Shown: piece after piece, positions 1-50,588 of the stretch
How the letters are laid out: each line of letters opens with the position of its first letter
Numbering within the stretch: position 1 is the first letter of the stretch
Translations under genes and position numbers: made by a program
Notes under the pieces: model-generated
What the model saw: only the letters and a program-made list of their open reading frames with translations
The model's database searches: none
Told to the model about the DNA's origin: nothing
Assembly: GCA_937888435.1 (NCBI GenBank)
Contig: CALAQS010000022.1
Location: 1-50,588, forward strand
Source: an uncultured Acidobacteriota bacterium
Lineage (GTDB): Bacteria > Acidobacteriota > Thermoanaerobaculia > UBA5066
Length of the DNA: 50,588 nt
Direction: 5' to 3'

Positions 1-33
1 CGCCTTGAGAACGATTCGCTTCGAATATAGAGC

Positions 34-62
34 TTGACTCTCCCCCCATCCGGCAAAAAAAT
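34..62 (+). promoter_or_regulatory. Candidate promoter for the FadL/SGNH/Pal group
   Basis: TTGACT at 34-39 is followed after 17 bases by AAAAAT at 57-62, a sigma70-like layout that would start transcription near 69, about 58 bases before the GTG at 127. An alternative pair (TTGAGA 5-10, TATAGA 26-31) has only 15 bases between boxes. This rests on sequence pattern alone. Confidence 0.3.
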
Positions 63-126
63 CCAGGAATCTGTCAGAATGTCTACATTCAGCTTCGCTT
101 CTCAGTGTGACGTGAAGGAGGAACCG

Positions 127-1434
127 GTGTTCAAATCGATTCGAAACCGGCTGACGGCCTTTGTGCTCGTCGGCCTCGTGGCCGCCGGGTCGGCGGGTCG
201 CCTCGAAGCGGCGGGGTTCGCTCTCTTCGAGGAGGGCTCGAAGGGTAACGCGGCGGGCGGGGCTTTCGCCGCCACGGCAGACGACCCATCGGCGATGTTC
301 TACAACCCCGCCGGGAACGCCTTCATCGATCGCTTCACGCTGGAGGCCGGCGGCTTCGCGATCCTCAGGCCCACGGCCCGACTCGACGGTCAGAGCCCGT
401 ACCCCGGCGACGGCTACTCGGCGAGCATGAGCAAGTCGCCTTACGGAATCGGCCACCTGTACGCCGTGCTGCCGCTGAGCGACAGCGTGAAGCTCTCGGC
501 GGGCTTCTGGACGCCGTTCGGTCTCGGCGTGCCCTGGGAGAACCCCAACACGTTCGCGGGCCGTTTCATCAACCAGCGCGACGACATACGCCAGATTGCG
601 GTGTCGGGCCAGCTCGCCGTGAAGCTCTCGGACGCTGTCGCGATCGGAGCCGGCCCCGAGTTCCGCATCACGGACGTGAGGCTCAGCGAGAACATCTCCG
701 CCGTGAACCCGTTCACCCAGCGGGTCGTGGACGTCGCCCACGTGAGCGTCGTGTCCTCGGGAGAGCCGGTCAAGGTCGGCTTCTCCGCGGGCCTTCTCAT
801 CAAGCCCTGCGACCGCCTGCGATTCGGAATCTCCTACCACTCGCACGTGGACGTCGACCTCCATGGCCCGGCGGCGTTCGGGCAGATTCCCACAGGGAAC
901 GCGCAGTTCGACGGAGCCGTGGCGCAGGAACTTCCCTTCGGCAAGGGAGCCCAGGCCCGGACGACGCTCCAGTTCCCCTCCGTCACGATGTTCGGCATCG
1001 CCTACGAGGTCACGCCGAACCTGACACTCGAAGCGGACGGGAACTACACGACGTGGAGCGTCTTCGACCAGACCGTCCTCCAGATCGACGGCCTTCCCAA
1101 CCAGACCCTGGTGCACAACTGGGTGAACACCTGGGCCTTTCGCGCGGGCCTGACCTACAGGTGCAGCACGACCGGCAGCTGGATCGCGGGCGGCTTCGTC
1201 TACGACCAGACGCCGCAGCCCAACGCCGACGTCGGAGTGTTCCTGCCGGACGCGAACCGCACGGGCGGCACGATGGGGGCCGGAATCGCCTTATCGAAGC
1301 ACTTCCAATTCCAGGTCTCGAGCCTCTTCCTCTGGTTCCACGAGCGGACGATCACGACGAGCAAGGACAACTTCAGCGCGACCTACCAGACGTTCGCGAT
1401 CCTGCCGAGCGCCACTCTCAAGTTGACGTTCTGA
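127..1434 (+). CDS. OmpP1/FadL-family outer-membrane transporter
   Basis: Outer-membrane beta-barrel of the OmpP1/FadL/TodX family; known members carry long-chain fatty acids or other hydrophobic compounds into the cell. The 435-residue product has a signal peptide (basic KSIRNR, then a hydrophobic stretch to about residue 28). The mature protein opens with the family hatch signature: GFALFEEGS at 30-38 and NPAG at 60-63. Alternating beta strands follow, and the protein ends in a C-terminal phenylalanine (KLTF), as expected for BAM-inserted barrels. GTG at 127 is preferred over the longer frame from TTG 34 because AAGGAGG (115-121) lies five bases upstream and the signal peptide then starts at residue 1. 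Seventeen bases separate it from a secreted SGNH hydrolase, suggesting joint release and uptake of acyl compounds. The substrate is not visible from sequence. Confidence 0.9.
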   Translation: MFKSIRNRLTAFVLVGLVAAGSAGRLEAAGFALFEEGSKGNAAGGAFAATADDPSAMFYNPAGNAFIDRFTLEAGGFAILRPTARLDGQSPYPGDGYSASMSKSPYGIGHLYAVLPLSDSVKLSAGFWTPFGLGVPWENPNTFAGRFINQRDDIRQIAVSGQLAVKLSDAVAIGAGPEFRITDVRLSENISAVNPFTQRVVDVAHVSVVSSGEPVKVGFSAGLLIKPCDRLRFGISYHSHVDVDLHGPAAFGQIPTGNAQFDGAVAQELPFGKGAQARTTLQFPSVTMFGIAYEVTPNLTLEADGNYTTWSVFDQTVLQIDGLPNQTLVHNWVNTWAFRAGLTYRCSTTGSWIAGGFVYDQTPQPNADVGVFLPDANRTGGTMGAGIALSKHFQFQVSSLFLWFHERTITTSKDNFSATYQTFAILPSATLKLTF

Positions 1435-1451
1435 GGGAGCACAAGAAAACC

Positions 1452-2936
1452 ATGAAGATCCTGAAATCCCTCCTCCGCATCTCCCTCGCTCTCGCGGCCG
1501 CCGTGGCCTTATCGCCCGCGTCGACCGCGTGGGCGCAGGTCGACCTCACCCGCATCGCATGGATCGGCGACTCCGAGGGCGCCGGCTTCACCGCTCACTG
1601 CCTCACGAAGCGCGTCCAGGTCGACTCGCCGTCCGCCGTAATCGCGCGAACCGAGAACGTGGCCGACTTCCAGCAGCCGATCGTGAACGACCCGGGGCTC
1701 GGCGGCTGCCTGGTGCTCACGTCGCTCGCTCCGTCGTTCACCCAGGAGCCCTCGACGGGCACGCCCGCGAACCTCGCGCTCGCGCGCCCCTACAACAACC
1801 TTTCGATCCCTGGCTGCACCGTCGGCGACATGCTGCGCGCCACGACGGCCTCCCAGACGAGCGGGAACTGCGCGTTGTTCATCGACCTCGTTCTCAGGAA
1901 TGCGGCTCTCCATATCGGCTCTCAGGTCGATCAGGCGATCGCGCTCACCCCGACGTTCGTCTTTCACGAGAACGTGGGGAATGACTATCTCGGAGCGGTC
2001 ACCTCCGGCACCGTCATCGACGGCGTCACGGTCACGCCACTCGCGCCCTTCACGGCCGACTACAACACCACGCTCACGAAGCTCGCGGCCAAACAGCCCA
2101 AGGGCATCGTGTTCGGAGTCGCCGACGTCACGAGCATCCCGTTCACGACGACTCTTCCGCCGTTCCTCACGAGCGGCGGCAAGCTCGTCCTGAATCCCGC
2201 CACGGGCGCCCCGATCCCGCTCCTCGGGCCGAAAGGATGCCCAACGGGTGTTCCGGCGTGCCCGATCCCTGCGACGACGCTCGTGACGCTCAACGCGGCC
2301 TCCTACCTGCCGTACGGCTACGGCATCCCGTGCGCGGTGGCGCCGACGCTCCCGAAGTGTAACAACCCGCTGCCGGCTGCTGGAGATCCGGTCACCGGAA
2401 ACCCGGGCGCCCTCATCTATGCGGCCGACGTCGCGTTTCTCAAGCAGCGCGGCGCCGACTACAACGCCGCCATCAAGGCGGCCGCGGCCGCGTCGGGCTA
2501 CAAGTATTACGACGTGAACGACTTTCTTCTGCGCCTGAAGGCAGGCTTCGATTTCGGCGGCATCACGATCAATGCTGCCTTCCTGACGGGCGGAGCGTTC
2601 TCGTACGACGGGATTCACCTGACGCCCATCGGATACGCGATCCTCGCGGACGACCTCATCCAGTTCATGAACGCGAACTTCAACGCGGGCCTGCCCCGCG
2701 TGAACCTCACGACGTATCTCTTCAACGGCGGAACCAACGGCGGCCTCTCGGGCTCCTCGTCTTACGCACCGCTGAACGGAGAGGACTTCGAGCGGGCCGT
2801 CCAGGCGATCTTCACGCCCGAGTTCGCCCGCCAGCTCGCGTCGATGTTCTCCCTGTCGAAGCCTGCGCTCGTGCAGGGTGATAGCGGTCCGGTTCAGCGC
2901 CTCGAGCCCCACTACCGCGGCCCCGAGCAGCCGTGA
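1452..2936 (+). CDS. Secreted SGNH/GDSL-family hydrolase
   Basis: Predicted exported esterase/lipase-like enzyme of the SGNH (GDSL) hydrolase superfamily, 494 residues. A signal peptide ends near AWAQ (26-29). Block I is IGDSEGAG with the nucleophile Ser41; the Gly-Asn-Asp of block III is at about 176-178 (NVGNDYL); block V is DGIHLT at 386-391, supplying the catalytic Asp and His. A roughly 200-residue stretch between blocks III and V is rich in Pro, Thr and Cys and is longer than in minimal SGNH enzymes. ATG at 1452 is chosen because the signal peptide begins there, with GGGAG at 1435-1439 upstream. It lies between the FadL-like barrel and a Pal-like lipoprotein on one strand. Known SGNH proteins cleave esters of lipids, polysaccharides or peptidoglycan; the substrate here is unknown. 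Confidence 0.85.
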   Translation: MKILKSLLRISLALAAAVALSPASTAWAQVDLTRIAWIGDSEGAGFTAHCLTKRVQVDSPSAVIARTENVADFQQPIVNDPGLGGCLVLTSLAPSFTQEPSTGTPANLALARPYNNLSIPGCTVGDMLRATTASQTSGNCALFIDLVLRNAALHIGSQVDQAIALTPTFVFHENVGNDYLGAVTSGTVIDGVTVTPLAPFTADYNTTLTKLAAKQPKGIVFGVADVTSIPFTTTLPPFLTSGGKLVLNPATGAPIPLLGPKGCPTGVPACPIPATTLVTLNAASYLPYGYGIPCAVAPTLPKCNNPLPAAGDPVTGNPGALIYAADVAFLKQRGADYNAAIKAAAAASGYKYYDVNDFLLRLKAGFDFGGITINAAFLTGGAFSYDGIHLTPIGYAILADDLIQFMNANFNAGLPRVNLTTYLFNGGTNGGLSGSSSYAPLNGEDFERAVQAIFTPEFARQLASMFSLSKPALVQGDSGPVQRLEPHYRGPEQP

Positions 2937-2961
2937 CCGGCCGAAAGATCAGGAGGACGAT

Positions 2962-3798
2962 GTGATCCCAGCTTTTCTTCCGAAATCCTTCAGACGTTGG
3001 AACGCCGGCGTGGCCGTCTTCGCCGCGCTCTTCGCCGCCGCATGCACGTGCACGACCGGCGACGGATTCCGCATCACGAAGCCGACCACCGGTGAGCATC
3101 TGCGCCCGGGCGACGTCGTCGTCTGCGTGACGGCCGTGCCGGGCGACTACTGCTATTTCCCGCCCAAGGCCTACGAAGTCACGCTCGACGGCGGCCAGAG
3201 CCGCATGGTCGCGGCCGGAGCCAACCCGCTGTGCACGACCTTCAACAGTGTGGGCCCCGGGCAACACGTGGCCGATGCCTGGGTGATGCGCAACGGCAAG
3301 CGCGCCGAGACAGCGTACGTGAGGTTCATCGTCGATGCGCCGCCGCCCCCGCCGACGCCGGTTCCCACGCCAGAGCCTACGCCGATGCCAGCCCCGCCGC
3401 CGCCGCCTCCTCCTCCCCCGCCCGCGGCGGTGGAGGAGATGGTGGCGATTACGCAGAAGGGCGGCTATCTCGAAGACATCTTCTTCGACTTCGACAAGTT
3501 CGTCATCAAACCCGAGTACCACGACCGGCTCCAGCGCGGGGCCGAGTGGATCAAGAATCATCCCGATACGCAGGTAACGATCGAAGGTCACTGCGACATC
3601 CGCGGCACGAACAAGTACAACCTCGTGCTCGGCAAAAAGCGCTCCAAGGCGACGTTTGACCACATGGTCAAGCTCGGCGTCGACCCGGCCCGCATGACGG
3701 TCACTACGGTCGGTGAAGATCAGCCTTTCGATACGAACAAGAACGAAACGGCATACGCCTCGAACCGCAGATCGCACTTCATCATCACGAAGCGCTGA
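2962..3798 (+). CDS. Pal/OmpA-type peptidoglycan-binding lipoprotein
   Basis: Envelope protein of 278 residues with a C-terminal OmpA/Pal domain that in known proteins binds the diaminopimelate of peptidoglycan. The N-terminus is a signal segment ending at FAAAC, a weak lipobox because Ala replaces the usual Leu at -3. A small beta-rich domain of about 100 residues with several Cys follows, then a Pro-rich linker (about residues 130-155, including a run of ten prolines) and the OmpA domain with FFDFDKFVIKPEY and the Pal signature GHCDIRGTNKYN. GTG at 2962 has AGGAGG (2951-2956) five bases upstream; starting at 2878 would overlap the preceding gene and put unrelated residues before the signal. 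The long polyproline linker may reach through the periplasm. No tol genes are adjacent, so a Tol-Pal role is not implied by context. Confidence 0.85.
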   Translation: MIPAFLPKSFRRWNAGVAVFAALFAAACTCTTGDGFRITKPTTGEHLRPGDVVVCVTAVPGDYCYFPPKAYEVTLDGGQSRMVAAGANPLCTTFNSVGPGQHVADAWVMRNGKRAETAYVRFIVDAPPPPPTPVPTPEPTPMPAPPPPPPPPPPAAVEEMVAITQKGGYLEDIFFDFDKFVIKPEYHDRLQRGAEWIKNHPDTQVTIEGHCDIRGTNKYNLVLGKKRSKATFDHMVKLGVDPARMTVTTVGEDQPFDTNKNETAYASNRRSHFIITKR

Positions 3799-3821
3799 AG
3801 CGGGTCCGTTCCGGCTTTCCC

Positions 3822-3858
3822 GCGGCCCGGGCCGATCAGCCCGGGCCGCTTGTCTTTT
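3822..3858 (+). terminator. Intrinsic terminator after the Pal-like gene
   Basis: A perfect 11-bp inverted repeat (GCGGCCCGGGC at 3822-3832 and its complement at 3839-3849) around a six-base loop is followed directly by TTGTCTTTT (3850-3858). It lies 24 bases after the stop at 3798 and should separate the FadL-SGNH-Pal unit from efp. Confidence 0.85.
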
Positions 3859-3878
3859 CGGCGAGGGCTGGGTTAGGC
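3850..3878 (+). promoter_or_regulatory. Weak candidate promoter for efp
   Basis: TTGTCT (3850-3855) and TTAGGC (3873-3878) are 17 bases apart, between the terminator hairpin and the efp start at 3971. The match to sigma70 is modest and the -35 box overlaps the terminator U-tract. Confidence 0.25.
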
Positions 3879-3970
3879 TTCGACGTCCGCCAATAGGTCC
3901 GGCAAAGGTAGGGACGCTTCTCCACGTGTCAGGCGCGCCAGAGCGGAAACTATGAAACCCTGGAGAATCA

Positions 3971-4531
3971 ATGATTTCCGCAACTGAAATTCGCCCGGGA
4001 ATGATCATCGTCTACAACGGCGAGCTGCACCGGACTCACAGCGTTCTCCACAAGACTCCCGGCAATCTCCGGGGATTCGTCCAGGCCAAGCTCCGGAACC
4101 TGAAGTCGGGCGCGATGAACGAGCACCGGTTCCGATCGGAGGACAAGGTCGAAAAGGCCTCCCTCGACACGCACGAGATGCAATACCTGTATTCGGACGG
4201 CGAGGGTCATCACTTCATGAACCAGGAGACTTTCGACCAGATCCGTCTCGACGACGAGGTCGTGGGCGAGTCCATGAAGTACCTCCTGCCGGAGACCGTC
4301 ATCGAGGTCGACTTCTATGACGGCAATCCCGTCTCGGTCGAGCTTCCGACGACCGTGAACCTCCGGATCGTGGAGGTCGAGCCGGGCATGAAAGGCGCGA
4401 CCGCGTCGGCGTCCTACAAGCCGGCGAAGCTCGAGACCGGCCTCGTCGTGCAAGTGCCGCAATTCGTCGAGGCGGGTACGGTGATCAAGATCGACACGCG
4501 CGACGACGGTTATCTGGAGCGTGTTTCCTGA
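3971..4531 (+). CDS. efp: Translation elongation factor P, variant loop
   Basis: EF-P, the tRNA-shaped factor that relieves ribosome stalling at polyproline stretches; 186 residues, full family length. The KOW-like N-terminal domain (1-65), the OB domain (about 68-130) and the C-terminal OB domain with the family pattern GLVVQVPQFVEAGTVIKIDT are all present. The loop reaching the peptidyl-transferase centre reads HKTPGNLRGF (27-36). Aligned by eye to the usual PGKG loop, Asn32 replaces the Lys that is beta-lysylated (or the rhamnosylated Arg), and an Arg lies two residues later. No modification gene (epmA, epmB, earP) is nearby. ATG at 3971 has GGAG (3962-3965) five bases upstream. The following M23 gene overlaps its stop. 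The Pal-like gene just upstream carries a ten-proline run, the type of target EF-P serves. Confidence 0.95.
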   Translation: MISATEIRPGMIIVYNGELHRTHSVLHKTPGNLRGFVQAKLRNLKSGAMNEHRFRSEDKVEKASLDTHEMQYLYSDGEGHHFMNQETFDQIRLDDEVVGESMKYLLPETVIEVDFYDGNPVSVELPTTVNLRIVEVEPGMKGATASASYKPAKLETGLVVQVPQFVEAGTVIKIDTRDDGYLERVS

Positions 4532-5427
4532 GCCTTCTTCTCGCTTTCGCCCTGGGCGGAGCGCTGGGCGCCGGGGCCGACGTGTCCTCGTCTTCCCCGG
4601 TCGCGATGCTCCTCGAGGCGCGGGCCGCCGCCGCCAGCGCGAACGCCTCGATCGGCGCCTCTTCGGGAGCGCCTGAGCTCACGAAGCCCTGTCCGGCGCG
4701 CGACCCGGAGGACGGGCGCTGCTACCCGTCGGCCGACGCGGCGGACCTCGCGTGGCTCGCGCGTTCCACGAATTCGAAGGCCCTGGCCAGTCGCGCCGAC
4801 CTTCCCGAAGAGGACCCGGACGACCCCGACGACTCCGACGACGCGGGAGACGGACCGGGCACGAAACCGTCGATGAGCCCGGCGCGCCTCGCGTTCTGGC
4901 AGAACCTCGCGAATACGGTCACCGGCCTCGTCGTGCGCAAGACGAACAGCCGTCCGGTCTCGGTCCCCGAGAGCGAGCTCGCGGAGCTCTTCGCGACGGA
5001 TTTCCCGCTGCCGCTCGAGGCGTTCGACCGCGCGAAGTTCCGCGACACGTTCCTCTCCGGGCGCGGCCGGCACAAGAAGCATCATGCGATCGACCTGCCC
5101 GCGGCGCGCGGAACGCCGGTCCTCTCCGTCGCGGATGGAGTCATCGAGCGCCTCGGCCGCGACAAGAGAGGCGGGAAGGTCGTGTACCTGCGCGACACGA
5201 CCGGGAAGTACACGTTCTTCTACGCGCATCTCGCGCGGCACGAGAAGGGCCTCAAGGCCGGTGACCACGTCGTGAAGGGGCAGCGCCTCGGCGAGGTCGG
5301 CGCGACGGGCCACGTCATTGGCGGGCCGCACCTGCACTTCGCGATCTTCCGCGACGAGGACACCGCCGGGCGCGCCCTCGTCGTGAATCCCTACCTCGTC
5401 TTCAGCCCGCTCCTGATGGCGCCCTAG
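4528..5427 (+). CDS. Exported M23 (LytM-type) peptidoglycan peptidase
   Basis: Zinc metallopeptidase of family M23, which cuts cross-bridges in peptidoglycan or acts as a LytM-type regulator of amidases. The C-terminal domain carries the ligands: HHAIDLP (His185, Asp189), YAHL, and the closing PHLHFAI (His268, His270). Residues 30-150 are an Ala/Ser- and Asp-rich low-complexity region, including EEDPDDPDDSDD, then a helical segment. The first ATG/GTG/TTG is GTG at 4582, but the same frame just upstream encodes a hydrophobic stretch (SLLLAFALGGALGAGA) typical of an export signal. It can start at CTG 4528, which overlaps the efp stop (CTGA) and has GGAG (4516-4519) eight bases before it. I therefore extend the gene to CTG; GTG 4582 remains the conservative alternative. 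The signal lacks a basic n-region, so export is probable rather than certain. Confidence 0.75.
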   Translation: MSLLLAFALGGALGAGADVSSSSPVAMLLEARAAAASANASIGASSGAPELTKPCPARDPEDGRCYPSADAADLAWLARSTNSKALASRADLPEEDPDDPDDSDDAGDGPGTKPSMSPARLAFWQNLANTVTGLVVRKTNSRPVSVPESELAELFATDFPLPLEAFDRAKFRDTFLSGRGRHKKHHAIDLPAARGTPVLSVADGVIERLGRDKRGGKVVYLRDTTGKYTFFYAHLARHEKGLKAGDHVVKGQRLGEVGATGHVIGGPHLHFAIFRDEDTAGRALVVNPYLVFSPLLMAP

Positions 5428-5463
5428 AGGGAAAGCGGAACGCCGCAGCCGCTGCCGCGCTCC

Positions 5464-8400
5464 TCACACCCGGCGCACGTCCTCCAGGGCCAGGGTGTGC
5501 TCGAACCACTGGTTCGAGAGCCTCTCCTCGAGCGAATTCTGGGAAAGGCGCGCGCGGAGGTTCTCCCAGTCCATCTCGTCCAGCTTCTGGTCCTGGTTGA
5601 AGCACGAGAACACGAACGATTCGTTCTTCGTGAGGGGGTCCACGTGTCGCTGGAGACACTGCGCGCAAACCTCTTTCATCATGCATTGCATCGGCGAGTT
5701 GATCGACCCGATGCCCTCGTGCGCGGCGAAGAGGTGCGGCGCGAGGACGCCGTGGCGCGCGGCGGTGACGGCGGCCATCATCCGGTCGGAGCCGATCACG
5801 ATGAGACGCGCCGCTTCGGCGAGCGCGATCGTCGTCTTTCCGAGGCGGCCTTCGGCATACGCGAGCATGGCCTGCACGATGTCGCCGAGGAACGTGAAGT
5901 CCTGAGGTCGCTTCGCCGGAATCGTCGGAGCGACGTCCACGGCCCAGACGACGACGTCGGCCGCGGCCTCGATCTCCTCGCGCTTGTAGAAGTCCTCGGC
6001 CCTCTTGTAGCCCGCGAAGTAGAGAACCTTGTTACCGCGCTCCAAGGCAGCGCGCCCGATCGAGAAGAGCACGGCGTTTCCGAGCCCGCCGCCGCACAGC
6101 ACGAGCGTTTCGTTCTCCGGCAGATGGGTGGGCGCGCCTGTCGGGCCCATGACGACGACGGGCTCTCCCTCCTTCAGCAGGGCGCAAAGCCGGCTCGAGA
6201 CACCGATCTCGAGAGCGATCATGGAGAGGAGGCCCTTCTCCTTGTCGACCCATGCGCCGGTGAGAGCGCACGGCTCGATGAGAGCCGGCGCGCCGGGGCC
6301 GCCCCTCGCGCCCGGAAGCCGCGTGGCGAAGGCCTCGTAGTTCTGAAACCGGTAGAACTGGCCAGGCCGGAAGTTGCGCGCGGCCATCGGGGCCCTCACG
6401 AGGACGTCGACGATCGTCGGCGTGAGCCGGTCGACGCGCAGGACGCGGGGCACGAGGAGGTCGTCCAGAATGGCGCTGAAGGATCTCCAGGCGGCGTCGC
6501 GGGCCGCCTGCGCGGCCGCCGTGCGGTCGAGGGCCGAGAGCGCATCTCCGAAGAGCTCGAGAATTTTCGGCGTGCCGTCCCTCGCCGAGGCCATCGCCTT
6601 CACGACCGAGCCGGCGTAGACGGGGTGGTTGTCGCCGAAGTACGAAAGGAGCTTCCCCCTGTACACCGCCCCGGTGAAGAACGCGCCGACCCCGTCGTCC
6701 TTCGGGACGGGACGGAAGCCCGCGCCGTCCCTCTCGGCGACGTGCGGGCGGAAGAACTTGTTCTTCGCGTCGAGCGGGATGCTCCCGGGCCGCTCGCGGC
6801 CATAGGTCACGTTCGGCGAGGTGCCCGCCGCAACGAGAAGCGTCCGGCAGGGAAGCTCGACAGTGGACCCGTCCTTCCGCTTGAAGACCACGGCACGAAG
6901 CGCGCCGTTTTCGTCCGGCAGCGCCTCGACGGGCTCGAGGTTCTCGACGAAGCCGATTCCTTCCTCGAGCGCCTTGATGATCTCCTCGTGGTTCAGGCGG
7001 TAGGCGGGGGACTCCTCCATCGTGCGCCGGTAGACGATGTTCGACCCTCCCCATTGCTTCACGAGCCGCGCGAAATCCGGCGTCTCGCCGGCGCGCGCCG
7101 CGCGCTCGCGCTCCAGGCGGATCGCGTGTCCATGCTCGAGCTGGCGGGCGAGCAGCGCCCGCTCCTCGACGGAGAGTCCGGCAAGGACGGCGGCCTCTCC
7201 CTTCTCGGCGGCGAGCGCCTCGAAACGCTCGAGGGCCTTCTCGACGTGAAGCGCGTAGTAGGCCTGCGCCTCGGTGGCCGTGTCGATCGCCGTCAGGCCT
7301 CCGCCGATGACGAGGATCGGCACGTCGATGTGCAGGTTCGTGAGCGCGTCCTTTTTGAAGGCCCCGGTGAGCTGCAGCGCCATGAGGAAGTCGGAGGCCA
7401 TTCGCACGCCGCGGATGAGGTTTCTCGTCATCCCCACGAGCGTCGGCTTGCCGGCGCCGGCGGCGATCGCGACGTGGTCGAATCCGAGGTCGAAGGCCTG
7501 CTCGTGCGTGAGCGTGCCGCCAAAGCGAACGCCTGAGTAGATGCGTAGCGTGCGGCGCCGCGCGAGGCTCAGATAGAGAAGATCGAGGAAATTCTTGTCC
7601 CACCGAACCGTGATGCCGTATTCGGAGACGCCGCCGAAGCCCGTGAGCGTGCGCTCGTCGAGCGGGCGGAAAAGCGTCTTCGCATCGCGAATCAGCTTGG
7701 GAGGGCGCCTCTCGGTGCCCATGAGCTCCTCGGGCAGCGGCTCGATCTTCAGGCCGTCGATCGCGACGACGCCGAAGCCCTCGTTCAGGAGATGGTGCGC
7801 GAGGGTGTAGCCGGCCGGCCCGAGCCCCACGACGAGGACGTTCTTGCCGTTGTGGGGGAGTGCATAAGGGCGCGCCGCATTGAGGGGGTTCCAGCGCGTC
7901 AGGAGCGACCAGATTTCGAACCCCCAGGGCATTGCGAGGACGTCCGTGAGAACGCCCGTCTCCACCTGCGGGATGTCGACGGGATCCTGCGTCTGGAAGA
8001 TGCAGGCCTTCATGCAGTCGTTGCAGATGCGGTGCCCGGTGCCGGGGACCATCGGATTGTCTATGCAGATGAGGGCAAGGGCGCCGAGCGCGTCTCCCTC
8101 GCGCCGCAGGAGGTGCATTTCCGAGATCTTCTCGTCCAGCGGGCAGCCCGCGAGCGGCACGCCGAGCGGATTCGCGCGGACGCTCCCATCCTTCTGCCGA
8201 AAGCCCTTCGCGCACGAGTCCTTCTCGCGCTCGTGGCAGAGGATGCAGTAATGCGTCTCGCCCGTGACCTGGCGCGCGGTCTTGCGTGGGTCGGTGAGCG
8301 TGAAGCCGTCGCGCGGGCGCGCGTGCGAGGGAAGGCCGAAGCGCGCCTCGGGAAGATCCGGCCGCGAGCGCTCGGTCCCGACGAGCGCATCGAACTTCAT

Positions 8401-9102
8401 CGGCTTCGGGATCGCGAAAGACGCCCACGGTTTCGTGCGCCCGCAGAGCGCCGGGCTGAAGCGCAGGACCGCCACATAGGCGTCGAAGGCGTCCGTCCAC
8501 TCTTTCATGAGGGCGGCGTCGTCCCCGGAAAGCGGAAGGGGGGTCCCGGCCGCCCGGGCGCGCAGACCCACGATCCGCGCGCGCGCTGCCTCGAGCGTGT
8601 ATGACGCGTCACGCGAACGGGGCGATGCGAGTGAGCCCGCGAGGTCGAAGAGGTCCCACCCCGCGCGGGCGACGAGGCGCTCCTCGTCCGCGGGGTCGAG
8701 GCCGGCCGAGAGAACGTCGACCAGGGATCTTCCGCACGCCTCGGTGGAGGTCAGGTCGAGGGAGGCGATCGAGGCGGCATCGGGGAACCTCTTCGTGGAG
8801 CGCTTCTGGAAGACGGCGAAGCGGAACTTGAAGAGGACCGCCTCGTCCTTCACGCGGGCCCGCGCGGCGTCGCGCTCGGCGGAGACGCCGAACAGCTCTG
8901 CGACAAACGCCGCGAGCGGCCGGCTGGCCTCGACGAGAAGGGCCGACAGCTCGGCGGGCGCGAGCGGCTCGAGCGCGCGATAGCGCTCGAAGCGTTCGGC
9001 GAGGTCGGGATCCTCCCGGCCGAGGCGCTCCCGGAAGAGGGCGTCGAGGTCCGCGAGGCGTTCCGGGAGAAAAAGGTCCGGGTCCGAGAAGCCGAAGTTC
9101 AT
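5464..9102 (-). CDS. Fused NfnB/NfnA-like (SudAB-like) iron-sulphur flavoprotein
   Basis: Large cytoplasmic oxidoreductase of 1212 residues. Residues 1-260 are a helical region I do not recognise. Two cysteine groups follow: CILCHEREKDSC with a later GCP (about 283-320), and CNDCMKAC near 364, as in the iron-sulphur domain of GltD, NfnB and dihydropyrimidine dehydrogenase. Next come an FAD Rossmann motif VVGLGPAG near 420 and an NAD(P) motif VIGGGLTA near 595. The C-terminal third is a ferredoxin-NADP reductase/PyrK-like module (RPGQFYRFQNYEAF, CGGGLGNA near 1000) ending in four cysteines (C-x5-C-x2-C-x17-C, about 1138-1165). The order matches NfnB (GltA-like) fused to NfnA, so transfer of electrons between NAD(P)H and ferredoxin is the likely reaction; whether it bifurcates is unknown. 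The ATG at 9102 has no Shine-Dalgarno but a TATCCT box six bases upstream, and it is divergent from the kinase gene. Confidence 0.8.
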   Translation of the reverse strand: MNFGFSDPDLFLPERLADLDALFRERLGREDPDLAERFERYRALEPLAPAELSALLVEASRPLAAFVAELFGVSAERDAARARVKDEAVLFKFRFAVFQKRSTKRFPDAASIASLDLTSTEACGRSLVDVLSAGLDPADEERLVARAGWDLFDLAGSLASPRSRDASYTLEAARARIVGLRARAAGTPLPLSGDDAALMKEWTDAFDAYVAVLRFSPALCGRTKPWASFAIPKPMKFDALVGTERSRPDLPEARFGLPSHARPRDGFTLTDPRKTARQVTGETHYCILCHEREKDSCAKGFRQKDGSVRANPLGVPLAGCPLDEKISEMHLLRREGDALGALALICIDNPMVPGTGHRICNDCMKACIFQTQDPVDIPQVETGVLTDVLAMPWGFEIWSLLTRWNPLNAARPYALPHNGKNVLVVGLGPAGYTLAHHLLNEGFGVVAIDGLKIEPLPEELMGTERRPPKLIRDAKTLFRPLDERTLTGFGGVSEYGITVRWDKNFLDLLYLSLARRRTLRIYSGVRFGGTLTHEQAFDLGFDHVAIAAGAGKPTLVGMTRNLIRGVRMASDFLMALQLTGAFKKDALTNLHIDVPILVIGGGLTAIDTATEAQAYYALHVEKALERFEALAAEKGEAAVLAGLSVEERALLARQLEHGHAIRLERERAARAGETPDFARLVKQWGGSNIVYRRTMEESPAYRLNHEEIIKALEEGIGFVENLEPVEALPDENGALRAVVFKRKDGSTVELPCRTLLVAAGTSPNVTYGRERPGSIPLDAKNKFFRPHVAERDGAGFRPVPKDDGVGAFFTGAVYRGKLLSYFGDNHPVYAGSVVKAMASARDGTPKILELFGDALSALDRTAAAQAARDAAWRSFSAILDDLLVPRVLRVDRLTPTIVDVLVRAPMAARNFRPGQFYRFQNYEAFATRLPGARGGPGAPALIEPCALTGAWVDKEKGLLSMIALEIGVSSRLCALLKEGEPVVVMGPTGAPTHLPENETLVLCGGGLGNAVLFSIGRAALERGNKVLYFAGYKRAEDFYKREEIEAAADVVVWAVDVAPTIPAKRPQDFTFLGDIVQAMLAYAEGRLGKTTIALAEAARLIVIGSDRMMAAVTAARHGVLAPHLFAAHEGIGSINSPMQCMMKEVCAQCLQRHVDPLTKNESFVFSCFNQDQKLDEMDWENLRARLSQNSLEERLSNQWFEHTLALEDVRRV

Positions 9103-9108
9103 GCCGGG

Positions 9109-9114
9109 AGGATA
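9109..9114 (-). promoter_or_regulatory. -10 box of a leaderless promoter (fusion flavoprotein)
   Basis: On the minus strand TATCCT lies exactly six bases before the ATG at 9102, with no Shine-Dalgarno between. A transcript starting about seven bases after the box would begin at the start codon. The same TATCCT-N6-start layout precedes the gene at 27222. Confidence 0.5.
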
Positions 9115-9118
9115 AACT
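9113..9118 (+). promoter_or_regulatory. -10 box for the histidine kinase operon
   Basis: TAAACT lies nine bases before the GTG at 9128 and overlaps the divergent minus-strand box at 9109-9114 by two bases, so the two promoters probably cannot be occupied at once. GGGAGG at 9106-9111 is too far from the GTG (16 bases) to act as an ordinary ribosome binding site. Confidence 0.4.
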
Positions 9119-9127
9119 GAGTTTCCA

Positions 9128-11983
9128 GTGGCTCGGGACGATCGCGGTGTCACGGATCCGGGCGTCATTCGCGACCGGTTCCTCTCGGAGTTCGCCCTCG
9201 CGCTCGTCGAGGGCGTGCAGCTCCAGGAGTTTCTCGACTGGTCCGTCGCGCAGATCGGCCGGATTCTCGACGTCGACCGCCTCACGCTCTTCCTGTTCGG
9301 CGCCGGTGGCGCCGCCGACGACCTCGTCGTGCGCGCGTCGTGGGCCGCGGACGGCGTCGACCTGGTGCCGGTGACGATTCCCCTGTCCGAGTCCGTGGTC
9401 TCGGCGAGGCTGAAGCAGTTCGAGTCCGTGGTGGTCGAGGACGTGGAGGATGCGGCCGATCTGGAGGGGGGGCGCGAGATCCTGCGGCGCCTCGGGACGA
9501 AGTCACTTCTCGCCGTCCCGATCGGCATCGACAGCGCGCTCCGGGGGTTCGTCGCCGCGGCGGCCGTGCGAGAGCGACGGAACTGGACGGCGGACGACGT
9601 CGTGTTTCTCGAGTCGGCGGTTCATCACCTGTCCGCGGCCCTCAAGCAGACCGAGCTCGTCGAGGAGCTCGGAAGGGAGCGGGACCGGCTCTCGGTGCTT
9701 TTCGACCTCGCGTCCGCGGTGCAGCGGTCCACGACGGTGAACGACGTCGTCGAGACGGCGCTCTCGGGGCTCCGCGACACCCTGCTCTTTCCCATCGGCG
9801 TCTTCTCGCTCGTCGCGCCGGAAGGAGACGCCGTCATCGGTCTCGGCGGGTACGGGGGCACCGACGCGGGAGATTTCTCGGGGCGCATTCCCCTGACGCC
9901 GGAACGTCCGACCGTCTCGTTCCGCGTCCTCGAATCGGGGCAGCCGCTCATCGTGAACGACGTCGAGGAGGAGCCGGACGGCCCCTCGAAGGAGAGGTTC
10001 CGCCAGCTCGGGGCGCGTTCGTTCGGCGTCTTTCCCATGCGGTCGGCGGGCAAGACGATCGGCGTCATGAGCGTCGCGGGCCGGGACTCGTCCCGGCGGA
10101 TCGAGTTCGACGACGTCGAGACGCTTCAGTCTCTCGCCGATTTCGTGGGCGTCGCGCTCGAGCAGCGACGTACGGCCGACGCCATAACGGCGGCGATGCG
10201 CGAAGCCCGAAGCCTCGCCGATGCATCCCACGCGCTTCTCACGCGCACGGCCGACCGGCGGATTCTCCTCGACCAGATCCTCGACGCGCTCGCGCAGCAC
10301 TTCGGCCACGAGGCCTGCAGCCTCCTCCTCGTGGATCAGGAGCGCCATGTCCTCGTTCAGAACGGCCGGCGCGGGCTGTGGTGGTCTCCCGTCGACCCCG
10401 TCTCCGTGATCCCGCTCGACGCGGCGGGCCTCATTCCGCTCGCCGCGCGCCTGGGGCGCGTCGTGAACGTGCCCGACGTGGCAAGCGAGCCGGACTACGT
10501 CGTGGGCTGGCCCGACGCGCGTTCGGAGCTCGTCGTTCCGCTGGTCCTCGACGACCGCGTCGTCGGTGTCTTCGACCTGCAGTCGGGGCATCCGAATGCC
10601 TTTTCGGACGCGGACGCCCGCACGATTCGCGCCTTCGCCGAGCGCGCCGCGCTGGCGCTGCGTCTTTCCGAGCTCGTCGGCACGCTGGAGAACCGCACGC
10701 GCGTTCTCGAAGCCGTCACGCGCGCCACGCAGCTCCTCAACTTTCGCCTCCACGCCCCGGACGTTCTGACCTCGGTCGTCGAGGAGACCACGCGCGCGTT
10801 CCCGGGCGCCGACGGCTGCGTCGCATGGGTGAGCGACACAGGCGGCACGAGCCTGTCCGTCGCGGCCGCCGACGGCCTGGGAGAGATGACGCTGCGCGCG
10901 GCCGGGACCGCGCCGCATCCGCTGCCGCGCCTGAAGTGCGCGGGCCAGGCCTTCCTCGAGAACCGCCCCGTATTCCTCCAGGTGTCGGGATTCGACGAGC
11001 TTTCCGCCGGCTGGGACCCGGGCGCGCGCGCCCGCGCTCGCGGCGCCGTCGAAAATCCGGACGTGCGCTCCCTCATGGCCGTGCCGATCCGGGTCGGCGA
11101 TCACCGGCTCGGCGTTCTCGAGGTGCTGGCGATCGCCGGTGACGCCTTCACGCCGGGGGACGGCGAAACGCTCGCGCTTCTCGCCGAGCAGTCCGCGATC
11201 GCGCTCCGCAACGCGCGCCTCATCGAGGAGCTCCAGAAGAGCAACCGGCTGAAGGACGACTTCCTAGCGAACCTTTCCCACGAGATCCGCACGCCGCTGA
11301 CCGGGATCGTGGGCTGGGCCGAGGTCCTGCTCGACTCCCACGGCGACGACGCGGACGCGCGGCGCGCGCTCGAGGCGATCCTCGGGCAGGCCGACACGCT
11401 GACGCGCATGCTGGGGGACCTGATCGACCTGTCGCGGATCGACAATTTCGGGCTGGAGCTCCGCCGGGGTCCGGTCGCGATTCCCGAGATCCTGGCGGCG
11501 GCTCTCGACGCCGTGAGCCCGGGCGCACGGCGCCGGGGCGTCGTCATCCACTGCACGCTCGATCCGGACTTGCCGCTCGTGGAGGGCGACGCCGCGCGCC
11601 TCAAGCAGGTTCTCTGGAACCTCGTCGCGAACGGCGTCAAATTCTCGCCCTCCGGCGGAACCGTGCACGTGGCCGGGCGCCGTGCTTCGGGCGGAGGGCT
11701 GGAGATCGCCGTAGAGGACGAGGGACACGGCATCGACCCGGAATTCCTCCCGCTCGTGTTCGATCGCTTCCGGCAGGAGGAGACGTCCTCGAACCGGCGG
11801 TTCGGCGGGCTGGGCATCGGCCTCGCCATCGCGCGCGCGATCGTTCTGGCGCACGGCGGAACGATCGTCGCCGAGAGCGAGGGGCGCGAGCGCGGCAGCC
11901 GGTTCGTCGTCACCTTTCCGCCGGAGCGCGTCGTGGCCCTCCGGGACGACGGGCGCCAGGGGAAGCGTGAGGCGGCCCGATGA
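9128..11983 (+). CDS. Cytoplasmic multi-GAF sensor histidine kinase
   Basis: Soluble sensor kinase of 951 residues with no signal peptide or membrane segment. About four GAF-like modules occupy residues 15-170, 185-345, 360-515 and 530-700; GAF domains bind small ligands or chromophores in other proteins. The dimerisation/phosphoacceptor domain has FLANLSHEIRTPL with the phospho-His at about 718. The ATPase domain has an N box (LWNLVANGVKFSPSGG), G1 box (VEDEGHGID), F box (VFDRFRQ) and G2 box (GLGIGLAIA). GTG 9128 is the only canonical start after an in-frame stop at 9113. Its last bases overlap the HD-GYP gene in an ATGA junction. No response-regulator receiver domain lies in the window, so the phosphotransfer partner is unknown; the coupled HD-GYP protein lacks one and may act in parallel. 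Confidence 0.9.
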   Translation: MARDDRGVTDPGVIRDRFLSEFALALVEGVQLQEFLDWSVAQIGRILDVDRLTLFLFGAGGAADDLVVRASWAADGVDLVPVTIPLSESVVSARLKQFESVVVEDVEDAADLEGGREILRRLGTKSLLAVPIGIDSALRGFVAAAAVRERRNWTADDVVFLESAVHHLSAALKQTELVEELGRERDRLSVLFDLASAVQRSTTVNDVVETALSGLRDTLLFPIGVFSLVAPEGDAVIGLGGYGGTDAGDFSGRIPLTPERPTVSFRVLESGQPLIVNDVEEEPDGPSKERFRQLGARSFGVFPMRSAGKTIGVMSVAGRDSSRRIEFDDVETLQSLADFVGVALEQRRTADAITAAMREARSLADASHALLTRTADRRILLDQILDALAQHFGHEACSLLLVDQERHVLVQNGRRGLWWSPVDPVSVIPLDAAGLIPLAARLGRVVNVPDVASEPDYVVGWPDARSELVVPLVLDDRVVGVFDLQSGHPNAFSDADARTIRAFAERAALALRLSELVGTLENRTRVLEAVTRATQLLNFRLHAPDVLTSVVEETTRAFPGADGCVAWVSDTGGTSLSVAAADGLGEMTLRAAGTAPHPLPRLKCAGQAFLENRPVFLQVSGFDELSAGWDPGARARARGAVENPDVRSLMAVPIRVGDHRLGVLEVLAIAGDAFTPGDGETLALLAEQSAIALRNARLIEELQKSNRLKDDFLANLSHEIRTPLTGIVGWAEVLLDSHGDDADARRALEAILGQADTLTRMLGDLIDLSRIDNFGLELRRGPVAIPEILAAALDAVSPGARRRGVVIHCTLDPDLPLVEGDAARLKQVLWNLVANGVKFSPSGGTVHVAGRRASGGGLEIAVEDEGHGIDPEFLPLVFDRFRQEETSSNRRFGGLGIGLAIARAIVLAHGGTIVAESEGRERGSRFVVTFPPERVVALRDDGRQGKREAAR

Positions 11984-13539
11984 CCCCGCGCGACGTCGCG
12001 CACCTCGAGGAGCGCCTCCTAAAGGCCGAGGAGCGGATCGCCGCCTTGAACCGGATCGGGATCGCCTTGTCCGCCGAGCGCGATCTCGAGAAGCTCCTCG
12101 AGACGATCCTGACGGAATCGCGGCGCTTCTCGGATTCCGAGGCGGGCAGTCTCTACCTCGTGGAGGACTCGCCGGAGGGCCGGCGCCTGCGCTTCGAGCT
12201 CGCGCAGAACGACGCAGTTTCGTTTGCGTTCTCCGAGCGCACGGTGCCCGTCAACGAGGGAAGCCTCGCGGGGTGGGTGGCCGTCCACGGAGAGCCTCTC
12301 GTTCTCGAGGACGCATACGCGCTTCCGAAGGGCGCGCCCTACCGGCACAACGACGCCTTCGACATCGCGACCGGATTCCGCACGCGTGCCATGCTCGTCG
12401 TGCCGATGAGGGATCATCGCGGCGAGCTCGTCGGCGTCCTCCAGCTCATGAACCGGCGGGGGCGCGCGCCTGGAGAGCACGAGTCGTACCCGGACGACCT
12501 CGTGCCCCTTCTCCTCTCGCTCGCGACGCAGGCGGCGGTCTGCCTGAAGGCGAACAACCTGACGGCGTCGATCCGGAAGCTCTTCGAGGACTTCGCGCGG
12601 GCCGCGATCGTGGCGGTCGAGCAACGCGACCCGACGACCGCGGGCCATAGCAATCGCGTCTCGACACTTTCCGTCGCGCTGGCCGGGATCGTGGACCGCG
12701 CCGCCGACGGCCCGTATGCCGCCGTGACGTTCTCCAAGGAAGAGCTGCGCGAGATCGGCACGGCCGCGCTTCTTCACGATTTCGGAAAGATCTCGATTCC
12801 CGAGCGCGTCCTCGTCAAGGCGAAGAAGCTCTCGGAGGAGGGGCTCGGGAAGATCCGCGACCGTTTCGACTTCTCGCTCGCTTCCGAAGAGGCTCGAGAG
12901 ACGCGAGCGCTCCTCGAGCGGCGCGCGCGTGAAGGCGGAGCCGTCGTCGCCGGCGATCTCGAGGCGCTCGACACAGCGGTGGCCGCTCGCGCCCGCGACC
13001 TCGAGGCGCTTTTCGAGGAGATCGTCGCCGCGAACGAGCCGACCGTGCTGCCGAAGGATGCGCGCGGGCGCCTGGAGGCGCTCCTCGCGCGCGCATACCG
13101 CGATCGCCGGGGGCGCGACACGACGCTCCTCCTCCCCGAGGAGTTCCAACTCCTGTCGATCACGCAGGGCAGCCTTTCCGAGGACGAACGCCGTGCCGTG
13201 GAAAGCCACGTCTCGCAGACGTGGCGCTTTCTCTCCACGATTCCGTGGACGGCGGATCTCGCCCGTGTTCCCGAGATCGCGTACGCGCATCACGAGAAGC
13301 TCGATGGGACCGGCTACCCCCGCGGGCTGAACCGCGAGGGCATCCCGCCCGCCGTCCGCGCGCTTACGGTCTGTGACGTCTTCGACGCCCTCACTGCCTC
13401 CGACCGCCCCTACAAGAAGGCCGTCCCGCGCGACGCGGCGCTCGGCATCCTGGAGGGGGAAGCGAGGCGCGACCGGCTCGACTCCTGGATGGTCACGGCG
13501 TTCATCGAGGGGAAAGTGTGGACGTCGCTCGCGCCCTGA
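11980..13539 (+). CDS. GAF / HD-GYP cyclic-di-GMP phosphodiesterase
   Basis: 519 residues: a coiled N-terminus (8-28), a GAF domain (about 30-190) and an HD-GYP domain (about 205-505). HD-GYP enzymes hydrolyse cyclic di-GMP to pGpG or GMP. Visible motifs are DPTTAGHSNRV, the HD pair in LLHDFGKISIPERVL (about 265-280), and HHEKLDGTGYP near 436 with the following DVFDALTASDRPYK. The gap between the HD pair and the GYP motif is about 170 residues rather than the usual 60 or so; an insert rich in Arg, Glu and Ala (roughly 285-395) looks helical. Its ATG lies in the stop of the kinase gene, indicating translational coupling. A candidate cyclic-di-GMP receptor (PilZ) is encoded at 25402. Confidence 0.9.
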   Translation: MTPRDVAHLEERLLKAEERIAALNRIGIALSAERDLEKLLETILTESRRFSDSEAGSLYLVEDSPEGRRLRFELAQNDAVSFAFSERTVPVNEGSLAGWVAVHGEPLVLEDAYALPKGAPYRHNDAFDIATGFRTRAMLVVPMRDHRGELVGVLQLMNRRGRAPGEHESYPDDLVPLLLSLATQAAVCLKANNLTASIRKLFEDFARAAIVAVEQRDPTTAGHSNRVSTLSVALAGIVDRAADGPYAAVTFSKEELREIGTAALLHDFGKISIPERVLVKAKKLSEEGLGKIRDRFDFSLASEEARETRALLERRAREGGAVVAGDLEALDTAVAARARDLEALFEEIVAANEPTVLPKDARGRLEALLARAYRDRRGRDTTLLLPEEFQLLSITQGSLSEDERRAVESHVSQTWRFLSTIPWTADLARVPEIAYAHHEKLDGTGYPRGLNREGIPPAVRALTVCDVFDALTASDRPYKKAVPRDAALGILEGEARRDRLDSWMVTAFIEGKVWTSLAP

Positions 13540-14198
13540 GGGCGGCTGCACGCGCGGCGGCGGTCGCCGCGTGGCTCCTGCTGTCGCCCTCCTCGGCCGC
13601 GGCGGCCCCCGCGAGGTGGCACTTCTCGTTCGGGAAATGGCGGATTTCGATTTTCTTCGAAAGGGAAGAGGGGAGAGGAGATACGACGCGGCTGCTCCTG
13701 GACGCCGGGACCGGGCGATTCGTCTTTTTGTCCTCGCAGGATCCCTCCGGCCGGGACTCGACGGAGAGCATCCGCCGTCTCCCGGACGGCGAGACGCTCA
13801 CCCGGCGCCTCGTTCTCTCGACCTTCGAAGAAATCCCCGCGTGCTCTTCGGTCCGGCCGCCGGACGCGTGCGTCGTGCTGACGGGTGCGAACGGGACGCT
13901 CTCGGCTCCGATCTCCGGCTTCGCAGGCGCGTCGGGAGCTCCCCTCCGGGCGCGGGCCGCCGGTCTCGTCTCGCCCGGGATGCGCGACGCGCTCTTCGCG
14001 CTCGCGCCGATTCTTCCGGCCGTCGCGGAGTTCGGCTCCTATTCGAAGGATTTTCTCGGCCTCGTCTGGCCCGAGCGGTTCTCGGGAGCGCAGAAGATCC
14101 AGCGCGGGGTCCGAAAGCCGGGCTGCGACTTCGACGCGACGTTCGGATATCCGTGCGACGCGGAGGCAAAGCGGCGCGAAGAGAAGCGGCTCGGATGA
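13518..14198 (+). CDS. Exported protein of unknown function
   Basis: I do not recognise this 226-residue protein. It starts with a typical signal peptide (basic ARALRAAARAA, hydrophobic AAWLLLSP, then SSAAAAPA) and the mature part is beta-rich at first (WHFSFGKWRISIFFE) with few Cys and a basic, charged tail (EAKRREEKRLG). GTG 13518 has GAGGGG (13507-13512) five bases upstream and overlaps the end of the HD-GYP gene by 22 bases. Its stop overlaps the helicase ATG (ATGA). Tight coupling on both sides shows it is expressed, but a secreted protein between a phosphodiesterase and a helicase gives no functional hint. Confidence 0.65.
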   Translation: MDVARALRAAARAAAVAAWLLLSPSSAAAAPARWHFSFGKWRISIFFEREEGRGDTTRLLLDAGTGRFVFLSSQDPSGRDSTESIRRLPDGETLTRRLVLSTFEEIPACSSVRPPDACVVLTGANGTLSAPISGFAGASGAPLRARAAGLVSPGMRDALFALAPILPAVAEFGSYSKDFLGLVWPERFSGAQKIQRGVRKPGCDFDATFGYPCDAEAKRREEKRLG

Positions 14199-16300
14199 GC
14201 GACGAGGCCCCCGCTCCGCGCAGATACGTCCTCCGCCGCGCTGCGGTGCCGAAGAGCTACCGCGTCGACTACGCGCGCGAGCTGAACGAGGAGCAGAAGG
14301 CCGTGGTGTTCGCGCCAGACGGGCCGACGGTCGTCGTGGCGGGCGCCGGCTCGGGCAAGACGCGCGCGCTCGTCTATCGCGTCTCGCGTCTCATCGAGGA
14401 CGGAGCCGACCCGGCGTCCCTGCTTCTCCTCACGTTCACGAACCGTGCCGCGCGCGAGATGAAGCGCCGCGTCGAGGCGCTCATCGGCGCCGACCTGAAC
14501 CGCGCGACGGCCGGGACGTTCCATTCGGTCGCCGCGCGCCTCCTGCGCCCGCACGCGGAGCTGCTCGGCTATCGCCAGAACTTCGGCATCCTCGACTCGG
14601 AGGACTCGAAGGACCTCCTCGAGTCCGCGACGTCCGACCTCGGAGTTCCCGTCACCGAGCGGCGCTTTCCGAAGGGCGACCTCCTCCGGGCGATCGTGTC
14701 GCTTTGTGTGAACACCGGGCGGCCGCTCGACGACTTGATCACGGCCGAGCATCCGCACTTCCTTCCCCAGCTCGACGCGATCCGCGCGGTCGTCCATCGC
14801 TATCTCGAGCGAAAAGTCGCAGCGAACGGCATGGATTACGACGACCTGCTCCTGAACTTCAAGAGACTCCTCGCCGAGCACCCCGGGATCCGGAAGAGCT
14901 TCGGCGAGCGCTTCCGGCACGTCCTCGTGGATGAGTACCAGGACGTCAACCGCCTGCAGGCGGACCTCGTGGACCTCGTCGTGAAGGACGTCGAGACACC
15001 GAACGTCATGGTCGTCGGCGACGACGCGCAGTCCATCTACTCCTTTCGCGGAGCGGACTTCGAGGCGCTCCTCGGGTTTGGGGAACGCCATCCGGGGACA
15101 CGCGTCTTCTCGCTCGAGACGAACTACCGGTCGACGCCCGAGATTCTCCGCCTGGCGGACGCCTCCATCGCGCATAACACGCGGCGCTTCGAGAAGTCGC
15201 TTCGCGCGACGCGCCCCGCGGGCGTGCCGGTTGCCGTCGTGGGCACGGCCGACGTCGTGCAGCAGGCCGAGTTCGTGGCCCAGCGCGTCCTCGAGCTGCG
15301 CGACGAGGGGACGCCGCTGGCCGAGATCGCGGTGCTCTACCGCGCGCACTATCAGGCCCTCGAGCTGCAGATCGAGCTGACGCGCCGCGGCATCCCGTAC
15401 GAGATCCGTTCGGGAATGCGCTTCTTCGAGCAGCAGCACGTGAAGGACGTCCTCGCCTACCTACGCCTTCTCGTGAACCCGAAGGAGGAGACGGCCTTCA
15501 AGCGCATTCTCAAGCTCCTTCCGAAAGTGGGAGAGCGCACGGCCGCGACTCTCTGGGCCGCGGTCGGAGGCAATCCCGACCCGGTCGGCTCCTTCCTGCA
15601 CCTCGACATGCGGAAGGCCCCGGCCGGCGTGCAGGGCGCGCTCGGGAAGCTCGCCAAGACGCTCGAATTGCTGCGGCGGCCGTCGATCCTGTCGGCGCCG
15701 GCGGAGGCGATCCGTTTCGTCGTCGACGAAGGCGGCTACGCCGACGTCGCGAAGTCGAAGTTCGAAAACCACCAGACCCGCCTCGACGACCTCGAGGCGC
15801 TCGCGCAGTTCGCGCTGCCCTACGACGGCGTCGAGAGGTTCCTCGAGGAGGTCACGCTCTTCGGCGAGCCCTCGGGCGAGACCGTCGTCGCGGGCGAAAA
15901 GGACGACGAGCGCCTCGTCCTGTCGTCGATCCACCAGGCGAAAGGGCTCGAATGGCGCGCCGTGTTCGTCCTCGGGCTCGTCGAGGACCGTTTTCCAAAC
16001 GTGAGGGCCGCGCGGACGGCCGAGGGCCTGGAAGAGGAGCGCCGCCTCTTCTACGTCGCCGCCACGCGCGCGAAGGACGAGCTTTTGCTCGTCCACCCCC
16101 TCGCGGCGTTCGACCGCTACGGCATCGTCGTCGTGACCGAGCCGAGCCGTTTCCTCAACGAGCTGCCAGAGGACGTGTACGAGCGCTGGGTGCTCGAGCC
16201 GGGTCCGCCGCTCCCGGAGGTTGCGGGCGCGAACGCCCCGAGGCTCGGCGAGGCGGAGGACCCGACGGTGGAGGACGACCCAGAAGATCTCGTGAACTGA
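14195..16300 (+). CDS. UvrD/PcrA-type superfamily 1 DNA helicase
   Basis: ATP-dependent 3'-5' DNA helicase of the UvrD/Rep/PcrA group, 701 residues. Motifs in order: Q-like ELNEEQKAVV, Walker A AGAGSGKTRAL (near 48), Ia LLLTFTNRAAREM, II LVDEYQDVN (near 245), III DDAQSIYSFRGAD, IV LETNYRSTPEI, V SSIHQAKGLEWRAVFVLGL, VI RRLFYVAATRAKDEL (near 618). The C-terminus is an acidic tail (EAEDPTVEDDPEDL) instead of the basic RNA-polymerase-binding tail of PcrA/UvrD. The ATG overlaps the preceding stop. It is shorter than E. coli UvrD (720), and the 1A/2A and 1B/2B regions look complete. Location in a signalling operon is unusual and may only reflect dense packing. Confidence 0.92.
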   Translation: MSDEAPAPRRYVLRRAAVPKSYRVDYARELNEEQKAVVFAPDGPTVVVAGAGSGKTRALVYRVSRLIEDGADPASLLLLTFTNRAAREMKRRVEALIGADLNRATAGTFHSVAARLLRPHAELLGYRQNFGILDSEDSKDLLESATSDLGVPVTERRFPKGDLLRAIVSLCVNTGRPLDDLITAEHPHFLPQLDAIRAVVHRYLERKVAANGMDYDDLLLNFKRLLAEHPGIRKSFGERFRHVLVDEYQDVNRLQADLVDLVVKDVETPNVMVVGDDAQSIYSFRGADFEALLGFGERHPGTRVFSLETNYRSTPEILRLADASIAHNTRRFEKSLRATRPAGVPVAVVGTADVVQQAEFVAQRVLELRDEGTPLAEIAVLYRAHYQALELQIELTRRGIPYEIRSGMRFFEQQHVKDVLAYLRLLVNPKEETAFKRILKLLPKVGERTAATLWAAVGGNPDPVGSFLHLDMRKAPAGVQGALGKLAKTLELLRRPSILSAPAEAIRFVVDEGGYADVAKSKFENHQTRLDDLEALAQFALPYDGVERFLEEVTLFGEPSGETVVAGEKDDERLVLSSIHQAKGLEWRAVFVLGLVEDRFPNVRAARTAEGLEEERRLFYVAATRAKDELLLVHPLAAFDRYGIVVVTEPSRFLNELPEDVYERWVLEPGPPLPEVAGANAPRLGEAEDPTVEDDPEDLVN

Positions 16301-16309
16301 CCACGAGCC

Positions 16310-16315
16310 TAGAAT
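16310..16315 (+). promoter_or_regulatory. -10 box of a leaderless promoter (aconitase-like gene)
   Basis: TAGAAT sits exactly six bases before the GTG at 16322, in the 21-base gap after the helicase gene. No Shine-Dalgarno is visible. This implies that the gene has its own transcript beginning at or near the start codon. Confidence 0.5.
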
Positions 16316-16321
16316 CTCGAC

Positions 16322-18274
16322 GTGGTTTCCTTTCCCGGCCGCACGCTCTTCCTGACCGAGGACGCCGGGCTCCTGGCGCGCCAGCTCGCGGGCGAGGATC
16401 TCGCGTGGGATGTGAACGATCCGGCCCAAAAGCTACGCGACGACGTCTCGACCGACGAGATAACGCCCGGCTGGACGTGCTTCCACCACGGCGCCGCGCT
16501 CGGGAGGTTCGCATACCTCGGTCTCACGTGCCGCGACGGCGTGCAGCCGGTCGGAGAGGAAACGGTGCGGCGCGGAGGGTTCGTGATCTCCGTGGCCGGG
16601 CGGCGGCGCGGGAAGGGCTCGTCCCGCGAGCAGGCGCCGTATGCGGAGCGTGCGGCGGGCATCCGCCTCCTCGTGGCCGAGAGCTTCGAGCGCATCTACC
16701 GCCAGAACGCGGTCAACCTCGGGATGCTCCTGACGACGGATTTCTCGATCCTCGAGCGCGTGCGAAAAGGCCGGGAGATTCCGCTTTCGTTCTTCACGGG
16801 TGGAGAGGATCCGATCACGCGGGGCGTGATCGAAGCGGGCGGGCTGCTTCCCTACACGCGGGCGCGTCTCGCGGGTCGCGAGGCGCCCCCGCCGGTCACG
16901 ACATCGCCCCGCGGGATGACGCTCGTCGAGAAGATCATCGCGCGCCACGTCGTCACGGATCCGGCGGTGACTGGCGCGGGCGTGCCCGCCGTCGCGCCGG
17001 GCGACGCGTGCTTCGTGCGGGCCGACCTGCGCTTCTCCCACGAATACGTCACGCCGATGGCGGCCGAATGCTTCGTGGAGGCGCTGGGGCTCGAGGCGCG
17101 CGTGAGGGATCCTGGCTCCGTCCTCCTGTTTCGCGATCACCTGTCCCTCCTCGGCGAGGTCATGCCGGAGGAACGCAAGGCGCGCGGCCTCCTGACGCTC
17201 GCGGATTCCCTCGCGACGCGGCAGGAAGAGTTCTCGGCCGCGCAGGGCATTCGGCTCCATGGAGCGGGCGAGGGCATCTGCCATTCCCTCGTCCTCGAGC
17301 GCCACGCTCTCCCCGGCCAGATCGTCGTCGGGTCCGACTCGCACACGACGCACGCCGGGGCGCTCGGCTGCCTCGCGTTCGGGATCGGCACGACCGAAGT
17401 CGCGTGCGCGTGGCTCTCGGGCGACGTGCGCGTGAAGGTCCCGGCCACGATCCGCGTCGTCCTCAAGGGCACGCGGCCACCCGGCGTCGCGGCGAAGGAC
17501 GTCATGCTCGCGCTTCTCGCGCACCCGTACGTGAAGGGCGGCGGCGCGATCGGGAAAGTGCTCGAGTACGCGGGCGAAGGGGTGACGGCCCTCTCCGTGG
17601 ACGAGCGCGCCACCCTCACGAACATGGCGGCCGAAGCGGGGGCGTTCTCGGGCATCGTGGCGCCCGACGAGACGACGGCGCGCTTTCTCTCTGAGCGGCG
17701 GGGAACGCCGCTTGCCGAGGCGCGCCGCGCCTGTGAAGGCCTCGCCTCCGGAGAGGACGCGGTGTACGATTCGGAGCTGGTCTTCGACCTCGGCGCGCTC
17801 GCGCCGATCGTGGCGCTGCCCGGCGATCCGGGGAACGGCGTCGCCATCTCGGATCTCCCGGCCCCGGTCCCCATCGACATCGCCTACGGCGGTTCCTGCA
17901 CGGCCGGCAAGCGCGAGGACATGGAGATGCTCGCGGCGGTTCTCACGGAGGGCCTTGCGCGAGGGAAGCGTGTCGCGCCGGGCGTCGACTTCTACATTCA
18001 GTTCGGGAGCCGGGACGTGAAGGAGTGGTGCCGCGAGAAAGGCTACCTCGATCTCTTCACACGCGCGGGCGCGCGCCTCGTCGAGCCGGGCTGCGGCGCC
18101 TGCATCAACGCGGGGCCGGGCGTCTCGACGCGGGATACGGAGGTCACGGTGAGCGCCATCAACCGCAATTTCCCCGGACGAAGCGGACCGGGGCGCGTCT
18201 ATCTCGGAAGTCCGTACGTCGTCGCCGCCTCCGCCCTCGCGGGGAGAATCGCAGCATGGAACCCCGGCGCCTGA
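16322..18274 (+). CDS. Aconitase-family hydro-lyase, swivel domain first
   Basis: Iron-sulphur hydro-lyase related to aconitase, isopropylmalate isomerase and homoaconitase, 650 residues. The small swivel domain comes first (about 30-185; DEITPGW, GKGSSREQAPYAERAAGI, FERIYRQNAVNLG). The catalytic large-subunit part follows from about residue 198 (MTLVEKIIARHV) with VGSDSHTTHAGALGC and the three cluster cysteines in GGSCTAGKRED (near 523) and CGACI (near 590 and 593). Ordinary aconitase A and LeuC-LeuD place the swivel last; swivel-first order is known in AcnB, but its N-terminal HEAT-like domain is absent. Substrate cannot be assigned: no leu or TCA-cycle genes are nearby. The GTG follows a TAGAAT box by six bases, consistent with a leaderless message. 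The lipoprotein gene overlaps its 3' end by 19 bases. Confidence 0.85.
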   Translation: MVSFPGRTLFLTEDAGLLARQLAGEDLAWDVNDPAQKLRDDVSTDEITPGWTCFHHGAALGRFAYLGLTCRDGVQPVGEETVRRGGFVISVAGRRRGKGSSREQAPYAERAAGIRLLVAESFERIYRQNAVNLGMLLTTDFSILERVRKGREIPLSFFTGGEDPITRGVIEAGGLLPYTRARLAGREAPPPVTTSPRGMTLVEKIIARHVVTDPAVTGAGVPAVAPGDACFVRADLRFSHEYVTPMAAECFVEALGLEARVRDPGSVLLFRDHLSLLGEVMPEERKARGLLTLADSLATRQEEFSAAQGIRLHGAGEGICHSLVLERHALPGQIVVGSDSHTTHAGALGCLAFGIGTTEVACAWLSGDVRVKVPATIRVVLKGTRPPGVAAKDVMLALLAHPYVKGGGAIGKVLEYAGEGVTALSVDERATLTNMAAEAGAFSGIVAPDETTARFLSERRGTPLAEARRACEGLASGEDAVYDSELVFDLGALAPIVALPGDPGNGVAISDLPAPVPIDIAYGGSCTAGKREDMEMLAAVLTEGLARGKRVAPGVDFYIQFGSRDVKEWCREKGYLDLFTRAGARLVEPGCGACINAGPGVSTRDTEVTVSAINRNFPGRSGPGRVYLGSPYVVAASALAGRIAAWNPGA

Positions 18275-18756
18275 GGCCGCTCGCGCTTCTCGTCGTCGCC
18301 GCGACGCTGGCGACGGGCTGTGGCTTCGCATGGAATCTCTGGGCGCGCGGAGATCTCGCGCGTGACGTGAAGAGCCTCATGGCCCGTCAGGGCGTCGTGG
18401 TCTCGAGCGTGAAGTGCCGCATGTTCGGCACGCTGCGCGCGGGGGCGTGCACATTTCCTCTCTCTGCCGAGGAGACGACCCGGATCGTGCAGGGCCTGAG
18501 GCTGCGCGTCCTGGCGCCGACGGAGAACATCCGCGAGTTCCGCAGCGGGTGCTCGCAGACTTCGCCGTTCGACACCGGGTTCGTGCGCGCGTTCCGGTCC
18601 GGCGCGTTCCGGCCCGCCGAGATGAGGCTCCGCGACGGCGGCGGGTTCGACTACGTGTACCTCTACCAGCACCCGACGTCCGGCACCGCGTGCCTGCAGA
18701 CTTCCTACACGCAGGAAGGCGCCGTCGGGACGGCGGCGTCCCCCATCACGAACTGA
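18256..18756 (+). CDS. Predicted lipoprotein of unknown function
   Basis: 166 residues. The N-terminus (basic EPRRLRP, hydrophobic LALLVVAATLA) ends in a good lipobox, LATGC, so the mature protein should be lipid-anchored at Cys22. The rest is a compact domain with four further Cys and a final GTACLQTSYTQEG segment; I do not recognise a family. The ATG at 18256 lies inside the end of the aconitase-like gene (19-base overlap) and gives exactly the signal peptide, whereas earlier starts in this frame would not. Probably cotranscribed with the upstream enzyme, without an obvious shared role. Confidence 0.65.
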   Translation: MEPRRLRPLALLVVAATLATGCGFAWNLWARGDLARDVKSLMARQGVVVSSVKCRMFGTLRAGACTFPLSAEETTRIVQGLRLRVLAPTENIREFRSGCSQTSPFDTGFVRAFRSGAFRPAEMRLRDGGGFDYVYLYQHPTSGTACLQTSYTQEGAVGTAASPITN

Positions 18757-18761
18757 GCGCC

Positions 18762-18800
18762 CCGAAGGCCCCGGGGGTTTGGTCGCCCCTGGGCTTTCGG
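18762..18800. terminator. Hairpin between convergent genes
   Basis: CCGAAGGCCC (18762-18771) pairs with GGGCTTTCGG (18791-18800), a 10-bp stem with one G-T pair, in the 63-base gap between convergent genes. Neither side has a U run, so it is at best a weak or factor-assisted terminator. Confidence 0.4.
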
Positions 18801-18819
18801 AGGATGCGCGTGAGAAGGC

Positions 18820-20793
18820 CTACTTGCCGACGACCTTCACGACCGCCGTCGAGCCGGGAATTTTGTCTCCCTCCATCGGCTCGAAACGCCCCGCGAGGCA
18901 GCCCGCGAGGAACTTCTCGGACCGGGCGTTGAAGTCGATGCGGTTCTCCGGCCGCGCGAAGCCATGGCCTTCGTCGGAGTAGACGACGTACGTCACGTTG
19001 CCCTTGCTCTTTTCGATGGCGTCAACGATCTGCTCAGACTCCTTCACGTTCACGCGCGGGTCGTTCGCGCCCTGACCGATCAGGAGCGGCCGGACGATCT
19101 TGTCGGCCTTGAACAGCGGCGATGCGTTCTTGATCAGCTCCGCGTCCTTTGGGTCGTCGACGTTGCCCATTCGGACGTCGAAGGTCGCCCGGAGGGGTTT
19201 CCAATACGGAGGGATCGAGGCGATGAGCGTCTTGAGGTTGGACGGGCCGACGATGTCCACGTTGCACGCAAACGCGTCCGGCGTGAACGTGGCCGCGGCG
19301 AGCGCGGCGTAGCCCCCATACGAGCCGCCGAAGACGGCGATCTTCTTCGGGTCCGCATAGCCCTGCGTGACGGCCCACTTCGCGGCGTCGATCAGATCAT
19401 CGTGCATCTTGAGTCCCCATTGCCGGTTTCCCGCATAGAGGAATTTCTTGCCGTAGCCGGTCGAGCCCCGGTAGTTGGGCTGCAGGACGGCATAGCCGCG
19501 GTTCGCGAACCACTGCGCGTAGGAGCTGTATCCCCATGTGTCGCGCGCCCAGGGCCCGCCATGGACGAATAGGACCATCGGGAGATTCTTCGGCGGCACG
19601 CCGACGGGGAGAGTGAGGTAGGAGTTCAGGTTCAGACCGTCACGAGCCTTGATGACGACGGGCTTCATCTCGGCGAGGGCGAGGCCCTCGAGCTTCGGCT
19701 GCGCGGAGAAGAGAACCGTCCCCTTCTTCGTCGCGCGGTCCCACTTGTACCAGGTGACCGGGCCGCGGTCCGACGTGAAGCCGATGAGCCACGCGTCGTC
19801 GGCCGATGTGCGGTTCACTATCGCGAAGTCGCCTGCGTGGAGCTTCGGGATCGCGTCGAAGTCCGCCTGAACGGACGGATCGAGCACTTTCCACGAGGCC
19901 CGCCCCGGAGCGAACGACACCGCCTGCACGACGTGTGACTTCGGGTTGATCACGACGGCGCCCGCGTCCACGTCGGGCGAGACGGCGAGCACCTTCTCGG
20001 CGCCCGTCGCGAGATTGCGTTCGACGAGGCGCGCCGTGTCGCTGCCGATGGAGCTCAGGAGGAACGCGGACTTGCCGTCGAGCGAAAAGTCCTCGAATTC
20101 GAGAATCTCGTCGGGTCCGACCTTGAGAAGCGTCTTCCACGGTGCCTTGACGTCGTCGCGCACGCGGATCTCGGTTCCGCCGTCCGGCGTCTGCGCCTGC
20201 ACGGCGCGCACCTGAAACTTCGCGTCCGATCCCCAGCTCGCCACGTCGCCCGGGTTCTCGGTGTCGAGCGTCAGGGCGCCGGTCTTCAGGTTCAGGCGGT
20301 GCACGTCCATGAGCTGGCGGTCGCGGATGTTCGCCTCGATGAGGACCTCGTCGGGGAAGTCGCGGTTGAGGTCTGCCACGCCGGCGCGAACGCCTTGAAA
20401 CGGCGTGAAATCGCGCACGTTGCCCGAGGCGAGATCCACGCCGAAAACGTGGAAGTTCTCGTCTCCGTCGTTATCCTGCTGGTAGAGGAGCGTCCGGTTG
20501 TCCTCGGCCCAGAAGTACTGGCGGATGCCGCGTTTCTTGTCGGCCGTGACCATCTTGTCGTCGTCCTTGCCGACGGTCTTGACCCAGACCTGCAGGACGT
20601 TCTTCTTGTCTGGCGCGAGCCACGCCAGGCGCTGGCCGTCCGGCGAAACCCGGGGCTGGGCGCGCTCGGGATTCCCGAAGAGGATGTCGCGGGAGATGAG
20701 GGGCGGGAGCTGGGCCGGAAGGGGAGAGACGGGAAGGAGGAGCGCAAGCGTGACCGCGGCGCGCGCGCACCTCGAAAGCAGGGTTCTTGACAT
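18820..20793 (-). CDS. Exported S9 (prolyl oligopeptidase family) peptidase
   Basis: Secreted serine peptidase of clan SC family S9, near the acylaminoacyl-/dipeptidyl-peptidase group, 657 residues. A signal peptide covers residues 1-28 (basic start, LALLLPVSPLPAQ). A beta-propeller region with TolB/WD-like repeats (about 40-390; PRVSPDGQRLAW) precedes an alpha/beta-hydrolase domain. The triad is Ser in FGGSYGGYAAL (near 491), Asp in GQGANDPRVN (near 577) and His in SDEGHGFARP (near 608). ATG 20793 is preceded on the minus strand by AGGAGG eleven bases away. It should cleave short peptides outside the cytoplasm and so complement the S53 and M20-fold genes. It stands alone, divergent from an exported unknown. 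Confidence 0.92.
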   Translation of the reverse strand: MSRTLLSRCARAAVTLALLLPVSPLPAQLPPLISRDILFGNPERAQPRVSPDGQRLAWLAPDKKNVLQVWVKTVGKDDDKMVTADKKRGIRQYFWAEDNRTLLYQQDNDGDENFHVFGVDLASGNVRDFTPFQGVRAGVADLNRDFPDEVLIEANIRDRQLMDVHRLNLKTGALTLDTENPGDVASWGSDAKFQVRAVQAQTPDGGTEIRVRDDVKAPWKTLLKVGPDEILEFEDFSLDGKSAFLLSSIGSDTARLVERNLATGAEKVLAVSPDVDAGAVVINPKSHVVQAVSFAPGRASWKVLDPSVQADFDAIPKLHAGDFAIVNRTSADDAWLIGFTSDRGPVTWYKWDRATKKGTVLFSAQPKLEGLALAEMKPVVIKARDGLNLNSYLTLPVGVPPKNLPMVLFVHGGPWARDTWGYSSYAQWFANRGYAVLQPNYRGSTGYGKKFLYAGNRQWGLKMHDDLIDAAKWAVTQGYADPKKIAVFGGSYGGYAALAAATFTPDAFACNVDIVGPSNLKTLIASIPPYWKPLRATFDVRMGNVDDPKDAELIKNASPLFKADKIVRPLLIGQGANDPRVNVKESEQIVDAIEKSKGNVTYVVYSDEGHGFARPENRIDFNARSEKFLAGCLAGRFEPMEGDKIPGSTAVVKVVGK

Positions 20794-20904
20794 CGGAAGA
20801 GGGCCTCCTCTTCTAGATTACGTCGAATCGCCCTTCATGTTCTGCCTCTGTTCCCGGGTGAGGAACCTTCACGGCCTCGCGGGCTTTCCACGGGCCGAAT
20901 GGGC

Positions 20905-20910
20905 TAAAAT
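20905..20910 (+). promoter_or_regulatory. -10 box for the gene at 20938
   Basis: TAAAAT lies 27 bases before the ATG at 20938, leaving a short leader that contains an AGGAGG ribosome binding site at 20928-20933. No convincing -35 box is visible upstream. Confidence 0.4.
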
Positions 20911-20937
20911 GAATTCCCGCTTCACACAGGAGGATTC

Positions 20938-21528
20938 ATGAAGCACACGTTCTCCCTCGTTGCCGGTGCGGTCCTCGCGGTGGCGTTCTCGGCCGTCGCG
21001 GCCGACAGCCCGAAGGAAGACCTGAAGTTTCTCGGGATCGACAAGTGCAAGAACAAGGACAAGTTCGACTGTGAATGGGTCGACCCGTCGTTCTCCTTCG
21101 CGGGGAAGACGATACACGTCCAGAAGTTCGAGAAGAGGGCCGACGCCCCCGCGAGCGGCGACGTGGGCGGGCTCGAATACGGCAACTCGGACACCTTCAT
21201 GCAGGAGGTGTTCGCCAAGCAGACGAACGAGCGCCTCGAGAAGCAGGGCACGAAGTTCGTGACCGGCGGCTCGGGCGACTACGTCCTGAAGGGCCAGATC
21301 ACCGAATGGCGCTACCCCAAGAAGGGCGCCGCGTGGGGCGGCTGGATCGGCGCGGCCGCGGGCTCGGGCACGATCGTCTACGACTGGAAAATCGTGGACA
21401 AGAGCGGCAAGACGGTCGTCGCCGTCCACCACAAGATCCTCGCGAGCGCCTCGGACACGATGGAGCGCCGCGTGAACAACGTCCACGGCGACGAGATGGT
21501 CGAGTTCGTGAGGAAGCACTCGAAGTAG
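20938..21528 (+). CDS. Exported protein of unknown function
   Basis: 196 residues with a cleavable signal peptide (KHTFSLVAGAVLAVAFSAVAA, cut near residue 22). The mature protein has Lys/Asp-rich stretches, a YVLKGQITEWRYPKKG segment and a glycine-rich GGWIGAAAGSG stretch that could pack against a membrane or be a turn. It faintly resembles the DUF4410-type envelope proteins (putative signal, dimer-like central strand, Gly-rich turn), but I cannot assign it. ATG is supported by AGGAGG (20928-20933) four bases upstream. It is a single-gene unit between divergent and downstream promoters. Confidence 0.75.
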   Translation: MKHTFSLVAGAVLAVAFSAVAADSPKEDLKFLGIDKCKNKDKFDCEWVDPSFSFAGKTIHVQKFEKRADAPASGDVGGLEYGNSDTFMQEVFAKQTNERLEKQGTKFVTGGSGDYVLKGQITEWRYPKKGAAWGGWIGAAAGSGTIVYDWKIVDKSGKTVVAVHHKILASASDTMERRVNNVHGDEMVEFVRKHSK

Positions 21529-21545
21529 GAGGAGATTCGGATGCG

Positions 21546-21575
21546 TTGACCCCCTCCGCACGGGCCTGCTAAGAT
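21546..21575 (+). promoter_or_regulatory. Promoter for the phoH-ybeY-corC-era operon
   Basis: TTGACC (21546-21551) and TAAGAT (21570-21575) are separated by 18 bases and lie immediately after the preceding gene. Transcription would start near 21582, only about 17 bases before the most likely PhoH start at 21599. Confidence 0.55.
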
Positions 21576-21598
21576 CTTTTCCGGAGGCGCGCACTCAC

Positions 21599-22627
21599 AT
21601 CCGACCTGACTCCATACCGCTCACCCTCCCCGAGGCGGGGCTCGGCGCGCTCTTCGGTGTCCACGACGAAAACCTTCGGCTCCTCGAAGACGCCTTCGGC
21701 GTCGAGATTGCCGCGCGCGGGCGCGAGGTCTCCGTCTCGGGCGACCCGGAGAGCACGGCGCTCGCGGCGCGGCTTCTCTCGGAGTTCTCGAAGCTCATCG
21801 AGCGCGGGTACACGCCGAAGAAGCCCGACCTCGAGGCGGCGATCCGCATTCTGAAGGAAGAGCCATCGACCTCTCTCGTCGATTTCTTCGAGAACCGCTC
21901 CGTCGGACCCGCTCTCCGGCAGGTCGTGTCGCCCCGGAACGTGCGCCAGCAGGAATACCTGCAGGCCGTCCTCGAGTACGACATCGTGTTCGCGATCGGG
22001 CCGGCGGGCACGGGCAAGACCTATCTTGCCGTCGCCATGGCCGCGGCGGCCCTGCTCGAGAAGAAGGTAAAGCGCATCGTGCTCTGCCGCCCCGCCGTCG
22101 AGGCGGGCGAGAAGCTGGGTTTCTTGCCGGGCGACCTCGCCGAGAAGGTGAACCCCTACCTCAGGCCTCTGCACGACGCGCTTTACGACATCCTCGGATA
22201 CGACAAGGTCGGCCGCATGCTCGAGCGAAACATCATCGAGGTTGCGCCGCTTGCCTTCATGCGCGGCCGCACGCTCAACGATGCGTTCGTCATCCTGGAC
22301 GAGGCCCAGAACACGACGTCCGAGCAGATGAAGATGTTCCTCACGCGTCTCGGGTTCGGCAGCAAGGCCGTCGTCACGGGCGACGTGACGCAGATCGACC
22401 TCCCGCCGGGGAAGATCTCGGGCCTCAAGGAAGCAGACCGCGTTCTCGCGAACGTCGAGGGCGTGAAAGTCGTGCGCTTCGACCAGCGCGACGTCGTGCG
22501 CCACCGCATCGTGCAATCGGTCGTGAACGCCTACGAGATCTTCGAGAAGCAGAAGGCCGACGCCGCCGCGGCCGCGAACGGCAACGGGAACGGAAACGGC
22601 AAGCCTTTCGCCCCGGCTGGCGAGTAG
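21599..22627 (+). CDS. phoH: PhoH-family ATPase (YbeZ)
   Basis: PhoH/YbeZ, a P-loop ATPase connected with YbeY in RNA and ribosome metabolism. The ATPase core has GPAGTGKTYLA, CRPAVEAGEKLGFLPGDL, FVILDEAQNTT and VVTGDVTQIDLP; the C-terminus ends in an Asn-Gly repeat (NGNGNGNG). The first ATG/GTG/TTG in frame is GTG at 21926, which would give only 233 residues and cut off the family's N-terminal domain. That domain is clearly encoded upstream (LTLPEAGLGALFGVHDENLR, REVSVSGDPE, RGYTPKKPDL). A start at ATC 21599, eleven bases after CGGAGG (21582-21587), gives 342 residues, the normal length. Rare ATC initiation or a base error in an ATG are the two explanations. It heads the block with ybeY, corC-like and era. 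Confidence 0.85.
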   Translation: MRPDSIPLTLPEAGLGALFGVHDENLRLLEDAFGVEIAARGREVSVSGDPESTALAARLLSEFSKLIERGYTPKKPDLEAAIRILKEEPSTSLVDFFENRSVGPALRQVVSPRNVRQQEYLQAVLEYDIVFAIGPAGTGKTYLAVAMAAAALLEKKVKRIVLCRPAVEAGEKLGFLPGDLAEKVNPYLRPLHDALYDILGYDKVGRMLERNIIEVAPLAFMRGRTLNDAFVILDEAQNTTSEQMKMFLTRLGFGSKAVVTGDVTQIDLPPGKISGLKEADRVLANVEGVKVVRFDQRDVVRHRIVQSVVNAYEIFEKQKADAAAAANGNGNGNGKPFAPAGE

Positions 22628-22662
22628 CGCCTCGGCTTTCGGCAGCTGGTGTTTCTCAGAAG

Positions 22663-23160
22663 GTGAAGAGAGCATTGCGGCGCGCCGGCCCGTCTGAGCG
22701 CGCCTCCTCCATCGAAGTTCTGGTGACGGTGCGGAGCGCGCCTTCGGCCGCGCACGTGCGTGCCTGGACCCGCAGCCTCGTTTCGGAAGCACGCGCGAAG
22801 CGCGCACGGCTTTCCATTCTGCTCTGCGGCGACCGGAGGATGGGTACGCTGAACTCGAAGTGGCGTGGAGTGGACCGGCCCACCGACGTGCTGTCGTTCC
22901 CCGCCTTCGAAGCCTCCGCGTCCCGCGCCGCTGCGCGGCGCGGGACGTTCCTGGGCGATCTCGTCATCGACGTGCCGTACGCGGCCCGGCAAGCCCGGCG
23001 CCGCGGGCACCCCCTGGGGCGCGAGGTGCAGATTCTCCTGGCGCATGGCCTTCTCCATCTTCTCGGCTACGATCACGAGTCGGACGGCGGCACGATGTTC
23101 CGGCTGCAGCGGCGAATTCTTCTGTCGGCCTTCGGTGAGGGCCCGGACGGCGTGCCGTGA
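22663..23160 (+). CDS. ybeY: Endoribonuclease YbeY
   Basis: Zinc-dependent endoribonuclease for 16S rRNA 3'-end maturation and 70S quality control, 165 residues. The UPF0054 signature is HGLLHLLGYDHESD, giving the H-x3-H-x5-H metal site; upstream elements NSKWRGVDRPTDVLSFP and GDLVIDVPYA match the family. GTG 22663 gives an N-terminus slightly longer and more basic than E. coli YbeY; an alternative start is not obvious. It follows phoH by 35 bases and its stop overlaps the GTG of the corC-like gene. The phoH-ybeY-corC-era order is conserved in many bacteria, which supports all four assignments. Confidence 0.93.
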   Translation: MKRALRRAGPSERASSIEVLVTVRSAPSAAHVRAWTRSLVSEARAKRARLSILLCGDRRMGTLNSKWRGVDRPTDVLSFPAFEASASRAAARRGTFLGDLVIDVPYAARQARRRGHPLGREVQILLAHGLLHLLGYDHESDGGTMFRLQRRILLSAFGEGPDGVP

Positions 23161-24455
23161 CCGGCTTCGCCGTGGGTGCCGGCGTCGCCCTCCTCTTCGC
23201 CGCGTTCTTCGCGGTCGTCTACGTTCTCTTTTCGGGCTTCGCCCAGGCGCTCGAGAGCCTCTCGGTCCTCCGGCGAAAGGCTCTTCTCGAGGCGAACCCG
23301 TCGCGTTTCGGGACGCTCCTTGCCTCCGAGCACGTGCGCGTTTCGCGCATCGCCGTGCGCCTCACGGCGCAGGGCGCCGTCCTCGGAGGGCTCCTCTGCC
23401 TCGGATCGGCGCTTGCCGCCCTCGGCGTCGGCGAGCCGTGGCTCCTTTCCGCCGTCGTGATCCTTCTCGGCTGGATCGTCGCGGAAAGCCTCGTCATCCG
23501 CTGGGTCGCCCGCCGCGGCGGAGACGCGCTCCTTCAGTCCTTCGCGTGGGTCATCCCGGCCGTGGACTTCCTCGCGGCGCCGCTCTACCCGGTGCTCTCG
23601 CGCCTCGTCGAGAAGGAGGCCGACGAAGCCGAGGCGCACGCTGCGCCGGCGCCGGAGAAAGAAGAGGCGACGAAAGATGCCGAGGTGCGCGCGCTTCTGG
23701 ACGTCGCGCGCGAGGAGGGCCTCCTCGAGAAGCACGAGGAGGAGCTCGTCACCCGCGCCGTGGACTTCGGAGACCGCACCGTGGGCGAGGTCATGACGTC
23801 GCGGCCCGACATCGTGTTCGCCGAGGCGGACGCACCGCTCGACGAGGTGGCGGATCTCTTCGTGAAGACGAAGTTCACGCGTCTGCCGCTCGTCGAAGGC
23901 TCGATCGACAAGCCCGTCGGCGTCGTCCACGTCAAGGACATTTTCACGGTGCTCCGCGGGCCGGACCCGCCGGCGACGGCGCGCCCCATCGCGCGCCAGG
24001 TCTTTTTCGCGCCCGAGACGCAGACGGTCGCGACCCTCCTGTCCGACTTTCGCCGCCGGCGCCAGCCGCTCGCCATCGTCGTCGACGAGTACGGGGCCGT
24101 CACGGGTCTCGCGACGCTCGAGGACCTCGTCGAGGAGCTCGTCGGAGAGATCGCGGACGAGCACGAGGACGAACAGCCTCCCGTCATCGCGCAGGAGGAC
24201 GGCTCGTACTCGGTGGCGGGGCGCGTGAGGGTGCCGGAGATCGCGAGCCTTTTCGGCGTGACGTTTCCTTCGGACGAGTACGAGACCGTGGCCGGCCTCG
24301 TCTCCGAGCGCCTCGGACGCATCCCGAAAGCCGGCGAGACCGCGCACGAGGCGGGCCTTCTCTTTCTCGTCGAGGAGGCCGACCGCCGGCGGATCCACCG
24401 CGTGCGCGTGAGACGCGAGGATCTCGGCGTGCCGGAACGCGAGAAGAAGCCATGA
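23157..24455 (+). CDS. CorC/HlyC-type CBS-domain membrane protein
   Basis: 432-residue protein of the CNNM/CorC (hemolysin C) family, linked in other bacteria to magnesium or cobalt transport. Three to four hydrophobic segments (about 1-25, 60-80, 90-110, 120-145) form a DUF21-like membrane region. A charged cytoplasmic part follows with a CBS pair (about 210-330; VGEVMTSRPDIVFAEAD, RLPLVEGS, DEYGAVTGLATLEDLVEELVG) and a CorC-HlyC C-terminal domain (about 345-425; VAGRVRVPEIASLFGV, TVAGLVSERLGRIP). GTG at 23157 overlaps the ybeY stop (GTGA), and the era ATG overlaps its stop (ATGA), so translation through the cluster is coupled. Exact ion specificity is unknown. Confidence 0.88.
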   Translation: MTGFAVGAGVALLFAAFFAVVYVLFSGFAQALESLSVLRRKALLEANPSRFGTLLASEHVRVSRIAVRLTAQGAVLGGLLCLGSALAALGVGEPWLLSAVVILLGWIVAESLVIRWVARRGGDALLQSFAWVIPAVDFLAAPLYPVLSRLVEKEADEAEAHAAPAPEKEEATKDAEVRALLDVAREEGLLEKHEEELVTRAVDFGDRTVGEVMTSRPDIVFAEADAPLDEVADLFVKTKFTRLPLVEGSIDKPVGVVHVKDIFTVLRGPDPPATARPIARQVFFAPETQTVATLLSDFRRRRQPLAIVVDEYGAVTGLATLEDLVEELVGEIADEHEDEQPPVIAQEDGSYSVAGRVRVPEIASLFGVTFPSDEYETVAGLVSERLGRIPKAGETAHEAGLLFLVEEADRRRIHRVRVRREDLGVPEREKKP

Positions 24456-25345
24456 GCGTTCCGCTCCGGCGCTCCGGCACGGTGGCCGTCGTCGGACGTC
24501 CGAACGCCGGAAAGTCCACGCTCCTGAACGCCCTCGTCGGGACGAAGGTCGCGATCGTCTCCGACAAGCCGCAGACGACGCGCCGGCGACTCCTCGGTGT
24601 CCGGACCGACCCCGAAGGCCAGATCGTGCTCGTCGACACCCCGGGCCTCCACAAGCCGCTCCACCGTCTGAACAAGGTCATGATGGGCGAGGCCCTCGAG
24701 GCGCTCCGTGAGGAAGACATCCGCCTGCTCGTGGTGGACGTATCCGTGTCGTCCGGCGGTGGAGACCGCTTCGCGTTGGACCTGCTCGCGCATGCGCCGG
24801 CGCCGCGGATCGCCGTCCTGAACAAGATCGACCGCGTCTCGAAAGCCTCTCTCCTTCCGCGGATGGCGGCGCTTGGCGAGGCCGGGATCTTCGAGGAGAT
24901 CGTCCCCGTGTCCGCGCTCACGGGCGAGGGGCTCGACGCGCTCGTCTCCGCCCTGAGGCGCCACCTCCCCGAGGGCGAGGATCTCTTCGAAGGCACGACG
25001 GTCACGACCGCGGATCCCAGAACGCGCGCCGCCGAGCTGATCCGCGAGAAGTTCCTCGAAAGGACGCGGGAGGAGATTCCGTACGGCCTCGGAGTCCTCG
25101 TGGAGGAGTGGAAACGGGACGAGGCGAAGAACCTCACGGTCGTCAAGGCGACGGTCGTCGTGGACCGCGACGGCCACAAAGGCATCGTCCTCGGCGCGGG
25201 CGGGCGGCTCCTGCGCGAAGCGGGCACCGCGGCCCGCCTCGAGCTCGAGCGCACACTCGGCGGGCGGTTCTTTCTCGACCTCGTCGTGGCAGCCCGGCCG
25301 GGCTGGCGCGAGGATCCGCGCTTTCTCGAGGCGCTCACGAGTTGA
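24452..25345 (+). CDS. era: GTPase Era
   Basis: Era, the GTPase that binds the 3' end of 16S rRNA and is needed for 30S assembly, 297 residues. G1 is GRPNAGKSTLLNALVG (from about residue 15), the switch region SDKPQTTRRRLLG, G3 VDTPGLHKPLHRLN, G4 LNKIDRVSK, and G5 VSALTGEGLD. The C-terminal KH domain (about 200-290) has IREKFLERTREEIPYG and the GHKGIVLGAGGRLLREAG loop. The start is the ATG inside the stop of the corC-like gene; the much longer frame upstream has no homology. It acts in the same ribosome-maturation pathway as YbeY and PhoH. Confidence 0.96.
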   Translation: MSVPLRRSGTVAVVGRPNAGKSTLLNALVGTKVAIVSDKPQTTRRRLLGVRTDPEGQIVLVDTPGLHKPLHRLNKVMMGEALEALREEDIRLLVVDVSVSSGGGDRFALDLLAHAPAPRIAVLNKIDRVSKASLLPRMAALGEAGIFEEIVPVSALTGEGLDALVSALRRHLPEGEDLFEGTTVTTADPRTRAAELIREKFLERTREEIPYGLGVLVEEWKRDEAKNLTVVKATVVVDRDGHKGIVLGAGGRLLREAGTAARLELERTLGGRFFLDLVVAARPGWREDPRFLEALTS

Positions 25346-25349
25346 GGCG

Positions 25350-25377
25350 TTGACGCGGACTCTCGGTCTCGTAAACT
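25350..25377 (+). promoter_or_regulatory. Promoter for the PilZ gene
   Basis: TTGACG (25350-25355) and TAAACT (25372-25377) are 16 bases apart, directly after the era stop. This is one of the clearest sigma70-like promoters in the window; transcription would begin near 25384, leaving a leader of about 18 bases. Confidence 0.6.
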
Positions 25378-25401
25378 CACCAGTCCGGAGCACGCGGCAA
25401 C

Positions 25402-25773
25402 GTGGAAAAAGAAAAGAGGCGCTCGCCCCGCACTGTTCTCGCGAAGGGAACGCGCGGACAGCTCAAGTCGACCCTCGTGATCGAGATCCTGAATCTTTCC
25501 GAGATGGGCCTCCTTCTCGAGCTCGCCTCGACGTTGCGCCCGGGCTCGACGTACGACCTCAGTGCGGTTTTCGGCGGCGTCCCGTTCACGGGCCTCGTGC
25601 GCATCACTCGCTGCCGCGCGGGCGGATTCGCCTCCGACGACAGGGGCGGGCGCGTGCTGCTGTTCAGGGCCGGCGGGGAGTTCGTCGGGCTTTCCGAAAA
25701 GCAGCTCGAGGGGCTGCGCCTCGCGCTCTCGAAAAGGCTCGCATCCGGCGCGTCGCTGAAGCGGCTGTCCTGA
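25402..25773 (+). CDS. PilZ-domain protein
   Basis: Small cytoplasmic protein of 123 residues, essentially one PilZ domain, the common cyclic-di-GMP receptor fold. The N-terminal arginine cluster (EKRRSPRT) and the NLSEMGLLLE element correspond to the RxxxR and [DN]xSxxG motifs of ligand-binding PilZ proteins. Beta strands follow (YDLSAVFGGVPFTGLVRITR), then a C-terminal helix (LSEKQLEGLRLALSKRL). Because both motifs are present, ligand binding is plausible. It starts at GTG 25402 with its own promoter and is convergent with the MglA-like gene six bases away. The HD-GYP protein encoded at 11980 could degrade the same second messenger. Confidence 0.85.
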   Translation: MEKEKRRSPRTVLAKGTRGQLKSTLVIEILNLSEMGLLLELASTLRPGSTYDLSAVFGGVPFTGLVRITRCRAGGFASDDRGGRVLLFRAGGEFVGLSEKQLEGLRLALSKRLASGASLKRLS

Positions 25774-25779
25774 GACTCG

Positions 25780-27156
25780 TCAGCCCGCGAGGCCGTGCAG
25801 CGCCTCCCGCAAGGCGTTCTCCAGGCGGCGGGCGCGTTCGGCGGCCTCGGACGCGGCGCTCTCGGCGTTCGAGGCCGCCCTCTGAGCGGTGGCGAGCTCC
25901 TCGCGCAGGCGGGCGATCTCGGCGCTCATCTCCGCGCGGAGACCCGCGATCGATTCCTCCAGACGGCGCTCGGTGAGGTTGCGCGCGGGGATCTCCTGCG
26001 TGCTCCCTTCGTGAGCCTCGAGACGGCGGTAGACCCCGGACACGCGCCCGGCGGACTTGCGCGCCTCCGCGAGCACGGCGTTGAGCTTTTCGTCCACCGA
26101 GGACGACTTCCCGAACGCGGACATCGGGGGCGAAGACGGCGGCGGAGCAGGAGCCGGTGGCGGGGGCGCGGGCTCCGGGGGAGGCGCGGTCGCGAGGGCC
26201 GCCAGAAGAACCGAAGGCGCGAGAGTCGCCGGCGCCGGCTCGTCTTGCGTGGCGGGCGCCGGCGGCTCGGCGGCCGGCGGAGGTTCGACCGCGGGAGCCG
26301 CGAACGAATCTTTCGAGTCGTCCGTGAGGTCGGGGAACGCCCCTTCCGCGGACGGGACGACCCAGACTTCGGCTTCCTCGTCCGGGGGCTCCTCGCGGCT
26401 CTCGGGCTCGCTCGCGCTCGAGGCCACGGCGAAGACGGGCGCCTCCTTCGGGGCGACCGCGGGCGCCGACGCGACGATCTCGGGTGTCGGAGCGGGCGCC
26501 GACGCGACGACGAGCGCGGCCGGAGCCCCCACGAGCTCCGCGGCGGGCTCGGGCGGCGGCTGCCAGCCCCGCTGCAGGCGGCGGAGGAGGTCGACGAACG
26601 TGAGCTTAGAGACGAGCTTGAACGTCTCGATCACGCCCGCGCCCTCGGAGGCCACGGTCTCCACGTACGGATACGAGTGGAAGCCGAGCGAATCCTGCAG
26701 CGCCTCGACCGAGAGCGCGCTCGGCAGGTCGCGCTTGTTGTACTGGATGACGACCGGCAGCGTTTCGAGCAGGACCTTCTCCTCGTGGAGGTTCTCCTTG
26801 AGGTTCTGGAAGCACTCGAGGTTGTGGGACAGCATCGACCACTGCGAGTCGACGACGAAGACGAGGCCGTCCACGCCGCGCAGGACGATCTTGCGCGTCT
26901 CGTTGTAGAAGACCTGTCCGGGAACGGTGCACACCTGAAAGCGCACCGTGTAGCCCTTGATGTTTCCAAGCTCGATCGGGAGAAGGTCGAAGTAGATCGT
27001 CCGGTCCTGAGCGGTGGAAAGCGACAGCAGCTTGCCCGCTCCGCGCTCGAGCCGCTGATGGAGCATCTTGAGGTTGCTCGTTTTTCCGCACAGACCCGGA
27101 CCGTAGTAGACGATCTTGGCCGTCAACTCCTTCGTCGCATGGTTGAACAGGGCCAT
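25780..27156 (-). CDS. MglA-type GTPase with long Pro/Ala linker and coiled-coil tail
   Basis: Small Ras-like GTPase of the MglA group (polarity and gliding control in Myxococcus) extended to 458 residues; typical MglA is about 195. Residues 1-190 are the GTPase: YYGPGLCGKTSNL (G1), the MglA-type TVPGQVFYNETRKIVL segment, FVVDSQ, and NKRD (G4). Residues 190-345 are a Pro/Ala/Glu-rich, probably disordered linker, and 349-458 a predicted coiled coil (ESIAGLRAEMSAEIARLREE, ASEAAERARRLENALREA). The start ATG at 27156 is preceded by a GGAGGGGGG ribosome binding site and by a TATACT box. No MglB (roadblock) activator gene is adjacent. The tail may dimerise the protein or tether it to a partner. Confidence 0.85.
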   Translation of the reverse strand: MALFNHATKELTAKIVYYGPGLCGKTSNLKMLHQRLERGAGKLLSLSTAQDRTIYFDLLPIELGNIKGYTVRFQVCTVPGQVFYNETRKIVLRGVDGLVFVVDSQWSMLSHNLECFQNLKENLHEEKVLLETLPVVIQYNKRDLPSALSVEALQDSLGFHSYPYVETVASEGAGVIETFKLVSKLTFVDLLRRLQRGWQPPPEPAAELVGAPAALVVASAPAPTPEIVASAPAVAPKEAPVFAVASSASEPESREEPPDEEAEVWVVPSAEGAFPDLTDDSKDSFAAPAVEPPPAAEPPAPATQDEPAPATLAPSVLLAALATAPPPEPAPPPPAPAPPPSSPPMSAFGKSSSVDEKLNAVLAEARKSAGRVSGVYRRLEAHEGSTQEIPARNLTERRLEESIAGLRAEMSAEIARLREELATAQRAASNAESAASEAAERARRLENALREALHGLAG

Positions 27157-27192
27157 GGGTCCCCCCTCCGCGCTTTCCCCGGGGAAGAAGCA

Positions 27193-27198
27193 AGTATA
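27193..27198 (-). promoter_or_regulatory. -10 box for the MglA-like gene
   Basis: Minus-strand TATACT at 27193-27198 lies 36 bases upstream of the ATG at 27156, giving a short leader that contains the G-rich ribosome binding site. It is back to back with the plus-strand box at 27210-27215. Confidence 0.45.
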
Positions 27199-27209
27199 AG
27201 ACGGCAGCG

Positions 27210-27215
27210 TATCCT
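27210..27215 (+). promoter_or_regulatory. -10 box of a leaderless promoter (MBL-fold gene)
   Basis: TATCCT ends exactly six bases before the GTG at 27222, with no Shine-Dalgarno. The layout is identical to that upstream of the fusion flavoprotein gene on the other strand (9109-9114). Confidence 0.5.
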
Positions 27216-27221
27216 GCGCCC

Positions 27222-28073
27222 GTGAGTCCCGAGGCTCGGGAGCGGCGGATCGAGGCCACGTGGGCGGGTCTGCCCGTCCGGGGCGTCTCGGTGGCGGGGC
27301 GCGAGACGTGGTTTCACCTGCCCACGCTGCATTTCGCGTTCGACCTCGGCCGCGCGCCCACGGCGCTTGTCTCCGTGCCGAACGTCTTCCTCTCGCATGC
27401 GCACCTCGACCACGCCGCCGGCCTCGCGTACTGGTGCTCGCAGCGAAGGCTTCTGCGCCTGCCGGGCGGCACGGCCCGCACGCATCCCGCCGCGGTGCCC
27501 GCGTGGACGAAGCTCCTCGCGCTCCACGAGGCCCTCGAGGCCGTGCGGTACGACGCGCGTGTCGAAGCGATGGAGAGCGGCGCGCGCGTGAGCCTCCGGC
27601 GCGATCTCGAAGTCGAGGCCTTCGAGGCGGACCACCGCGTCCCGACGCTCGGCTTCGTCGCATCCGAGATCCGCAACCGCCTGCGCGAGGATCTCGCGGG
27701 GCATCTCCCGGGAGAAATCCGTGACGCCGCGGCGCGCGGAGAGGCCGTGGCGGAGAAGGTCGCGATTCCGCTCGTTGCCTACTCGGGCGACACGGGCGCC
27801 GGGGTCTTCGCGCGCGCGCCGCGCTCGTTCTTCACGGCGAAGGTGCTCCTCCTCGAGTGCTCGTTCGTGGAGGAGAGCGACCGTGAGCGCTCGGAGAAGT
27901 GGAGGCACCTGCACCTCGACGAGATCGCCGAGCGGGCCGACCTTTTCGAGAACGAGGTCGTCGTCCTCACGCACCTGACGCTGCGCACGAGCCCCGGCGA
28001 CATCCGTAAGGCGATCGCCCGCCGCCTCCCGCCGCGCCTCGCGGCGCGGACCGTGCCGTTCCTGCCGGAGTAG
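27222..28073 (+). CDS. RNase-Z-like metallo-beta-lactamase-fold protein
   Basis: 283-residue MBL-fold hydrolase resembling RNase Z/ElaC-type proteins. Visible metal-site elements are FLSHAHLDHAAGL (near 58), the later His in FEADHRVPTLGF (near 138), YSGDT (near 187), and a final His in LTHLTLR. It lacks a signal peptide. The central region (LREDLAGHLPGEIRDAAARGE) is charged and helical. Known relatives cut the 3' trailer of tRNA precursors or act on small molecules; this one is shorter than E. coli RNase Z (about 305), and the characteristic flexible arm of RNase Z is not obvious, so the substrate is uncertain. GTG 27222 is supported by the leaderless -10 box. It converges on the VWA operon. 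Confidence 0.75.
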   Translation: MSPEARERRIEATWAGLPVRGVSVAGRETWFHLPTLHFAFDLGRAPTALVSVPNVFLSHAHLDHAAGLAYWCSQRRLLRLPGGTARTHPAAVPAWTKLLALHEALEAVRYDARVEAMESGARVSLRRDLEVEAFEADHRVPTLGFVASEIRNRLREDLAGHLPGEIRDAAARGEAVAEKVAIPLVAYSGDTGAGVFARAPRSFFTAKVLLLECSFVEESDRERSEKWRHLHLDEIAERADLFENEVVVLTHLTLRTSPGDIRKAIARRLPPRLAARTVPFLPE

Positions 28074-28089
28074 GAAGGAGCCGGAGGAT

Positions 28090-28614
28090 TCAGCTCGCGG
28101 CGGCTCCCGCGATCGCGCCCTTTTTTCCCGTCCATTCTCCGAGCGCCCGCCGCCACTCCCACGCGTGGCCGGAGGACAGCACGAACTCCACGACCTCGCC
28201 GTGGACGGGGATGACGCGGAGGACCTTGCTTCGGAGGAACCTTCGCTGCGCCTGCGTCCGGTCGTCTGTCTCGATTCGTTGTATTTCTTCGAATGAGTAA
28301 GAGCCTGTGCGGCCCCACGACGCTTCCCACACGAGGCCGGCCGGAGTGAGGGCGACGGTGCCGGGGATCAGCGCGCGTTTGCGCGCTGCGGGGGCGGCGC
28401 CTTCGGCGCCGCCCGTGAGATTTCTTAGAAGGGCAAGAGAGCCGGAGGGCACGAGGCAGGGCGTTCCAATGCGAACGACGCCCCCTAACCCTTCTAGGAA
28501 AATCTTTCTGCGGTGCCAAGCGATCAGCCTCGTCGTGAGAACAAACCCTCCGGTGGCGAGCAAAAAAATTCCAGCTGCGACGCCCGCCGCGGCGAGCAGA
28601 CTCAACGCACTCAC
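28090..28614 (-). CDS. Membrane-anchored protein of unknown function
   Basis: 174 residues. One strong hydrophobic segment at the start (ALSLLAAAGVAAGIFLLATGGFVL) is followed by a basic WHRRK and a beta-rich domain (IRIGTPCLVPSG, YSFEEIQRIETDDRTQAQRR, LRVIPVHGEVVEFVLSSGHAWEWRRAL), which suggests a single membrane anchor with a cytoplasmic PH-like domain. This is inference from strand pattern only. GTG at 28614 overlaps the VWA gene stop (GTGA), so the two are translated together and probably function together. Downstream it converges on the MBL gene with 16 bases between. Confidence 0.65.
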   Translation of the reverse strand: MSALSLLAAAGVAAGIFLLATGGFVLTTRLIAWHRRKIFLEGLGGVVRIGTPCLVPSGSLALLRNLTGGAEGAAPAARKRALIPGTVALTPAGLVWEASWGRTGSYSFEEIQRIETDDRTQAQRRFLRSKVLRVIPVHGEVVEFVLSSGHAWEWRRALGEWTGKKGAIAGAAAS

Positions 28615-29699
28615 CGGAACAGTTTCTTCCGGTTCCGGATGTAGTCGCGGAACACGAACGACGCGAGATCGGTGGGGGAGGCGTAGTACGCCCGGCCCCG
28701 CGCGACCTTCGTGAGCGTGTCGACGAAGTCCACGAGCGCGGGGTCCGTCGCGATCATGAACGTCGTGAGCTGGATGCCGTCGCGCCGCAGCTTCTCGGCC
28801 TCTTCGAGCGTGCGGTTCACGATCTTCAGGTCGAGGCCGAACGGGTTCTTGTAGAGGCGCCCGCCCTCGTGGATGCACGACGGCTTGCCGTCCGTGATCA
28901 TGAAAATCTGGCGGTTGCGCGAGCGGCGACGCATGAGAAGCTGCCGCGAGACGCTGAGCCCGGCCTTCGTGTTCGTGTGGAACGGCCCGACCTGTGCCTT
29001 GCTCAGCTCCTCGAGGGGGACGGGTCTTGCCTCGTCGCCGAAGAGCACGATGTCGATCGTGTCCTTCGGGTATTTCTGGAGGATCAGCTCCGTCAGCGCG
29101 AGCGCGACCTTCTTCGCGGGCGTGAAGCGGTCTTCGCCGTAGAGGATCATCGAGTGCGAGACGTCGATCGCGATCGCGGTCGCGCAGGCGCTCTGGTGCT
29201 CGACGTCGAAGACCTCGAAGTCGTCCGGCCGGAGCGCGAGGTCATTCGGGTCGCGCCGCGCGGCGTTCGCCACCGTGCGAATGCCATCGAGGCGGGCGAC
29301 GTCGTCGCCGAACTCCCACGGGCGCGTCTCGGGCAGCGCCTCCGAGCCGGTGCCCGCACGCGGGATGGAGTGCAGGCCCGGTCCCGCTTTCTGAAGCGAG
29401 GTGAAGATCTCTTCGAGCGCGTTGCGGCGGATGCGGCGCTCGCCGGAGCCGAGGAGCATGAGGTTCCCCTCGCCGTCGCGGCCGACGATGCCCTGCTTCT
29501 CGAGCGCCGCGCGAAACGCCTCGAGGTCGACGTTCTGGCCGATGATCCCGCGGCGCTGCAGCTCCTTCATCCACTGCATCGCCTGCTCGACGTCGCCGCC
29601 GAGACGCGAGACGAGGTCGAGGAAGAGCTTCAGCAACTCTTCGTACGTCAGGAGCGACTGGAGGAGATCGAGCGGCAGCTCGCCGTACCGGTAGTCCAC
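28611..29699 (-). CDS. VWA-domain protein
   Basis: Cytoplasmic protein of 362 residues with a C-terminal von Willebrand A domain (about 180-355) that should bind a divalent ion: DVSHSM is the MIDAS DxSxS motif, NTKAG supplies the Thr, and MITDGKPS the later Asp. The N-terminal half is helical (ELPLDLLQSLLTYEELLKL) and contains an RRIRRNALEEIF stretch seen in VWA proteins that pair with MoxR-type AAA+ ATPases. No MoxR gene is in the window. GTG 29699 lies six bases after a TAGCAT box (minus strand), again a leaderless layout. It is translationally coupled to the membrane-anchored protein downstream. Confidence 0.85.
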   Translation of the reverse strand: MDYRYGELPLDLLQSLLTYEELLKLFLDLVSRLGGDVEQAMQWMKELQRRGIIGQNVDLEAFRAALEKQGIVGRDGEGNLMLLGSGERRIRRNALEEIFTSLQKAGPGLHSIPRAGTGSEALPETRPWEFGDDVARLDGIRTVANAARRDPNDLALRPDDFEVFDVEHQSACATAIAIDVSHSMILYGEDRFTPAKKVALALTELILQKYPKDTIDIVLFGDEARPVPLEELSKAQVGPFHTNTKAGLSVSRQLLMRRRSRNRQIFMITDGKPSCIHEGGRLYKNPFGLDLKIVNRTLEEAEKLRRDGIQLTTFMIATDPALVDFVDTLTKVARGRAYYASPTDLASFVFRDYIRNRKKLFR

Positions 29700-29705
29700 G
29701 CGCTC

Positions 29706-29711
29706 ATGCTA
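29706..29711 (-). promoter_or_regulatory. -10 box of a leaderless promoter (VWA operon)
   Basis: Minus-strand TAGCAT is exactly six bases before the GTG at 29699, without a Shine-Dalgarno. Confidence 0.45.
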
Positions 29712-29741
29712 CGGCAGATCGGCGAAACCCTCGAAGGGCCC

Positions 29742-29747
29742 TATAAT
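29742..29747 (+). promoter_or_regulatory. -10 box for the first GT-C gene
   Basis: A consensus TATAAT sits eleven bases before the TTG at 29759, so the transcript would have almost no leader. It is divergent from the VWA operon promoter 30 bases away. Confidence 0.5.
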
Positions 29748-29758
29748 CTCCGGCGACC

Positions 29759-32725
29759 TTGCTGACCCTCCGGTCCCGATCCGTCTTAATCGACGTCGCA
29801 TCGGCCGCACTCCTCGTCCTCGGAGCCGTCGACCTCGCCCTCCTGCCGGCGGCCGCGAGAGTCGCCCTGGCGATCGTCTTCTTCCTCGGGATTGGTCGGC
29901 TTTCCCTCCGCCTCGCGAGGCTCCTCCTCCCGGGCGAGGATCGCGCTACCACGCTCATGGCGACTCTCGTCCTCTTGGTTGCGTGCTGGACCGTCGTCGC
30001 CACGACGCTGGGCCACTTCGGTGTCTTGACGTCGCGGACCCTCCTCTTAGCTGCGGCGCTGGCCCTGCTGGCGACCGCGGGCCGTGCGACGCGGGCGCCG
30101 GCGCCGCCCGAGCGGCTCCTCCAGCGGGGAGATCCTTCGGAGCGCGCGGCGATCCTGACTGCCCTCGCGTTCTTTGGGATCTCGACGGTCCTCGCGGTCT
30201 TCTCGCAGCGGGACGCGCCGCCCGGCGCCCACGGTTACGACGACACCTCTTACCATCTCTCCGCCGTCGCGACGTGGCACCAATGGCACGACCTCCGGAG
30301 CATGAAGTTCCCGATTGGTGACGGCAGCACCACGTTCTATCCGATTGCCGGGGAGCTGTTCTCGCTTCTGCTTCTCGTCCCGCTCGGCGGCATCGACTTC
30401 CTGGCGCGGTGGAGCGAGGTCCCGTTCGCGCTTGCCTCCCTCGCCGCCCTCGCCTCCCTCGCGCGCCTCCTGTCGCTCCGCCCGGGAGCGGCGGCCGTCG
30501 CGGTCCTCCTCTACGCGGCGAGCCCGCGCGTCTTCCCGTCGGGGATGCTCGGAGCCGGCAACGACCACGCCATGGGCTTCTTCGTCCTGGCGAGCGCCTG
30601 CGGCGCCTTGCTCCTCCGACGCGGCCCGGATCCCCGGCGTGCGATATTCCTCGGCGCTTCGCTCGGACTGCTGATCGGCACCAAGTACACGGGCGCGGTG
30701 TTCCTGCCTCCGCTCCTTCTGATGGCCGGCGCGTGCGCAGCCTCGCGGCTCCGGCGGACGCCGGCGAGCAATCGGGGTCCCTGGCTCTGGTCGACCGGGC
30801 TCGGATGCCTGGCGGGGGCGCTGACGATGCTCGGCGTCGGCGGCTACACGTATCTGCGCAACGCGGTCGGGACTGGGAACCCCCTCTTCCCGGCGACCCT
30901 CAGCGTCGGGGGCCATCGTCTCTTCCAGGGGTGGTCGGGGGACACGATCGCGGGGCTCGGGGTGAGGGGAAGATCCGAGCTGGAGCCGCTCCGTTTTCTC
31001 TGGGACCGCGTCGATCTCCTCGGGCCGCTGTTTCGGTGGATCCTCCTTCCCGCTGCCGTGTTGGCGCCGCTTCTCGCCTTCCTCTCCTGGCTCGGCTCGC
31101 GGGTGCGGCGCTCCCGGCCCGTGGATGGCCCGGGGGTCGAGGCGGGAGAGGTCGTCCTGCTCACGCTGCCAGTCGTCCTGTACCTGACTTTCGTCCGTCT
31201 GATGGTCGACCACCGGGACATCCGATACTTGTACGGAGGGCTCGCCCTCGCGGGAATCGCCGTTGCGTGGCTCTTGGAGCGCCTTCCGCCGCGGGCTGCG
31301 CGATTGGGCCGATTGACCGTCATCCTCGGCGTGCTGGCTACACTGGTCGCCTCGCAGCACGCGGAGGGGGGCGCGGGTCGGGTGCTAGCGGTGGGAGCGA
31401 TGAGTGCCGCGATCGTCTTAGCGGACGTCCTCTGGCGGCGCACCTCCCTGCGGTGGCCGAGGGTCGAGCTCACGGTGGGGAGCCTGGCCGTCGCGGCGGC
31501 CCTCGTCGCGCTCGCCTCGGCCGGCGCCGGGCGTCTCCTCGAGACGTACCTGGCGCGGAAGCTCGACACCATCCCGGCCGCTTCGTTTCTCGATCGCGCC
31601 GCGCCTCCCGGCACGACGATCGCCTTCTGCGGCGGGAACCAGCCGTACCTGTTTTTCGGGCAGCGCCTCCAGAACCGATTGCTCTACGTCCCCACCTACG
31701 AGGGCCCTTCTGCACGGGGAGGGCTGACCCCTCCGCTCGGAGCGTCGTTCTTCTCGTGGAAAGGACCGCTGGAGTTTCCTCGGCATCGCGCCGTCCGAAA
31801 GGAGTGGCGGGAGAACCTCCGGCGGCTTAACGTCGGGTTCGTCGTCGTGGTGAGGACGGGGGATGAGCTGCCGGAGAGGGACTGGATCGCGATCGAGCCC
31901 GAGGCCTTCCCTCGTGTCTTCAGCGACTCTCGGACGGAGGTGTTCGCGGTCCACGAGGCCCCGTCACGGAGGGATTGCCTGAGGGTGGACTTCGACCGTC
32001 CGGAGTCGGACTACTTCCTCTTGGGCGCCTGGCGGCGGGACAAGCGCGACGAGGAGGATCGGGCGACGCTCGTGGTGCCGCCGGACGGCGCGGACCTGAT
32101 GATCCCGCCCCTCGATGGGCCCGCGACGTCCGTGGGCCTGGAGGGGGACGGCATGAAAGGGTCCATGCCGGCGCTGCGTCTGAGCCTGAACGGCCGACCC
32201 GCGGAAGGCGTCGCCGCCGACGCGCACAGGCTGAGTTTCCAAGTCGAAAGGTCCGCCTGGCGAGCGGGCCGTAATCGCATCTCGATCGCCCCGACCGCGC
32301 CGGGCGGGAGCGAGGGCGTTCGGATAGCGGCCCTCGACCTCACGTTCGACGCGATGCGCCCCACGGCGCGAGAGGGATCCGGCGACCTCCCGGGGAACCT
32401 GGACGTGCCGGCCGAGGGGAGCCCGATCCGGGGTGGCGTGCTCGCCGCCGCCGGCTGGTGCCGCGAGCGGGGAGGAGGACGGATCAACCCCGTCCGTTTC
32501 ACCATCGACGGGCGCGACGCGACCCCGCTCCGTTCGACCCGCCTGGATCGACCCGACGTCGTGGCGGTGCTCCCGTACATCGTGGAACCAAAGGAGACGG
32601 GCTTCGCGGTCGACCTGGACGTGAGCGGGCTGCCTGCGGGCGATCACAGCCTCGTCGTCGAGCTCGAGACGCCCGACGGGCGCCGTCGCACGTTCCCGCC
32701 TCGCCGTTTCCTTCTCGTGAGGTAG
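29759..32725 (+). CDS. GT-C-type polytopic membrane protein with C-terminal sandwich domains
   Basis: 988 residues. Residues 1-600 hold about a dozen hydrophobic segments typical of GT-C glycosyltransferases (ArnT, PMT, PglB-like fold), which use lipid-linked sugars on the periplasmic side. After the fifth segment a loop carries YDDTSYHLSAVATWHQ, an acidic-plus-YH motif also found in the second GT-C gene at 33142. From 600 on it is soluble: a linker with PPGTTIAFCGGNQPYLFFG, a beta-rich domain (about 735-870), and a terminal domain (about 880-988) with RGGVLAAAGW. The start is TTG 29759, the only candidate just after the TATAAT box. No polyprenyl-phosphate glycosyltransferase is adjacent. Acceptor and donor are unknown. 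Confidence 0.75.
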   Translation: MLTLRSRSVLIDVASAALLVLGAVDLALLPAAARVALAIVFFLGIGRLSLRLARLLLPGEDRATTLMATLVLLVACWTVVATTLGHFGVLTSRTLLLAAALALLATAGRATRAPAPPERLLQRGDPSERAAILTALAFFGISTVLAVFSQRDAPPGAHGYDDTSYHLSAVATWHQWHDLRSMKFPIGDGSTTFYPIAGELFSLLLLVPLGGIDFLARWSEVPFALASLAALASLARLLSLRPGAAAVAVLLYAASPRVFPSGMLGAGNDHAMGFFVLASACGALLLRRGPDPRRAIFLGASLGLLIGTKYTGAVFLPPLLLMAGACAASRLRRTPASNRGPWLWSTGLGCLAGALTMLGVGGYTYLRNAVGTGNPLFPATLSVGGHRLFQGWSGDTIAGLGVRGRSELEPLRFLWDRVDLLGPLFRWILLPAAVLAPLLAFLSWLGSRVRRSRPVDGPGVEAGEVVLLTLPVVLYLTFVRLMVDHRDIRYLYGGLALAGIAVAWLLERLPPRAARLGRLTVILGVLATLVASQHAEGGAGRVLAVGAMSAAIVLADVLWRRTSLRWPRVELTVGSLAVAAALVALASAGAGRLLETYLARKLDTIPAASFLDRAAPPGTTIAFCGGNQPYLFFGQRLQNRLLYVPTYEGPSARGGLTPPLGASFFSWKGPLEFPRHRAVRKEWRENLRRLNVGFVVVVRTGDELPERDWIAIEPEAFPRVFSDSRTEVFAVHEAPSRRDCLRVDFDRPESDYFLLGAWRRDKRDEEDRATLVVPPDGADLMIPPLDGPATSVGLEGDGMKGSMPALRLSLNGRPAEGVAADAHRLSFQVERSAWRAGRNRISIAPTAPGGSEGVRIAALDLTFDAMRPTAREGSGDLPGNLDVPAEGSPIRGGVLAAAGWCRERGGGRINPVRFTIDGRDATPLRSTRLDRPDVVAVLPYIVEPKETGFAVDLDVSGLPAGDHSLVVELETPDGRRRTFPPRRFLLVR

Positions 32726-32761
32726 GCCGCTCTGCGGAGCGCGTGACGACTTTCATCGCCT

Positions 32762-32953
32762 TCAGCCGCCGGCGCACGCGCATGCCCCGATGATATCTTC
32801 GCTCGCTGATGTTCGAGCGTACCAGGGCATCAAGTTCTCGCTGAAGGCGTCCGAGCAGTGATCGCGCACGTGGAGAACCCACGGCCACGCCATGACGGCG
32901 GTCAGGCCGAGGAACGCGAGGCAAATGAGCGCCTCGCGCCCGAACGCGCGCAT
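32762..32953 (-). pseudogene. Remnant of a GT-C-type membrane protein N-terminus
   Basis: A 63-codon minus-strand frame starts at ATG 32953 and encodes MRAFGREALICLAFLGL followed by TAVMAWPWVLHVRDHC and LMPWYA. This is the first transmembrane segment and the WPW-x-LH-x-RD loop typical of the N-termini of large membrane glycosyltransferase-like proteins. It then ends after a short unrelated tail. Full relatives have several hundred more residues, which are absent here, so it looks like a truncated gene left between two intact GT-C genes of the opposite strand. A genuine small membrane protein is possible but less likely. Confidence 0.5.
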
Positions 32954-33028
32954 CCGGATCCTGGATTCGGCGGGCACGGACGAGATGATATCGGCGCGGG
33001 GCTGAATGCGTATGCTCTGCACGTCCGC

Positions 33029-33145
33029 ATGTCCGCGACCCCTGCGTCCCGCCGCGAGAGAGTCCTCATCGTTTGCACGTTCGCCGTCCTCGCTCGCTAC
33101 CTTCTCTTCCGCGAGCTCGGGTCGCGGCCGGAGAGCGCGGCGTGA
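33029..33145 (+). CDS. Small single-pass membrane protein (38 residues), tentative
   Basis: An ATG frame of 38 codons: a short basic lead (SATPASRRER), one hydrophobic segment (VLIVCTFAVLARYLLF) and a polar tail. Its stop overlaps the GTG of the next GT-C gene in a GTGA junction, the same coupling used by several gene pairs in this window. TATGCT at 33011-33016 could be its -10 box. There is no clear ribosome binding site and no homology I can name, so it may be a leader or a chance frame over the remnant region. Confidence 0.4.
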   Translation: MSATPASRRERVLIVCTFAVLARYLLFRELGSRPESAA

Positions 33146-35352
33146 GGGGCCGGCTCGAGGCCGGGGACCTCCTCGCCTTCCTCTACGCACTCGTCCTGGT
33201 AAGGCAGGCTTTCTGGCTCGTTCCCGAGACTATTGCCTTGGTCGCGTCGATCGGCGTGGCGGCGCTCCTCGGCTTCCTTCGCCTGCGCGCCCGTCGGTCA
33301 CGGCCGCCTCTCCCCGCCGCCTTCTGGCTGGGCACGGCCGCGCCGCTGGGACTCTTCTGGGCTCTCCACTTGGCCTATCCGGACGTCGGCTTCGACAACC
33401 TGAACTACCACATCCTCCACGGCGAGCGGGCTCTTCGCGGCCTCCTCGCGATTCCGGGCGACTTCTACCCGCACTATTTTCCGTCCCTGAACCCGGCCCC
33501 CGACATGCTCTCGGCACTCCTGAGAGCCATCCTCGGGTACCGGCTCGGGACGATAGGCAGTTGTCTCGTCGCCGTCTGGACGGGCGCGATTCTTTTCCGC
33601 GCCCTCGAACGCGCAATCGACTCGCGGGTCGTCTGTGCGCTCGCCGCCCTCTGGATCGTTTGCTCGGAGGGAATCCTCTGGGAAGTCGGCAACTACATGG
33701 TCGACCTCTACGGTTTGCCGCTCCTTCTCGAAGCGGCACTTCTCGTCCTCCCCGGCGAGGAGGAACCGCGGGACTCGCTGGAAGAGCTGCCGCTCATCGG
33801 CCTCCTCCTCGGGTCGGCCGTGGCTTTCAAGCTGACCAACCTCGTCTTCGCTGCCGCCATCGGGGTCGTATTCCTGGGCCGCCTCTTCGTCGTCCCCTCA
33901 CCGCGCCGGGACCCACGGCGGGCCGCGCTCTCCTGGGTGCTGGCCGCAGTCGCTTTCCTTCTTCCGCTGGCCCCCCACACGCTGCTCCTCTGGTGGACGA
34001 CGGGGAGCCCTGTTTTCCCGCATTACAACGCTTTGTTCCGCTCGGCCCTTTTCCCGCCGTTCAATATCCGCGATGGCCGGTTCGGCCCGACGTCGCGGCT
34101 TCAGACAGTCGTCTGGCCGGTCGTGTCGGTCCTCCATCCGGAGAGACTCAGCGAGCTGGGAATCACATCCGGAAGGCTTGCGCTCGGTTTTCTCGGTTCG
34201 GTTGCAGCCCTCCTGATCCGTCCCCGCGACCGGCGGCTCCCCGGTCTCGCCATCATCGTGATACTGGGATCGATCCTCTGGAGCTTCGGAAGCGGCAACC
34301 ACCGCTACGGCCTCTTCGCGGAGCTCGCTGGCGGGCTCGTCCTCGTCCTCCTTGCGGCTCGAGGCATTGCCGCTGCCTCGGGCGGGGGCCGCGCCCTGAG
34401 ACTCCTTGTCTGGTTTCCCGTCGCGCTCCTCGGAGCCCAGTCCGTCCTCGTTCTCAGGGACGTGGCGCGAAGCGACTGGAGCGGCCGGCCGACAGCGTTT
34501 TACGAGCCCCGTACCGCGTGGAAGGAGTTCCGCCGTCTCGGGTCCGATCGCGACCTGAAGCGGGAGCTACCGGCAGAGCTGCGGAACGCGCTCCCCTCGT
34601 TCGCCGGGTGGGTCGACGCGGCGCCGAAGACGAACGGACTGATGGCGCTCCTCGCCCCGCGACTGCCGACGATCGGATTGAGCGCCCCGTACTTCGAGAC
34701 GCCGGCCAATCTGGCCCGCTTCGATGAAGCGCTCCGCGCGTTGAAAGGGCGCACTCTCGTAGGTCTCACCTACGAGGAGGATCTCGAGCTCACGAGGAAA
34801 GAGCTCACGCGGAATGGTTTCCTCATCCGGCGGGAGAGCCGGTACGAGGTGCCATTCTTCTCGAATTTCACGCGCCTCGACATCGTGGTGCTCGAGCTTG
34901 AAGCGCCGCCGCCTCTCCCCGTACCGCCCGGACGGGAGCCCCGCGTGCTCTCGGCGAGAGAACTGGTCCTCAGGCGGCCTTCGGCATCGACGAGCGGGTG
35001 GCGCGAGGACCCCAGCCTCCTGGGAAGCATCGACGGTCCTGTCGAAGGGGCTGAAGTCCGAGGCACCCTTCTCGTTAGCGGCTGGGCGCGGGTGCCCGAA
35101 CAGGATCTCACCGTCCAGGTGCTGCTCGACGGCGTGGAGCGCATGCCGGCTGAGCTCCGGCGAACGTCGCGCCTGGACGTGGAGGCTGCCGTCCCGGGGC
35201 TCGGGTCGTGCGCGACGGCCGGCTACGAAGCGCGCGTGGTGCTGGGGCCCGAGGACGCCGGCGCGCATTACCTGGCCGTCGTCTTCCGGTCCCGTGACGG
35301 GAGTGAGCGTCACTACCCGGGACGTCGGATCATGGTGCTTGCAGGCCCCTGA
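33142..35352 (+). CDS. Second GT-C-type membrane protein with C-terminal sandwich domain
   Basis: 736 residues. About eleven hydrophobic segments lie in residues 10-440, with a loop after the third carrying GFDNLNYHILHGERAL and then FYPHYFPSLNPAPDM, which parallels the YDDTSYHL and FYPIAGEL loops of the gene at 29759. Residues 445-620 are soluble. A terminal beta domain (about 625-736) contains DGPVEGAEVRGTLLVSGWAR and matches the terminal domain of the first GT-C protein. GTG 33142 is chosen for its GTGA overlap with the small ORF; the frame from 33073 only adds basic residues. A periplasmic glycosyl or similar transfer to a lipid or protein is likely, but unproven. It ends 41 bases before the convergent M20-fold gene. 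Confidence 0.75.
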   Translation: MRGRLEAGDLLAFLYALVLVRQAFWLVPETIALVASIGVAALLGFLRLRARRSRPPLPAAFWLGTAAPLGLFWALHLAYPDVGFDNLNYHILHGERALRGLLAIPGDFYPHYFPSLNPAPDMLSALLRAILGYRLGTIGSCLVAVWTGAILFRALERAIDSRVVCALAALWIVCSEGILWEVGNYMVDLYGLPLLLEAALLVLPGEEEPRDSLEELPLIGLLLGSAVAFKLTNLVFAAAIGVVFLGRLFVVPSPRRDPRRAALSWVLAAVAFLLPLAPHTLLLWWTTGSPVFPHYNALFRSALFPPFNIRDGRFGPTSRLQTVVWPVVSVLHPERLSELGITSGRLALGFLGSVAALLIRPRDRRLPGLAIIVILGSILWSFGSGNHRYGLFAELAGGLVLVLLAARGIAAASGGGRALRLLVWFPVALLGAQSVLVLRDVARSDWSGRPTAFYEPRTAWKEFRRLGSDRDLKRELPAELRNALPSFAGWVDAAPKTNGLMALLAPRLPTIGLSAPYFETPANLARFDEALRALKGRTLVGLTYEEDLELTRKELTRNGFLIRRESRYEVPFFSNFTRLDIVVLELEAPPPLPVPPGREPRVLSARELVLRRPSASTSGWREDPSLLGSIDGPVEGAEVRGTLLVSGWARVPEQDLTVQVLLDGVERMPAELRRTSRLDVEAAVPGLGSCATAGYEARVVLGPEDAGAHYLAVVFRSRDGSERHYPGRRIMVLAGP

Positions 35353-35393
35353 CCGGCTTCGGCCTTGCCTTCACTCAACACCGAGGGCCGCGC

Positions 35394-36902
35394 TCAGCGG
35401 ATTGCGGCCAGCTCGTAGAGGTAGTCCACGAACGAGCGCACCGCGCCGTCGTAGCCCGACACCTTCGGGTTAGAGGACTCGATCACGTAATACTCGTCGG
35501 GGGCGTGCGCCCCGCTGCCGTGGCCGAGACCGAAGTGGCCCGAGGCGAGCTTGAGAGGTTCGCCCGTGAAGACATACCCGGGGTACGAGCCGGCGCTCCG
35601 CACCCAGAGCAGCGGGTCGAGGCCGTCACGCTTCAGGAGCGCCACTTGTGCGCGGACGAGCGGCGCGTCGGCGGACGTCTCCGTGGGGCCATAACCGCCG
35701 GAGACGTTGACCTCGATGTCGCCGAAACCCCTCCTCGCGAGGTGCGCCTTCAGCGCCGTGATCGCGCCGTCGAATGTCATGTCAGGGACGAGGCGTAGGT
35801 CGAGCTTCGCGACGGCCTTGTTCGGGAGCAGCGTCTTGCCGCCCGGTCCCATGTAGCCTCCGACGAGACCCTCGATGTTCACGGTCGGCGAGAAGCAGAG
35901 GCGCTCGAGCGACTCGCGCCACGACGCGTCGTGGGCCCAGCGCGAGGCGCCGAGCATCTTTTTGGCCGTGGCCTCGTCGATGCGTTTCGCGGCCGCGTCG
36001 AGGAGCGCGGCCTGCGCGGCTGTCGGCGGCTTGGCGGCGGCGGCAAAACCGTCGATCGAGGGGTCGCCGTCGGCGTTCACGAGCGTCGCGAGGGCCTGAA
36101 TGAGGTGGAACGCCGGGCTGTCGAGCCGGGCGCGGTTCGCGGAGTGAACGTCCTTTGTGGGGCCGCGGCCCCACTTCGCGCCGCTCGAGACGAGCTCGCA
36201 TTCGACGACGCCCTTGGCGCCGAGGGAGACCGTGACCGAGCCGTCGGGGTCCTGGCTCGCGGACGGCATGAAGACGCCCATCGTCTTCCCGAGCGCGGCG
36301 AGGACCTCGGGTTTCCGCACGATCTCGGGAATGTGCGGCGAGCCGATCTCTTCCTCGCCCTCGGCGACGAGGACGAGGTTGACCGGCGGCTTTTTTCCGG
36401 CGCCGCGAATCGCGTGGAGAGCCGCGAGAAAAGCGGACTCGGGCCCCTTCTGGTTCACCGCGCCGCGGCCCACGATCACCTTGCCGAAGCCCGGCTTGTC
36501 GACGAGCGCCGCGTCGAACGGAGGCGACGACCACTCGGCGGGGTCGGCCTGCTTCACGTCGTACATGAAATAGACGCCGACGGTGCGCTTCGCGCCCGTG
36601 TCGAGCGCCGCGAAGACTCCCGGCTTCCCGCTCGTGTCGGCCTGCGCGGCGCTCTGGAAGCCGGCGTCCTTCAAGAGCTGGATCATCAGCGCGCATCCCT
36701 CGTTCGTCCCGCGGTTTTCGGCGGCGATCGAAGGGACCCGGATCCAGTCCAGCAGGCGTTTGACGGACTCGTCGTGGCGGCGCCCGATCTCGGCGTAGAT
36801 CGCGGAGAGTTCGTCGGCCGCGAAGGTGAAGCGGGGAAGGGAGGACACGGCGGCGGTGGCGGCGGCCGCGCCGAGGAGGTCACGGCGTGTGAGTTTCGGC
36901 AC
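35394..36902 (-). CDS. Tat-exported M20-fold hydrolase with altered metal ligands
   Basis: 502 residues of the M20/M25/M40 metallo-exopeptidase fold. KLTRRDLLGAAAATAA at residues 3-18 is a twin-arginine signal, so it should be folded in the cytoplasm before export. The family elements are recognisable, but two of them differ: the usual GHxD of the first metal ligand reads FMYD (Met113 replaces His, Asp115 kept), and the bridging Asp of GRGxxDxKG reads GRGAVNQKGP (Asn150 replaces Asp). The catalytic and ligand acids in EGEEEIGS (183-185) and a late His in GAHAPDEY are kept. Either a distinct subfamily with one or other metals, or an inactive or non-peptidase member. GTG 36902 lies seven bases after a TAGACT box, with no Shine-Dalgarno. 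Confidence 0.85.
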   Translation of the reverse strand: MPKLTRRDLLGAAAATAAVSSLPRFTFAADELSAIYAEIGRRHDESVKRLLDWIRVPSIAAENRGTNEGCALMIQLLKDAGFQSAAQADTSGKPGVFAALDTGAKRTVGVYFMYDVKQADPAEWSSPPFDAALVDKPGFGKVIVGRGAVNQKGPESAFLAALHAIRGAGKKPPVNLVLVAEGEEEIGSPHIPEIVRKPEVLAALGKTMGVFMPSASQDPDGSVTVSLGAKGVVECELVSSGAKWGRGPTKDVHSANRARLDSPAFHLIQALATLVNADGDPSIDGFAAAAKPPTAAQAALLDAAAKRIDEATAKKMLGASRWAHDASWRESLERLCFSPTVNIEGLVGGYMGPGGKTLLPNKAVAKLDLRLVPDMTFDGAITALKAHLARRGFGDIEVNVSGGYGPTETSADAPLVRAQVALLKRDGLDPLLWVRSAGSYPGYVFTGEPLKLASGHFGLGHGSGAHAPDEYYVIESSNPKVSGYDGAVRSFVDYLYELAAIR

Positions 36903-36909
36903 GAGACGA

Positions 36910-36915
36910 AGTCTA
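36910..36915 (-). promoter_or_regulatory. -10 box of a near-leaderless promoter (M20-fold gene)
   Basis: Minus-strand TAGACT is seven bases before the GTG at 36902, with no ribosome binding site between them. Confidence 0.4.
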
Positions 36916-36977
36916 CTTCGCCCGCCGGGCACGTGTCGGGGACCAAACTGGATGCATAATGGATACTGGAGGCCGCG

Positions 36978-37223
36978 ATGGCGACGTTGACGCTCAAGAA
37001 CGTGCCCGGAGAGCTGGTGGACGTCCTGAAGCAGGAGGCGAAGCAGAACCGCCGCAGCCTCAATCAGGAGGCCCTGTCGCGCCTCGAGCGGAGTCTCGAG
37101 AGCCGGAAGCGGAGCGGCGCCGAGACAGTTGCTTCGCTGCGGCTCCTTCACAGGCGGTTCGCCCGTCCGGCGTTCCTGACGGACCGGTTCATCGAAAGGG
37201 CGAAGAACGAGGGCCGGCCGTGA
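36978..37223 (+). CDS. Ribbon-helix-helix antitoxin (VapB/FitA-like)
   Basis: 81 residues. The N-terminal part (ATLTLKNVPGELVDVLKQEA, then NRRSLNQEALSRLE) is the ribbon-helix-helix pattern of FitA-type antitoxins, which bind DNA as dimers and repress their own operon. The charged C-terminal tail (FARPAFLTDRFIERAKNEGR) would wrap the toxin. ATG 36978 has CTGGAGG (36966-36972) five bases upstream; CATAAT at 36955-36960 may be the -10 box. Its stop overlaps the GTG of the PIN gene. No inverted operator repeat is obvious in the 75-base upstream gap. Confidence 0.85.
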   Translation: MATLTLKNVPGELVDVLKQEAKQNRRSLNQEALSRLERSLESRKRSGAETVASLRLLHRRFARPAFLTDRFIERAKNEGRP

Positions 37224-37627
37224 TCGTCGTCGACACGAACGTCGTCGCGTACGCCGTCCTTCCCGGAGACAGGACGGAGGCGTCGCTCGCCGTGGCGGAA
37301 CGCGACGCCGCTTGGATCGCCCCGGCCCTTTGGCGGTTCGAGCTCCGCAACGTGCTTGCGACGGCGATGCGATTGAAGAGCCTGCGGCTTCCGGCCGCGC
37401 TTGCCGCCTTCTCGGCCGCGGAAGACCTCGTCACGGACGCGGACCTCGTGGCCTCGACGGAGGAGTGCCTCAGGCTCGCCGTGCGGGGCGGCGTTTCCGC
37501 CTACGATGCCGAGTTCGTCCTGGTCGCGGAGCGGCTAGACGTTCCTCTCGTCACCGCCGACCGGAAGCTCGCGAAAGCATTTCCGGGCCTTGCCGTCTCG
37601 CCGGAGGCGTTCGCGCGGGGTGGCTAG
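37220..37627 (+). CDS. PIN-domain ribonuclease toxin (VapC/FitB-like)
   Basis: 135 residues of a PIN domain, the magnesium-dependent nuclease fold of VapC toxins that cleave tRNA or rRNA. Active-site acids are visible in order: VVDTNVVAY (Asp5), FELRNVLAT (Glu), SAYDAEFVLVAERL (Asp) and TADRKLAKAFP (Asp). GTG at 37220 overlaps the antitoxin stop (GTGA), the classic coupled toxin-antitoxin arrangement; the longer frame from 36959 shares no such logic. Complete and apparently functional, with nothing mobile nearby. Confidence 0.88.
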   Translation: MIVVDTNVVAYAVLPGDRTEASLAVAERDAAWIAPALWRFELRNVLATAMRLKSLRLPAALAAFSAAEDLVTDADLVASTEECLRLAVRGGVSAYDAEFVLVAERLDVPLVTADRKLAKAFPGLAVSPEAFARGG

Positions 37628-37786
37628 CCCGGTTACGCGTTACGGTGCCGGCCTCCACGTGAAGCGGCGGACCGGATAGTGACGGATGCGTCCGCCGGAG
37701 GCCTGAAAAACGGCGACGAGGCTCGCACCCTCAAGAGCTGGCATGCCGTCTTCGGCATGGCGGAAAGTCTACGCCGGCGCGCCTCG

Positions 37787-39001
37787 TCAGAAGGCCTGAC
37801 GACCTCCGGGCACGAAACGCGAGCCGCCGGCCGAGGGCTGGGACACGCCGGAGGCCGGGACGTCGAGGCGGCTTTCCGAGAGCTCCGAGCGCGAGGCGGG
37901 ACGTTCCCCGATGAGGAGGTCGAGCGCGCGCGTTTTGTCGTCACGGGAGAGCGTCAGCACCGCGCGCCCGCCGACGTGGAGGCGCGAGAGCGCCGCGGCC
38001 AGCGCCGGCGCGGTGCCGACGGGCATTCCGTCAATCGCCATGATGACCTCGCCGCCCACGAGGAGCGGCTGGCCGCCGATGACGAGGTCGAGGTCGCCTC
38101 CGCGCACGCCCGCCCGCGCGGCCGGGCTTCCGGGCTCGATCACCTCGACGAGGAGGCCGTCCGCGAGGGGCGCGCGAAGGAGCTCGCGCAGGGCCGGCGA
38201 GACGAGCTCGCCTTGCACGCCGAGCCAGGGCCGGATGACGCGCCCGTTCTCCAGGAGACCCGGGCCCACGGCGTTGACGAGGCTGACTGGGATCGCGAAC
38301 CCGATGCTCTGGGCGTCCGGGAGGATCGCGGTCGTGAGGCCCACGACATCGCCGCAGCGGTTGACGAGCGGGCCGCCCGAGTTGCCGGGGTTGATTGCGG
38401 CGTCGGTCTGGATCAGCGGTTCCTTCAGGTTCCACGTGGCGCCGGGGAGGACGCGGTTGACGGCCGAGACGATTCCGCGCGTCAGGGTCTGTTCGAGGCC
38501 GAACGGGTTCCCGATCGCATAGACCTCGTCCCCGACGCGCAGCGAATCCGAGTCGCCCAACCGGGCCACGGGCAGGGTTCCACCGGCCGGCGGGAGGACC
38601 TTGAGGAACGCGATGTCGAAGACCGGATCCGCGCCGACGATCCGCGCCGGAAGCGCCGTCCCGTCGTCGAGCGTGACGGTGACGAGCTGCTGCCCGAACA
38701 CGACGTGCGAGTTCGTCAGGATCAGGCCCGCCGCATCCACGATCACCCCGGAGGCGGCGTGCCGCTCGATCTGGTTGGCCGAATCCCCGTAGGGATTGAT
38801 CGATGCCGAGATGACCGAGACGACGGCCGGCGAGACCCGCTCGTAGAGCTCCGGAAGGGGGAGGGCGCACGGGCCCGCGGGCGGCGCTGGTCCGGCGGAC
38901 ACGGGCGCCGCGGCAAGAACGACGGCGAGAACGACGAGGAGGTTGGGAAAGACGGGGGGGAGGCAGCGGGGCGGGCGCGCGGAAGCGGAGGCCGTCGACA
39001 T
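37787..39001 (-). CDS. HtrA/DegP-type serine protease with PDZ domain
   Basis: Exported trypsin-like protease of family S1C, 404 residues. The N-terminus is a signal or anchor (NLLVVLAVVLAAAPVSAG). The triad is His99 (LTNSHVV), Asp129 (PVFDIAFLKV) and Ser208 (NPGNSGGPL); a single PDZ domain (about 265-370; GLLVEVIEPGSPAARAGVRGGDLDL) follows. The last 30 residues are Ser/Arg-rich and probably flexible. HtrA proteins degrade or refold damaged envelope proteins. ATG 39001 is taken because the longer start in another frame is a shadow. A TAATCT box (39030-39035, minus strand) lies 28 bases upstream and could be the promoter; there is no clear ribosome binding site. The gene is divergent from the S53 peptidase. 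About 160 bases downstream of its stop hold no gene that I can support. Confidence 0.9.
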   Translation of the reverse strand: MSTASASARPPRCLPPVFPNLLVVLAVVLAAAPVSAGPAPPAGPCALPLPELYERVSPAVVSVISASINPYGDSANQIERHAASGVIVDAAGLILTNSHVVFGQQLVTVTLDDGTALPARIVGADPVFDIAFLKVLPPAGGTLPVARLGDSDSLRVGDEVYAIGNPFGLEQTLTRGIVSAVNRVLPGATWNLKEPLIQTDAAINPGNSGGPLVNRCGDVVGLTTAILPDAQSIGFAIPVSLVNAVGPGLLENGRVIRPWLGVQGELVSPALRELLRAPLADGLLVEVIEPGSPAARAGVRGGDLDLVIGGQPLLVGGEVIMAIDGMPVGTAPALAAALSRLHVGGRAVLTLSRDDKTRALDLLIGERPASRSELSESRLDVPASGVSQPSAGGSRFVPGGRQAF

Positions 39002-39218
39002 GTACCATCAGACGGCCCGGGGGCCCTAAAGATTACGTCGGCCCGTAGCGCGCGGGCCGCGTCCGACGATGTCGAGCGCTCCTGTAATCCAGATGGGATC
39101 GCTCGCGTCGAATCTGAATGGTGCCGAGGCAAGAGAAAAAGGAACGCCGACCAGGCATGGCGAGAGGATGTCGTGAGGGGGTGCACGCACTCGATAGGCG
39201 GCGTACATAAACGGCGGC
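39002..39218. other. Divergent intergenic region
   Basis: 217 bases between HtrA and the S53 peptidase. It contains the TAATCT box for the minus gene and TACATA nine bases before the ATG at 39219 for the plus gene. I see no RNA gene, repeat or strong operator. Confidence 0.5.
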
Positions 39219-42200
39219 ATGGGGCGTGCGTCCAGCGGTCCGATGACTTCGACCAAGGACATGCCGCGCCACAAAGACATCGCACCGGGGCCGGGCCGGT
39301 CTCTTGTTCGCGCACTTCTCCTCGCCGCCGCCGGAGTCGTCGCCCTTCCCTTGTCCGCGGCCTCGCCGCGCGTCGTGAACGACGCCGACACGGTCGCGGT
39401 CTCCGGGAACGTCTCGCCGCGGCTCTTGGGGGCCGTCGACATCGGCCCGACGGACGGCGCTCTCCCGGTCGAGAAGATGATCCTCGTGCTCCGGCCACGG
39501 GCCGGCGCCTCCGACCGGCTCGAACGCCTCCTTGCCGAGCAGCTCGATCCCTCCTCGTCGAACTACCACCGCTGGCTGACGCCCGACGAGTACGGGAGCG
39601 AATTCGGCCTCACGGACGCGGACCTGAACGCCGTCCTGGACTGGCTCCAGCGGAACGGCTTCGCGGTCGACGGGGTAGCGCCGGGGAAGGGCTGGATCAA
39701 CTTCAGCGGCACCGTCGCGCAGGTGGAGACGACATTCCGGACGAAGATACGGGACTTCGTTGCCGGTGCCCGGCTCCACCATGCGAACGTTCGCGACCCC
39801 GAGGTGCCCCGCGCCCTCAACGACGTCGTGGGGGGAGTCGTCTCGCTCAACGACTTCTTCAAGACCTCACGGCTGCGCCACCGTCCCTCCATCGCCTTCA
39901 CGGACGGGACCCAGGGCCTGGGACCCGCAGACTTCGCCACCATCTACGACACGGCGCCGCTTCTCGCCGCCGGCGTCGACGGCAGGGGACAGACGATCGC
40001 CGTGGTCGCCCAGACCAACATCAAGATCACCGACGTGCAGCAATTCCGGAGCTTCTTCGGCCTGCCGGCACTGGATCCCGTCATCACGGTCAACGGGCCG
40101 GACCCGGGGATCCTCTCGGGCCCCGACGGCGACGAGGGCGAGGCGGACCTCGACGTCGAGTGGGCGGGGGCAGTGGCGCCCGGCGCGACCGTCAACCTCG
40201 TCGTGTCAAAGAGCACGTTCATGAGCGACGGCGTCGACCTCTCGGCGCAGTACATCGTGGATCACAATCTCGCGCCGATCGTGACGTATAGCTATGGAGA
40301 CTGCGAGAGCGACCTCGGGACCTCGGGGCTGCAGTTCTACGGCGCCCTGTGGCAGCAAGCGGCGGCCCAGGGCATGACCGTCTTCGTCGCCTCGGGGGAC
40401 AACGGAGCTGCTGGCTGCGACGATCCCAACACGGCCTCTACCGGTACCGGACTGGGGGTGAACGGGCTCGCGTCCACGCCCTACAACGTGTGCGTGGGGG
40501 GGACTCAGTTCGTGGACGCGAGCTCGTCCCAGTACTGGAGTCCGAGCAACAACCCTTTGACCAACTATCTCACCGCGAAATCGTTCATCCCGGAGCAGGC
40601 CTGGAACGAGAGCGGGTCCGTGAGCGGGGGCAGCGGGATCTGGGCAACGTCCGGGGGTCCCTCGGCCTACGTCGCCAAGCCCTCCTGGCAATCTGCACCG
40701 GGAGTCCCGAGCGATGGCTTCCGGGACACCCCGGATGTCTCCCTGAACTCCGCCTCGAGCGTCGGCTACGTCACGTTCACGGAGTACGTCCCCAGCTCGG
40801 GCTTGTTGGACGTCTCCAGCGGCACCTCTGCGTCCGCGCAATGCTTCGGCGGGATCATGGCGCTGGTCAACCAGAGTGCCGGCGGAGGCCGCCAGGGAAA
40901 CCCGAACCCCGTCCTCTACCGGCTCGCGACAGCGCAGTACGGGGGCTCGGGAGCCGCGGTCTTCCACGACGTCACGGCCGGCAACAACAGCGTCCCCGGT
41001 GTCGCGGGCTTCTCCGCGGGACCGGGCTACGACCTCGCCACGGGGCTCGGCTCGGTGGACGTTCAGGCCCTCGTCAACGCCTTCGGAACGGCGTCGGGCC
41101 CCGGCCTCGCGGTGGCGGCCGGGCCGTCGTCCGTCTCGTTCGCGGTGGGGAGCTCGGCAAGCGTGAACGTCACGACGACGGGAACCGGAGGCTTCAGCGC
41201 GGCCGTGGGCCTCTCCGTCAGCGGCCTTCCGACCGGAGTGACGGGCACCTTCGTCCCGCAGAGCGTACCGGCGCCCGGGAGCGGCAGCGCCACCCTCACC
41301 CTTGCGTCCTCTGTGTCGGCCACTCCCGGAACCTGGGCCGCCACCGTGACGGCGTCCGGGGGCGGTCTGACCCGGACGGCGCCGGTCTCCGTCACGATCG
41401 TCCCACTAGCGCCGCCCGCGATCGCCTCCTTCACCGCGAGCCCGGTGATCGTCGCGCCGGGGCAGTCGAGCACGCTGAGCTGGACCACCGTCGGCGCCAC
41501 GTCCGCGAGCATCGACAACGGCGTCGGACCGGTTCCGGCCAGCGGGTCGGTGGCCGTCAGTCCCGCGCAGGGCACGAGGTACACGCTCACCCTGGCCGGT
41601 CCCGGCGGAACCGCCGGCGCGACCGCCGCGGTCAACGTCTCCGGCGCCTTCTTCTCGGTGACCCGCCTCGTCCCGGTCGTGCTCGACGCGGCGGGGCTCG
41701 GCGGCGCGAGCTTCTCGACCGAGCTGACCCTGGCGAACCGGGGGACGCTGACGGCCGACGTCCAGCTGGCGTACACGGCGGCGTCCACCCTTTCGGGAGC
41801 GGGCAGCGGGTCCGTGGCGACGACGCTCGGGCCCGGTCAGCAGCTCGTCATCCCGGACACGATCGCGTACCTCAGGACGCAGGGCCTGTCCATCCCGGCG
41901 AACGCGTCCAGCCAGGGGGGAGCCCTGCTCGTGACCTTCAGCGGCCTCTCCTCGGGCGACGTGGCCTTCGCGTCCGCGCGGACCACGACGCCTTCGGGAT
42001 CGGGACATGCGGGACTCTCCTACGCCGGGGCCCGTGTGGACGACGTGAACGTCCAGAGCGGGGTCCAGACGGGGACGAGCTGGCTGTACGGCCTGCGCGA
42101 GAACACCGCGGACCGGACGAACCTCGCCCTCGTGAACGCCTCCGCGAGCTCCGCCATCACGCTCGCCGTCACCCTGTTCAACGGCACGGGAGCCGGGAGC

Positions 42201-43139
42201 TTCAGGCTCTCCCCCGACGTCTCGCTCGGTCCGGGCCAGTGGACGCAGATCGGTCAGGTGCTGTCCCAGGCGGGCTTCGCCGCGGGATACGCCCGCATCG
42301 ACCTCCTCTCCGGGTCCGGCCCGTACTACGTCTATGCCGTCTTCAACGACAACGTCACGAACGACGGCTCGTTCGTCCCTCCCGGAACCGGCAGCCCTCC
42401 TTCGGAGGCCCTGTGTCTTCCCGTGCTCGTGGAGACGTCGGTCTTCCAGAGTGAGCTCGTCCTGACGAACGGCAGCACCGTCGCGCAGTCCGCCACGCTC
42501 GCCTACGCGGAGTCGCTCGCCCCGTCTCTCGGGAACGGAGGCAGCGTCGCCCTGACGCTCGCCGCCGGAGAGCAGCGGATCATCCCGGCCGCGATCGATT
42601 TCCTCAGGCAGCAGCAGGGCGTCTCGATCGGACCGTTGGGCGCCGCATCCTACGCGGGCAGCCTGTCCGTGACCTTCCGGACGAGCGGGGCCCTTTCGAG
42701 CGGATTCGCAGGGGCGCGCGTGTCGGCGGCGGCGCCGGGGGGCGGCGAATACGGCGTCTTCTATCCCGCGTTCGGCGTCTCCGGGTCCGCCGCGTCCGAG
42801 GCCTGGGTCTTCGGGCTGCAGCAGACGCCGAGCGTCCGGTCGAACCTCGCCGTCACGAACGTCGGCGACGTGGGAGGGAGCATCACCTTCCACCTCGAGG
42901 TGTACGACGGGAACACGGGCCAGCTCGCCGGAACCTCCGCGGACACAACGCTCGGCCCGCTCGCCTGGCTCCAACTCGACGACGTCCTCATGGGGTACGG
43001 CGTGTCGAACGGCTTCGTGCGGGTCGTCACGACGGCGGGGACCGATCACTTCATCGCGTACGGCGTCGTCAACGACGGAGCGACTCCGACCAGCGGGGGC
43101 ACCAACGACGGGAGCTTCCTCGCGTTCTGCAACCGCTGA
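39219..43139 (+). CDS. Secreted S53 (sedolisin/kumamolisin) peptidase with duplicated C-terminal region
   Basis: 1306-residue acid serine peptidase precursor of family S53. A signal peptide lies at about 28-50 (SLVRALLLAAAGVVALPLSA), so initiation at a later ATG (39243 or 39261) is also possible. A pro-kumamolisin activation domain spans about 65-195. The catalytic domain (about 220-620) has EGEADLDVEWAG (Glu and Asp of the Ser-Glu-Asp triad), SSGTSASAQCFGGIMALVNQ (Ser near 536), and the calcium-site GYDLATGLGSVDV. Downstream are two Ig-like domains (about 630-810; second FTASPVIVAPGQSSTLSW). The last 490 residues are two related repeats (about 813-1050 and 1065-1306), each with an ELxLxN-like opening, an IIPAxIxFLRxQ-like helix and an FNDxxTNDGSF-like end. 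Probably degrades proteins outside the cell, matching the S9 and M20-fold genes. Confidence 0.93.
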   Translation: MGRASSGPMTSTKDMPRHKDIAPGPGRSLVRALLLAAAGVVALPLSAASPRVVNDADTVAVSGNVSPRLLGAVDIGPTDGALPVEKMILVLRPRAGASDRLERLLAEQLDPSSSNYHRWLTPDEYGSEFGLTDADLNAVLDWLQRNGFAVDGVAPGKGWINFSGTVAQVETTFRTKIRDFVAGARLHHANVRDPEVPRALNDVVGGVVSLNDFFKTSRLRHRPSIAFTDGTQGLGPADFATIYDTAPLLAAGVDGRGQTIAVVAQTNIKITDVQQFRSFFGLPALDPVITVNGPDPGILSGPDGDEGEADLDVEWAGAVAPGATVNLVVSKSTFMSDGVDLSAQYIVDHNLAPIVTYSYGDCESDLGTSGLQFYGALWQQAAAQGMTVFVASGDNGAAGCDDPNTASTGTGLGVNGLASTPYNVCVGGTQFVDASSSQYWSPSNNPLTNYLTAKSFIPEQAWNESGSVSGGSGIWATSGGPSAYVAKPSWQSAPGVPSDGFRDTPDVSLNSASSVGYVTFTEYVPSSGLLDVSSGTSASAQCFGGIMALVNQSAGGGRQGNPNPVLYRLATAQYGGSGAAVFHDVTAGNNSVPGVAGFSAGPGYDLATGLGSVDVQALVNAFGTASGPGLAVAAGPSSVSFAVGSSASVNVTTTGTGGFSAAVGLSVSGLPTGVTGTFVPQSVPAPGSGSATLTLASSVSATPGTWAATVTASGGGLTRTAPVSVTIVPLAPPAIASFTASPVIVAPGQSSTLSWTTVGATSASIDNGVGPVPASGSVAVSPAQGTRYTLTLAGPGGTAGATAAVNVSGAFFSVTRLVPVVLDAAGLGGASFSTELTLANRGTLTADVQLAYTAASTLSGAGSGSVATTLGPGQQLVIPDTIAYLRTQGLSIPANASSQGGALLVTFSGLSSGDVAFASARTTTPSGSGHAGLSYAGARVDDVNVQSGVQTGTSWLYGLRENTADRTNLALVNASASSAITLAVTLFNGTGAGSFRLSPDVSLGPGQWTQIGQVLSQAGFAAGYARIDLLSGSGPYYVYAVFNDNVTNDGSFVPPGTGSPPSEALCLPVLVETSVFQSELVLTNGSTVAQSATLAYAESLAPSLGNGGSVALTLAAGEQRIIPAAIDFLRQQQGVSIGPLGAASYAGSLSVTFRTSGALSSGFAGARVSAAAPGGGEYGVFYPAFGVSGSAASEAWVFGLQQTPSVRSNLAVTNVGDVGGSITFHLEVYDGNTGQLAGTSADTTLGPLAWLQLDDVLMGYGVSNGFVRVVTTAGTDHFIAYGVVNDGATPTSGGTNDGSFLAFCNR

Positions 43140-43193
43140 CGAAGGTCCGGGCCCTTCGAGGTAAACCTCGCGGAGTCGATCCGCGTCTCTCTT

Positions 43194-44669
43194 GTGGTGC
43201 GTGCTTCATCCCACGGGACCATCCTCTCGTTCGCACGCCGCAACGTTTTCCGGCTTCTGGCCGTCGTCGTGGCGATCCTGGCCGCCGCCGGCTTCTTCTG
43301 GTGGAGGGTGAGGCACCGGAAGCCGCAATACGTCACGGCGGCGGTGACGCGCGGCAACATCCAGCGCAGCGTCAGCATGACCGGCGCGCTGAATCCGCTC
43401 GTCACGGTGCAGGTCGGATCCTACGTCTCCGGCACGATCAAGACGCTCGGTTGCGACTACAACACGGAGGTCGTGGTCGGGCAGGTCTGCGCGACGATCG
43501 ACCCCGTCCCGTTCCAGCTCATCGTCGATCAGGACCAGGCCGAGGTGGGAGTGGCCGAGGCGCAGCTCAAGAAGGACAAGGCCGCCCTCGTCTACGCGAA
43601 GATCGCCTGGGAGCGCGATTCGAAGCTGCTCACCGAGGGCTCGGTGTCGCAGGACACGGTGGACAACGACAAGAGCACGATGGACCAGACGACCGCCACG
43701 ATCGGCCTCGACGAGGCGACGATCGTCAACAAGGTCGCGACGCTGAAGGCGGCGAAGGTGAACCTGGCCTACACGAACATCGTGTCGCCGGTCGTCGGTA
43801 CGGTCATCACGCGCGCCATCGACGTCGGGCAGACCGTGGCCGCGAGTCTGGCGAGCCCGACCCTCTTCCTCATCGGCAAGGACCTGACGAAGATGCAGGT
43901 CGACACCAACGTGAGCGAAGCGGACGTCGGCTCGGTGCACGTCGGGCAGGATGCGTTCTTCACCGTGCAGGCGTACCCCGGCCGGACGTTCCGGGGCAAG
44001 GTTACGATGATCCGCCACGGGCCGATCACAGTGCAGAACGTCGTCACGTACGACGTCGTCGTGGCCGTGGACAATCCGGACCGCGCGCTCTTCCCCGGCA
44101 TGACGGCCGACACGCACATCGTGTCCGACGAGCACGACGGCGTCCTGCGCGTCCCGCTGCCGGCCGTGCGCTTCAATCCGGAGGGCATTGCCCGCTCCCT
44201 GGGAAACGGGGCCCGCAAGGAGGAGGGTGGAGCTCCGGTGCCGGGCGAGAGCGGGCCCGGGACGCGCGCCGGGGAGGGCAGACGCGCGAGCACGGGCGCC
44301 GGGAGCGGCACCCGCCCCAAAGGCGCGGGGGAGGGCCACGGCGGACCCGAGGCCCGGGCCGCCGGCGCTGGCACCGGGAGGCCCGCCGTCAGGGAGCGCT
44401 GGGGCGAGAGCCGGCCCGCGAGCGCGAGCGTCCATAAAAGCCGGGTCTGGGTGCTGAACGGCGACGGCACGCTGCGGGCGGTGGAGGTGACGACTGGCCT
44501 CGACGACGGCGCCCTGATCGAGGTCTCAGGCGAGGACCTCGAGCCGGGAGACAAAGTCGTGGTCAATCAGGTCAACCCTTCCGATCAGGGGCGCGGCGGC
44601 GCGGGGTCCGGCCCGAACCCGGCGTTCGGCCGGGGACAGGGCGCGGGCCCGGGAGGGCCGCGGTTGTGA
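43194..44669 (+). CDS. MacA-like periplasmic adaptor of an ABC exporter
   Basis: Membrane-fusion protein of 491 residues that links the inner-membrane ABC pump to an outer-membrane channel. An N-terminal anchor (FRLLAVVVAILAAAGFFWW, about 23-41) precedes the barrel-sandwich hybrid half (VQVGSYVSGTIKTLGCDYNTEVVVGQ), an alpha hairpin (about 108-180), the second half with AYTNIVSPVVGTVITRAIDVGQTV, and a beta-barrel domain. A stretch of about 75 residues rich in Gly, Ala, Arg, Pro and Glu (about 338-412) separates the beta barrel from the terminal strands (SRVWVLNGDGTLRAVEVTTG); typical MacA lacks it. GTG 43194 is immediately followed by a second GTG. The stop overlaps the macB-like start (GTGA). 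Confidence 0.88.
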   Translation: MVRASSHGTILSFARRNVFRLLAVVVAILAAAGFFWWRVRHRKPQYVTAAVTRGNIQRSVSMTGALNPLVTVQVGSYVSGTIKTLGCDYNTEVVVGQVCATIDPVPFQLIVDQDQAEVGVAEAQLKKDKAALVYAKIAWERDSKLLTEGSVSQDTVDNDKSTMDQTTATIGLDEATIVNKVATLKAAKVNLAYTNIVSPVVGTVITRAIDVGQTVAASLASPTLFLIGKDLTKMQVDTNVSEADVGSVHVGQDAFFTVQAYPGRTFRGKVTMIRHGPITVQNVVTYDVVVAVDNPDRALFPGMTADTHIVSDEHDGVLRVPLPAVRFNPEGIARSLGNGARKEEGGAPVPGESGPGTRAGEGRRASTGAGSGTRPKGAGEGHGGPEARAAGAGTGRPAVRERWGESRPASASVHKSRVWVLNGDGTLRAVEVTTGLDDGALIEVSGEDLEPGDKVVVNQVNPSDQGRGGAGSGPNPAFGRGQGAGPGGPRL

Positions 44670-46762
44670 GCGCGACGGAGGAATCCAGCACGGCGCCGAA
44701 TACGGTCATCGCGGTCCGCAACGTGACCAAGGTCTATCAGCTGGGAGACCAGGAGGTCCACGCCCTCAGGGGAGTCAGCCTGACGATCGAGCGCGGCGAG
44801 TTCGTCGCCATCATGGGAGCCTCGGGGTCGGGAAAGTCCACCCTCATGAACATCATCGGCTGTCTCGACCAGCCCACCGCCGGCGAGTACCTCCTCGACG
44901 GGATCGACGTCGCCGGCCTGGACGAGCCCGCGCTGGCGCGCATCCGCAGCCTTCGGATCGGCTTCGTGTTCCAGAGCTTCAACCTGCTGTCGCGCACGAG
45001 TGCGGCCGAGAACGTCGCGCTGCCGCTCTTCTACTCGGGTCAGCGGGCCGGCAGCGCCGGCAAGGTGCGCGAAACGCTGGCCCTGCTCGGCCTCGCCGAG
45101 CGCGCGCGCAACCATCCCAACCAGCTTTCCGGCGGCCAGCAGCAGCGCGTGGCGATGGCCCGCGCCCTGATCAACGACCCGACGATCCTGCTCGCCGACG
45201 AGCCGACGGGCAACCTCGACTCGCAGACGGCCAAGGAGATTCTGGGGACGATCCGGGCGCTCAATCGCGAACGCGGCCTGACGGTCGTTCTCGTCACCCA
45301 CGAACGGGCGATGGCTGAGATTGCCGACCGCATCGTCACCATCAGCGACGGCCTCGTCCTGTCCGACGAGCGGAGAGCCGAGAGGACCCCGGCACCCTCC
45401 CCGCCGGCCGCGGCGTCCCACGACGGCCGGCAGCCGGCGTCGCGGCTGTCCGAGGCGCGGTCCTTCCTCTGGATGGCGTTGCTCGCCGCGGGGCGGGGCA
45501 TCAGCCGCAACAAGCTGCGCTCGGCGCTGACGATGCTCGGCATCTTCATCGGCGTCGCCGCCCTGATCGCCATGCTGGCGGTCGGCGAAGGGGCGCGCGC
45601 GGCCCTCAAGGCGCAGCTCGACAGCCTGGGCACGAACCTCCTCGTCGTGCTTCCGGGGACGATCCGCTTCAACGGCGTGCGGTCGGGCATCGGCAGCGCG
45701 ACCAGCCTCCGGGCGACCGACGGCGCCGCGATCCTCGAAGAGGATTCCGCCGTCTCCGACATCAGCTACGTGAACCGCCAGTCCGGCCAGGTCGTCAACG
45801 GCAGCCTGAACTGGTCGACGAGCATCCAGGGCGTCACGCCGAGCTACCTGTCGATCCGGGATTGGCCGGTGGTGGCGGGGCGCAGGCTCGACGACCAGGA
45901 CGAGAACAATGCCCGCACGGTCTGTCTGCTGGGCCGGACCGTGCTCACGAACCTCTTCGGAGAGTTCCAGGACCCGGTCGGCGCCACCATCCGGGTCAAG
46001 AACGTGGACATGGAGGTCGTGGGCGTGCTCGGCGTCAAGGGCCACTCGGCGTCGGGGCAGGACCAGGACGACACCGTCCTCATCCCGTTCCGCACGTCGC
46101 AGGAGAGGGTCCTTGGCGTGGCCGCCCCCAGCTCGGCACAGGCCCAGTCGACGGTCTTCTTCACGCCGCCCAATCCTTTCGGGATCCAGCCAAGGCTGAC
46201 GGGGTTCGTGCACACGATGTACGTGCAGGCGCGCAGCACGGAGCTGGTCAAGACCGCGCTCTTGCAGGTGACTCAGACGCTCGAGCGGCTCCACCGGATC
46301 AAGCCCGGCCAGCCCGACGACTTCGCCGTGCGCGATCTGACCGAGATCGCCGAGGTGGCCGAGCAGAGCAGCCGCGTGATGGAGCTGCTCCTGGCGGCGA
46401 TCGCCTCGATCTCGCTGCTCGTCGGCGGCATCGGCATCATGAACATCCTGCTCGTCTCGGTCACCGAGCGCACGCGCGAGATTGGAATCCGGATGGCGAT
46501 CGGCGCCCGGCGCGTTCACGTCCTTCTCCAGTTTCTCGTCGAGGCCGCGCTGCTGAGCCTGATGGGCGGCGGGGCCGGCGTGCTGATCGGCGCCGTCTCA
46601 TCGAAGGTGATCTCGAAGGTGGCCGGCTGGCCGACGCTGCTGCATCCGGTCGTCGTGCTCGCGGCCTTCCTCTTCTCGGCGGCGATCGGCCTCTTCTTCG
46701 GCTACTACCCAGCGCGCCAGGCCTCTCTTCTGAATCCGATCGACGCCCTGCGCTATGAGTAG
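44666..46762 (+). CDS. MacB-like ABC transporter (ATPase plus FtsX permease)
   Basis: 698-residue fusion of an ABC ATPase and a four-helix FtsX/MacB permease. The ATPase (about 10-235) has Walker A GASGSGKSTLMN, Q loop FVFQSFNLL, signature LSGGQQQRVAMARAL, Walker B ILLADEPTG and the H loop THER. A linker of about 35 Pro/Ala/Arg residues leads to the first membrane helix (KLRSALTMLGIFIGVAALIAML, about 285-310). A large periplasmic domain (about 315-560) and three C-terminal helices follow. In known systems it drives a mechanical push through MacA and TolC to export macrolides, lipopeptides or protein toxins. Substrate here unknown. Its 3' end overlaps the OprM-like gene by eight bases. Confidence 0.92.
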   Translation: MSATEESSTAPNTVIAVRNVTKVYQLGDQEVHALRGVSLTIERGEFVAIMGASGSGKSTLMNIIGCLDQPTAGEYLLDGIDVAGLDEPALARIRSLRIGFVFQSFNLLSRTSAAENVALPLFYSGQRAGSAGKVRETLALLGLAERARNHPNQLSGGQQQRVAMARALINDPTILLADEPTGNLDSQTAKEILGTIRALNRERGLTVVLVTHERAMAEIADRIVTISDGLVLSDERRAERTPAPSPPAAASHDGRQPASRLSEARSFLWMALLAAGRGISRNKLRSALTMLGIFIGVAALIAMLAVGEGARAALKAQLDSLGTNLLVVLPGTIRFNGVRSGIGSATSLRATDGAAILEEDSAVSDISYVNRQSGQVVNGSLNWSTSIQGVTPSYLSIRDWPVVAGRRLDDQDENNARTVCLLGRTVLTNLFGEFQDPVGATIRVKNVDMEVVGVLGVKGHSASGQDQDDTVLIPFRTSQERVLGVAAPSSAQAQSTVFFTPPNPFGIQPRLTGFVHTMYVQARSTELVKTALLQVTQTLERLHRIKPGQPDDFAVRDLTEIAEVAEQSSRVMELLLAAIASISLLVGGIGIMNILLVSVTERTREIGIRMAIGARRVHVLLQFLVEAALLSLMGGGAGVLIGAVSSKVISKVAGWPTLLHPVVVLAAFLFSAAIGLFFGYYPARQASLLNPIDALRYE

Positions 46763-48227
46763 GAGGCGCGCCGCCTTCGTCTCTTGCCTGACGCTCGCGC
46801 TCGGCGGCTGCCTCGTCGGCCCGGACTTCAAGCCGCCGGCGCCTCCCGACGTCGACGCTTACCGGACGCCGGAATCGCCGGCGCAGAAGGCGGAGAGCGA
46901 CACCGATGCGGCGCAGCGCATCGCGCTCGGACAGCGCATCCCGGCGCAATGGTGGGCGTTGTTCCACAGCTCGCGCCTCGACGAGACGCTGCGCCAGGCG
47001 ATCGCCGCCAGCTACACGCTGGCCGCCGCCAAGGCCACTCTCGCGCAGGTCCAGGAGGCGGTCGTGGAGGCCCGTGCCGCGCTCTACCCGCAGGTCGATC
47101 TCGGCGCGTCGGCACGCCGTTCGACCGCCGGGGCGGGGTTGGGCACGGAGAATCTCTTTTCCGTCGGCCCGAGCGTCAGCTACTCGATCGATGCGTTCGG
47201 CGGGACACGGCGACACATCGAACAGGCAGCGGCTCTGGCGGAGAACCAGCGCTATCAGCTCGTGGCGGCGTACCTCACCTTGACCGGCGGCTCCGTCACG
47301 CAGGCGATCACGATCGCCTCGACGAACTTGCAGATCGCGACGGTCGAGGACCTGATCAAGAACGACCAGAAGAACTTCGATCTCACGAAGCATGCGTTCG
47401 ACGCCGGCAAGGTGGCCCAGAGCGACGTCCTGACCGCCGAAGCGCAGCTGGCGGGCGACCGCACGCAACTCGCGCCGCTGCATCAGCAGCTGAGCGTCGC
47501 CCGCCACGCGCTGTCCGTTCTGGCCGGCCGGGCCCCGGGTCAATGGACGCCGCCGGATTTCGACATCGACGAGCTCACGCTGCCCGAGGATGTGCCCGTC
47601 AGTCTGCCTTCGGAGCTCGTCCACCAGCGCCCCGACATCCTGGCGTCCGAGGCGCTCCTCCACGCCGACAGCGCGGCGATCGGAGTGGCGACCGCGCAGC
47701 TGTACCCCTCGATCACCCTTTCGGCCTCCCTCGGTCTTGCGACGCAGACGCTCGCGAGCCTGGTGCGTTCCGCGAGCCGCGCCTGGGACGCGGGCGCCGG
47801 CGTCGACGCGCCCCTGTATCACGGGGACGCCCTGCGAGCGCAGCGGCGCGCCGCGGTCGACGCCTACGACGCCCAGCTCGCGACCTACCGACAGACGATC
47901 CTGCTGGCCTTCGGCCAGGTGGCGGACTCCTTGAGCGCTCTCGAGCACGATGCCGAGCTCGTGTCCGTGTCGCGCCGCTCGGTCGATATCGCCAGCCGCT
48001 CGCTGGCCGTGCAGCGCTCGAGCTATGCGGCGGGGAAAACGAGCGCGCTCCAGCTCATCGTCGCCGAGAACACCTATTCCAGCGCGCGCCTCGGCTACGT
48101 GCGCGCCATCGGCCAGCGCCTGTCGGATACGGCCCAGCTCTTCGTCGCCCTCGGCGGCGGCTGGTGGAACGACGCGGATCTGGCACCGTGCCCTCCCGCA
48201 CGACCTGATTGCACACCGTTGCCGTGA
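46755..48227 (+). CDS. OprM/NodT-type outer-membrane efflux lipoprotein
   Basis: 490-residue outer-membrane channel of the RND-type efflux outer-membrane lipoprotein (NodT/OprM) group. A lipoprotein signal ends in LGGCLVGPDFKPP, with the acylated Cys at residue 19. Two outer-membrane-efflux domains are visible: helical coils with the typical RPDILASEALLHADSAAIGVATAQLYPSITL element in the second, and an SYAAGKTSALQLIVAENTYSSARL element near the end. ATG 46755 overlaps the macB-like gene end by eight bases. The three genes 43194-48227 form a complete tripartite exporter. No regulator is adjacent. Confidence 0.9.
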   Translation: MSRRRAAFVSCLTLALGGCLVGPDFKPPAPPDVDAYRTPESPAQKAESDTDAAQRIALGQRIPAQWWALFHSSRLDETLRQAIAASYTLAAAKATLAQVQEAVVEARAALYPQVDLGASARRSTAGAGLGTENLFSVGPSVSYSIDAFGGTRRHIEQAAALAENQRYQLVAAYLTLTGGSVTQAITIASTNLQIATVEDLIKNDQKNFDLTKHAFDAGKVAQSDVLTAEAQLAGDRTQLAPLHQQLSVARHALSVLAGRAPGQWTPPDFDIDELTLPEDVPVSLPSELVHQRPDILASEALLHADSAAIGVATAQLYPSITLSASLGLATQTLASLVRSASRAWDAGAGVDAPLYHGDALRAQRRAAVDAYDAQLATYRQTILLAFGQVADSLSALEHDAELVSVSRRSVDIASRSLAVQRSSYAAGKTSALQLIVAENTYSSARLGYVRAIGQRLSDTAQLFVALGGGWWNDADLAPCPPARPDCTPLP

Positions 48228-48257
48228 CGGGCGGCCCGGCGGGCCGGGAAGATCACG

Positions 48258-48314
48258 TCAGCCACGGCTTCGCATCAGGTTGAACTTCGCGAGCTCGGCG
48301 TAGGTGAGGGTAGA
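48258..48314. repeat. Downstream copy of a direct repeat flanking the M48 gene
   Basis: This 57-bp stretch matches 50512-50568 in the same orientation, with an unbroken identity of 31 bp (48272-48302 against 50526-50556) and a few substitutions elsewhere. On the minus strand it encodes TYAELAKFNLMRSRG and a stop, the same tail as the partial gene at the right edge, but it has a TAA stop seven codons before that Thr-Tyr, so here it is only a gene fragment. Confidence 0.8.
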
Positions 48315-48331
48315 GGATTACGCGAGACGCC

Positions 48332-50500
48332 TCATGAAACGGCGTCAGCGTTCGGAGCCGCCAGCAGCGGCAGGCCCGCCGCGGATTCCGAGGCCTCCGC
48401 GAGGGCGGCGAGCTCTCCGAGGAGGCGCGCGTGGAGGGCGAACGCCCGAGTCAGGATGTCCCGGGCGACGCGGGACCCCTCCCCTTGCCGCGGTGCGTCC
48501 GGAACGAGGTGTCCGGCCAGCGGCATGCTCCCCGAGCCGTTCGGGAAGTGGTAGACGACGTCGCCGACCTTCGTCGCCATCTCGTCGACGCGCGCGCACA
48601 ACCGGGACCGAAGCAACTCGAGATGCTGCCGGACTCTCTCGTCACCGGGAAGCTCGGCCTGCGCGGCCGCGAGCACGTCGAAGCAGGCGAGATCGTCGCG
48701 GAGGTCGACCAGCTCGTCGTCGATCCGGCCCAACGCCTCGAGAACGGCGAGGAATGATTCGGCCGCTCGTCGCGGCCGGCCGCTCGGCGACTCGAGGAGA
48801 GCGAGAGCGAGCCTTCGCCGTTGGATGCCCTCGTAGGGCCGAAGATAGGCGCGACTCTCCTGCAGCGCGCCGCTCGTGCGTTGGAGAGCGGCAACCACGC
48901 CCTCCGCGTTCGCAGATTGGAGACGGAAGTAGCGGGCATTGATCGGCACGCCTGCCGCCAGGAGCGACGCTGCCTGACGGGCCAGGGAGCGAGCCTCGGC
49001 CACGCGGCACCATCGCACTTCGGCCTCACGCGCGGTGCGCAACTCAGGAGTGAGCTGCGCACGCAAGACCTCGAGCGCTTCCCGTAACGCGCCCGGTCGA
49101 GCGGGGGATCCGGAGGCCGCGTCGGCCGTCCGTGCTTCCGGAAAGAATCGCCAGCCTCCGGCCCCGATACCCTGGAAGAAGCGGATTCGGGCCTCGTCCG
49201 GTGCGCCGTGCGAGGCCGCCCTGGCCTTCCGCTGACGCTCGAGCACCGCCGAAGTGGCGACGAGGTCCTGGGCCGTGACCGGTCCGTAGAGCTCGCGGGT
49301 CACCCGGCGGCAGATACCGGCAAAGTCGCGGAAGATCGCGCTCGCGGGCGCATCGATCTGAAGACAGCCACGGCCTTCGCGGTGCGCCCTCGCGATGCGG
49401 TCGCGCACGGAAGGATGGGTGTCGAAGAACCCGGTCTCGCGCCCGAGGGCCGCGTTGCGCACCCGTCGTGCGAGCGCGGGCGAGAGCGAGCCCGCTCTCG
49501 CGGCGACGAGCGCCGGGAGGTCGTCCGGGAGGCGACCGAGCTCGCCGGTCTCGATTTCGCTCTCGATGACGAAACTCGCGATGGCAAGGAGTTCGAGCTG
49601 CTGGAGGGTCGCCGCCTTCGTGCTGCCCCCGACGAGCCTCGCCTCGTACCGGTCGGCATCGCGCTCCCTCTCCCGGCTGAGCAGGCAGCTGAGCCCGTGT
49701 CCGACGATCATCAACACCCACAGGACACGGCGCGTCGTCCAGACGGCCGCCCGCGCCAGCAGGGCGGGCAGCTGCGCGAGCGCGCTCCCACTCTGGTCTT
49801 CGAGCCACTCGATGAGCTGTTCGTCCCACGTGTCTCGCTCGTACACGGCCCGGGCGAACCAGTCGTTGACGCCGTCGATGAAGCGGCCCAGCCGCGTGGC
49901 ACCGCCCTGGCCGAGATGTCCGAGCTCGTGAGCGAGAACGCCGACGAACTGACGAAAGGTCAACCCCGCGACGAGCGGGAGTCCGATCTCGACGAAGATC
50001 CTGCCGTGAAGACGGCGGGCGAGCCCCATGTGCAACCCCGCGCCCGCATTCACACGTGCGCTCGCGTGGATCGCCGTCGGCGCGGGCGTCCCGACGAGGC
50101 GGGCGAGCTTCTCGGCCAGGGCGTAGAGGTGCGGCTCCTCCTCGCGCCGGATCGCACGCGAAGGCGCCCACTGGGGCCTTGAGGCGAAGAGCGGCTTGAG
50201 GAGCAGCAGCAGGACGACGACTCCGGCGAAGAGAGGCCCGAAATAGAGAAGGAGGCTTCCGTAGGCTCCCGCGACGCTGTGCAGCGGCGAAAACCCCGAT
50301 GACGCATGCAGGAAAAGAACGGTCGCGGTTCCGGCCACGATGAGCAGGTAGAGGACGGGCAGGAGCAGCATCGCAGCCGCCACGAGTAGCAGGGCGAGCG
50401 CGTAGAAGATGGTGATCCGGGGTCTCGGAAACTTGGCCGGAAGCGCGTCGAGGAGGTGCCGTGGGTCTTCGCGGGTGGCCGGAGGCGTCGACGCCGGCAC
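48332..50500 (-). CDS. M48-family membrane zinc metallopeptidase
   Basis: 722 residues with two or three membrane segments at the start (about 30-60 and 85-110; FYALALLLVAAAMLLLPVLY), then the peptidase domain. The zinc site is VLAHELGHLGQ (near 191) with the third ligand in RERERDADRYEARLVGG (near 280). Another hydrophobic segment (WTTRRVLWVLMIVGHGLSCLL) precedes it. The C-terminal 380 residues are Arg/Ala/Glu-rich and mainly helical, and I know no function for them. HtpX and Ste24-type relatives degrade misfolded membrane proteins. GTG 50500 is 11 bases after the stop of an upstream minus-strand gene, implying an operon. The gene is bracketed by a direct repeat (48258-48314 and 50512-50568). 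Confidence 0.88.
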   Translation of the reverse strand: MPASTPPATREDPRHLLDALPAKFPRPRITIFYALALLLVAAAMLLLPVLYLLIVAGTATVLFLHASSGFSPLHSVAGAYGSLLLYFGPLFAGVVVLLLLLKPLFASRPQWAPSRAIRREEEPHLYALAEKLARLVGTPAPTAIHASARVNAGAGLHMGLARRLHGRIFVEIGLPLVAGLTFRQFVGVLAHELGHLGQGGATRLGRFIDGVNDWFARAVYERDTWDEQLIEWLEDQSGSALAQLPALLARAAVWTTRRVLWVLMIVGHGLSCLLSRERERDADRYEARLVGGSTKAATLQQLELLAIASFVIESEIETGELGRLPDDLPALVAARAGSLSPALARRVRNAALGRETGFFDTHPSVRDRIARAHREGRGCLQIDAPASAIFRDFAGICRRVTRELYGPVTAQDLVATSAVLERQRKARAASHGAPDEARIRFFQGIGAGGWRFFPEARTADAASGSPARPGALREALEVLRAQLTPELRTAREAEVRWCRVAEARSLARQAASLLAAGVPINARYFRLQSANAEGVVAALQRTSGALQESRAYLRPYEGIQRRRLALALLESPSGRPRRAAESFLAVLEALGRIDDELVDLRDDLACFDVLAAAQAELPGDERVRQHLELLRSRLCARVDEMATKVGDVVYHFPNGSGSMPLAGHLVPDAPRQGEGSRVARDILTRAFALHARLLGELAALAEASESAAGLPLLAAPNADAVS

Positions 50501-50511
50501 GAACGCCGCTC

Positions 50512-50568
50512 TCAGCCCCGGCTTTGCATCAGGTTGAACTTCGCGAGCTCGGCGTACGTGACCGTCGA
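50512..50568. repeat. Upstream copy of the direct repeat flanking the M48 gene
   Basis: Partner of 48258-48314, about 51 of 57 positions identical by eye. Here it forms the real C-terminus of an open frame on the minus strand. Confidence 0.8.
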
Positions 50569-50588
50569 GTCGAGGTCCTCGCGCGCGA
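50512..50588 (-). CDS. C-terminal end of a gene cut by the window edge
   Basis: The minus-strand frame reading AREDLDSTVTYAELAKFNLM followed by QSRG and a stop is open to the right edge. Only about 24 residues are present and I do not recognise the family. It lies 11 bases upstream of the M48 gene and is probably cotranscribed with it. The fragment at 48258-48314 is a copy of this tail. Confidence 0.5.
   Translation of the reverse strand, partial: AREDLDSTVTYAELAKFNLMQSRG

Follow-up and report, generated by a model that had tools for sequence, protein, structure and literature searches.

The window, which is the whole of contig C22 (50,588 nucleotides, from a genome of 3.70 Mb in 366 contigs), carries near its right end a gene for an M48-family metallopeptidase that is bracketed by two copies of the 3′ end of an adjacent AAA+ ATPase gene. 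We read this repeat as the scar of a horizontal insertion at the ATPase 3′ end, homologous on one side only, in which the M48 gene was the incoming part and the old ATPase tail was displaced, and we put the probability of this reading at about one half. The insertion scar is real, represents a known kind of event and is explained in outline. It is a well-preserved trace of gene gain, with filled, empty and island-free versions of the site among four species of one genus, so that the order of events should be resolvable with a few more genomes. It also appears to be a one-sided insertion displacing a gene's own end outside the toxin-immunity loci where such events are usually described.

Architecture of the repeat pair

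The two copies of the direct repeat (58 bp) lie 2254 nt apart in the same orientation and agree at 52 of 58 positions (90%). The sequence-only reading had described such a repeat with a 31-bp perfect core on either side of the M48 gene, and exactly one perfect 31-mer is present; the repeat also lies where it was placed, the gaps to the gene being 11 and 16 nt where 12 and 17 had been given. Four differences fall in the first 13 bp and two in the last 45 bp, and the match between the copies stops exactly at the stop codon, which fits a donor with an ATPase-M48 junction of its own. First-order Markov resampling of the 4-kb region, carried out 60 times, gave 0.0 repeated 18-mers or longer. A sample of 351 kb of non-N sequence from the same genome contains four further sites with comparable repeats (at least 85% identity, at least 35 bp, spacing below 12 kb). 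A search for further tail copies found no third one across the genome, nor at the far end of the neighbouring island (window ~36.9 kb). At a separate locus (L152, G000:C130, 630-673 and 1765-1808), a 44-bp, 91% direct repeat with copies ~1.1 kb apart lies near an IS-type transposase fragment and resembles a duplicated gene piece.

Table 1. Coordinates of the features in the window.
Feature	Position	Strand	Basis or remark
M20 peptidase gene	35394-36890		flanks the island on the side far from the ATPase gene
Variable island at the ATPase 3′ end, absent from G003	36900..48257	.	M20 comes directly after the ATPase gene in G003
PIN toxin gene	36959-37627		island member
HtrA-like protease gene	37787-39001	-	island member
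Sedolisin-like protease gene	39219-43139		island member
HlyD gene	43194-44669		island member
MacB gene	44666-46762		island member
TolC-type outer membrane efflux gene	46755..48227	+	PF02321; convergent with the ATPase gene in G002
Repeat copy 2, displaced non-coding ATPase tail remnant	48258..48315	-	90% to copy 1; continuous with native intergenic sequence and TolC in G002
Junction between M48 stop and displaced tail, 16 nt	48316..48331	-	no significant match to native intergenic sequences
M48-family metallopeptidase gene, putatively inserted, 722 aa	48332..50500	-	PF01435 E=2e-9; HELGH motif
Repeat copy 1, functional ATPase gene tail	50512..50569	-	alignment of copies
ATPase gene 3′ end, MoxR/Mg-chelatase-like AAA+	50512..50588	-	stop codon 50512-50514; body on C85:1-1544 (minus)

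As the M48 gene lies on the minus strand, the copy upstream of it is the right-hand one. This copy is, as had been proposed, the true C-terminus of the adjacent frame (ending in EDLDSTVTYAELAKFNLMQSRG before the stop codon). Extension of the contig to the right showed that the first 55 bp of contig C85 equal window 50534-50588 exactly and that C85 carries the rest of the ATPase gene, the reading frame running on across the two contigs to give an intact protein of 522 aa with weak domain matches (AAA_5, BchD/ChlD). The contig breaks exactly at this 55-bp node in the ATPase tail, just before a base that is variable among congeners, perhaps because the sampled population contains a second variant of the tail. 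The left-hand copy (ending in STLTYAELAKFNLMRSRG before the stop codon) is preceded by a stop codon and lacks its own start; it is an untranslatable remnant, in line with its earlier description as a fragment. It retains the family-typical MRSRG, where the intact ATPase gene has MQSRG. The displaced stretch contains a strong GC hairpin with a fold z of only -1.6, and no T-tailed terminator was found in it.

The M48 gene and its distribution

The M48 gene begins with GTG, 11 nt past the ATPase stop codon. Its PF01435 match lies above the cut-off, and in an alignment with three distant relatives the HELGH motif is invariant and the ExDADRxE region is kept. The gene is likely co-transcribed with the ATPase gene and expressed from the ATPase promoter, and the newcomer would thereby gain a chance of expression.

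The gene is rare. It is absent from all three congeners, and only 8 of 101 relatives show any match at all. At E<=1e-20, 7 of the 149 genomes of the class have it, and under a stricter cut-off 3 of 396 genomes sampled across the phylum, its own included. The one other family member that carries it (G009, 36%) does so at a different location. The closest relatives reach 31-36% identity, with a best partial match of 42%. Codon usage of the gene is not unusual (rank 40 of 167), and no mobile vehicle was found for it among plasmids, phages and viral contigs. Among the M48 relatives examined, the ATPase gene lies nearby in only one other genome, G076 of the same class and another family, where the gene order is ATPase, vapBC, M48. 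The vapBC-type pair at this locus (L058, G076:C2, 4866-9594) sits on the opposite strand between the two genes.

The same site in related genomes

All three congeners carry the ATPase gene (89-91% protein identity) with the same 3′ end, and most of the family has it too. What follows it differs in all four species of the genus. In G002, the native ATPase tail is followed by the TolC-type gene within 50 bp, and no M48 gene intervenes. Window 46055-48315 aligns with contig C47 of this genome without a break at 89.6% DNA identity, the alignment beginning 58 bp before the end of the ATPase gene, spanning TolC and including the downstream tail copy. The displaced copy therefore holds the native right-hand context, and the M48 gene together with one tail copy is what our genome has in addition. 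This arrangement supports the proposal that the M48 gene was inserted. Directly behind the ATPase gene, G003 has the M20 peptidase gene, which in the window lies 11.4 kb further left, and G001 has yet another gene. The congener sequences past the ATPase stop are mostly unrelated, and homology among the congeners, too, mostly ends at the stop codon.

Over the last 45 bases of the tail, the two copies in the window differ at 2 positions, the window and its congeners at 3-6, and the displaced copy and the G002 tail at 5. As the two copies are closer to each other than to any congener, the duplication was fairly recent or took place within the lineage. In G009 (L018, G009:C508, 2935-2985), a 12-bp second copy of the ATPase tail (GAAGAGCCGGGG, then CTGA) lies 36 bp past the stop; it may be another small tail duplication or chance.

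The neighbouring efflux and protease island

The island to the left of the displaced tail is common to our genome and G002. Between the two, fourfold-site divergence amounts to 0.12-0.16 for the sedolisin and efflux genes and to 0.00-0.03 for PIN and HtrA at the M20 end, against 0.23-0.40 for six backbone genes on C85. With values of ~0.14 for the island and ~0.32 for the backbone, the island postdates the split of the species and was exchanged piecemeal; its uneven identity speaks against a single transfer. On one side, the G002-like homology stops precisely where the displaced tail has its outer edge (48315); on the other it reaches into M20 at 98%, the M20 identities being taken from DNA rather than from fourfold sites. 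The PIN-toxin/HtrA stretch (window 36529-38859) is 98% identical to G002 (mostly 99-100%), compared with ~83% for backbone DNA, and represents a very recent exchange at a toxin-antitoxin-like module. Within G002, two versions of the M20 5′ end (end of C51 and start of C44; L157, L158) are 92% alike, reflecting a duplicated gene or mixed strains.

Proposed origin and alternatives

In the reading we prefer, the incoming DNA would have contained the M48 gene preceded by the end of a related ATPase gene. Its ATPase end would have paired and recombined homologously with the resident ATPase gene, while its other end, just past the M48 stop, would have been joined without real homology some 45-58 bases before the end of the resident gene, making the 16-nt stretch past the M48 gene the putative illegitimate joint. 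The outcome would be an intact ATPase gene whose tail is incoming or recombinant, the M48 gene directly behind it, and the old resident tail moved 2.25 kb downstream, still joined to its native neighbour TolC. The rarity of the gene in the genus and in most of the family, the empty site in G002 and the existing ATPase-M48 linkage in G076 support an insertion of M48. At the junctions, tail homology is found on one side, and the 16-nt flank past M48 shows no significant homology, its best shuffle p against the native ATPase-M20 intergenic sequence being ~0.12. Against this reading stand the distant relatives of M48, which include no matching donor, its unremarkable codon usage, the single further instance of a nearby ATPase gene, and the recent exchange of the island, which could have brought the tail instead. 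No mosaic signal was seen along the ATPase gene, its 3′ half included, although a tract that was short or came from a close donor would escape notice. We give about even odds to M48 as the incoming part, the ATPase gene as the anchor and a one-sided (homology-facilitated illegitimate) mechanism. The scar is filed as a likely, not a proven, case of the HFIR type, because the anchor tract is not demonstrable in the ATPase gene.

It is possible, if rather unlikely, that the M48 gene already stood behind the ATPase gene and that the island, coming from a G002-like donor with the order ATPase tail, TolC and so on to M20, brought the displaced tail with it by recombining homologously in M20 and being joined illegitimately just past M48. 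The youth of the island relative to the species split, the exact end of its G002-like homology at the displaced tail, its continuation into M20 and the gene order in G076 would all suit such a history; the island, however, was not acquired in one transfer, and the displaced tail is nearer to the intact tail of its own genome than to that of G002 (2 against 5 differences), a weak argument as it concerns 45 bp only and one species-level distance is nearly as small. The two-copy state could instead be old in the genus, G002 having lost M48 by recombination between the repeats and kept a clean site. Such a deletion would give exactly the G002 structure. The sequence-only reading had expected loss of M48 in this way to restore an intact neighbour, but there is nothing to restore, because the ATPase gene is already intact. 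Although the 6 differences in 58 bp resemble those between species, this history requires a further loss, G001 and G003 have different neighbours, and a non-coding copy should have diverged beyond 2 in 45 given the backbone fourfold values; we consider it improbable.

Integrated elements typically leave direct repeats of a gene end by which the gene is restored, and such repeats, together with the change of neighbours from species to species and the short second tail in G009, would allow the ATPase 3′ end to be an attachment site, with the repeats as attL and attR and M48 as the cargo of an integrase-borne or trans-mobilised cassette. The repeats enclose M48 alone and no integrase gene, however, and no integrase domain was found in the eight neighbouring genes scanned. 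The repeat contains mismatches, M48 was not found in plasmids, phages or viral contigs, and the tail copy in G009, the only possible one, is short and perhaps due to chance; we consider site-specific integration very improbable. Least credible of all is a tandem duplication of the ATPase-M48 unit followed by deletion, which the sequence-only reading had also offered, or an assembly artefact. No relative has a second ATPase or M48 copy at this place, and two deletions would be needed that end exactly at native intergenic sequence. The contig does stop within the ATPase tail, where it shares a 55-bp graph overlap with C85, but C22 alone covers M48, the tail and a further 19 bp of ATPase sequence past the repeat, so that the structure is independent of the contig join. 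The perfect core, at 31 bp, also falls short of the assembler overlap of 55.

Parallels in known systems

HFIR is known in competent bacteria and, rarely, in E. coli conjugation (PMC3240628). Most integrants in the E. coli study carried homologous-end duplications (109-950 bp), which its authors ascribed to a single crossover (PMC3240628). The proposed insertion resembles HFIR in having one homologous and one illegitimate end and in the gain of foreign DNA beside a homologous gene. It differs in that only a genomic scar is at hand, and in that HFIR usually leads to a deletion, whereas here a short duplication is seen. In T6SS clusters of V. cholerae, displaced 3′ ends of effector genes and orphan immunity genes are described, orphan Rhs tips are a further example, and HFIR has been proposed (PMC5361080). 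There, as in the window, the 3′ end of a resident gene is shifted behind newly inserted genes, with the conserved upstream gene region as the anchor. In our case, by contrast, an AAA+ ATPase would be the anchor and a membrane M48 protease would be the cargo, toxin-immunity logic plays no part, and the displaced part is only 45-58 bp long and non-coding. Genomic islands at gene 3′ ends (attL/attR) likewise have direct repeats of a gene 3′ end flanking an insert while the gene stays intact; unlike them, the site studied here has no integrase, no known att family and a single-gene insert.

As the island is absent from G003 and the M48 gene from G002, the ATPase 3′ end is a junction at which foreign DNA was joined more than once. 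It marks the border of a conserved cluster, past which foreign sequence has repeatedly been attached. Whether the same 3′ end serves in the family as a recurrent, integrase-free landing site for single genes and islands via the short tail is doubtful; successive insertions at such a site would leave displaced tails.
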